Positions 1-34,263 of a stretch of DNA of 34,263 bases are shown in pieces (the stretch's first letter is position 1; every line of letters starts with the position of its first letter). The translations under genes and the position numbers were made by a program. The stretch comes from a virus, in IMG/VR virus record IMGVR_UViG_3300042860_001377, positions 1 to 34,263 of that record; one strand, given 5' to 3'. The notes beneath the pieces are model-generated. The model was not told the DNA's origin, did no database searches, and was given only the letters and a program-made list of their open reading frames with translations.

Positions 1-248
1 GTCAATGCTCAGGATCCCGAGTTGCGCGGTGGTTGCAATCTGCAACTGCGTTGTAGAGATCTGGCCCAGCGCGTTGAGTTCCGGCACCTTGCCAGCTTCG
101 GCCAACTGAGTGATCTGCGTGGTGCTCAGTGCGCCGATGTCTGCCGGGGTCAGTACCACATTGCCCGCTGCAGTTGGTGCCACGGAGTTGACAGACCGCA
201 CCTCAGATTTCGCGCCGTCGATAAAGTCGAAAGTCGTGCCGTTGTAGC
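1..248. repeat. Left copy of terminal near-identical overlap
   Basis: These 248 bases match 34016-34263 at 241 positions without gaps. All seven mismatches lie between bases 97 and 126, and all are synonymous in the fibre frame. The likely reading is the assembly overlap of a circular or circularly permuted genome sampled from two strains. Confidence 0.85.
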
Positions 249-795
249 TAATCATGTCCCCTGCTTGGACATAGGTCTGCCCGTCAATGGCGGGATCAAG
301 AGCCGCGCTGTTGGCCGCGATGTAGTAGTCGCCTGTTGCTGCTGTGCCAGCGCCGACAACCCCACCCGATGCAATAACCGGCGAGGTATTGACGTTCCAA
401 GCGCCTCTGTACGTCAGCGCACCGGCAATGCCAGCAGGCAACATGGTGGACGGGATCTTACCGTCAACGCCTAGCTGCGGAATGAGCCCGGCAACCGGCG
501 CCGTGGTCAAAGCTGGCCCCATCTCTGCCGTGGTCAAATTGGGGATCTGGTCGATTGCAATTTTCCCGGTCAGTGTAAGCTGCGGAATCTTGCCAGGATC
601 ATTCAACTGGCTCAGGTCGTTGGTCGTCAGCGCGTTCGGAGTGCCAGACACTTCGACCACGCCCGAGTTGGCCTTCATGTAGACCTTGCCAGTCTGGGTG
701 TTTACAGCAATTTCCGCAAGCTGCATAGAGCCAGCAAGAGGCGCCAATTGGCTTGTCGCGATTGCGTTGCGTAGAGGGATGATTGGGAATGCCAT
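1..795 (-). CDS. Tail fibre protein, N-terminal 265 codons (runs off left edge)
   Basis: The frame opens at the ATG at 795 and stays open to base 1, so the C-terminus lies outside the left edge. The N-terminus (MAFPIIPLRN) closely matches that of the fibre gene starting at 33859, and both continue with an 'AVNT..G..Y' stretch. Residues about 140-200 hold a 'TYRGAWNVNTSPV...GDYY..' module of the kind common in phage fibres, also seen in the 441-residue protein at 1599-2924. The last codons are the same as those at 34016-34263. Joining the ends there gives an intact protein of about 315 residues ending in 'ASAGTY'. It probably forms part of the distal tail or host-recognition apparatus. The receptor is unknown. 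Confidence 0.8.
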   Translation of the reverse strand, partial: MAFPIIPLRNAIATSQLAPLAGSMQLAEIAVNTQTGKVYMKANSGVVEVSGTPNALTTNDLSQLNDPGKIPQLTLTGKIAIDQIPNLTTAEMGPALTTAPVAGLIPQLGVDGKIPSTMLPAGIAGALTYRGAWNVNTSPVIASGGVVGAGTAATGDYYIAANSAALDPAIDGQTYVQAGDMISYNGTTFDFIDGAKSEVRSVNSVAPTAAGNVVLTPADIGALSTTQITQLAEAGKVPELNALGQISTTQLQIATTAQLGILSID

Positions 796-820
796 GGTCG
801 TATTTAGTAAGTTCCTGCGG
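776..820. repeat. Fibre-junction direct repeat, copy A
   Basis: This block spans the stop codon of one gene and the start of the next. A 21-base part (19 of 21 identical) around the fibre ATG, then a 17-base part (14 of 17 identical) at the upstream gene's stop, match 33840-33879. The spacer is 7 bases here and 2 bases in the other copy. The two copies bracket one fibre gene on the circular map. Confidence 0.7.
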
Positions 821-1049
821 TGTAGTTAACTGGCACCCACTCGGTGCCATTGAATTGGTAAATTTGGTCTGCTGCTGGAGCGGCTTCAGCCACCCCTTTG
901 CCTCGGATCCCGACAACGGTGGCAGTATTGATGCCGGACTCGGTGACGATGCGCACATCGCCAACCACAGCCCCGAGCGTGCCAGGCATGCCGGGGACGC
1001 CGGTGAGCAGTGTGACCACTAGGGGTCCGCAAGAGTTGTCGCAGCTCAT
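804..1049 (-). CDS. Small distal tail/fibre-associated protein, hypothetical
   Basis: An 81-residue protein that lies between the distal tail genes and the fibre gene. It has a short glycine/proline stretch (GVPGMPGTLG) and ends in NYTAGTY, similar to the ASAGTY end of the neighbouring fibre. The C-terminal half has 'IYQFNGTEWVPVNY', a pattern typical of short beta-rich fibre segments. Its ATG overlaps the upstream gene's stop (ATGA at 1046-1049), which suggests translational coupling. It was not recognised as a named family. A fibre-tip or assembly role is inferred from position only. Confidence 0.65.
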   Translation of the reverse strand: MSCDNSCGPLVVTLLTGVPGMPGTLGAVVGDVRIVTESGINTATVVGIRGKGVAEAAPAADQIYQFNGTEWVPVNYTAGTY

Positions 1050-1366
1050 GATATTGTGACGCGGGCTTCGATTAGCCGGATGTCCCAGCCGTCTGGCCGC
1101 TGGACGTTAACGGTTAAAACGGCGCCAAATTGCGCGGAGAAAAGGGCGGTCTGCGCGTTGGTGAGTCGAAGGGAAACTGACTCTGGAGTTGCCCGCAGTA
1201 TGCTTGGAGTGGTCAGTGAGACCCCGGCAGCAGTCTTGAGCGTCACAGCCACAAACCAGTTAGTAAGGTCGGAATACGCACTGCACGGGCCGTTTTCCTG
1301 CAGTTGGAAAGAGAAATCCCAGTCCGTCCCACGCTGGATTGTTGAGGATGTTTGGACGGCGACCAT
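1046..1366 (-). CDS. Hypothetical distal tail protein
   Basis: A 106-residue soluble protein with no membrane segment. Alternating hydrophobic residues and the phrase 'DWDFSFQLQENG' followed by 'LTVNVQRPDGWDIRLIEARVTIS' suggest an all-beta fold. This resembles small baseplate or fibre-adaptor proteins in composition, but no family was recognised. It starts at the ATG at 1366, which overlaps the upstream stop (TAATG), and ends in an ATGA overlap with the next gene. It therefore sits in the tightly packed late tail operon. Confidence 0.65.
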   Translation of the reverse strand: MVAVQTSSTIQRGTDWDFSFQLQENGPCSAYSDLTNWFVAVTLKTAAGVSLTTPSILRATPESVSLRLTNAQTALFSAQFGAVLTVNVQRPDGWDIRLIEARVTIS

Positions 1367-1602
1367 TACACAGAAGGGTAGTGGGACAAGTAATTTTGCG
1401 CGCTGTCACAGCAGCCGGAGACTGGAGCTGCGCCCGAGGGCCATGCCCTGGCTGCGATCTCGTCCGAGACTGATGGCAGTGCCCCCAGCGGGCACTGCGG
1501 CGCCGGTGCGTAGATCTGCCACCGCGCAACGCACCCAGACTGCTGCTGGCAGTTAATGCAGGTCGAGAGCCGCTTTTGCACGATCCAGTTCGGTGTTGTC
1601 AT
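1366..1602 (-). CDS. Small cysteine-rich, zinc-ribbon-like tail-region protein
   Basis: A 78-residue protein with an N-terminal C-x2-C-x5-C...C-P-L-G arrangement (CINC near residue 15, then GCV and QCPLG). Small phage zinc-binding proteins in tail operons often show a CxxC...C...CP-G pattern like this. A second cysteine pair (GCC) lies near residue 64. It starts at the ATG at 1602, which overlaps the stop of the 441-residue gene (ATGA), and it ends overlapping the next start. Metal binding is inferred from the spacing. The function is unknown; a redox-structural role is an alternative. Confidence 0.6.
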   Translation of the reverse strand: MTTPNWIVQKRLSTCINCQQQSGCVARWQIYAPAPQCPLGALPSVSDEIAARAWPSGAAPVSGCCDSAQNYLSHYPSV

Positions 1603-2924
1603 GATTGGCTAACGGTCAACTGCGTTGTCACCGTAAACTCATTTTCAATCGGGTTTCCCTCTGGGTCCTGTGACTTTTCCTTGATAGTCGTGATATTGCC
1701 GTCCTCAAGAGCGTCGATGTACAGGTAAAGGAAATCCTCTTCCTGACCAGCTTCCGGTTTTGATTTGAGCATGATGCCTGCGCCAATAAAAGCCGCACCA
1801 ATCTTGGGTCGTGCTTTTAGCCACTCAAAATTTGCCAAATGATACTTGGACCAGGCGTCGTTGAAGTCGTATCTAATCGGAGCGGCTGGAATCGCATTGT
1901 CCACAATTCCAAGCTGTGGGCTCATCCAATAAAAATAAAAGTTGATGGTGTACGGCTCCCCCGGCTGTTGTCCTGGTTCAGGGGGTGGGGGGGTCACCGT
2001 GAACGGAATTGGAGTTTCGTAATTGATCGGCTGATAGCCTAAAATGCGCCCCTTGTCCTCGTGGTCCGTTTCTAGCAGTCGCTCGTAAAGTTGAGGGCTG
2101 TAATACTTAATATCAAGATTGCGAAACTCTTTTGTGCCGCTTTCATTTTCATACACTAGCGGATCGTCAAGTTGCTTGCTCCAAACTTGGCCGTCAAACA
2201 GCACTCCTTGTCCTTCGTAAAAATACTGCATGCCATCAAAGCTGTCGCTCTGTTTGGAAATGTAGTGCGTTGAATCCGCCAACATAATGGTGCCAGGCTT
2301 GACGAGCTTGTCGTCTGCAATCCCGCCAGACTTCAGCACTGGGTCTTCGTTGGGTGTCCACTGAAAGGTTCTATCCGTTTTTGGAAAGCGATATTGCGGA
2401 AACACGTTCCATCTTCCGCCAGAGACATAGACCAAATCCCCCTCGTAGACCCGCTTCAGGTTGTCGATGGGCGGGTTAATAACAATCGGGTCATCAATGT
2501 TGATGACTGAAACCGGACGTTTAACAACGTAATACCCAGTTGCATCTTGACTATCAACCTTGCCATCCGCACTGAGCACCGGAGACGTGTTCACCGTCCA
2601 TGTTCCTTGCAATGGCTTGGCATCCAAAAACGGTGGATTGCGAGGCGGATACACGCCAACGTCAATTGTTCCAGAAGTGTTTCCTGTGCTGCCCGGCGCG
2701 TTGAAACTCAAAAAGTATGCAGGGTCTCCTGGCACCACCCCCTGCCCGCAGGTTTGCTGTTTAATCGTTTCGGTTGATTCTTTCGTGGTTTTGGTCATCT
2801 GCCCATTGATGGTCCAATTCATCAACGTCCCATATGACGACTGAAGCGGGCTAAATTGCCCGTTGCCACTAATTTGCACGCCAATCTGCAGGCTTGCAGT
2901 CTTGTTGAAGTCGTTCAGTGACAT
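1599..2924 (-). CDS. Distal tail / baseplate-associated structural protein
   Basis: A 441-residue protein without a signal peptide or membrane segment. Near residues 100-135 it carries 'GTWTVNTSPVLSADG...GYYVV', the same module as in the fibre protein at the left edge, so a fibre or baseplate link is likely. A proline run (TVTPPPPEPGQQPGEP), seen as the G-rich tract near 1980, probably separates an N-terminal region from a beta-rich C-terminal domain. It starts at the ATG at 2924, just after the upstream stop. The position between tape measure and fibres supports a distal tail role. The exact family was not recognised. Confidence 0.65.
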   Translation of the reverse strand: MSLNDFNKTASLQIGVQISGNGQFSPLQSSYGTLMNWTINGQMTKTTKESTETIKQQTCGQGVVPGDPAYFLSFNAPGSTGNTSGTIDVGVYPPRNPPFLDAKPLQGTWTVNTSPVLSADGKVDSQDATGYYVVKRPVSVINIDDPIVINPPIDNLKRVYEGDLVYVSGGRWNVFPQYRFPKTDRTFQWTPNEDPVLKSGGIADDKLVKPGTIMLADSTHYISKQSDSFDGMQYFYEGQGVLFDGQVWSKQLDDPLVYENESGTKEFRNLDIKYYSPQLYERLLETDHEDKGRILGYQPINYETPIPFTVTPPPPEPGQQPGEPYTINFYFYWMSPQLGIVDNAIPAAPIRYDFNDAWSKYHLANFEWLKARPKIGAAFIGAGIMLKSKPEAGQEEDFLYLYIDALEDGNITTIKEKSQDPEGNPIENEFTVTTQLTVSQS

Positions 2925-2925
2925 G

Positions 2926-3477
2926 CTAAGTAGACGCGGGCGCCAAACTGCACGGACTCGGGAAAGGCTGCTGGCAGATGTTACTGATGCTGCTGATTAC
3001 TTTGGGTTCTGCGGCTTCGTCCACAAACACTCTAGCAATCAGGTTGTACTGAGTTGTCGCAGTGTTTTGTGTGATGCCAGTTTCCACCGAAAACGCAACT
3101 GCCGATGGAATCAGCGAATTCACGTTAAACGTGATTTTGCTGTATATGTAGCACGTTTGCGTCACCGTCATTTTCAACGGCGGGTCGTTGTCGGGAAACA
3201 TGCCAGTCGGCAGCATTTGCCAAATTAACCCCCAGCCAATCTGCACTTTGAGCGTGTTCCCCTCGCTTGCGTCCGTCACTTCAAAAGGGCAGGCAACTCC
3301 TCCTCCTCCGCTGCCACCGATCATTGAGGCGGGAAAAACCAAAGAAGTTCCACTGTTGGTTTCTTTCAGGTAATACCCAAGCCCTGGGCGGATTCGATTC
3401 TGTTTGATGGCGTTCGAGAGCTTTTGGATATGCTCCGCCAAGATCGGCATCCTGCGTTGTGCGTCTGGTAAGTCCAT
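2926..3477 (-). CDS. Hypothetical tail protein
   Basis: A 183-residue protein. The start at 3477 (MDLPDAQRRM) was chosen over an upstream in-frame codon for two reasons: it overlaps the preceding stop as TAATG, and it has the clearest Shine-Dalgarno in the window (GGAGGAGGAAGC directly before it). The N-terminus is helical and basic. A glycine run (GGSGGGG) near residue 55 leads into a beta-rich domain. A strong ribosome site suggests high expression compared with its neighbours, many of which lack one. No family was recognised. Confidence 0.65.
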   Translation of the reverse strand: MDLPDAQRRMPILAEHIQKLSNAIKQNRIRPGLGYYLKETNSGTSLVFPASMIGGSGGGGVACPFEVTDASEGNTLKVQIGWGLIWQMLPTGMFPDNDPPLKMTVTQTCYIYSKITFNVNSLIPSAVAFSVETGITQNTATTQYNLIARVFVDEAAEPKVISSISNICQQPFPSPCSLAPAST

Positions 3478-4124
3478 TAGCTTCCTCCTCCGTACAGGTA
3501 GCTGTCCCACTTTCCGTTGGCAGATGAAAGCCACTCTTTTGTGACGCGGTACAAATTGCCTTCTTTCACGGCGTGCGCGCCGGTGAAAAGCCAGTTCAGA
3601 TCGGAGTTAAAGCTGAAAGGGCACCCATCAGGAGTCCCGCTGGCATATCCAACGCCAGCCAAACTAGGCGGCGCCGTGTAAACTCTCTGCAGCTTCAGAA
3701 CAGATCTCGGAGCCAGATAGTCCGTCTCGCCACGGTTAAACCGCTTGTAGAGGGCCTGCACCACTGAATTGGTCGAGGTTTTGGGATCTGTTGCCGTTTC
3801 CCTGCCCATCTTCCACGCGGTCCAGTTTGCCATTTCGGCTTCTGACATGAAGTTTTTGAACGTCGTGTTCGATTCAATTGGCTCGCTGCCAGTCGTGATG
3901 TCGAGGCTCCAGATGTCAGGGTAAACGTCCCCACCACCCCCACCGGGATCTGGCACCGCCTCGGTGTAAATCTCAGTCAGCGTGTAGATGCCGTCGGCGT
4001 GTACTTTCGTCCAGGACGATGCGGAAGCGTCGGGAGTTATGTCCTCAAACGACTCGGTGACGTTCGTCTGGTACTTGTTGCCTCGGGCGTCGCGTCCCAG
4101 CTCGGTGCGTGTTAGTGTGGCCAT
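3477..4124 (-). CDS. Hypothetical tail protein
   Basis: A 215-residue protein directly downstream of the tape measure gene, where phages of this plan encode minor or distal tail proteins. It has a glycine linker (DPGGGGGD) near residue 60 separating a beta-rich N-terminal part from a larger C-terminal domain, and it ends in GGGS. The start at 4124 overlaps the tape measure stop. The TAATG junction with the next gene implies coupled translation. No catalytic motif or named family was recognised. Confidence 0.65.
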   Translation of the reverse strand: MATLTRTELGRDARGNKYQTNVTESFEDITPDASASSWTKVHADGIYTLTEIYTEAVPDPGGGGGDVYPDIWSLDITTGSEPIESNTTFKNFMSEAEMANWTAWKMGRETATDPKTSTNSVVQALYKRFNRGETDYLAPRSVLKLQRVYTAPPSLAGVGYASGTPDGCPFSFNSDLNWLFTGAHAVKEGNLYRVTKEWLSSANGKWDSYLYGGGS

Positions 4125-5803
4125 TATTGATAAATGCTCCCGGCGTTGTCAGACGATCCGCTGGTGGTTTTCATTTTCTCGGCAATTCTGGCAGTGTTTT
4201 TTGCCGTCTCCTGCTGTGCGATTAATTGCGAGCGGGCAATGTCTAGCATCCCCGTCTGTTGGGATCCGCCCTGATCGCCACCAATCTTTGCCAGACTCGA
4301 AACAATCATGCCAACTGGAGCCTCGGCGGCTGCTGGCTTCATCGTGATTGCCTGCTCCCCTTTTGCCGGTGTGGCAAACTGAGCACGCATCGCTTCGGCA
4401 GTTAGTCCTGCCGAGGATGTCGCCCGAGCGGTGATCTCTGCCATTGTCGCTTTGGCTGTTGCAATGTCCCCTTGTGATGCCTCTTGCGCGGCCTGTGTGC
4501 CTTCCAGAAATGCTTTGGGCACGCTTGCCACTGCTTCGCCCACAGCGGTGGCCGCAGCACTCACAGCAGCAGCGCCACGCTCTGCAAGTCCCGTCACTGT
4601 GCTTTCCGAAATGGCAAACTTGAGCACCTTTGAGCTTTCGCGAAGCTGGCCCAAAACGTAAGCCATCCCCTGCTGAAGGACTCCTAAAAGCGCGTTGCCT
4701 GCTGACACCATGCCAGACTTCAACTGGTCAATCAGCGCCGGGATATTCATGAACTCTTGCAGCTTTGAGAATGCGTCTGCAATAGCCTCCGCAGCGTTTA
4801 AGAGTGCGCCACGAAACTCTGCCCCTGCCACAACCAGACCCGCCTTAATGAACTCGATGGCGTCACCGTTCATGATCGCCTCGCCAATCGCGGCAGCACC
4901 TGCACCAAGCTGCGCGCCCACTCCGGCGAGGTCCATGTTTACCAGTGACTCCACCAAAGTCGCCAACGGTTCGAGAGCTGGAGAAAAAGCACGGATAGAC
5001 GCGGCAAGGCTCATTCCGCCCGCTGCGCTGGCTTCCATAATTTTGAGCACCGTCGGAGCCACGCCCGAGGCGATGCCGGTAAAAAGCCCCTGCAACTTGC
5101 CCTTCACTGCCACCGCCAAACTGTTGAGCGAGGATCCCTGCGCCCCCATTAGCTGCATGATCCGAGCAAACACTCCTGCGTTGGCCTGCATGATCTGTGC
5201 TTGCGATCCCATGGCAGCGGTTGCGCTGTTGAGGTTCTTAGAGTCGAGTGCTGCCAGCATTTTCACGCCAGACGCACCGAAAGCAGCCACGGCGGCTTCC
5301 GCTTGTTGTGCCGGGTTTGCGATGGCTCGGATGGCGTCACCCACTGCCGCCATGCGTTCGGCAACCGACATCTTGGCGAGGCTCTCCATTGAGATCCCAG
5401 CGTCTTTGAGAATGTTTACCAGCGGTCCTGTGTTGTTGGCCGCCTGCTGGATTGCCTGGTTGAAACGATCAGTTGCCGGTGCGGCTTCCTCTGCTTTTCC
5501 GCCCACCTCATCAAGGCTGCGCTCAAGCGCCATGATCTCTTCCACGGCCAACCCGGACTTGTAGCTAACGTCCACCAGTCGCGCCCCAAGTTCAATGGTG
5601 GACGCTACACCTTTGTACATTGCAACACCTAGTGCGACGACAGTGGCAGCAAGCCCCACAGCAGCCACTTGTAGCCGCGCCATGCCGTTGCCCTCGTCCA
5701 CCTTGCCAGACTCATTCCGCAGGCTGTTTATCCCCTGCTTGGCAAGGTCCATGCCTGCCAAGAATCCACGGACATCAAGTGCGAGTTGTGCGGTTGCGCT
5801 CAT
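4124..5803 (-). CDS. Tail tape measure protein
   Basis: At 559 residues this is the largest protein of the tail block. It is rich in alanine and helix, with two long hydrophobic segments (around residues 45-65, 'VAAVGLAATVVALGVAMYKG', and in the middle), as expected of tape measure proteins that fill the tail tube and help DNA entry. The 'IELGARLVDVSYKSGLAVEEIMAL' region resembles the conserved N-terminal domain of phage tape measure proteins. It lies downstream of the frameshifted chaperone pair, separated by one gene, as in lambda-type tails. The length would imply a fairly short tail. It starts at the ATG at 5803 in an ATGA overlap. Confidence 0.85.
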   Translation of the reverse strand: MSATAQLALDVRGFLAGMDLAKQGINSLRNESGKVDEGNGMARLQVAAVGLAATVVALGVAMYKGVASTIELGARLVDVSYKSGLAVEEIMALERSLDEVGGKAEEAAPATDRFNQAIQQAANNTGPLVNILKDAGISMESLAKMSVAERMAAVGDAIRAIANPAQQAEAAVAAFGASGVKMLAALDSKNLNSATAAMGSQAQIMQANAGVFARIMQLMGAQGSSLNSLAVAVKGKLQGLFTGIASGVAPTVLKIMEASAAGGMSLAASIRAFSPALEPLATLVESLVNMDLAGVGAQLGAGAAAIGEAIMNGDAIEFIKAGLVVAGAEFRGALLNAAEAIADAFSKLQEFMNIPALIDQLKSGMVSAGNALLGVLQQGMAYVLGQLRESSKVLKFAISESTVTGLAERGAAAVSAAATAVGEAVASVPKAFLEGTQAAQEASQGDIATAKATMAEITARATSSAGLTAEAMRAQFATPAKGEQAITMKPAAAEAPVGMIVSSLAKIGGDQGGSQQTGMLDIARSQLIAQQETAKNTARIAEKMKTTSGSSDNAGSIYQ

Positions 5804-6603
5804 TTGTCGATCTGGGTTTGCATGGCTTTTTCAGCGGCAGCAGCGGCGCGACGCTCCATGCGTTTGGCAACGATCTCGCCAGCGGTGTTGATTCGGCGCT
5901 GCATTCCGGCAATGTCGCCGGCGTAGTTAACCTGGTTGCCCGCGCGGATGTCTAATCGCGATGAGGACCGTTCAACGGTCACGGTGCCCCGTCCGCCTTT
6001 GCTAGAAACCCAGCTTGGCGTAGGAGTGCGAAAACGAGCGGCAGCAGCATTCCAGCCACTTAAGAGATAGCCAACGCGGGAGTGCAGTGCTTTGCGGATG
6101 TTTTCCAGCCCATTGGAGTCGATCTCCATTTTGACGCGGCCCGTAAACCGTCCGTTGCGGCGCTGGCGCTCGTACCAGGACAACGGGTCGTTGTCGGCAG
6201 CACTCAGGATCTCCTTTTTTGCTTTTGCCACAGCAGCCCGTCCAAGAAACCGAGCGCGTGCGCTGGTTGTGACTCGTGCTAATTGTCTAGCGGCTTTGCG
6301 GCTAACGAACCGTTCAGCCTTTCCAAGCCCGACGCTTCCAGCAACTCCTTTGGTTGCCACCACAAATGCGCGCCCGAGGTCCACGTTGATTGCAGCTTTG
6401 CCCCGGCTTAAATCCAAGGACCCAACGACTCGCGCCCCTTTGGCGGGAGGAGTGAGCCCCTGCACTGTCATCAGATACTCTGCGAATGAAACTGCCATCA
6501 GTTCGGGCAAAGCGAGCCCGCCAGTCGCCACACCTTCGACAATGCGCGCCAGTGTTGCGGCTCCCCACTCGGCCTGAGCTTCATTCAGTTTCAGAGAAAT
6601 CAT
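5800..6603 (-). CDS. Minor tail protein, hypothetical
   Basis: A 267-residue, strongly basic, alanine/arginine-rich protein between the tail chaperones and the tape measure. The start at 6603 (MISLKLNEAQ) was chosen because the chaperone frame ends just inside it (stop at 6581) and the stretch upstream in this frame is a shadow. The N-terminal 60 residues look helical and the rest is mixed. It ends in a basic helix (RMERRAAAAAEKAM). It may help assemble or cap the tail initiator complex. No named family was recognised. Confidence 0.65.
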   Translation of the reverse strand: MISLKLNEAQAEWGAATLARIVEGVATGGLALPELMAVSFAEYLMTVQGLTPPAKGARVVGSLDLSRGKAAINVDLGRAFVVATKGVAGSVGLGKAERFVSRKAARQLARVTTSARARFLGRAAVAKAKKEILSAADNDPLSWYERQRRNGRFTGRVKMEIDSNGLENIRKALHSRVGYLLSGWNAAAARFRTPTPSWVSSKGGRGTVTVERSSSRLDIRAGNQVNYAGDIAGMQRRINTAGEIVAKRMERRAAAAAEKAMQTQIDK

Positions 6604-7182
6604 TTTCGCAAAATGCCAGCAGTTTGGAAAGTTGCTCTGTCGGGGGAGCCTGCTCTTTGACCGTCCAGGCGCCAGCACTCCACAACGCGGCGTGGTAATA
6701 CCCAAGCGCCCGTTGCATCGGCAGGTCTAGTATTGTGTCTTCGGGCCATCCTGTTTTTTCGGCCAGCGTGAAAATGAATCCAATTTCCCACGTTGGCCCA
6801 ATCAGTTTCCCGGCGCGTCCTTATCTGAAACTTCCGGCCTTGGCACCACCTGCACCGTTGCATCTTTAATTTCGGAAGCTACGCGGTTGATTTCCGAGAC
6901 CAGCTTAGGAAGCGCCGTCAACGGCAGAGAGTCAGCAAACCCGTGAATCTCGTCCCACGCGGTGCCTGCGTCAATTGCTTTGCGGACTGCGGCAACCGGC
7001 TGCGAGCGCTCCCAAGCCAGCGCAAGGATCTGCTCTTCGATTTGCAACGGCGACAAAGCGGCGCCTTCTGCTTCTGTAAAGAGCGAAAGCCCGAGTGCCA
7101 TGCAGTTTAGCCTGCTTCGCAAAGTAAAAGGGCGGAGTGTGATGCCCTCAATTTCAACAGGTCCAAGGAGTAAATTGCTCAT
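6581..7182 (-). CDS. Tail assembly chaperone, frameshift fusion (gpGT-like)
   Basis: A -1 frameshift at the heptamer GGGAAAC (6805-6811) joins the first 126 residues of the upstream frame to 74 further residues (codons from 6805 down to the stop at 6581). The extension begins LIGPTWEIGF and contains 'TGWPEDTILDLPMQRALGYY' and 'LWSAGAW', which is a sensible folded sequence with no start codon of its own near its beginning. In lambda and many siphophages the short and fused forms act together as chaperones that hold the tape measure protein during tail tube assembly. The fused product would be about 200 residues. The frameshift is inferred from sequence and is not demonstrated. Confidence 0.85.
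6802..7182 (-). CDS. Tail assembly chaperone, short form (gpG-like)
   Basis: A 126-residue protein made when the ribosome does not shift. The start at 7182 (MSNLLLGPVEI) forms an ATGA overlap with the upstream gene and is preferred over an upstream in-frame codon. The sequence is mostly helical and acidic, as in other gpG-type chaperones. Its stop (TGA at 6802-6804) follows directly on the slippery heptamer, so the stop itself may act as the stall that promotes slipping. Position before the tape measure supports the role. Confidence 0.8.
   Translation of the reverse strand: MSNLLLGPVEIEGITLRPFTLRSRLNCMALGLSLFTEAEGAALSPLQIEEQILALAWERSQPVAAVRKAIDAGTAWDEIHGFADSLPLTALPKLVSEINRVASEIKDATVQVVPRPEVSDKDAPGN
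6805..6811 (-). promoter_or_regulatory. -1 ribosomal frameshift slippery site
   Basis: The minus strand reads G GGA AAC TGA in the short chaperone frame. This fits the X XXY YYZ rule exactly and abuts the stop codon. Slipping one base back places the ribosome in the frame that is open to 6581. Lambda uses a closely similar heptamer (GGGAAAG) at the same gene junction. Confidence 0.85.
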
Positions 7183-7631
7183 AGCATTGCGAGGAGTTTT
7201 TCTTTTTTGTCGGCGGGTAGGTCTGGGTGAATGACAACGTGCCGTTTGCCCTTCCGAATGATCGCGCACGGCTTTTGCGTCTGCAGCCAGGTCTTAAGTG
7301 AAACGGTAAAGTCCCTCTGCGATTTCAGCGTGGTAATCAGATGGCTTGGGTTTTGCGCCCGCCATTCATCCGACAACCACCGGCGCCGAAACTCTTGGAA
7401 GCTAATCTGCTCGCCATTGCAGTCTGCGAGCACGTCCCCTTTTACCGACCAGACAACCTGCCTGCGGATGCCGTCTTTCGTTTCTTCCACGGTGTCGTGG
7501 AAGTTCTCCTCGTCGAGCAATTGCCCCCCAACTGCAAGCCACGCCCCGATCAAGTCCGTATTCGGTGACTTGAGCGGGGGCATTTCATCGCGGATGTAGT
7601 CTATCCGCATCCCAACCTTAAGGTGTGACAT
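7179..7631 (-). CDS. Hypothetical tail-region protein
   Basis: A 150-residue soluble protein between the tail tube-like genes and the tail chaperones. It is rich in charged residues, with many tryptophans (SDEWRAQNP, LKTWLQTQ) and a basic C-terminus (DKKEKLLAML). The start at 7631 (MSHLKVG) has no strong Shine-Dalgarno. The preceding bases (ACCGATT) also precede the gene at 9183. The stop overlaps the chaperone start (ATGA). The family was not recognised, and a tail assembly role is inferred from position only. Confidence 0.65.
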   Translation of the reverse strand: MSHLKVGMRIDYIRDEMPPLKSPNTDLIGAWLAVGGQLLDEENFHDTVEETKDGIRRQVVWSVKGDVLADCNGEQISFQEFRRRWLSDEWRAQNPSHLITTLKSQRDFTVSLKTWLQTQKPCAIIRKGKRHVVIHPDLPADKKEKLLAML

Positions 7632-7650
7632 AATCGGTAGTTAAGGGAGC

Positions 7651-7959
7651 CTACGCGCTCGGGTATGCGACGCCGTCGTAGCTCCAGCCCACCCAGTCTT
7701 CGTTTGTCTGGCTTTCAGTGACTTTGGTCACGATCACCTTTCCAGTCACCCCGGTTGGCTCTCCTGTGGATCCGCCAATGACGACGCCAGAAGGAAGGTC
7801 GCCCTTGCCCTTCACAGAAAACGCAAAGCTGGTGTCCACGTTTCGAGCGGCACCATGTGTTCCGTCTTTTTTGATGAGCTCTTTGACTTCAGCGGTCAGG
7901 CTGACATCAACGGACTCGACGTACTCCCCAGTGATTTTAGTGATTCCGAAAGTGCTCAT
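7651..7959 (-). CDS. Tail tube-like structural protein, copy 2
   Basis: A 102-residue, beta-rich protein starting MSTFGITKITGEYVES. The opening and overall layout resemble the upstream neighbour at 7965-8270 (MPTFGVTSTFGVT). The pattern of short strands and the 'SVKGKG' and 'VTKVTESQTNEDW' stretches recalls small phage tail tube proteins. It lies between the tail completion gene and the chaperones, where the tube subunit is expected. The start at 7959 sits in a CATATG context. Which of the two paralogues is the main tube subunit cannot be told from sequence alone. Confidence 0.6.
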   Translation of the reverse strand: MSTFGITKITGEYVESVDVSLTAEVKELIKKDGTHGAARNVDTSFAFSVKGKGDLPSGVVIGGSTGEPTGVTGKVIVTKVTESQTNEDWVGWSYDGVAYPSA

Positions 7960-7964
7960 ATGGT

Positions 7965-8270
7965 TTAGTCAAAAAGAGTTCCCACAACTTCCGAGGTAGG
8001 AAAGTCGTCGTTGGTTTCGTTGAATTTCGTGCTGGTCAGAGTCAAGGTGGAGAAGTCCGCAGCGGAAGGGACAACGGTTGCCAGTGCGGCGGCGCCCTTG
8101 GATCTCACGGTGATTGTGGTTTTGCTCCTAGGCTTTTGCCTGGCCTCTTCCACTTTGCCTTCCGGCCCCTTGATTGTGGCAGTTTCGCACTCCTGTGTTT
8201 TTTCGGAGCTTTGCAAAAAGCCCGTAGGCGCGGTGACTCCAAATGTGCTGGTTACTCCAAAGGTAGGCAT
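7965..8270 (-). CDS. Tail tube-like structural protein, copy 1
   Basis: A 101-residue, beta-rich, threonine-rich protein with the opening MPTFGVTSTFGVTAPTG and a central lysine/arginine-rich stretch (EEARQKPRSKTTITVRSKG). It looks distantly related to the gene immediately downstream, five bases away, which suggests an old tandem duplication. It ends 'NDDFPTSEVVGTLFD'. A tail tube or tube-cap role is inferred from fold-like composition and position. The assignment is tentative. Confidence 0.6.
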   Translation of the reverse strand: MPTFGVTSTFGVTAPTGFLQSSEKTQECETATIKGPEGKVEEARQKPRSKTTITVRSKGAAALATVVPSAADFSTLTLTSTKFNETNDDFPTSEVVGTLFD

Positions 8271-8276
8271 GTGTTT

Positions 8277-8657
8277 TTAGGGTTGCGGGCCGTAGCCCAT
8301 AGTGAATTGCAAATTGGTCACCCAGTGCCGTTCTGTGTTTTGAGCCTCTGAGCTTGTTGGCACAACGCCGTAGACCTGCACCGCAGAACCTGCGCCAGTG
8401 ACACCTTTGATGGCGTCTGTCACTTGCTGCACTAGCTCAATGTGCTGTTGCACCGTGGATTCGTCTGCCTGGCTCATTGCGGCCACCGTCAGCGCCCCAC
8501 GTTGCAGCGGGCCTCCAACAAGCGCGTCTCCACGAAGGTCGAGCAACACGCACGGGAGCGTGATTGACTCGCCATCGTGCGGAAGCCCGATGTAGATGCC
8601 GGGGAAGTCCGGTGCGATCTCGTCGCGGATCACTTCGCACGTTAGCAGGTCGATCAT
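8277..8657 (-). CDS. Putative tail completion / tail terminator protein
   Basis: A 126-residue protein. The start at 8657 (MIDLLTCEVI) was chosen because it makes an ATGA overlap with the upstream gene, although the frame extends ten codons further. The central segment 'GALTVAAMSQADESTVQQHIELVQQVTDAI' reads as a strand followed by a helix, the arrangement seen in minor tail proteins of the lambda gpU and HK97 gp10 type. It sits between the head-tail joining protein and the tail tube-like genes, the expected place for a terminator. The family call is by position and layout. Confidence 0.55.
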   Translation of the reverse strand: MIDLLTCEVIRDEIAPDFPGIYIGLPHDGESITLPCVLLDLRGDALVGGPLQRGALTVAAMSQADESTVQQHIELVQQVTDAIKGVTGAGSAVQVYGVVPTSSEAQNTERHWVTNLQFTMGYGPQP

Positions 8658-8956
8658 CGGCTCGGATCCTCCAGGTACAACGTCCACGAAATAGGATCCT
8701 CGCCAATGTCACCGATGCGCAGCTCCCTGCCGTTAAGCGTCAGCTTTGTGCCCTTTACAGGAGTCGGGAAGCCAGCTTTTTCGAGACGGGCAGAACCAGC
8801 AAAATGCGACTCGAAACCACCGATGGTCAGCGTCTGGCTTTCCTTTTCACTCGCCACTGCAAACACCGTCACGCCTTGATAGACAACGGTGTCCGCTTGC
8901 ATGTAGCCGATAGCGTCGGCCATTGCGGCGGCAGTGATGGCGAGAAACTCGGACAT
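8654..8956 (-). CDS. Head-tail joining protein (gpFII-like)
   Basis: A 100-residue protein with an N-terminal helix (FLAITAAAMADAIGY) followed by a beta-rich body. The C-terminal phrase 'LTLNGRELRIGDIGEDPISW' followed by TLYLEDP is typical of lambda gpFII-type head-tail attachment proteins, where a recessed loop is followed by 'DP...YxLxL'. It follows the capsid gene by one small gene, as in lambda-like genomes. The start at 8956 overlaps the upstream stop as TAATG. Function is inferred. Confidence 0.65.
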   Translation of the reverse strand: MSEFLAITAAAMADAIGYMQADTVVYQGVTVFAVASEKESQTLTIGGFESHFAGSARLEKAGFPTPVKGTKLTLNGRELRIGDIGEDPISWTLYLEDPSR

Positions 8957-9183
8957 TAAATCAGGCTCTCTTTGTTGCGCTTAGAAGCGGGACGCGGTGG
9001 AGGTTGAACATTCACCACCACCAGCGGGCGACCCTTTTTCCGGTCAGGACGATTAAGGATGTGCAGCGAAAGCTCTCCCTTGTCGGGAGTCATCGTCTTA
9101 AATTCGCGCACTGCCGCGTCGTAATCGGTGAAGCTGGCAAGGATCTCCTGCCCCTGAAGAATAACGGTAATCGGTTTGGACAT
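8956..9183 (-). CDS. Small hypothetical protein downstream of capsid
   Basis: A 75-residue protein starting MSKPITVILQ. An upstream TTG at 9198 is also in frame, but the ATG at 9183 is favoured. It has a short beta-like N-terminus and a proline/lysine-rich basic tail (VQPPPRPASKRNKESLI). It lies just after the terminator-like hairpin that follows the capsid gene. No recognisable family. It could be a head decoration or connector accessory, but nothing in the sequence proves that. Confidence 0.55.
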   Translation of the reverse strand: MSKPITVILQGQEILASFTDYDAAVREFKTMTPDKGELSLHILNRPDRKKGRPLVVVNVQPPPRPASKRNKESLI

Positions 9184-9200
9184 AATCGGTTTACACAAAA

Positions 9201-9228
9201 GGGCGGGCAGCGGTTAAGCCACCCGCCC
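9201..9228 (-). terminator. Hairpin terminator after major capsid gene
   Basis: GGGCGGG at 9201-9207 pairs with CCCGCCC at 9222-9228. On the minus strand the stem is followed directly by TTTTGTG. It lies 13 bases past the capsid stop codon and is the expected shape of a Rho-independent terminator, perhaps a partial one that lowers expression of downstream tail genes. Confidence 0.75.
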
Positions 9229-9241
9229 CAGAGTTTAGAAA

Positions 9242-10120
9242 CTACTCAGCAACGATGCGGATGCCCATTTCGGTGCGACCCGCTTGCACTCCATATAATA
9301 TACCAAAGGAGTATACCAAATTTGCAGTTAGGTTGTCGTAGAAACGGCGGAACTGGACCGGAAGGTTCAGGCCGGGGACGACAACGTCAGCGATCTCCGT
9401 GCCCATCTGCTGTGCGCCGGAAGCGTCAACGCGGCGGGCTGCCATCAGGAGCGCGGACTTGTGGAACACAAACCCCCCAAGGCCCTGCCCGTTTGCGTCA
9501 GCGAGGTCGGACTCGTAAACGTCAAACCCAGCAACGCGGGGAATGAAGCCTTCGGTCTTTTCGCGGATGAAGCCGGGGAACTCTGCGCTGTTCAAGCTCT
9601 TCACGAGGCTCGCAAAGTAGGTCGGGTTCAGCACAACCGCACGGCCCATCTGAGGAGCGCCAGCGGCGTTTAGCGAGGCGCGGAGGTCAGCAAGGTCGTC
9701 CCGGTTAAAGTTGCCAGCATTAATGCCCACGCTGTTGAAATTGCTCGATGTAACGAGGTTCCACAGATCGCCAAACATCTTTGCGCCGGTAGCCTGCAAA
9801 GCGGGCTCCACGAAAAGCTGGTTGAGGTCGATGGCGGACTTGCTGCGCTCCAGATCGTTGAACCCGTAAGGGAACCCGAAGAAGTTGGAAAGCGTGATGG
9901 TCTTCGCGACAGTTTCCACACCCTGGGGGCTGTATCCGCCGGAAAGGTCCACGGCAGTCGGCTTGACGGGGTAACGAGTCGTGACGGAAGCGCCTGCGGC
10001 AGAGATGTCTGAGGAGAAATCAACGGCAATCGAATTTAGCGGCGCAAACAAATTTTGAAGCGCGGGGAGCGATTCCTGTGCGATGGCAGCGAGGTTGACC
10101 CCCGCGATGGTATTGGACAT
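9242..10120 (-). CDS. Major capsid protein
   Basis: A 292-residue protein in the position of the major head protein, downstream of the scaffold-like gene and followed by a terminator. It has the HK97-type feel: a helical N-terminus (ALQNLFAPLNSIAVDFSS), an alternating strand region ('VTTRYPVKPTAVDLSGGYSP'), 'VVLNPTYFASLVKSLN', and a late 'GTEIADVVVPGLNLPVQFRRFYD' segment. There are no cysteines. The start at 10120 (MSNTIAGVNL) lacks a clear Shine-Dalgarno and has an A/C-rich leader. The length is normal for a capsid that does not carry a fused scaffold domain. Confidence 0.8.
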   Translation of the reverse strand: MSNTIAGVNLAAIAQESLPALQNLFAPLNSIAVDFSSDISAAGASVTTRYPVKPTAVDLSGGYSPQGVETVAKTITLSNFFGFPYGFNDLERSKSAIDLNQLFVEPALQATGAKMFGDLWNLVTSSNFNSVGINAGNFNRDDLADLRASLNAAGAPQMGRAVVLNPTYFASLVKSLNSAEFPGFIREKTEGFIPRVAGFDVYESDLADANGQGLGGFVFHKSALLMAARRVDASGAQQMGTEIADVVVPGLNLPVQFRRFYDNLTANLVYSFGILYGVQAGRTEMGIRIVAE

Positions 10121-10145
10121 AATGTTATGTTTGTGTGGGGTTTAA

Positions 10146-10553
10146 CTAGCTGAGTTTCAGCGTGGCTTTGTGCTGCGCGTAAAAAGCGTTGCGAGCCTCG
10201 ATTGGGAGGCTGCTATATTCTGCCCAGAGTTCCGAAACGGACTTGGTGGCAGAGACTTGCTCGGACTGAATTGCCACGGGAGCAACTCCCAGATTAGCAA
10301 CGATGGCGTTTGCCTTCGCGGAGGCGTCAGCTTCGGACGCTTTCAATGCGTCGAGTGCTTTTGCCAGATCGAGATTATTTGCGTTTGCAACGTCCAGTGC
10401 GGCGGAGAGTTCAGCGGCGCGGGACTTAAGAGCGTCGAAAGTTGCCACCAGTGCGGTGTGCTCTGCGCTCAGTGCGTTAAGCGCGGCCACGTCTGCCTGC
10501 GCGGCAGATAGCGCGGCCAGCGCGTCGGTCAGGGTGTTAGGAAGATTATCCAT
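10146..10553 (-). CDS. Scaffold-like coiled-coil head protein
   Basis: A 135-residue protein whose first 90 residues are an almost continuous alanine/leucine-rich helix with heptad character (LTDALAALSAAQADVAALNA onward). A short C-terminal domain follows (SVSELWAEYSSLPIEARNAF). Scaffolding proteins are typically helical and lie between protease and capsid genes, as here. It starts at the ATG at 10553, directly after a repeated hairpin leader. A head-fibre or capsid-assembly accessory role is the main alternative. Confidence 0.65.
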   Translation of the reverse strand: MDNLPNTLTDALAALSAAQADVAALNALSAEHTALVATFDALKSRAAELSAALDVANANNLDLAKALDALKASEADASAKANAIVANLGVAPVAIQSEQVSATKSVSELWAEYSSLPIEARNAFYAQHKATLKLS

Positions 10554-10615
10554 CTACCTACCCGAATCGGGACAAGTAAAAGCCCCTCTCCGGGAGAACA
10601 AACCAGAGAGGGGCT
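10554..10615 (-). promoter_or_regulatory. Hairpin leader element, copy A (terminator plus start leader)
   Basis: AGCCCCTCTC at 10581-10590 pairs with GAGAGGGGCT at 10606-10615. On the minus strand this is followed by TTTT, then CTTGTCCCGA, then ten bases and TAGATGG, which contains the start codon of the next gene. The same layout with the same spacing occurs at 13208-13268. The inner bases include a short palindrome (CCCGAATCGGG at 10561-10571). It probably both attenuates transcription after the protease gene and forms a leader for the scaffold gene. Confidence 0.7.
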
Positions 10616-10635
10616 AACGAATGAACCAAGAACAA

Positions 10636-11451
10636 CTAAGCCCCAACCATACCAATCAGTGCTTGGTAAGCAAGCTCTTCCGTCCCGATGTCGTCGATGA
10701 GATTGCCCAGCTTTGCACGCGGCGCGAGGTAAGCGGCGCCGGTCATGTACTCGTCGGAGACGCGGCGGTTGCGGAGGACGTTGCCACGGAACTGGTCGAA
10801 AGAATCGTCCACGAGCTGTTGCAAACTGGCTCGCTGTGCGGGACTCAGAGACGGCCCCATGCCTGCACCTTTAAGAGGTCCCGAGGTGATCGGCTCCCAG
10901 CTTAGTCCCTGCGCTTCGTAAGCGGCGGACTGATCGAGCCAAGGAATGATCGTGCCGATGCTGCCCCACGTTGAGCCCACAGAGCCATACACCTTGTCGC
11001 AACTCACGGCGATGTTATACGCGGCGCTGCACGCCGTGTCGTTGCTGTAGGCTACAATCGGCACCTTGAGAGCTTGTATCAAATCCACCACTTCGGAACA
11101 GCCGGTGCAGTTGCCGCCGGGGGAGTTGATCTCCAGCATGATCCCGCGCACGTTGGCCTCGACGGCCTCCTCGATGTCCTCAGAGATCCATTCGTAGTCC
11201 CACGCACCGCAGCAGGCTTCGAGCGCGGAAATCCCCTTGGCGAGAGTCCCGTCGATGCAGATGTGAGCAATGCCCTGCCCGTCGATCTCCATCTCTTCCC
11301 GCTTGTTCATCATTCCGGCCATCTTCTCATACTCGTCCCCGTTGGCGCGGACCAGTCGGCCTTCCACTAGCTGCCGGACTGCTGCGTATCCGCCGGGGGT
11401 GATTAACCACGGACGGAAGAAAACTTGCTCAATGACGCGCTGGAATTTCAT
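10636..11451 (-). CDS. S49-family head maturation protease (lambda gpC-like)
   Basis: A 271-residue serine peptidase of the SppA/ClpP fold. It shows the oxyanion-type motif 'INSPGG' at residues 108-113, a nucleophile candidate Ser142 in 'TACSAAYNIA', and Lys194 in 'SGPLKGAG'. The 52-residue Ser-Lys spacing equals that of the known Ser147/Lys199 pair of Bacillus SppA. In lambda-like phages such an enzyme trims scaffold and portal during head maturation. Its start (11451) overlaps the portal stop as ATGA. No separate scaffold is fused to its C-terminus, which agrees with a stand-alone scaffold gene downstream. Confidence 0.85.
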   Translation of the reverse strand: MKFQRVIEQVFFRPWLITPGGYAAVRQLVEGRLVRANGDEYEKMAGMMNKREEMEIDGQGIAHICIDGTLAKGISALEACCGAWDYEWISEDIEEAVEANVRGIMLEINSPGGNCTGCSEVVDLIQALKVPIVAYSNDTACSAAYNIAVSCDKVYGSVGSTWGSIGTIIPWLDQSAAYEAQGLSWEPITSGPLKGAGMGPSLSPAQRASLQQLVDDSFDQFRGNVLRNRRVSDEYMTGAAYLAPRAKLGNLIDDIGTEELAYQALIGMVGA

Positions 11452-12947
11452 TCGGTGGGGATGGTTGTCGGCGGATTGCCGTTGGGAGTCAGGAGTCCAA
11501 ACACATCGCGGCTGAGTCCCGAGCGTTGGACGCGCTTGTTGATCTCCAACTCCTCGCGTTCGACTTCGTCAAGGTGCTCCTCGAGGGTCTTGGAACCACT
11601 GGCAAGAATGTCGGTCATGCTGCGCATCCCAGCGCGGTAGGCTTCGATTGCGTCGCGTGATGCGTAGCCGCTGTCAGCGGTTAGCCTGGCAGGCTCGGTA
11701 AAACGGAACTGGTAGGCGCCCCCACGAGAAGCATCGGCGCCGGTGTAGGGAGGAAGGATTCCCAACTCAACAAAGCGGGCAATGGCGAACGCGCACCGGC
11801 GCTTGCAAAATGCCGCTAGGTAAGCGTGTCTCTCTGAAGTGACTCGGTTGACCTGTTCGAGCACGATCCGAGCAGAGGCTCCACCGAGTCGGGACATGTC
11901 CCAGCCAAATTCAGGCGGCCATTGAGCCGCCAGTAGTGCGTTGCGGATGAGGCGTTCCTGTAGCCGGTCCTGCGCTTCCGTCGGAATCTTGGCGTCAATT
12001 TGATTGATCGACTCGCCAGCGTTGGCGGTCAGATATTCAATCCGGCCTCCTGCCATGGGAGTGATCCTCAACCCTGGCCCACACTGTGGCACGTTGTTCT
12101 CGGAAAGCGCCTGGTAAGCATCAGAAGCATCAGCCATGCCTTGCTGGTTGGTCACCAAAAGCCCTATCTTCGCAGCCATCCGAGAAGCGGACTGAATGTC
12201 ATCGCCTAGATCCTTGAGTGAAAGTAGGTCGCGGATGGCAGGAGCAAACGCACTGATACCCCGAACTTGGTCCACCTCGCGGGGATCCATTGTCAGCATA
12301 CACGCCTGGGCGGGAATGTCGCGATCCTCGGACCCATCAGCGGCTTCACCTAAAACACGATAGGCCACTGCGCGGTTTGTCTTTGAAAGGATAACGCCGT
12401 TGTAAATTTTCAACCCACGGTAGCGGCCAGACTCCAAAACGCCCTCGTCATTGCGACTACCAATCTGGTGCCACGGGACCTGCTGCAACTGCGGGTAGCC
12501 GCTGGTGCTGGTTGTCAGGATCGTCAGCAGATCCCCTTCGCGGTCAATGGCGGTGGACTCCAGTCGCAGCCCTTCCCACCAGCTTTTGCCATCGAGGTAG
12601 GCAATCTGGAACCAGTCGAGCAAAACGGCCTCGGCCTGCTTCCCCCACTCTTTATCGGCACCGACAAAAATTGGTCGCATTGCCATCCCAACAGACAGCA
12701 TGCTCTTTTGGTCGATGGCGGCATTTACGACCCCTGTATTCCAATACAATTTGCGCGCCGCACTGTTTAGAGTCCTCCACTCGGAAATGTTAAGTTCCTT
12801 GGAAATACTCTGTGTGTGAGTCCTCCAATACGGTTCACCCCACACGCCCCCTTCAATAAGCCGCTGCCTGCGGTAAGAGTCGTACGCGCCCTGTACCTTT
12901 GGGCCCTTAAATCCCATCAAGGTTTTGAGTTTGTCAAAAAGGCTCAT
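11448..12947 (-). CDS. Portal protein, lambda gpB-like family
   Basis: A 499-residue protein between the gpW-like gene and the protease, matching the lambda order A-W-B-C. The N-terminal 'GAYDSYRRQRLI', the 'LNSAARKLYWNTGVVNAAID' region and the later 'IDAKIPTEAQDRLQERLIRN...AAQWPPEFGWDMS' segment are typical of lambda-type portals. It would form the dodecameric ring for DNA entry and the docking site of the terminase. The start at 12947 sits in a CATATG context with an ATGA overlap upstream. Confidence 0.88.
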   Translation of the reverse strand: MSLFDKLKTLMGFKGPKVQGAYDSYRRQRLIEGGVWGEPYWRTHTQSISKELNISEWRTLNSAARKLYWNTGVVNAAIDQKSMLSVGMAMRPIFVGADKEWGKQAEAVLLDWFQIAYLDGKSWWEGLRLESTAIDREGDLLTILTTSTSGYPQLQQVPWHQIGSRNDEGVLESGRYRGLKIYNGVILSKTNRAVAYRVLGEAADGSEDRDIPAQACMLTMDPREVDQVRGISAFAPAIRDLLSLKDLGDDIQSASRMAAKIGLLVTNQQGMADASDAYQALSENNVPQCGPGLRITPMAGGRIEYLTANAGESINQIDAKIPTEAQDRLQERLIRNALLAAQWPPEFGWDMSRLGGASARIVLEQVNRVTSERHAYLAAFCKRRCAFAIARFVELGILPPYTGADASRGGAYQFRFTEPARLTADSGYASRDAIEAYRAGMRSMTDILASGSKTLEEHLDEVEREELEINKRVQRSGLSRDVFGLLTPNGNPPTTIPTE

Positions 12948-13210
12948 ATGAAAAACGCCTGCGTGCGGCGGACTGGCGCGCTGATGCCTGCGGCTTTGTA
13001 GTTAAGCGCCTGCTGTGCCAGCATTACAACGTCAAGCGGACTGAGTGTGCCGCCCACGTTGAATTGGAACGCGGCGCCGTCGATGGACGATGACACCAGA
13101 GAGCTTTTGCCAGCCAGCACCAAATCGAACTTGCTCGCCACGATGGCACGCAACTCTGCCACGTCCCGCGCGAGGAAAACTTGAAGCAGGAGCTTTTGAT
13201 CAGGAGCCAT
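12944..13210 (-). CDS. gpW-like head-tail connector
   Basis: An 88-residue protein located exactly where lambda places gene W, between the large terminase and portal genes. It has an N-terminal helix (LLLQVFLARDVAELRAIVAS) and ends with a helix that starts 'TLSPLDVVMLAQQAL', then 'PVRRTQAFFI'. gpW closes the portal after packaging and makes the tail-binding surface. It starts at the ATG at 13210, immediately after the second copy of the repeated hairpin leader. Assignment rests mainly on position and size. Confidence 0.65.
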   Translation of the reverse strand: MAPDQKLLLQVFLARDVAELRAIVASKFDLVLAGKSSLVSSSIDGAAFQFNVGGTLSPLDVVMLAQQALNYKAAGISAPVRRTQAFFI

Positions 13211-13268
13211 CTACTTGACGCCTTCGGGACAAGGAAAAGCCCGGACATCCGCACACGCGGAGCCGGGC
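13211..13268 (-). promoter_or_regulatory. Hairpin leader element, copy B
   Basis: GCCCGG at 13239-13244 pairs with CCGGGC at 13263-13268, and an inner stem (TCCGC/GCGGA) with loop ACAC extends it. On the minus strand it is followed by TTTTC, then CTTGTCCCGA, ten bases and TAGATGG with the gpW-like start. It matches copy A at 10554-10615 in layout. It can act as a terminator or attenuator between the large terminase and the gpW-portal block. Confidence 0.7.
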
Positions 13269-13326
13269 ACTAATTTCCGTTGCCTCACCCAGTCGCCCCT
13301 TTCAGGGTGATGGTTGAAAGAGCACG

Positions 13327-15105
13327 CTACTCTGTCGCGGCAGGCTCGTCAACCTCTGGTGCAGTGCTCACCATGTCGGGCAGGATCCCGAGTATCTGGG
13401 CGGCGAGCACGTTCATGGCCTCCGCGTCCCACATATGGTTTGGGCGCCCCGTAGCGGTCCACCGCAGGCGGGTCTTCTTGGTGCGTTTGTCAACGGTAGC
13501 ACGTTTGCGCTCCGAGTTAAGGTGCCGGACGTACTCGGGCGGAGCGTCCTGTGGAAATTCCCACACCGGCGAGCCAGTGTTCCGCAGGTTAGCCAAGATG
13601 TCTTTGATGGGATCGCTGGCCCAATAGAAAAAGGTGACGAACACCCGCTTGCCGTTGCTGTCCCGCGTAGTCGGTGCCACCACCCGATCAGGCGCAGAGT
13701 AATACCGGCGAATCGGTTTCCCATCCGGCCCACGCACGGTAAATTGGTCTTCCGCTCGCCCGATTAATGCGGTCCACCCGTACCGTGCGCAGGTGTCATA
13801 GATCCGCCCATGAAACGAGTTGCCCGCGTCCAGTAGCGTGCGCTTGTCTGGCACCTTTAACCTAGTCTGGATCTCACGGAGCTGGTCCACGGTCAGGATC
13901 TTTCCCGCCCAGAGTAGGCGAGAGTGCCCGTCTTTGAGCCAGACGCGGACGATCCCCCAGAAGTGATCCTGCTGGCAGTCCACGGTAAAAACTCTGGCAG
14001 CCTCCTCGGGCATTGGCCGGCCATCCTGCCATTCGTTCACGAAATACTCTGCGGCCTCGAGTTCCAGCGCGGGAAGTTCTTCCTCCGCTTTCCAAGGCTG
14101 CGCGAGGCGTTGCATGCGGAAATCCTTAGTCGGCTGGAGAACCCCGAGGTGCCGAGCATCGGAAGCCTGGCACCATTGAATCACGAGATCGCTCCAGCGG
14201 ATCCAATAGACCGATTGCGCCGAGACGCGGCGGGAGCGGTAGCCTTCAACGTGGTCATTCCCCTCGCTGATCCACTCACTGCGCTGGGTCAGTGCCCGAC
14301 GTGCTGCCATTGTGTCAGGAGTGACGTGCTGGCAGTGCGGGCACTCATGGCGCACTGATTTGACAAGTTCGCCCCAGTTCCACTCGCCGTTGGCGTTCTT
14401 GGCCTCGTCGTATTTGATGTCTACCCACTCGGGCTTGACCCACGCCTCGCAGCCGGGGCAGCGGTGGCACCAGGTAAACTCTTCGCCAGATCGCCACTCC
14501 TCGCTGAGTTGATGCGGTTCCTCATAGCTTTGAGAAGTCAGGAGCGCGTAGCCGTTCCAGCGGTCATGCAACCGCTTTTTGAACTGCGTAATTAGGTCCG
14601 AGTATTGCCAACACTCGTCGAGAAACAAAGCCTGCACACTCTTTTCCTGCGCGTTGCTGCTGTTTGCGCCCCCGAGCATTAGCGGCATGTGTGCGAAATA
14701 GATTCCGTCCTTTTTGGTGTGATGCCTGCTTGTTGGCATCAACCCTTTGAGCGGTTCGCACGCGTTGATAACCGGCAGCAGCCTAGTCGCCATCCATTCG
14801 GCGCTGGTCTGGTCGGTCTGCGTGATCGAAAGCATCGGCCCCGGTTGTTGCGCCACTGCCCAGCATACCAAGGCTTCGAGTGCGGTTGATTTGCCTGCGC
14901 CGGTGCAGGCTTGCACGAAGGTTTGGCGGCAGGTCGGATCCGCGAAGTCGTGAATCACGGCGTTCCACCAGGGCGCGGTGCTGCGGTCGAAATGGGTCGA
15001 GCGGGACGAGTGCGGGAAACGCACGTTTTGCTCCAGCCAGTCGAGCGGGTCACCGGAATAGGCGAGGCGGACTCCAGCGCGAGCGCCGTCAAGGAACGGA
15101 TTCAT
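13327..15105 (-). CDS. Terminase large subunit (lambda gpA family)
   Basis: A 592-residue packaging motor and nuclease. The Walker A is CTGAGKST at residues 67-74, and the Walker B with catalytic carboxylates is FLDE, with Asp163 and Glu164. A zinc-ribbon-like insert has CxxC pairs at about 213-219 and 255-258, as in gpA-type terminases. Nuclease-region acids are in 'FTVDCQQDHFWG' near 378 and 'LLDAG' near 436. It works with the small subunit encoded just upstream (ATGA overlap at 15102-15105). gpA-type enzymes usually cut at cos sites, which would predict cohesive ends. Confidence 0.9.
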   Translation of the reverse strand: MNPFLDGARAGVRLAYSGDPLDWLEQNVRFPHSSRSTHFDRSTAPWWNAVIHDFADPTCRQTFVQACTGAGKSTALEALVCWAVAQQPGPMLSITQTDQTSAEWMATRLLPVINACEPLKGLMPTSRHHTKKDGIYFAHMPLMLGGANSSNAQEKSVQALFLDECWQYSDLITQFKKRLHDRWNGYALLTSQSYEEPHQLSEEWRSGEEFTWCHRCPGCEAWVKPEWVDIKYDEAKNANGEWNWGELVKSVRHECPHCQHVTPDTMAARRALTQRSEWISEGNDHVEGYRSRRVSAQSVYWIRWSDLVIQWCQASDARHLGVLQPTKDFRMQRLAQPWKAEEELPALELEAAEYFVNEWQDGRPMPEEAARVFTVDCQQDHFWGIVRVWLKDGHSRLLWAGKILTVDQLREIQTRLKVPDKRTLLDAGNSFHGRIYDTCARYGWTALIGRAEDQFTVRGPDGKPIRRYYSAPDRVVAPTTRDSNGKRVFVTFFYWASDPIKDILANLRNTGSPVWEFPQDAPPEYVRHLNSERKRATVDKRTKKTRLRWTATGRPNHMWDAEAMNVLAAQILGILPDMVSTAPEVDEPAATE

Positions 15106-15602
15106 AAGCCCTCGATGGAATGGCGAGCGTTCGCCTTGAGTAGTTCAATGCGAGCCCGCAGTTTTGGTTGGATGTCGGCCTCGGTCAATCCGGCCAGTTG
15201 TCCAGGCAGGTCGCCAACCAGCGCGTCAAGTTCCGAGCACCAAACAGAGACGATCCGCGTTGCGGTTTCTCGCATTTCATCCACCGGCACCAGTTCGCCT
15301 TTTTCGCGGGCAATGATAATGGAGAGCCTTTCAATCTCTTTCGCCAGCTTCTGGGTTCTGGCTTCTTTGTAGTCGAGCACCGGCTCGGCAGGCTTTGCCG
15401 TGTTCGGCGGCTCTGGCTTTGGCTTGGCAAGCGGCGGCTCTACAATTCTGTCGGCGGTGTAGGCTTTGCGCCATGCTTCCTGCTCTTCAGTAGACCAATC
15501 CCTGTTAAACCCTTTCCTCTCCCAATACTGCACCGCAGAAGTGTTTACGCCAAAATGCTTGGCGACTTGGCTATATGACGTGCGTTTATTCTGGTTTGCC
15601 AC
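15102..15602 (-). CDS. Terminase small subunit (Nu1-like)
   Basis: A 166-residue protein with an N-terminal helix-turn-helix (SQVAKHFGVNTSAVQYWERK) of the Nu1 type, a proline-rich linker (PPLAKPKPEPPNTAKPAEP), a central coiled coil and a C-terminal region that would bind the large subunit. It reads MANQNKRTSY from a GTG start at 15602. This non-ATG start may help keep the small subunit at low level. It would recognise the packaging site, which in lambda lies just upstream of this gene. Confidence 0.8.
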   Translation of the reverse strand: MANQNKRTSYSQVAKHFGVNTSAVQYWERKGFNRDWSTEEQEAWRKAYTADRIVEPPLAKPKPEPPNTAKPAEPVLDYKEARTQKLAKEIERLSIIIAREKGELVPVDEMRETATRIVSVWCSELDALVGDLPGQLAGLTEADIQPKLRARIELLKANARHSIEGL

Positions 15603-15761
15603 GCCCCAGTTGTAGACCTAGGCAACATTTGCCGTCAATACCCTACCGGCCAAGTGTACAATGGGCACTTTTTGCCAATTGCACAAAAAAGGAGCACGCG
15701 TCCTTGACCTCACCCCGACGAAAACCCCCTGTAGGAGACTTCCTCCCCCCGGGGGGCCACC
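15603..15761. other. Non-coding gap upstream of terminase, candidate packaging (cos) region
   Basis: 159 bases without a gene. It holds a perfect 12-base GC palindrome (CCCCCC at 15745-15750 then GGGGGG at 15751-15756) next to the stop of the upstream gene, plus an A/T-rich segment with 'TTTTTGCCAATTGCACAAAAAA'-like partial symmetry near 15669-15690 (flanks of a terminase binding site would look like this). In lambda the cos site lies at this place relative to the small terminase gene. The assignment is inferred from position only. Confidence 0.35.
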
Positions 15762-16100
15762 CTACCCTAGGATCGCCTTCTTAGCCCTTTCCCCAGCGTC
15801 TGCCACAGCCTGTCGACTCACCCCCAGCGCGTGCGCCGCGGCTGCCTGGTGCTCGTGCCCAGTGATGTGTCCCATGCCAACGCCAAATGCTAGGCCCACC
15901 AGCCTAAGGTGCAGATTGCTATCCTTGTGTCCCGTGAGCATGTAGGTCAGGAGGCGCACTATAGCCACACCCCCTGCTGTCTGTGCTTGCCGTCTGGCAG
16001 TGATCCTGTGCCACCTCCACACGTCGTCTATCTGGTCCTCGGTTAGTCCGAGGTCGGCTAGGTCGTCACAGGCGGCTGAGTAGTCGGCGTCGTCAATCAT
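15762..16100 (-). CDS. Putative HTH DNA-binding protein
   Basis: A 112-residue protein. Its C-terminal half carries a helix-turn-helix-like stretch (HQAAAAHALGVSRQAVADAG, about residues 84-103) followed by a basic end (ERAKKAILG). The N-terminus is acidic (MIDDADYSAACDDLADLGL). It starts at the ATG at 16100, only nine bases after the tRNA-like element, whose 3' end contains the nearest GGGAG. It lies directly before the packaging region, so it could regulate late genes or act in packaging-site recognition. The family was not recognised. Confidence 0.65.
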   Translation of the reverse strand: MIDDADYSAACDDLADLGLTEDQIDDVWRWHRITARRQAQTAGGVAIVRLLTYMLTGHKDSNLHLRLVGLAFGVGMGHITGHEHQAAAAHALGVSRQAVADAGERAKKAILG

Positions 16101-16109
16101 TTGGAAAAG

Positions 16110-16210
16110 GCTCCCAGGTACAGACTCGAACTGTACGGCCTGCGCTTTGTCCCAGCATTTTGGCCCTTAGCCTTGAGGGAGCGCTGCTCTACCAACTGAG
16201 CTACTGGGAA
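16110..16210 (-). tRNA. tRNA-like element with oversized anticodon arm
   Basis: On the minus strand: acceptor TTCCCAG pairs with CTGGGAG (one wobble), then TA, D arm GCTC...GAGC with AGTTGGTA loop, and T arm TACAG-TTCGAGT-CTGTA, which can be extended by one G-C pair. A 5-bp anticodon stem GCGCT/AGCGC encloses 33 bases instead of 7. Removing 26 bases would give a normal 75-base tRNA, but no choice of removal puts a T at position 33. No CCA is encoded. It is therefore a tRNA relic, an interrupted tRNA or a tRNA mimic; an amino acid cannot be assigned. Confidence 0.6.
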
Positions 16211-16289
16211 TTAGTGCAGTGCTCTCCTGCTGTCGCACCACTTTTAGCCCCGAGAAGGTCGAAGCCACGCAGGTGTCGCGGAAGTGCAC

Positions 16290-17417
16290 TCAGTGATGCA
16301 CACTAGGCTGCACCTCGTCAAGTAAAGTCCGAAACGCTAACTCTGCCGTTGCCGGCACTACTCCGTTGCCAAGTAAGCGCAATTCGTCTGTGCGATTGTC
16401 ACAGGAGACGCACAACTCGGCATAGTCCAGCCTATCGGAAGGCCCATGAGTGTCTCCACCCAGCGCGGGTTCAATTTGCCGCTGGCATCCTGTTTCACCT
16501 GTCCGGTCAGCAGCAACTCGCCCTTTCGATTCCCGCCCCTGCTGGTCTTGCCTCCAGCCATTCCCTCGGGCGTTGCCCATGCCTTTATCTGGCTGTGCAG
16601 CGTGTCCGGCTTCCCCCTGTGTGCTCCACTGTCCATCTCCGCTCTCGGAGTTGCCCATGCTTTCGCCTGCATCGTTAGACTCACATGGCAATGCTCGCCC
16701 CTGTCTGCATTCCTCGCCACGAAGTTGCTGTCCGCTTCCGGCTCGTTTGCTCTGGGAGTTAGCCACGACTCTGGGCGGTTCCCATGCGTGCTGTGGTTGC
16801 CCTGGGCGGCTAGGCCAGATTCTAATTGTTGCTTCACTATTGAATCTAAACTCGGGTTTTTTCGTTTTCGTTCGCTTGTGCAGTCTTCTGCTTGTTTGAC
16901 TCTGATCGTGGGCCATAATAAACACCCGCTTTCGCTGATGCGGCGCGCCGCATTCAGCCGCTGAGAATATTCCCCACGTCGTTTCGTAACCAAGTTCTTC
17001 CAGTTCTCCAACGACTTCTCTGAGTCCAAGGCTAATGTGTCCTTCGACGTTCTCGAAGAAGCAGAGCTTTGGTCGAAGAAGTCGAATGCCGCTTGCGATG
17101 TAGGGCCAAAGATGTCTTGGGTCGTCTGTTCCAAGTCGCTTCCCGGCTGCGCTGAATGGCTGGCAGGGGTAACCTCCAGAAAGAACGTCCACCTTATCTC
17201 GAAACTCTTCCCATGGGAAGGTCTTAAGATCCGTCCAAATAGGTGCTGGGTCCATGAGTCCCGCTTCCATTTTTGCGACCAAGTTTGCAATGGCGAAGGC
17301 TTCGATCTCACAAAGAGCGACTGTGCGCATAGTTGGGAGGACTCGTTTAAGTCCAAGCTCAATGCCGCCGTATCCAGCACATAAGCCGAGGTGTTTAATT
17401 GTCTGGGTAGTATCCAC
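16290..17417 (-). CDS. DNA cytosine-5 methyltransferase
   Basis: A 375-residue C5 methyltransferase. Motif I is 'CAGYGGIELG' (residues 13-22), motif IV 'GGYPCQPFS' with catalytic Cys85, motif VI 'FENVEG' near 121-126, motif VIII 'RKRVFIMAH', and motif X 'LLGNGVVPATAELAF' near the end. The region between VIII and X contains repeated 'ANS/GNS/GNA' turns and would hold the target recognition domain. It probably methylates phage DNA to resist host restriction. It starts at a GTG at 17417, because stops block the frame just upstream. The start overlaps an ATG two bases earlier that opens a second long frame. Confidence 0.88.
   Translation of the reverse strand: MDTTQTIKHLGLCAGYGGIELGLKRVLPTMRTVALCEIEAFAIANLVAKMEAGLMDPAPIWTDLKTFPWEEFRDKVDVLSGGYPCQPFSAAGKRLGTDDPRHLWPYIASGIRLLRPKLCFFENVEGHISLGLREVVGELEELGYETTWGIFSAAECGAPHQRKRVFIMAHDQSQTSRRLHKRTKTKKPEFRFNSEATIRIWPSRPGQPQHAWEPPRVVANSQSKRAGSGQQLRGEECRQGRALPCESNDAGESMGNSESGDGQWSTQGEAGHAAQPDKGMGNARGNGWRQDQQGRESKGRVAADRTGETGCQRQIEPALGGDTHGPSDRLDYAELCVSCDNRTDELRLLGNGVVPATAELAFRTLLDEVQPSVHH
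16292..16322. repeat. Direct repeat at methyltransferase 3' end
   Basis: 31 bases matching 17421-17451 at 26 positions. The same strand in both copies encodes the C-terminal LDEVQP of two unrelated adjacent proteins. The two copies flank the methyltransferase gene. Confidence 0.75.
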
Positions 17418-17419
17418 AT
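16358..17419 (-). CDS. Overlapping 353-codon ORF inside the methyltransferase gene
   Basis: The frame shifted relative to the methyltransferase is open from an ATG at 17419 (part of TAATGTG, where the enzyme's own GTG is two bases later) for 353 codons. The product is serine/tryptophan-rich with repeated W-x-T-P motifs (residues 219-222, 255-258, 281-284) and ends with LNPRWVETLMGLPIGW at 316-331. Earlier stretches include 'SPLQTWSQKWKRDSWTQHLF' and 'SSRTSKDT'. I recall these signatures from annotated phage proteins near or overlapping C5 methyltransferases. It has no methyltransferase motifs of its own. Translation is not proven. Confidence 0.5.
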   Translation of the reverse strand: MWILPRQLNTSAYVLDTAALSLDLNESSQLCAQSLFVRSKPSPLQTWSQKWKRDSWTQHLFGRILRPSHGKSFEIRWTFFLEVTPASHSAQPGSDLEQTTQDIFGPTSQAAFDFFDQSSASSRTSKDTLALDSEKSLENWKNLVTKRRGEYSQRLNAARRISESGCLLWPTIRVKQAEDCTSERKRKNPSLDSIVKQQLESGLAAQGNHSTHGNRPESWLTPRANEPEADSNFVARNADRGEHCHVSLTMQAKAWATPRAEMDSGAHRGKPDTLHSQIKAWATPEGMAGGKTSRGGNRKGELLLTGQVKQDASGKLNPRWVETLMGLPIGWTMPSCASPVTIAQTNCAYLATE

Positions 17420-17601
17420 TAGTGATTCAAGTTAGGCTGCACTTCGTCAAGGTCCTCCTGTGTCCACCCCTCGCGCCGCATCTGTTGCTCCAGTGCTGCT
17501 GCCTTGGCCTCGGCCCGTAGCAGTCGATTCTTTGCCTCTTGCAATTGCATCTTCAGTGACTCAATCAGGAATTGATTTTCTAAGCGTTCAATGGGTGTCA
17601 T
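17419..17601 (-). CDS. Small coiled-coil protein
   Basis: A 60-residue protein forming one continuous charged helix (IERLENQFLIESLKMQLQEA onward) with heptad character, so probably an oligomeric coiled coil. It ends LDEVQPNLNH, nearly the same tail as the methyltransferase (LDEVQPSVHH), which reflects the direct repeat. Its stop overlaps the start of the methyltransferase and of the second frame (TAATGTG). Function unknown. Confidence 0.6.
   Translation of the reverse strand: MTPIERLENQFLIESLKMQLQEAKNRLLRAEAKAAALEQQMRREGWTQEDLDEVQPNLNH
17421..17451. repeat. Direct repeat upstream of methyltransferase
   Basis: Second copy of the 31-base repeat at 16292-16322 (26 of 31 identical). It covers the end of the small coiled-coil gene. 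Confidence 0.75.
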
Positions 17602-17768
17602 TTCAGTTTCTTTAGATCAACTTCGTCTTCTAGTTCTTGCAGTTTCTGCTCCCAAATTTGTGCTTGGGAGCCCACTGCCCAACACTCGGCAGACTGTAAC
17701 AACCTCATCGCGTCACGAAGTTGCCTGCGTGTAAGTGTTAATTCTTCTTGCAAATCGTCAGCACTCAT
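17598..17768 (-). CDS. Small helical hypothetical protein
   Basis: A 56-residue protein starting MSADDLQEEL at 17768, chosen because it forms an ATGA overlap with the upstream gene. It is helical and charged (LTLTRRQLRDAMRLLQSAE), with a short acidic-basic end (EDEVDLKKLK). It belongs to the run of tightly overlapping small genes between the candidate origin and the methyltransferase. No family recognised. Confidence 0.55.
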   Translation of the reverse strand: MSADDLQEELTLTRRQLRDAMRLLQSAECWAVGSQAQIWEQKLQELEDEVDLKKLK

Positions 17769-18070
17769 TTCCCCTCCTCGCATTTGCCCAGCGTCCTTAG
17801 GAAAGCCTCTGCGCGTTGGCGAGCTGTTGCGTGAAAGTAAAACTCACGAGCGCTGAGCACTCTTTTAAGCTGCACTTCCATGACATACATGTTGGCAGTG
17901 GAGAGAGTTCCTTCCGCCTCATGCATGGCGTTGAGGTCGGTGCAGTAGTTTGGATAAAACTCGTACCCCACATAGTCAGCCCCCGGAGCTTTACCTGACC
18001 TGTGCGCTGCCGTTACATCAGTCCACCCACACGCCTGCGCGATAGCCGCGTTTATTTGTTCGTCAGTCAT
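17765..18070 (-). CDS. Conserved phage hypothetical protein (MTDEQINAAIAQACGW type)
   Basis: A 101-residue protein. The start at 18070 gives the opening MTDEQINAAIAQACGW, forms an ATGA overlap with the upstream gene, and fits a widespread family of small phage proteins that share this opening, 'LNAMHEAEGTL' in the middle and 'ATARQRAEAFLRTLGK' near the end. An upstream in-frame start would add an unlikely basic leader. The function of the family is unknown to me. Two cysteines but no metal motif. Confidence 0.75.
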   Translation of the reverse strand: MTDEQINAAIAQACGWTDVTAAHRSGKAPGADYVGYEFYPNYCTDLNAMHEAEGTLSTANMYVMEVQLKRVLSAREFYFHATARQRAEAFLRTLGKCEEGK

Positions 18071-18282
18071 TTGTGGAGCATTGTTAGCGACCGTGTGCAT
18101 GTCTTTTCTCCTCGAATCCACAGGTAAAAAGTTCCGCCACCGCATTCGCTGCAATCAATGTCGGTCCACCCCCCGTTTAATTGATTTAAGGTTGCAGAGT
18201 TTTTAGCCCCGCACATAGGGCAGTTTTCTTGAACTGCCGAGGAATCCTCGGTAGTTGTCGCGTTGATTTGTTGCTCAGTCAT
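18067..18282 (-). CDS. Small zinc-ribbon protein
   Basis: A 71-residue protein with a clear zinc ribbon: CPMC at about residues 21-24 and CSEC about twenty residues on (DIDCSECGGGTFY). This layout is like the Lar/restriction-alleviation type of small phage zinc ribbons. The opening MTEQQINA mirrors the MTDEQINA of the next gene, so the two start regions may be duplicated. Nucleic-acid binding or anti-restriction is possible; neither is proven. Confidence 0.65.
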   Translation of the reverse strand: MTEQQINATTTEDSSAVQENCPMCGAKNSATLNQLNGGWTDIDCSECGGGTFYLWIRGEKTCTRSLTMLHK

Positions 18283-18285
18283 AGC

Positions 18286-18501
18286 CTACTCCCCCTTTAA
18301 TGGCGCCAGTGTTGCCTCCATCAGCATCGGGTCCACCCCGAGCTGGTCGGCTATAACCTTTCGGGCCTCGTATTCCCCCTCCGCGGTGACGGACCACCAG
18401 CGAAATGGCCGGTAGTCGCATGACACGATGTAATGCAGCTTTCTAACTGCGTTGGCTGTGTTCATATTGGTTTCCATGGTTAGGGCGTCAGAATCAGGCA
18501 T
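18286..18501 (-). CDS. Small hypothetical protein
   Basis: A 71-residue protein if the ATG at 18501 is used. In-frame ATGs at 18477 (METNMN) and 18465 (MNTANA) are alternatives, and none has a clear Shine-Dalgarno. The body 'KLHYIVSCDYRPFRWWSVTA' followed by 'GEYEARKVIADQLGVDP' suggests a small alpha-beta domain that takes part in the early gene block. No family recognised. Confidence 0.5.
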   Translation of the reverse strand: MPDSDALTMETNMNTANAVRKLHYIVSCDYRPFRWWSVTAEGEYEARKVIADQLGVDPMLMEATLAPLKGE

Positions 18502-18895
18502 TCTGTCGGTTTGTCAGCTTTTGAAACGTGTTGTTTAGCTCGGTCCTGTCGCGGATCCAGTCAGCAGTGGTGCCAACGTACAGATGCACCGTCTCCGGGT
18601 CCACCAAGTCGAGCATGCACAACGCCCCTCGGAGTTCGGCCTCAAGCATGTCAGCGCGCTCGGTCAGCGCTTCGACCTGCGCCGGGTGCACCACATCGCA
18701 CGCCAAGCATGGGCGCGTTGCGAGTGCGATGTTTTCAGCGCGGAGCACCTGGTTGATTTCGATCTGCCGAGCCAGTCGCTCGCCTAGGTCTTGGGCTGCA
18801 ACGTAATTTGCCAACACGTCGGCTTTGGTCACATTTGGTGGGTCAAGGGTCATGGGTCTGTAGTCGGTTGGTTTTGGTCTGAGCTTTAGTGCCAT
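18494..18895 (-). CDS. Hypothetical protein with central coiled coil
   Basis: A 133-residue protein from the ATG at 18895 (MALKLRPKPTDYRP). The frame stays open upstream to 18952 but through the G-run repeats, so the later start is preferred. 'RLARQIEINQVLRAEN' and 'VEALTERADMLEAELRGALC' form helices. A CLAC pair lies between them. It follows the candidate origin and could be part of the replication cluster. Function unknown. Confidence 0.6.
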   Translation of the reverse strand: MALKLRPKPTDYRPMTLDPPNVTKADVLANYVAAQDLGERLARQIEINQVLRAENIALATRPCLACDVVHPAQVEALTERADMLEAELRGALCMLDLVDPETVHLYVGTTADWIRDRTELNNTFQKLTNRQNA

Positions 18896-18914
18896 TTGCC
18901 AGCGTCTGCCGGTC

Positions 18915-19172
18915 GGGGGGCTGTGGGGGGCTGAAAATTTGGAGCCCCCCACCCAATTTCCTAGAGTAAAACGCCAAAAAGGGGGGGATGGGGGGCTGTA
19001 TATTTAAAAAGTAGTAAAAAAATAATAATACACACTGTCATCATATATATATAGAAATGAGGTCATCCACCCCCCCAGCCCCCCACTCTGGCCGCAAATG
19101 CCCATGGTTGAGACACTAAACCTGTGGGGGGCTCCAAATATCGTAGCTCCACAATTTGTGTCGCAGCCCCCC
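18915..19172. other. Candidate replication origin: GGGGGGCT repeats around an AT-rich core
   Basis: The motif GGGGGGCT occurs forward at 18915, 18925, 18990 and 19126, and inverted (AGCCCCCC) at 18943, 19077 and 19165. Between the groups lies an almost pure A/T segment at about 18999-19060, including TATATATATA. The last copies are inside the 3' end of the primase-helicase gene. Repeats, an AT-rich unwinding-like tract and an adjacent primase-helicase are the usual features of an initiation site. Bases 18896-19115 hold no gene that I can support. Confidence 0.5.
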
Positions 19173-21503
19173 ACGGGTCAGTCCCAAGCCCATTTGAGCT
19201 AATCTGGCTGGCGTTGCGACGAGTCTGCCAAGGTATTTTCCTAAAAGCATAGGATCGTCGTGGAGCAGATTGCGGAGCTGTCCGCGGATACTTTCGACGT
19301 TAGAAAGGTTCTGAAGGATCTCCTGAGCGGTCTTGTTTCGGATGGTGTTGAGTTGCCCCGAGTCGAACAAGTGCACCAGCAGCAGCCCCAACTGGTGTTC
19401 CGGGGTCTGGTCGGCCAACAGGTTGACAATGTGCGCGTCCTGCCAGCACTTCATGCCGTTCCTGCTGTCGCGCTTTGTCTCGGGTATCTCCAGTGCGTCG
19501 AGCCAACCCGCAAACGCTGGAAGTTCGCGACGGATCTGTGACCCAAATGCGTGCCAGTCCGCGCCAGTCTGCGTTGCCAGTCCCCCAGGGACGTTGTAGC
19601 ACCTCCAGAGGTGCATTTTGTCGGCCAAGTCATCCGTCAGCACTGGCAACACTCTGATCGCCTCATCTTGGTCATTGCAAAGGATAAACAGCCGCGCCCA
19701 CGGCTGCACTGTGATTGGTGTTTTGTGTTTTGTGTGGAAAGAAACGTGCCCAGCGTAGAGCTTGTTCTTGATGTTGGCGGCAAACTGTCGGCGTGAGTTG
19801 ATGTCGCAAGCGTGGACCTTGTCATCTACTGTCCACACCTCTCCCTCTAACAGTTCGCCATTAAACCCATCGGAATCGCTGCTAAAAGCCTTGTGAGCAT
19901 CCACAGTGCGCCCCCCCAGCAGCGGCGTGATGATTGCGTTCACCAAAAGGGTCTTGCCACAGTTCCGCGGGCCGCAGAACACACTTGCGGGCCCAGGTCG
20001 CACCGCCCGCGGTTCACCGTCCCGTGGTGGCATCAGTGATTCTTGCAAAGTCTCTCTTGCAAGTTTTAAACTCCAAAAAAGTGCGTTCAGTGCTCCGAAC
20101 TTGTTCCCAGCAGCCTCGGCGCCTGGTGGCACCATCAGTCCCTTAAGAAACGCGTCAATGGTCGGCCACCCCTGCCCCTGCACCAAAGCAGCGTCACCGT
20201 CCTCACCCAAGTCAGGCGCCACGCCCTCAAGCCACTTTGCCTGTGTGTCGCAGTAGTACTTCTTCCCACCAGCTCTGTGCAGCCCGCGGCAGTAGCCCGG
20301 CATACTGCCGTCATAATCCACCGCCCAGTCCATGCGCACTTCGTTCACTGCGGCTTTCATGGCGGCTTTGTCCTCTGGATCAACCAAGCCTTCACTGTCC
20401 AGCGCCCCGGTGAGCCCGTCCTTGTCGAGAGGGATCACTTCGCCGGTCTTCCCGCGGACGATGAGAAAGTCCTTTTGCTTTTTGCGGTAGTAAAATTCGG
20501 AAGGGTTCGATGTTTGTGCCGGTCGAGACTCAACTGGGGCGGGTTGCTCTGCGGCTTCCTGCGCCCCTGCCACCCAGTCATCCCAGCAGGTCGCGCCGAT
20601 GTTCACGGCCAGCAACTCTTGGCACTTGTCGCCCCGCATACGGCCCGCCAACCGCGCCAGTCGGGAAGGGTTAAGCGTCGCCCAATCCACCTTGATTCCC
20701 TCAAAAGCATTCATGGCCTGCGCCGCGGTTCGTGCCCGCTCCCTGTACTCCTCAGCGGTGCTGGCGTCCACCCGCACCCATGCGTGCACGCTGCGCCCCC
20801 CTGAGTGCACCACTACAGACACCGGCAACCTGCTGGCGACGATGGCGGCCCATTGCAGCTCTAGGCTCGCTTCGTCGCACTCGATGAGACAATGGCGCCA
20901 CGCCGTCACGTCAGCATCCCCCGCGCCGTCTGGTTTCATCGGGTTCACCCGAATATAAGTGCCGTTGTTGTGGTCGTCCTCCAGCGGTCGCGGTGCAATC
21001 GTCACGCCTCTGCTCTTCACCTTCCCAAACTCGCCGGCTCCAAACACCACGGCTACCAGTTCGTCAGCTCGAAAGCAGGTGGCAAAGTGAACTGCCTGCC
21101 CATCCGGTAAAGGTTCTGGCAAAGCCAGTGGCGCCAATGGTATTTCCTTGGGCGGGTTGCTCGGAACCGCCGCCCGCGCGACGTGGTGCGCATTGATCCC
21201 ACTCGGAGCAGGCGCAAGCCCGCGTCGTGCGTGGTTGCCAGTGGCTTTTAGTGTTTTGAGCTTTCCAATGGCGCTCCGCATTTCGTGGTTTTTTGCCTCT
21301 ACCACTGCCCGACATGAGTTGTGGCAGCAAAACACCGTCGGCACTTTGCCATCGTTAATCGTCAGTCGGCAGTCTTTGCGAGCGTTCGGGCTCGTGTGCA
21401 TTTCCATGCCAGGGCACTGCACCCATGCTAAAGTTTCATCTTCCCACGTCGCCGCGGGAAACATCGCCCGCGCCACTGCATTTGTCGCTTGTTCTTCGGT
21501 CAT
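19116..21503 (-). CDS. Primase-helicase fusion (replication initiator)
   Basis: A 795-residue protein. The N-terminus has a zinc-finger-like set (C30, H36, C45, C59/C60, C64). Then comes an archaeo-eukaryotic primase-like domain with 'LIECDE' (206-211) and 'HSGGRSVHAWVR' (233-244), followed by 'PSRLARLAGRMR'. The C-terminal superfamily 3-type helicase has a Walker A GPRNCGKT (511-518) and Walker B 'VWTVDD' (556-561). Such fusions prime and unwind at phage and plasmid origins. It is followed by the G-run repeat region and preceded by SSB and nuclease genes. There is no phage DNA polymerase, so a host polymerase is implied. Confidence 0.85.
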   Translation of the reverse strand: MTEEQATNAVARAMFPAATWEDETLAWVQCPGMEMHTSPNARKDCRLTINDGKVPTVFCCHNSCRAVVEAKNHEMRSAIGKLKTLKATGNHARRGLAPAPSGINAHHVARAAVPSNPPKEIPLAPLALPEPLPDGQAVHFATCFRADELVAVVFGAGEFGKVKSRGVTIAPRPLEDDHNNGTYIRVNPMKPDGAGDADVTAWRHCLIECDEASLELQWAAIVASRLPVSVVVHSGGRSVHAWVRVDASTAEEYRERARTAAQAMNAFEGIKVDWATLNPSRLARLAGRMRGDKCQELLAVNIGATCWDDWVAGAQEAAEQPAPVESRPAQTSNPSEFYYRKKQKDFLIVRGKTGEVIPLDKDGLTGALDSEGLVDPEDKAAMKAAVNEVRMDWAVDYDGSMPGYCRGLHRAGGKKYYCDTQAKWLEGVAPDLGEDGDAALVQGQGWPTIDAFLKGLMVPPGAEAAGNKFGALNALFWSLKLARETLQESLMPPRDGEPRAVRPGPASVFCGPRNCGKTLLVNAIITPLLGGRTVDAHKAFSSDSDGFNGELLEGEVWTVDDKVHACDINSRRQFAANIKNKLYAGHVSFHTKHKTPITVQPWARLFILCNDQDEAIRVLPVLTDDLADKMHLWRCYNVPGGLATQTGADWHAFGSQIRRELPAFAGWLDALEIPETKRDSRNGMKCWQDAHIVNLLADQTPEHQLGLLLVHLFDSGQLNTIRNKTAQEILQNLSNVESIRGQLRNLLHDDPMLLGKYLGRLVATPARLAQMGLGLTRGGLRHKLWSYDIWSPPQV

Positions 21504-21666
21504 CGTCTCGATCCAGTTCCCAGTTAAATTCGGCAGAAAAAAGCTCCATCGCCTTCAAGAGGATGGAGTTTTCGCGGTCTTCCTCGGCGCGCACCAGTTT
21601 TCGACGCGTCGCCTCCTTCAGCCTGAGCGCCAAGTTGAGCGCCTCAAGCATTTCATCCGGTGTCAT
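21436..21666 (-). CDS. Small helical protein overlapping the primase start
   Basis: A 76-residue frame starting MTPDEMLEALNLAL, helical and charged. It ends with an arginine/aspartate-rich tail that lies inside the start of the primase gene (overlap of 68 bases). Without this gene the bases 21504-21666 would hold nothing. The N-terminal half looks like a real helical protein, while the overlapping tail looks less constrained. It was not recognised and could be a shorter gene with a sequencing or annotation error at its end. Confidence 0.5.
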   Translation of the reverse strand: MTPDEMLEALNLALRLKEATRRKLVRAEEDRENSILLKAMELFSAEFNWELDRDDDRRTSDKCSGAGDVSRGDVGR

Positions 21667-21707
21667 AAAAGTTCCGCGTGTAGGATGCGCGGCCCCCTGG
21701 CGTCAGG

Positions 21708-22247
21708 CTAGAACGGGATCTGGTCGTCAGGATCCACCATCACGCTGTTCTTTGGTGCCACCGGCGCCGCGGCGCTTGCTTGCGGCTCAAGGTAGTCGCG
21801 GAACATCTCCACCGGCAGGATCTTTGTCTCAAGTCCATCCATCACTGGTGAAATAGATCCGATATTGGCGTAAATCTTTTGCTTTGAGCTTATCCCATGC
21901 TCCACCGTGATCTGCGCCCCAGCGCCCCTCATACTTTCAGTGTCAAACCCAGCCTGCGGCACCTCGGCGCGCCACGCTTTGAGAAACTGAAACAGCGCGC
22001 TCTTTTCATGGAGGCTCAATTTGAAAGGCTTGGATTTGATGAGAAACATCTCGCCCGCCTTGTTTTTGAACCCAAAGTAGAACCACGTCAGGTCCACGGT
22101 TTCCATCGTGGTCGGGTCATCAAACTTCGGACGCTGCACCCCGAAAGCGTCTTCAACGTCGATACAGGTTGCGATGTAGATGCCCTTGGGCACCAGCCCC
22201 TCGATTTTGATGCGGCTGGTTGTTTTTGGTTGCGTTAGGATTGCCAT
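21708..22247 (-). CDS. Single-stranded DNA-binding-like protein with acidic IPF tail
   Basis: A 179-residue protein starting MAILTQPKTTS at 22247. Its last residues are DPDDQIPF, the classic acidic SSB C-terminal tail (D-D-x-I-P-F) that recruits replication and repair partners. The body is beta-rich with 'TWFYFGFKNKAGEMFLIKSK'. It lies just upstream of the primase-helicase and downstream of five TGCGTTT-type repeats. A single-strand binding function is inferred from the tail and neighbours. The OB fold cannot be shown from sequence by eye. Confidence 0.75.
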   Translation of the reverse strand: MAILTQPKTTSRIKIEGLVPKGIYIATCIDVEDAFGVQRPKFDDPTTMETVDLTWFYFGFKNKAGEMFLIKSKPFKLSLHEKSALFQFLKAWRAEVPQAGFDTESMRGAGAQITVEHGISSKQKIYANIGSISPVMDGLETKILPVEMFRDYLEPQASAAAPVAPKNSVMVDPDDQIPF

Positions 22248-22248
22248 A

Positions 22249-22313
22249 TGCGTTTTGCGTTTGTGCGTTTTTGCGTTTTGCGTTTGAACCGTTAAAACGG
22301 ACGGTTTGACCGT
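22249..22313 (-). promoter_or_regulatory. Repeat leader of the SSB-like gene (five TGCGTTT copies plus two dyads)
   Basis: TGCGTTT occurs at 22249, 22256, 22264, 22272 and 22279 (spacing 7-8 bases), directly upstream of the SSB-like start. Two dyads follow: CCGTT-AA-AACGG at 22289-22300 and ACGGT-TTG-ACCGT at 22301-22313. The dyads overlap the end of the upstream gene. This is the shape of a regulator or SSB autoregulation site, or an iteron cluster. Confidence 0.55.
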
Positions 22314-22558
22314 TCGCCACCAGACTGGTGGCAAAGTGTTGTGTTGAAAACTGGAAAACCCGCCGCTTTGAAAGCGTCCTCGCTCACGCGGTCGGCGGCT
22401 TTCCAGGCCAGCGTTTTTGCGGCATGCCAGTTCTCCTGGCTACTTTCCCGCGGACACTGGGCCACGTCGGCGGCATCAAAACCCTTGGCGGCAAAGATCC
22501 GATAAAACTCCGCTGAAGCAAGCGGGCGGACAAAGTCGTGTAGTTCAAGAAGTGTCAT
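22292..22558 (-). CDS. Hypothetical early protein
   Basis: An 88-residue protein starting MTLLELHDFVRPLASAEFYR at 22558. An upstream extension is open but looks like a shadow of the neighbouring gene. It is helical and lysine/alanine-rich ('WHAAKTLAWKAADRVSEDAF'). It ends inside the dyad repeat upstream of the SSB-like gene. No recognisable family. Confidence 0.55.
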   Translation of the reverse strand: MTLLELHDFVRPLASAEFYRIFAAKGFDAADVAQCPRESSQENWHAAKTLAWKAADRVSEDAFKAAGFPVFNTTLCHQSGGERSNRPF

Positions 22559-22559
22559 T

Positions 22560-22853
22560 TTATGAGTGGTAAGGTTGCACTTTCCAAGTGTTGTTTGCCT
22601 TAAAAATTGAAAGTTTGTAAATTCCGCCCATCTCTTGACAATCCCCATGGAGTGCCATTGCATACAAAAACTCGGTGAGGGTTTTGAAAAGCAAAACGTC
22701 TGGCACAATCCAAACTTGCGTTTTTCCAGCGCAAGCAAAACTAGCGTACAATATGTGCTCGGTTGCTGTTTCGGGATCCCATGGGTCTTGCACTCCGAGT
22801 CCCGTTAAATATCCGTAGCATGCTTCTTGTTCTCCAATTATTTGCGGTTTCAT
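22560..22853 (-). CDS. Hypothetical early protein
   Basis: A 97-residue protein starting MKPQIIGEQEACYGYLTG at 22853, where a leader AAAACCAA precedes the ATG. It is rich in aromatic and hydrophobic residues ('VWIVPDVLLFKTLTEFLYAM') but has no clear membrane segment. It is more A/T-rich than its neighbours, which may mean a separate origin. The start overlaps the resolvase stop (ATGA). No family recognised. Confidence 0.55.
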   Translation of the reverse strand: MKPQIIGEQEACYGYLTGLGVQDPWDPETATEHILYASFACAGKTQVWIVPDVLLFKTLTEFLYAMALHGDCQEMGGIYKLSIFKANNTWKVQPYHS

Positions 22854-23326
22854 TTGGTTTTCAGTTTAAGTCCCGCCTCCAAAATGAGCAGTGCGTCGGC
22901 GGTCTTGAGCGTCACTGTGAGTCGTGGGTGTAGAGCCTGTGCGCGTCCTTTGAGATGAGCTTTCCAGCGGTTGCCGTGCGTTTTCTTGTCGCCTAGGCCC
23001 AGAGCCTGTTGCCACTTCTTGGGGGGCAGGTATTCGATCCGGGCACCGTAAGCGGCGAGAATGCCCTCGATGCGTCCGTAATTCCGAAACATGGTTGCCA
23101 TGCTGCTGCCAGACATCTTTCCGGCAAACTTCGGAAGTTCCTCCAGAAACACAATGGAAGTTGGAAAGAACGGGCCAGCGGTACTGGTGACAAGGATCTG
23201 AAACTGCGTGTCGAGGTCATGCAGTGTGCCCGGCATAGGCAGTGCATGCACACTCCCGTCAGTGTCAATGTAGGCAATCCCGCCGCCCACGCCGGGGTCA
23301 ATGGCAATGTAGTTTTGGGTGCTCAT
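22850..23326 (-). CDS. RuvC-like Holliday junction resolvase
   Basis: A 158-residue protein with an RNase H-like fold. The first catalytic acid is Asp10 in 'YIAIDPGVGGGIAY'. The second is Glu62 or Glu63 in 'FLEELP'. The C-terminal acid is Asp144 in 'LKTADALLILE'. The phrase 'EYLPPKKWQQALGL' is typical of the phage RuvC-type family. It would cut branched recombination intermediates before packaging. It is preceded by a small coiled-coil gene with an ATGA overlap. Confidence 0.8.
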   Translation of the reverse strand: MSTQNYIAIDPGVGGGIAYIDTDGSVHALPMPGTLHDLDTQFQILVTSTAGPFFPTSIVFLEELPKFAGKMSGSSMATMFRNYGRIEGILAAYGARIEYLPPKKWQQALGLGDKKTHGNRWKAHLKGRAQALHPRLTVTLKTADALLILEAGLKLKTK

Positions 23327-23526
23327 TTAGTTAATCGCGCCCAGATACGGGCAAAAACGCTGTGGTTTTCGAGATGGTTAAGCGACTCTCGGAGGAGTCG
23401 CACGGACTCGCCTTGCCAAGCGATGATCTGCCTAGCGTCCGTCAGTTTTGCGGAGGTTGCACGGAACTTTGCGCGTTCGTCGCGGAGTTTGCGGCGTAGG
23501 TGCCAGATCTGTTTTTGCGCCCTCAT
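23323..23526 (-). CDS. Small basic helical protein
   Basis: A 67-residue protein from MRAQKQIWHL at 23526, where it overlaps the upstream stop as ATGA. It is strongly basic and helical (RRKLRDERAKFRATSAKLTD), probably a coiled coil. It lies between the resolvase and a larger coiled-coil gene in the recombination block. Function not recognised. Confidence 0.55.
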   Translation of the reverse strand: MRAQKQIWHLRRKLRDERAKFRATSAKLTDARQIIAWQGESVRLLRESLNHLENHSVFARIWARLTK

Positions 23527-23978
23527 TGCCCCTCCTTTGCTGCTGCGATCAGTGCGTCTGCTTGTTTTAACCCGATTTTTGCAAGATCGTTGTAATCCGA
23601 ACAATTAGAATGCGATCCAGCAAGAATGGTTGCCGCAATTTGAATCCGGTCATGTTTTGGTTTCTTCAATCGCTCCATTTTGCAAATGGCTTCGTCCCGT
23701 TCCTGAATTAGCCGCTTGACGCGCTCAAGAGGTTCAACCACTTCAGAAAATCCGGCGTCGCTTATAGTTTTGCGAATTGCGTCAATCTCGGCGTGGCATT
23801 CATCGCGTTCGTTGCGCGCCAAAATCAAACTTGATGTTGCGCCTTGAAGTGCTTTTTGCAATTCGTCCAGCCTTTTCGCCGCTTCAAAAATCACAGCATT
23901 TGCGACACCGTCAACAGAGTCAATTGACTCCGCCAATCGCTGCATAGCTTGAATAAGTGTTTTTGTGTCTGTTGTCAT
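23523..23978 (-). CDS. Coiled-coil hypothetical protein
   Basis: A 151-residue protein, mostly helical with a long coiled coil ('AAKRLDELQKALQGATSSLI', then a second helix with 'LERVKRLIQERDEAICKMER'). The C-terminal third ('DRIQIAATILAGSHSNCSDY...KQADALIAAAKEG') resembles short conserved stretches in phage ead/Ea-type early proteins. It starts at the ATG at 23978, downstream of the nuclease gene. Function unknown. Confidence 0.6.
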   Translation of the reverse strand: MTTDTKTLIQAMQRLAESIDSVDGVANAVIFEAAKRLDELQKALQGATSSLILARNERDECHAEIDAIRKTISDAGFSEVVEPLERVKRLIQERDEAICKMERLKKPKHDRIQIAATILAGSHSNCSDYNDLAKIGLKQADALIAAAKEGQ

Positions 23979-23981
23979 AAT

Positions 23982-24971
23982 TTATTTTGCCTGTACCAAA
24001 GGAGCCTGCCCAATCTTCCGCTCCACAATCTCATGCGGCAGTGATACCCCGGCAGAACTGAAGAGAGCCTCGGCCTTTTTTGCGCTCATTGCCCCCCCAG
24101 CGCGAATCGCGTCACCGGCTCCGATAAGGCCCACCTCCACCGCAGCGGCAATGTCTATGGCCAGAACGTACTCGCTTGCACGCGGCTTTTGCAACCTCCA
24201 GCCGTGCACCGGCTGCCCAGCTTCGAGCAACTCGCGAGCCTTGGCCTTGGCCGCGTCGCGGAAGTCTTCCAGCGTCGAGCACGCCGTCAGGAACTTACCG
24301 AGCTGCACTGGGTCGTTGAGCACCGCCAGAAACCCCTCGTCCTGCACCGTCGGAGCCAGTCCCGCCACTGTCACCAGCGCGGAGTCCTTACTGGCAACCC
24401 GAGCGGGACAGGTCAGTGATTTTGCGCACCAGCCGCAGTAATCGTTTTCCTGAGGGGCAGTCCCCACATTGGCTAGAATGCCGCGCACCATGTCGCTGGC
24501 GGTCTGGTAGGTCCAGTGGTGAGTGACGAGCTTGCGCTGGTCGCAAAACAACAGGTGCGTCGTCCACTCCTGCTCAAAACGCATTTGCATCAGCCCAAGC
24601 GCGTAGGCTGCCATCTGCCCCTGGTAGTCGTAGATCTGCCCGCTCTTGAGATCCATCGACCAGTTCGCCCTAGCAGCAACCCCGTCCACAGTGCCGGTGT
24701 GCTCTAGGCCCGCCGTCTGCACTCGGCAGGCGTCGTCGGCTGTCACAAGCCCGTCTGCGCCTCCACCCAGTTGGATGCACTGTTTGAGCGCCCAGTTAAT
24801 GGCGGCGGCATCCTCGTCGGAGAGGTCACGCGGGATCTCGCCAGTCGTCCAGGCGTCACGAAAGACGCGGTCTAGCATTGTCCCGCGTTCGGCTGCCGGG
24901 CTGCTGCTTGGTGAGCCTTCGTACTGGCCACAGAGGGCCAACTTGGGAAGTGAGCTGTGTCGTATTTTCAT
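23982..24971 (-). CDS. Cas4/RecB-like PD-(D/E)xK nuclease with iron-sulphur-type cysteines
   Basis: A 329-residue protein. The nuclease core shows Asp96 in GTVDG, Asp107-x-Lys109 in MDLKSG, and a Q-x5-Y (117-123) element, as in RecB-family nucleases. Cysteines at 14 and at 179, 182 and 188 ('YCGWCAKSLTC') match the Cas4/AddB arrangement of one N-terminal and three C-terminal cysteines that hold a 4Fe-4S cluster. It probably processes DNA ends for replication or recombination. No CRISPR array is near it. The C-terminal 130 residues lack a recognised domain. Confidence 0.75.
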   Translation of the reverse strand: MKIRHSSLPKLALCGQYEGSPSSSPAAERGTMLDRVFRDAWTTGEIPRDLSDEDAAAINWALKQCIQLGGGADGLVTADDACRVQTAGLEHTGTVDGVAARANWSMDLKSGQIYDYQGQMAAYALGLMQMRFEQEWTTHLLFCDQRKLVTHHWTYQTASDMVRGILANVGTAPQENDYCGWCAKSLTCPARVASKDSALVTVAGLAPTVQDEGFLAVLNDPVQLGKFLTACSTLEDFRDAAKAKARELLEAGQPVHGWRLQKPRASEYVLAIDIAAAVEVGLIGAGDAIRAGGAMSAKKAEALFSSAGVSLPHEIVERKIGQAPLVQAK

Positions 24972-25199
24972 TTATTTTGCTCCGTCTATTGATGCGGCAA
25001 ACAGCGCACGGATTGACTGCACCGAATAAAATCGGCGTCCGCGTGACTTGCCTGGCTGACAAATGCACGTCGTTGCTATTTGACCCGCCTTGCTAAGTTT
25101 GTAAATAGTGCTAAGTCCCAAGCAAAACATAGCTACTGCATCTTTGCCGCTGATCCACTCAGGATTGTTTTGCTGTTCTGTTTTTTGTGTCGTTTTCAT
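24972..25199 (-). CDS. AlpA/excisionase-like HTH protein
   Basis: A 75-residue protein starting MKTTQKTEQQNNPEW at 25199. 'ISGKDAVAMFCLGLSTIYKL' is a winged helix-turn-helix of the MerR/AlpA type, followed by 'RGRRFYSVQSIRALFAASI'. Such proteins act as small regulators or excisionases; no integrase is present, so regulation is likelier. It has an A-rich leader (AAACCAAATG) without a clear Shine-Dalgarno and an ATGA overlap with the upstream gene. Confidence 0.65.
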   Translation of the reverse strand: MKTTQKTEQQNNPEWISGKDAVAMFCLGLSTIYKLSKAGQIATTCICQPGKSRGRRFYSVQSIRALFAASIDGAK

Positions 25200-25774
25200 T
25201 TGGTTTGTCTCTCTGCGTTTTTGATTGCCCGGTATTCTTTCGAGCACTCCGGGCTGCATGCTTTGGCAACTCCACTGCCAGAAGGGCGAACAGGTTTGAT
25301 TTGATGGCAAATAATGCACTCGGCCATCTTTGGCAGGCTTTTAGTGTAAACATGCTGTGCCTTGAAGCTGGCAACCTGCATCGCTTGACTGCAAATCCGC
25401 GAACAGCAAACTTTCTTGCGGTCTGCCGGTCGGAACTCCTTTTGGCAGTTCTTGCACGCCTTCATTGGGATCCGGCAGGTTTCGCACTTGGTCAACGTGC
25501 GCTTGTGCCGTTCAAACGTCACGCCGCACTCGCAGCACTGCGTAGTCTGCCATGGCGCCAGAGGGCCGCGCTTTACGATTGGCACTGGCACCAGTCCAGC
25601 AGGATCGGGCCGCTTGATGAGCCCCTGCCGGATCGCAGCGGCAACCAGCGCAGGCATCTCGGCCAGCTCCGGCTTGATCGCATCCTCGGCCAGTGTGCCC
25701 AAGCGGCACATATAGCTCGCCTGGTGCCGGTGCGGAGCCGAGTAATACGGAGCCCCGTTCATGAGTCCGCTCAT
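25196..25774 (-). CDS. Multi-zinc-knuckle protein
   Basis: A 192-residue protein with three cysteine clusters in its C-terminal 110 residues: C-x2-C...C-x2-C (CCECGVTFERH...CETC), CKNC...VCCSRIC, and CIIC...CSPEC. These resemble MYM/FCS-type zinc knuckles that bind nucleic acids or proteins. The N-terminus has no known motif ('SYMCRLGTLAEDAIKPELAE'). It starts at 25774 in an ATGA overlap. It may be a transcription or anti-defence factor; no specific assignment is possible. Confidence 0.6.
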   Translation of the reverse strand: MSGLMNGAPYYSAPHRHQASYMCRLGTLAEDAIKPELAEMPALVAAAIRQGLIKRPDPAGLVPVPIVKRGPLAPWQTTQCCECGVTFERHKRTLTKCETCRIPMKACKNCQKEFRPADRKKVCCSRICSQAMQVASFKAQHVYTKSLPKMAECIICHQIKPVRPSGSGVAKACSPECSKEYRAIKNAERQTK

Positions 25775-25977
25775 CGTGTGATATGCAACAGGACGGCCAC
25801 GTTTATGAGAGTCAGCCCGGCAAAGGTCAGCGCCTCGATGATGTCAGTTGCGCCTGCCAGTGCCATAATGTCAACGACTGCCAGCATCCAGAAGCCGCTG
25901 GCATACCAAAGGCTGTGGCGTTTTTTGTTGGGCGGAGTCGGCCCTTGGTACGGGCGGGAGTAGTGTGATGTGCTCAT
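25771..25977 (-). CDS. Small two-segment membrane protein
   Basis: A 68-residue protein starting MSTSHYSRPYQGPTPPNKK at 25977. After a basic, proline-rich N-terminus it has two hydrophobic helices ('LWYASGFWMLAVVDIMALAG' and 'FAGLTLINVAVLLHI'). It lies in the early region next to a triple hairpin. It could be a superinfection-exclusion, holin-like or membrane-anchoring protein; nothing decides among these. Confidence 0.55.
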   Translation of the reverse strand: MSTSHYSRPYQGPTPPNKKRHSLWYASGFWMLAVVDIMALAGATDIIEALTFAGLTLINVAVLLHITR

Positions 25978-26002
25978 TTGTTGGTTGGTTAGTTGTCTCA
26001 CT

Positions 26003-26056
26003 CTGACGGCCTCGTCAGCACCCGCTTTACGGGTGGACGCCCCCCGAAGGGGGCGT
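26003..26056 (-). promoter_or_regulatory. Three back-to-back perfect hairpins
   Basis: Stem 1 CTGACG-gcct-CGTCAG (26003-26018), stem 2 CACCCG-cttta-CGGGTG (26019-26035) and stem 3 ACGCCCCC-cgaa-GGGGGCGT (26037-26056). On the minus-strand RNA stem 3 has a C(UUCG)G tetraloop, an extra-stable fold. No T-run follows on that strand, so it is not a simple terminator for the leftward genes; on the plus strand TTTCGGCCTTT follows. It lies between the genes ending at 26065 and starting at 25977. Confidence 0.7.
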
Positions 26057-26064
26057 TTCGGCCT

Positions 26065-26391
26065 TTATTTCCAAGCTGCGGACCAGGCATTGACGCGGCC
26101 AGCATCGCAGAACCAGTAGGTGCCTTCGCGGCGTTTTGGCCACCAAAATGCTTTTTTGATTTTATCATAGTTTTTAAAAAAATGGGTGTTGTTGCCCCGA
26201 ATAACTTCCCAAGTTTCGCCTTTGTACTCCGCGATCAGTCGGCTTCCCTTTTTTCCGGAAACAAACTCCTGCCCAAAATTAGAAGTTTCGTTTGGATGCA
26301 CAATCGCAACCTCACACTTCACTGTGGACAGTGCTGGGTTTTCCGAAATTACGCGGGTCAGAAACAGTGAAATGGGTGTTTTGTTAGTCAT
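26065..26391 (-). CDS. Hypothetical early protein
   Basis: A 108-residue protein starting MTNKTPISLFLTRVISENPA at 26391. It is rich in aromatics near its end (WEVIRGNNTHFFKNYDKIKK, then FWWPKRREGTYWFCDAGR). A leader of A/C-rich repeats (CCAAACCAACGACA) precedes the start and there is no Shine-Dalgarno. It ends just before the triple hairpin. A candidate -10 (TATAGT) lies upstream near 26438-26444 on the minus strand. No family recognised. Confidence 0.55.
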   Translation of the reverse strand: MTNKTPISLFLTRVISENPALSTVKCEVAIVHPNETSNFGQEFVSGKKGSRLIAEYKGETWEVIRGNNTHFFKNYDKIKKAFWWPKRREGTYWFCDAGRVNAWSAAWK

Positions 26392-26461
26392 TGTCGTTGG
26401 TTTGGTTTGTTGTCGTAGTTGCTGCTAACGACGCCAACTATACCCACCCATTCACGCTTGG

Positions 26462-26635
26462 CTAGCTATTTGTTTCACTTTTTTTAGCCCGCCTCAAAGC
26501 GTTGATCTCCCGCGCTTTAGGACGCGGCTTGGAAGCATTCCGGCGCGCGGCCTCTGCTTTTTTTTCAGACTTTGCTGCGCCGCCCAGCTTGCCAATCTCT
26601 CGGCAGTGCTCTCGGAGTGTTTTATCGGTTGCCAT
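26462..26635 (-). CDS. Small basic protein
   Basis: A 57-residue protein: ATG at 26635, stop TAG at 26462-26464. It begins MATDKTLREHCREIGKLGG and continues as a lysine/arginine-rich helix (KKAEAARRNASKPRPKA). It overlaps the end of the DUF3310 gene by 14 bases. The 'EIGKLGGAAKSEKKAEAARR' composition is common in small phage proteins that bind nucleic acids. Without it, the region would look like a gap filled only by a longer, implausible frame. Confidence 0.6.
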   Translation of the reverse strand: MATDKTLREHCREIGKLGGAAKSEKKAEAARRNASKPRPKAREINALRRAKKSETNS

Positions 26636-26846
26636 TTTGATGCAAGCGGTTGATTTCGCGCTCGATATACCAAATTGCTTTGCGTAGGTCCTGCACGGCG
26701 TCGCCCTTTTTCCCCTGTCGAATCAGGTATTTCAACGCATTCCCAATACAGAAGTTCTCGTGTTCGCAAATCGTAATGGCCTCAACGCCAGATTTGTGAC
26801 TGGTGTAGTGCGCGGGATGGTTTACCGGGTCGTCGGGTTGCTTCAT
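26622..26846 (-). CDS. DUF3310 protein (SaV-like)
   Basis: A 74-residue protein with the hallmark DUF3310 pattern: 'VNHPAHYTSHKSGVEAITI', then 'NFCIGNALKYLIRQGKKGD' and 'DLRKAIWYIEREI'. This family is common in phage early regions, often described as a nucleotide-kinase-like or regulatory domain; its exact action here is not known. It is the first gene of the leftward early block and lies directly downstream of the candidate promoter. Confidence 0.9.
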   Translation of the reverse strand: MKQPDDPVNHPAHYTSHKSGVEAITICEHENFCIGNALKYLIRQGKKGDAVQDLRKAIWYIEREINRLHQNGNR

Positions 26847-26852
26847 GCCCGC

Positions 26853-26880
26853 ACCCTAGCAAACCCCGCTTTGCTGTCTA
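26853..26880 (-). promoter_or_regulatory. Candidate early leftward promoter
   Basis: On the minus strand TAGACA (-35-like, 26875-26880) is followed after 16 bases by TAGGGT (26853-26858), just upstream of the DUF3310 start. The -35 match is good; the -10 fits the common consensus poorly. It sits where the early operon must start. Confidence 0.35.
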
Positions 26881-26897
26881 CTGTGTGTTTTTCATGG

Positions 26898-26913
26898 AAG
26901 GCGCAAGCGCCTT
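26898..26913. promoter_or_regulatory. Inverted repeat in the divergent intergenic region
   Basis: AAGGCGC-AA-GCGCCTT, a perfect 7-base inverted repeat with a 2-base spacer, lies in the 163-base gap between the leftward early genes and the only rightward gene. It could be an operator that controls one or both divergent promoters. Nothing else of note was seen in 26914-26980. Confidence 0.4.
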
Positions 26914-27009
26914 TGTTTCATGAGGTAACAACGACCCGTTGCAGGCTCTCCCTGCACACCATCCGGCAAACTGTTGCGTTTTTGCGAAAAAGTATAAATT
27001 GGCGGAGTT

Positions 27010-27273
27010 ATGGAAACACCTACACCAGTCAAAACTCGTAAACCCCGCACCGTCAAAGAAGCTGCGCCCCATGTCGCTGCGCTGAAAAAATCGGTAACAA
27101 AAGCCCTTAAGGCTGAGCACGCCTACAGCCTAGCAAGTGCAAAAGCTGGCAAGCAGATCGAGCGCATCAAAGAGAGCCTGAAGACTAAGCGTGGAGCAGT
27201 AAAAGCAGCCTGGTACGAGGTCCAGAATCAGGCTTCGGCCTGCGTCAGCGTGTACGACGGGCCAGAGCTTTAG
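27010..27273 (+). CDS. Only plus-strand gene: basic coiled-coil protein
   Basis: An 87-residue, lysine-rich protein starting METPTPVKTRKPRT. A GGAG five bases before the ATG at 27010 and a TATAAAT at 26993-26999 support a real start and promoter. 'EHAYSLASAKAGKQIERIKE' is a likely coiled coil. It reads against all other genes and its stop overlaps the lysozyme stop (TTAG). A DNA-bending or regulatory role is possible from charge and orientation, and no family was recognised. Confidence 0.65.
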   Translation: METPTPVKTRKPRTVKEAAPHVAALKKSVTKALKAEHAYSLASAKAGKQIERIKESLKTKRGAVKAAWYEVQNQASACVSVYDGPEL

Positions 27274-27872
27274 TCGCCATCAGGGACGAGGCCGGACTCG
27301 AACAGTGCGGCCTCCTCCTCTCGGCGCTTTCTGAGCCCTTTGACTGTCGGCCACAGCCTAGTCATGGCTCGCAGTTGCGCTGGAATCCCTGCAACGTCAC
27401 CGGCGCGGAGTAGTTCCTGAATGCGCGCCATTTCGGTTCTACGCTCGCCGGTTAGTGACGCACCACGGTTGAACACCAGGCTAACCAGCGCTGCGGCACA
27501 ATCGCCCGGCAACCCTTCAGCCTGCGGGTAGATCCTGAGCGTCCTGAGATACCATGTAGGAATTGTCACTTCCTGAAACACCTCAAGTGCCGCGGCCCAT
27601 GGGATCCCAATGTGGCGCACATGTGGCAGTCGCTGCTGTGCCGCGGCGCCTTTGTGCGTGCTGACGGACACGAGCAGCGCTAGGGCAGCGTCATTAACTC
27701 GGCCACGCCAGGCGCGTGTTGTTTCACCCGCGTGCGTGTGCCCGAGGTCCCAGCCCACTCCGATGGTGATACCAGATTCGCCACCGGGCCATTCTGGGTT
27801 TGGATCGTAATACGACTCGCCGCCGGTTTCCCAGCGGATAATGGCTTCAATTCCGCGTGCGCTAAGATTCAT
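27270..27872 (-). CDS. Endolysin, T4-type lysozyme-like
   Basis: A 200-residue glycoside hydrolase. The triad fits the T4-lysozyme layout: Glu15 in 'IIRWETGGES', Asp23 in 'YYDPNPEW', and Thr36 in 'GITIGVGWDLG'. A later 'AALVSLVFNRGASL' and 'RRREEEAALFESGL' match the C-terminal helices of this class. There is no signal peptide, so a holin is needed for release; two holin-like genes lie upstream in the same direction. Stop overlaps that of the convergent plus-strand gene. Confidence 0.8.
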   Translation of the reverse strand: MNLSARGIEAIIRWETGGESYYDPNPEWPGGESGITIGVGWDLGHTHAGETTRAWRGRVNDAALALLVSVSTHKGAAAQQRLPHVRHIGIPWAAALEVFQEVTIPTWYLRTLRIYPQAEGLPGDCAAALVSLVFNRGASLTGERRTEMARIQELLRAGDVAGIPAQLRAMTRLWPTVKGLRKRREEEAALFESGLVPDGD

Positions 27873-28083
27873 CGTCTTCGTCCTCGGTTAGTTCACATTC
27901 TGTCGGGTGCTCGGACCAGCGCATTGCCTGGTACATGCGAGCGTACAAGGATCCAGATCCAGCCTCGAAAGTCTGATAGGTGTCCGTGTCGCTGTCGTGT
28001 GCCAGCACCTGCACGCAGTCAAAATGCTCGCCCAAGCAAGCGGCTATGCGCTCAAGGTAAACTTGTTTTTCGTCGGTGGTCAT
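27862..28083 (-). CDS. Small acidic hypothetical protein
   Basis: A 73-residue protein starting MTTDEKQVYLERIAACLGEH at 28083, ending in a strongly acidic tail (ELTEDEDDES). It overlaps the lysozyme start by 11 bases and the upstream gene by an ATGA. No family was recognised. The acidic tail resembles proteins that mimic DNA or interact with basic partners, but that is weak evidence. Confidence 0.55.
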   Translation of the reverse strand: MTTDEKQVYLERIAACLGEHFDCVQVLAHDSDTDTYQTFEAGSGSLYARMYQAMRWSEHPTECELTEDEDDES

Positions 28084-28301
28084 AGTTTTCCAGTGTAATA
28101 GTGGTTTGCCAAAATCACCTTACCGTCCTTGGTGCAGGTCCGATACTTTTTGCAGTCGTATTTTTTACGCGCCACGAGCCCCTGTACAATCCCGCGTTTC
28201 ACGCCCAGTTTTTCCATTAATTCGACCAGCGTATACCAGCCCACCGGCGGATGTTCGCCCACCAGTTCGGCTTTGAGTAGTTCCAGTAGCGTATTTTTCA
28301 T
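28080..28301 (-). CDS. Small wHTH-like hypothetical protein
   Basis: A 73-residue basic protein. 'TLVELMEKLGVKRGIVQGLV' reads as a winged helix-turn-helix, followed by 'KKYDCKKYRTCTKDGKVIL'. Start at 28301 in a CATATG context. It lies in the lysis cassette between a metallophosphoesterase and small acidic protein genes. It could be a local regulator. The call rests on fold-like pattern only. Confidence 0.55.
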   Translation of the reverse strand: MKNTLLELLKAELVGEHPPVGWYTLVELMEKLGVKRGIVQGLVARKKYDCKKYRTCTKDGKVILANHYYTGKL

Positions 28302-29044
28302 ATGGGCAACTTAAAGTCCCCGGCTTTGGTCTCTTTTGCCAGCCAGACAACAGTTTCGGAGTCGCAATACTCGCCCCAAGCAAATCCACGGCTCCAAGAG
28401 GTCGTCGCTCTCCGGTTGGCTGCGTATCCCATGGCATTCTTATCCCCCAGCCAGCCCACACAATACCCCGTAGGGTGCGCCCTGTTGCGTCCCTCTGCCT
28501 GCTGTACCCTGTGTAAGTGAGCGATCACAACCTTGGTAGCACTGCCGCCGCACACGGCTTCTGCGTGATCCCTCACGGAATTCTCATTTATCATATACCC
28601 ATGGCCAAGCAGGCAGTCCCCAATCTGCCTCCAGCCGTTCTGGAAATTGTAGTCAACCACCTCGCACCGCATCCGTTTAGCCTGGTCGGTGATCTGCCCC
28701 ATCACACGGCCCGCCAGTGCGGCCACAATGGCACGCGGTGATTCCATCAGCGTATTTAGGCGGGCCTCGTGGTTTCCCAAGAAATAGAGCTGCGGCGCCA
28801 ACTGGTGCAAAAACGCCAGCCCGTCCTGTAGGTCAGACTCGGGATCCACTGCGTCGTCAGCGGTTCCGGCTGCACCTGCACGCAAACACGCTAGGTCGAT
28901 TGCGTCGCCCAGGTGGATCGTGGTGTGCGGCTTCCAGCGTGCCTTGAACGCGAGCACCTTTTTTAGGAGTGCTTGGTCGGCGTGGTGCCCGTGTGAACAC
29001 CCGACCGCCAAGAATCGCTTCCAGCTCCGGGTGATGTTTGCCAT
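28298..29044 (-). CDS. Calcineurin-like metallophosphoesterase
   Basis: A 248-residue protein with the metallophosphoesterase signature: 'VGCSHGHH', 'HLGDAID', 'LYFLGNHEAR', 'LLGHGYM' and 'VIAHLHRV', which provide the metal-binding Asp, Asn and His residues of the two-metal centre. The usual first D-x-H is written CSHGHH here, so the first metal ligand may differ. It would hydrolyse phosphoesters such as nucleic acid, nucleotides or peptidoglycan-linked phosphates. It lies among lysis-region genes, so its substrate may be in the envelope; this is inference. Confidence 0.75.
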   Translation of the reverse strand: MANITRSWKRFLAVGCSHGHHADQALLKKVLAFKARWKPHTTIHLGDAIDLACLRAGAAGTADDAVDPESDLQDGLAFLHQLAPQLYFLGNHEARLNTLMESPRAIVAALAGRVMGQITDQAKRMRCEVVDYNFQNGWRQIGDCLLGHGYMINENSVRDHAEAVCGGSATKVVIAHLHRVQQAEGRNRAHPTGYCVGWLGDKNAMGYAANRRATTSWSRGFAWGEYCDSETVVWLAKETKAGDFKLPI

Positions 29045-29047
29045 GCG

Positions 29048-29281
29048 TTACACGCGGGCCAGAAACGTAATGCCAGCACCCGGCACGCGCGGAAGGCGCC
29101 CCTGCGCGTCATAAATGCCGCTGTAAGGGCTGATTTTGTCAGGCGGTAGTCCGACGCCGTCCATCCCCGCAGGCGGGAGCACGCGCTTTACGGCCGCCAG
29201 AATTTGCAGCCCAGCGGGAGGAGTCGCGCCCAAGTAGCGCGCCTGAAGGTCAGGAATTACGGGAACAGGCAGGACGGTCAT
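29048..29281 (-). CDS. Hypothetical protein in lysis cassette
   Basis: A 77-residue, proline-rich protein starting MTVLPVPVIPDLQARYLGAT. It has no membrane segment or cysteines. A turn-rich middle (DKISPYSGIYDAQGRLPRVP) and the small size suggest an accessory protein. Start at 29281 is an ATGA overlap with the holin-like gene upstream. No family recognised. Confidence 0.5.
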   Translation of the reverse strand: MTVLPVPVIPDLQARYLGATPPAGLQILAAVKRVLPPAGMDGVGLPPDKISPYSGIYDAQGRLPRVPGAGITFLARV

Positions 29282-29460
29282 AGAAGAGGCTTCTGTCCTC
29301 GCTCGTTGCGGATGACGTCGATGACGCCAAAAATCCCAAGGATGGCGTCCATGGTCGTGTTACCGACTCCGGTGGAGTAAAGCCCGAGGGCTGCACCCAT
29401 CTTTGCCAGTCCGAGCCAGGTCGAAGGCTGTCTAACGTAGTTTTTCAGAGTCTGTTTCAT
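29278..29460 (-). CDS. Holin-like small membrane protein
   Basis: A 60-residue protein: 'WLGLAKMGAALGLYSTGVG' and 'MDAILGIFGVIDVIRNERG' form two membrane segments and a basic end. The ending 'GVIDVIRNERGQKPLL' is typical of a small phage holin group. With the next gene upstream it probably makes a holin/antiholin-type pair acting with the lysozyme. The overlap between the two genes is 29 bases. Confidence 0.6.
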   Translation of the reverse strand: MKQTLKNYVRQPSTWLGLAKMGAALGLYSTGVGNTTMDAILGIFGVIDVIRNERGQKPLL

Positions 29461-29620
29461 GATTTTCGGTGTGTTGGAAAAGTCGTTCCCAAAGCGCTTT
29501 GCGGTCAGCTTCGCACTCTCGAATCTTGCCGTGCAGGTGCCAGACTGCGGCCAGCGTAAGAGCCATGGAGAGCCCCTGTGCGGCTGCCTGTTGGGCTATG
29601 AGGTCGAGCAGTTGGGTCAT
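29432..29620 (-). CDS. Small membrane protein with charged tail (holin/antiholin-like)
   Basis: A 62-residue protein: one hydrophobic segment (LSMALTLAAVWHLHG) after a short amphipathic N-terminus, then a charged coiled-coil tail (KIRECEADRKALWERLFQHT). This single-span layout is found among phage membrane proteins near holins. It starts at 29620, immediately adjacent to the fibre stop. Its overlap with the next gene implies coupled translation. Confidence 0.6.
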   Translation of the reverse strand: MTQLLDLIAQQAAAQGLSMALTLAAVWHLHGKIRECEADRKALWERLFQHTENHETDSEKLR

Positions 29621-31537
29621 TTAGAAGGTAGCAAGAGTTGCTTTGCGCCAAGTGTTGTTTGCCGTGCAAATGTACAGCCCAGTCGCGTCAAACGCCATCT
29701 GCCCCGGACGCCCCACCGATGTAGCAGTGGCAGGAACGGCACCAGTGCCACCGGCAGCGCCATTAATGAACGTGCCCACGATGCAGCGGGTCTGTCCAGT
29801 GATCGTCGTGGACGCTACGGTCTGCGCTGCCGAAACCGTGTATGTGCCCGTGCCGCCCGTGCCGGTGCCAAGTGCCGTGATCGTAGTGCCTGCGGTGACT
29901 CCTGTGCCAGTGAGCAGCATGCCCACTTGGATTACGCCGCTTGAAACTGCGGTGACGTTAAGTGTTGTTCCTCCGCCAGCAATTGCGCCGGTAAACACTG
30001 CGCCCGTAGTGACGTATTGATTAACGTTGTCCCACTCAACGGCATGCGCCTGCGGGATCGTCATCAATGCTGCTCCCGCTTGAAAGAAAAACGGAACTGA
30101 ATTAACGCCAGCACCATTTGCCCGAAAGGTTTGGTACCCAGTAAACAAGTTTGTGCCAAGGCTCGCAGGCGACGCCCTTAGATTAACGCGAACCATGGTA
30201 ATGTTGGTGGTCCCAACAGTGATTTCAGTGTTTCCTGTTCCAGTCGGTCCTACAAATGTTTGAACAAATCCGTTTTGGGCTGACCCAAAACGGGTCATGT
30301 ACATCGAATTTTTGACAACGCCCGTGTACCAGGATGGGCGAGTAAATACGGCAGAAACACCAACTGCTCCAACAGTTGTGACTTGCCAAAACCCATTTTG
30401 TGTTGTTGTGGTCTGTAGCGCAAACGCAATGATGTCACCGAGCGCTGGAGTGTAACTATCTGTCGCAAACACCCCTGTAGCCGTCACAGTAAACGTGTTT
30501 GGAGACACGCCAGTGTTCATGGTGCCCGTAATATTGGCAGTGGTCTGCGCCTCTACCATCCGCATCCCAATACCCAGATTTGAAATGGCAGCTTGGGCAT
30601 TGGCTGCATTAGTGCCACCGTCAGCAATCGCCAACTGCTCCGAGGCGGTTACTGCCCCGGTGCCGTTGCCTTTGAGCACGCCAGTAAGCGTGGTTGCACC
30701 AGTCCCGCCTTGAGCAACCTGCACAGTGGCAAGTTTACTCGATGCAATAGCCGCAGCCGCGTCAACGTCTGCATCCACCAGCAGGCTCGCAGGCGATTGC
30801 AGCACGCCCGCTACGTTCTTCCAGAGCCCACTACCTGCCACAAGCCCGAGGGACGTGTGAACATGCGATGGCGTGTTGCCGCCAAACTGCCCCGTCACGC
30901 TGTGGTTGTTGTGTGTGGCGTACGCCTCCAATGTCACAAAAATGCGATCTGTGACCAGCATCGCGGTTTCGGGCACCAGCACCTCAAATCCAACTAGGGC
31001 GGCAGTCGTCCCAATCGTCACCGCCGCAGATGTCGCAAGCAGCGTAGGGGCTGTGCTTCCGTCGTATTTGAAAACCTTAGCGCGCACACTGTTGCTGTGG
31101 TTGTTGTCAGCCACCCCCAAGAGCCAGCAGTTTACGTCCCACAGGCCTGCCGGGATGTCAGTTGAGCCCGGATCTTGCGGCGTGGACTCGGTGACAAATC
31201 CGGCAAACTGCGTCCACGTTTCCGGCGTCAGCGTGCCACTCGCTGCGGTCGATTGTGTCGCGTCTGCACTGCGCCCGAGCTGTTTGGGAGTGCCTGGCAG
31301 GTTGGTGGTCGGCGCGTCGGCGTTCGTGCCCTGGTTGAGGTAGTAAGTCAGCCCGTTGGCTCCACCGCCGCCGCCGCTACTCGGCGTTGCTGGCGTCCAA
31401 GCCGTGCCAGACCACACAAGCGTCTGCCCGCTGGTTGGTGCCGTTGCTGCGACGTTTTGGTTTTGGAGCCTTGTGACCGTCGTGTCATACACGCCGCCAC
31501 TAACATCGCCCGCGAGATTTGGTGTATTGAGTGGCAT
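29621..31537 (-). CDS. Tail fibre protein 3
   Basis: A 638-residue protein. It has an N-terminal '[15 protein letters not shown]' anchor-like region, a glycine linker ([11 protein letters not shown]) near residue 58, and central '[20 protein letters not shown]' fibre repeats. The C-terminus is beta-rich with '[20 protein letters not shown]', which is common at fibre ends. No enzyme motif was seen. It follows the lectin-like fibre gene and probably adds to the host-recognition complex. Confidence 0.75.
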
Positions 31538-31540
31538 GGT

Positions 31541-33859
31541 TTAAGAGTTTGGGAATTCCGCGGTTGCGGGCGTAAATGATGTGGTGTAACGAGCGAGCCC
31601 CTTTGTAACGCGGAACTCGTCAATTTTGCCGTTCAGCCCTTGAACAGCAATGGTGCCAGCGTTCCCGATGGCAAAGACTGACTCTGTCGAGTAGTTGGGA
31701 GTCAAAGTCCCGCTTGTCACGTCGAGCGTACCGTTTAGGAAGATCCTGAAAACATTCCCTGATCGTGTGATTGCGACGTGCGTCCAAGTTCCAGCGGTAA
31801 TGGTGCCGGTCGTTGTTACCGAACTTGTTCCGTTTGCCGCTGAAAAATTAACGGCATTGCCAACAGTAACTGAGCAAATATAGCACGTTGCGATTGACGT
31901 GGTGGTGTTGCCAAAAATGTAGCAGCCGTTGTTGGTGCGGTTGATCCAAAACTCAATGGTAAAATCGCCAGTACCGAACGCAAACGGCGCGCCAGTGTTG
32001 CACCGGATATAACTGCCAGTTGTGCCAGGAAAGGAGACTGACGACGTTCCAAATTTGTAATCAGTCGTCGTCAGAACTGGGTTGGCGTTGTTCGCAAAGA
32101 ACGAAAGCGAGCTGGGTCCATTGTCAAAAAACGGCTGCGACGAATTGAAATTGTTGAAATGCAACAGCGCGGAAACCAGCGGGTAACTGGTATCCACAAT
32201 CGTCGAGAAACCGCCGTCTGCGTGCCAAGTGTTCGTCGCCAGCTTTGTCAGGAGGTTGCTCGTGTACCGGCCCGAACTAGAAACTTGGTTGCCTGGCGTC
32301 AACAGCGTCACGCCAGAGGTTGGCGTAAACGTCGTGCGCCCAAGGCCGCGCTGGATCACGTTGATCTGCGTGCCCACCGGGAACGCCACAGCGCTATCCA
32401 GCGGAATCGTCAACGCCACGTCGGTTGCGACGTTGATGGGGCAAATGGTCTGCGCGTCAGTCAGTGCCAGAGTCGCAGCCGCAACTTTGTCGGCAGAAAC
32501 CGAAAACCCAAGCTGTCCAGATCCAGCCGGGTGGACGTGGTCTTGCCGTGCGTAAAGCAGTGAGGTCCCGATTGCTGCTGTGCCGTTTGCCAGTGGCAAA
32601 GTGTTCGCGGGACTGGGTCCAGATGACACCTCAACGTAGGCACTTCCGCTCCATCGGTAGGTCAAATTGGTGTCAAGGGTGATGTAGATTTTGCCAGTCT
32701 CGCCGGGGTTCGGGAGTGCCGCAAAGTTTGCCACCTCGATGATGTCGTCAACGTAGCTCGGCAGGTAGGCGGACGCTACCCTGGCGTCTGCACCCAGCGG
32801 GCAAATGCCGTTTGCTAGGCCGATCTGCGTTGTGGAGATTGCGCCGATTTGAGCCGGAGTCGGGAAAAGGTGCGCGTGGTCTGCACGAGCCGCAAAGCTG
32901 CTGACTCCAACCTGCGCAGACGATACTAGGTCAGCGGGCGCCGTGGTGGAGAGTCCCGCGATCTGAGATGTCGTCAACGCCGGACATGCCACGGTGGTCA
33001 GCGAGGTGACGCGGCCTTTGGCGTCGGTGGAGATCACCGGGATCACCAGTTCGCCGCCCACGTTGCTCTGCGCGGTGGTAATCGCTGCCAGCGTAGGGGT
33101 TGGGTAGTTGCCTGTGAGGTCCCCGCCAGCGGATGCAGTGGCCCCCAAGGCGCCCACGTCAGCGGCACTCGGGAAAATGTGCTGGTGATCTGCACGAGCA
33201 GCAGCGGACGAAAGCCCCACCACTGCGGTGGTTGCCAGTGCAGCAGGTGCGGTGGTCGCTAAAGGCGCTCCGCCACCGCTGATAGCTGCGGTGGTCAACG
33301 AGGTAACCTGGCCTTTGTCATTAATCGAAATCACCGGCACCAACGTAGAACTGCCAACCTCAGATTGTGCCGTGGTGACAGCCGCCAGCGAGATCGTCCC
33401 GCTTTCGGTGATCGTGCCACCAGCGAGCCCCTCACCTGCGGTGATGCTTGTGACTGTGCCGGTTCCAGTTCCGCCACCTTCGCCGGACTGAATCGCCCGA
33501 ATACTGATTGCAGCGTTGAGCGCGGGAGCTGTTGCAAACACGATGGAGCCACCGTTGGCCGCAGTGATGGTGTAGTCGATGGTCGGACGTTGGTCCAACC
33601 CGCCCACGCTCACCAGGTACGCGCTCGCGTTCGTGCTGGTGTAGCCACTAATCGGCGCAAAAGTGGTGGCTGAGTTGTTGCCGTTGAAAATGGTCGGGAT
33701 CGTGCCAGCAGCCACCGGACCATTAAGCAGCATCACGCCGCCATCACCGCCCAAATACAACTCGCCGTCCAATGTGTTAACTGCCAACTCACCAAGCTGG
33801 AGGCTGGTCGGATTACCAGCACTCCCGCTTCGTTTCCGTGGGATAATCGGGAATGCCAT
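31541..33859 (-). CDS. Tail fibre protein 2 with lectin-like (LamG-type) C-terminus
   Basis: A 772-residue protein. The N-terminus MAFPIIPRKRSGSAGNPTSL resembles that of the neighbouring fibre. The middle repeats 'ADVGALGATASAGGDLTGNY' and 'TTAQSNVGGELVIPVISTDA' segments. Around residue 380 a 'NPGETGKIYITLDTNLTYRW' unit appears. The last 200 residues ('FTIEFWINRTNNGCYIFGN...GTWTHVAITRSGNVFRIFLNG...NGKIDEFRVTKGLARYT') are a concanavalin-type laminin-G-like domain that may bind a sugar. Probable receptor-binding protein. Confidence 0.8.
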   Translation of the reverse strand: MAFPIIPRKRSGSAGNPTSLQLGELAVNTLDGELYLGGDGGVMLLNGPVAAGTIPTIFNGNNSATTFAPISGYTSTNASAYLVSVGGLDQRPTIDYTITAANGGSIVFATAPALNAAISIRAIQSGEGGGTGTGTVTSITAGEGLAGGTITESGTISLAAVTTAQSEVGSSTLVPVISINDKGQVTSLTTAAISGGGAPLATTAPAALATTAVVGLSSAAARADHQHIFPSAADVGALGATASAGGDLTGNYPTPTLAAITTAQSNVGGELVIPVISTDAKGRVTSLTTVACPALTTSQIAGLSTTAPADLVSSAQVGVSSFAARADHAHLFPTPAQIGAISTTQIGLANGICPLGADARVASAYLPSYVDDIIEVANFAALPNPGETGKIYITLDTNLTYRWSGSAYVEVSSGPSPANTLPLANGTAAIGTSLLYARQDHVHPAGSGQLGFSVSADKVAAATLALTDAQTICPINVATDVALTIPLDSAVAFPVGTQINVIQRGLGRTTFTPTSGVTLLTPGNQVSSSGRYTSNLLTKLATNTWHADGGFSTIVDTSYPLVSALLHFNNFNSSQPFFDNGPSSLSFFANNANPVLTTTDYKFGTSSVSFPGTTGSYIRCNTGAPFAFGTGDFTIEFWINRTNNGCYIFGNTTTSIATCYICSVTVGNAVNFSAANGTSSVTTTGTITAGTWTHVAITRSGNVFRIFLNGTLDVTSGTLTPNYSTESVFAIGNAGTIAVQGLNGKIDEFRVTKGLARYTTSFTPATAEFPNS

Positions 33860-33879
33860 GACTTAGTAGGTGCCTGCGC
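33840..33879. repeat. Fibre-junction direct repeat, copy B
   Basis: Matches 776-820 across the gene junction with a shorter spacer. With copy A it brackets a single fibre gene on the circular map, so recombination between copies would delete or swap that gene precisely. Confidence 0.7.
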
Positions 33880-34263
33880 TCGCCACGGTTGCGGTGCCAT
33901 CTTCCGCGATTTCGATGGATGCCGAGGATTTGACGCCACCCACTACGGTGGACGTGCCGGGAATGATTTTGGCAGCGCCGGCGCCCGAGATGAAAAGGCC
34001 GTTAGTCGCAAGCGGGTCAATGCTCAGGATCCCGAGTTGCGCGGTGGTTGCAATCTGCAACTGCGTTGTAGAGATCTGGCCCAGCGCGTTGAGTTCCGGC
34101 ACCTTGCCAGCCTCGGCAAGCTGCGTGATCTGCGTGGTGGAGAGTGCGCCGATGTCTGCCGGGGTCAGTACCACATTGCCCGCTGCAGTTGGTGCCACGG
34201 AGTTGACAGACCGCACCTCAGATTTCGCGCCGTCGATAAAGTCGAAAGTCGTGCCGTTGTAGC
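33863..34263 (-). CDS. Tail fibre protein, C-terminal part (runs off right edge)
   Basis: The frame is open from the right edge to the stop at 33863, so the true start lies outside. It contains 'PTAAGNVVLTPADIGALSTT', 'LAEAGKVPELNALGQ' and ends ASAGTY. The 82 codons from the right edge to base 34016 encode the same residues as codons 183-265 of the left-edge fibre. If the ends join, both pieces are one gene. A separate paralogue in a longer genome is possible but less likely. Confidence 0.75.
   Translation of the reverse strand, partial: YNGTTFDFIDGAKSEVRSVNSVAPTAAGNVVLTPADIGALSTTQITQLAEAGKVPELNALGQISTTQLQIATTAQLGILSIDPLATNGLFISGAGAAKIIPGTSTVVGGVKSSASIEIAEDGTATVASAGTY
34016..34263. repeat. 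Right copy of terminal near-identical overlap
   Basis: Matches bases 1-248 with seven synonymous substitutions, all within a 30-base stretch. It marks the probable closing point of the circular map. Confidence 0.85.

Follow-up and report, generated by a model that had tools for sequence, protein, structure and literature searches.

A viral DNA stretch of 34,263 nucleotides (hereafter the window) carries a locus that we read, with a probability of roughly 0.86, as encoding a cytosine-5 (C5) DNA methyltransferase made of two chains, its catalytic domain being read from one frame (frame 0) and its DNA-recognition domain from a second frame that overlaps it (frame 2), a proposal derived from sequence comparison and from analogy with known enzymes. 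Frame 0 would yield the large domain, with motifs I to VIII for AdoMet binding and catalysis followed by motif X, and frame 2, starting two bases earlier, the small domain with the target-recognition region and motif IX. Both chains would be translated and would assemble into one enzyme complex, and their joint start codons may help to hold them in balance. The order of the blocks along the DNA (motifs I to VIII, recognition region, IX, X) would then be that of an ordinary single-chain enzyme, the recognition-IX block alone being read one base out of frame. Orphan methyltransferases of phages usually protect the phage DNA from restriction, and the enzyme proposed here, probably an orphan as well, may similarly shield its phage from the restriction systems of the host.

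Table 1. Features of the two-frame methyltransferase locus (positions in the window).
Feature	Position	Strand	Description
Frame 0	16290..17417	-	Predicted C5-methyltransferase large chain; GTG start at 17417; 375 aa; motifs I-VIII and X
Frame 2 (+1 frame of the methyltransferase)	16358..17419	-	Proposed recognition chain; ATG start; 353 aa
Parts of frame 2			Helix, W-x-T-P region, motif IX
Start signature TAATGTG	17415..17421	-	TAA, stop of the upstream ORF; ATG, frame 2; GTG, frame 0
Upstream ORF, 60 aa	17419..17601	-	Stop shares one base with the frame-2 ATG
Motifs I-VIII, frame 0	16905..17393	-	GLCAGYGG ... GGYPCQPFS ... ENV ... GAPHQRKRVF
Frame-2 linker, over motifs IV-VI	17015..17194	-	Weakly constrained; frame-0 synonymous sites near saturation
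Frame-2 helix, residues 131-165, ..SLENWKNLVTKRRGEYSQRLNAARRI..	16925..17029	-	pLDDT 90-97 in core
Frame-2 target-recognition-like region, W-x-T-P units	16475..16918	-	Frame-0 reading: VANSQS / MGNSES / MGNARG
Putative motif IX, frame 2, LNPRWVETLMGLPIGW	16427..16474	-	Best window for the motif-IX matrix from ordinary C5 methyltransferases
Motif X, frame 0, ELRLLGNGVVPATAELAFRTL	16314..16394	-	Moved into frame 2 in L085, L028, L062, L006

Organization of the locus and paired start site

In the list of open reading frames, frame 2 covers nearly the whole length of frame 0 on the same strand (Table 1). An earlier reading of the sequence (the original prediction) had noticed this second open frame with its own ATG, placed in TAATGTG two bases before the GTG, and we confirmed it at the same positions. 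The three W-x-T-P units and the LNPRWVETLMGLPIGW that had been described in its product are present too (WLTP, WATP and WATP, accompanied by a WPT and the LNPRWVETLMGLPIGW segment).

Across homologues, the frame-2 ATG lies exactly 2, 5 or 8 nt upstream of the methyltransferase start in 120 of 123 genes (79, 34 and 7, respectively), and the start of the methyltransferase is a GTG in 80 and an ATG in 42 of the 123. When upstream frames open for at least 30 codons are considered, the frame-2 ATG overlaps the stop of such a frame (TAATG/TGATG or ATGA) in 44 of the 123 homologues. The overlap between the 60-aa ORF and the frame-2 ATG in the window represents a possible case of translational coupling, and from the paired starts we infer coupling together with re-initiation at two near-adjacent start codons.

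The terminase genes adjoin the methyltransferase gene. None of the ten other ORFs of the window scanned against PHROGs gave a nuclease match. The last 200 residues of a 772-aa ORF (window:31541-33859) match many PHROG families of tail, baseplate and virion proteins.

Family assignment of the two frames

Frame 0 was assigned to PF00145 (7.5e-36), over residues 9-199 only, and covered only positions 4-167 of the 329 of the NCBIfam profile TIGR00675; the methyltransferase signal of Pfam and NCBIfam is thus found in frame 0 alone and ends at about motif VIII. Motifs I, IV (PCQ), VI (ENV) and VIII (QRxR) are present in this order, with PCQP, ENV and R162/R164 being invariant, and the frame aligns with M.HhaI across motifs IV-VIII. 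It matches phrog_363 (4.7e-59) and also phrog_116. A database search of the second product, as suggested in the original prediction, had a divided outcome: frame 2 matches phrog_1008 (1.2e-20), and neither Pfam nor NCBIfam recognized it. All three PHROGs are labelled DNA methyltransferase, and 363/116 and 1008 are filed as separate families, whereas here both come from a single gene read in two ways. A search of solved structures with a frame-2 profile returned no match. AlphaFold2 gave a mean pLDDT of 56 for frame 2 alone, with a single confident helix, and no useful model for a frame-2 C-terminus.

Selection on both reading frames

The set of homologues used here comprises about 130 distinct genes from two scans of viral contigs, one seeded with each frame. 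Nearly all of them, including those found by frame-0 patterns only, keep frame 2 open from end to end. In the window gene, none of 200 synonymous shuffles kept the +1 frame equally open (observed 352 codons, shuffled mean 212). The homologues being related, their counts of stops and openness are not independent trials. In 105 of 127 genes the openness of the +1 frame was never matched in 200 synonymous shuffles, frame 2 has no stop over motifs I-VIII in 110/110 (2.55 expected per gene), and frame 0 has none in the middle region in 110/110 (5.72 expected under frame-2 synonymous shuffling). Stops in both frames being absent from these homologues, selection keeps the two frames open along the gene. 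Frame-2 stops in homologues had been named beforehand as an observation that would speak against a second protein, and the 110 stop-free genes, together with the shuffles, instead uphold the suggestion of a non-random, overprinted protein preserved by selection.

The explanation that frame 2 is open merely through codon usage or composition and is not translated could draw on the window taken alone, where openness over the N-terminal half is only suggestive (P = 0.075) and no more than 0.39 +1 stops are expected in the middle region. The case against chance is carried by the homologues and not by the window alone, and stop avoidance across these genes, the reversal of substitution phase described below, the conserved start codon and motif IX leave this explanation a negligible probability. 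At the level of selection, chance openness was ruled out by synonymous shuffling and phase analysis.

The reading frame under selection switches along the gene: motifs I-VIII and the last part are dominated by frame 0, the recognition region by frame 2. Over motifs I-VIII, substitution at frame-0 codon positions 1, 2 and 3 amounts to 0.175, 0.104 and 0.3125, the third position being the highest. Over the middle region, the values are 0.245, 0.071 and 0.148, where the highest (0.245) corresponds to position 3 of frame 2 and 0.148 to position 3 of frame 0. Over the last 45 codons, the peak is back at frame-0 position 3. A set of 30 disjoint pairs retained this phase pattern, as did every one of 200 sets of disjoint pairs chosen at random, and it is the same between the window and its closest relative (L082). 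The least variable site of the middle region is frame-0 position 2, which is position 1 of frame 2. This site is nonsynonymous for either frame, and its low variability is what dual coding would lead one to expect. The comparison of codon positions that the original prediction had called for therefore shows a middle region dominated by frame 2, so that the second frame withstood this test as well; this also sustains the link that had been drawn between the second protein and target recognition. In the N-terminal part, change at fourfold sites is reduced over codons 1-75 and over codons 136-150 and close to saturation over codons 91-120. Frame 2 thus seems to have an N-terminal part, followed by a loose linker that covers motifs IV-VI and by a helix preceding the recognition region.

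A selective signal that goes from frame 0 to frame 2 and back to frame 0 in the canonical order of the enzyme would also be expected from programmed frameshifting, by which a single chain would be read in frame 0 through motif VIII, in frame 2 for the recognition-IX block and in frame 0 again for motif X. Such a chain would need two shifts of opposite sense, but it would need neither an open frame 2 over motifs I-VIII, which is nonetheless found in 110/110 homologues, nor a frame-2 ATG at a fixed place, nor an open frame 0 through the middle; moreover, the known analogues consist of two polypeptides (PMC3404938). We thus consider frameshifting improbable, and favor two separately initiated chains.

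A single homologue (L079) has an early frame-2 stop; the break lies in the linker and an ATG follows soon after. In L108 (L108:3001-4158), frame 0 ends past motif VIII after 187 codons and frame 2 is open (382 codons), which possibly reflects a broken methyltransferase or a sequencing error.

Motifs IX and X

In enzymes of the M.HhaI type, motif IX sits with the recognition domain. We scored the proteins of both frames with a 16-residue motif-IX matrix made of nine segments from ordinary enzymes and one M.HhaI segment. LNPRWVETLMGLPIGW is the best window of the frame-2 protein, and the corresponding frame-2 segment came out on top in 103 of 117 phage homologues and in 18 of 20 distant families (the latter judged by reading the windows listed); with the same matrix, motif IX was the best window in 0 of 117 frame-0 proteins. 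Alignment of frame-2 C-termini to ordinary IX-X regions with hhalign fell in the expected register and was non-significant (E 0.15-0.26). The assignment of motif IX to frame 2 is accordingly a sequence-based one, drawn from the 16-residue matrix, from its position and from the swapping of motif X. In four homologues (L085, L028, L062 and L006), motif X (LGNGVVP) is gone from frame 0 and present in frame 2, which is hard to explain unless frame 2 belongs to the enzyme. After the recognition region and ahead of motif X, these four also carry an additional segment that is CxxC-like in frame 0, and they could represent natural intermediates between layouts like those of M.EcoHK31I and M.AquI. The W-x-T-P region, for its part, occupies the place expected of a target-recognition domain.

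The original prediction had placed all methyltransferase motifs in one frame, which does not hold for motif IX. It had also taken frame 2 for an unexplained extra that modifies the enzyme or counters a host defence. That frame 2 encodes a separate protein with such a function would fit a real, conserved frame with its own start and an N-terminal part with lowered synonymous change. It would leave aside that frame 2 holds the motif IX missing from frame 0, stands at the place of the recognition domain and, in some homologues, has acquired motif X as well, and we find it very improbable. An independent accessory protein was dropped as the best reading, given motif IX in frame 2 and the motif-X swaps. 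Since motif IX is absent from frame 0 and carried by frame 2, the latter is best read as the recognition subunit of the enzyme itself. The idea that the second protein binds the enzyme is probably right, and a counter-defence role is possible for the whole enzyme, orphan phage methyltransferases being usually protective, while a separate role of this kind for frame 2 found no support.

Comparison with known methyltransferases

M.EcoHK31I and M.AquI are C5 methyltransferases made of two polypeptides. In M.EcoHK31I, motifs I-VIII and X as well as the recognition domain are on the large chain and the smaller chain has only motif IX, and the second chain of M.AquI carries part of the recognition region and motifs IX-X (PMC3404938). 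By described motif layout, the window resembles M.EcoHK31I (YGGCCR), with a predicted large chain that has motifs I-VIII and X without IX, and motif IX on a second polypeptide. Lee, Kam and Shaw reportedly found in 1995 that the small-chain gene of M.EcoHK31I lies inside that of the large chain, in a different frame, and that both chains are needed in vitro; in the window, too, the second gene overlaps the first in another frame. Unlike in M.EcoHK31I, the second frame of the window has its start ahead of that of the first and extends over almost all of the gene, the recognition region draws its selective signal mainly from frame 2 rather than from the frame of the large chain, and the gene is a probable orphan of a phage, located beside terminase genes.

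With M.AquI (CYCGRG), the proposed enzyme would share two chains and a second chain that carries the recognition half and motif IX. It differs in that the first chain keeps motif X and the overlap is nearly complete instead of short. Motifs IX and X were both found in the second frame only in L085, L028, L062 and L006, in Alicyclobacillus (L212) and in the mycobacteriophage Catdawg (L259). Single-chain C5 methyltransferases (M.HhaI, Dcm type) have the same order of motifs along the DNA, but their motif IX is in the same frame and their +1 frame contains several to many stops. The two-chain kind of enzyme is therefore already known, and the full-length overlap, the shared start site and the breadth of this layout appear undescribed; no description of such an overlap was found in the literature searched, which came largely from outside the subscription journals.

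Overlapping genes that encode two parts of one enzyme and are selected over hundreds of codons are rare and would be useful test cases for the way in which a single piece of DNA can serve two proteins. As the variable recognition module and the catalytic core are read from different frames, changes of specificity would have to keep both frames open. A methyltransferase gene that was cloned or annotated from a single frame may be inactive or carry a wrong name, and proper testing of many predicted orphan phage methyltransferases would need the partner chain.

Distribution of the two-frame layout

The layout with a second protein in the +1 frame was found on plasmids of Sphingomonas, Paenibacillus, Shinella and Roseicitreum and in phage C75C1; in Acinetobacter, Xanthomonas, Erwinia and podovirus genomes and on an Enterobacter plasmid; on Acinetobacter, Nostoc, Lacticaseibacillus and Bacteroides plasmids, in a Paenibacillus phage and in Mycobacterium phage Catdawg; and on a plasmid of the methanogenic archaeon Methanomethylovorans (L263:1198-2001). 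Every relative with the layout has the second protein in the +1 frame, these relatives having been picked by similarity to the query frames, so that they give no frequency of the layout. Motif IX lies in the +1 frame in all 77 scorable cases among the 85 matches listed from plasmids and the bacterial genome scan. Among genomic C5 methyltransferases sampled from 16 genomes and plasmid records, together with three further plasmid genes, eleven have a recognizable motif IX in frame 0 and none of these an LNP-type motif in +1, and eleven others have the LNP-type motif in +1 and none of these motif IX in frame 0. The two states are thus mutually exclusive in this sample.

We consider it fairly likely that, of the C5 methyltransferases that phage, plasmid and bacterial genome annotation treats as single genes, a large share are two-chain enzymes encoded in overlapping frames, with one structural domain per frame, a widespread and ancient dual-coding arrangement that is mostly split, missed or called hypothetical. 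Both frames are annotated in some records, e.g., those of Xanthomonas phage PhiXhv-5 and Paenibacillus phage Arcticfreeze, and one or neither in others. The public annotation of L163, L164, L166 and L167 gives a single frame, named hypothetical protein or DNA methyltransferase, or pieces of that frame, or neither frame. In phage Catdawg (L259:598-1549), gp6 and gp5 are each annotated as DNA methyltransferase and correspond to the two chains, which overlap over a shorter stretch here; gp5 bears motifs IX and X. On a Picosynechococcus plasmid (L261:1210-2296), a longer frame in +1, which contains a motif IX-like FSPEAMAMYMGFP, overlaps a methyltransferase. M.AquI originates from the Picosynechococcus group, and the enzyme of this plasmid is perhaps related to it.
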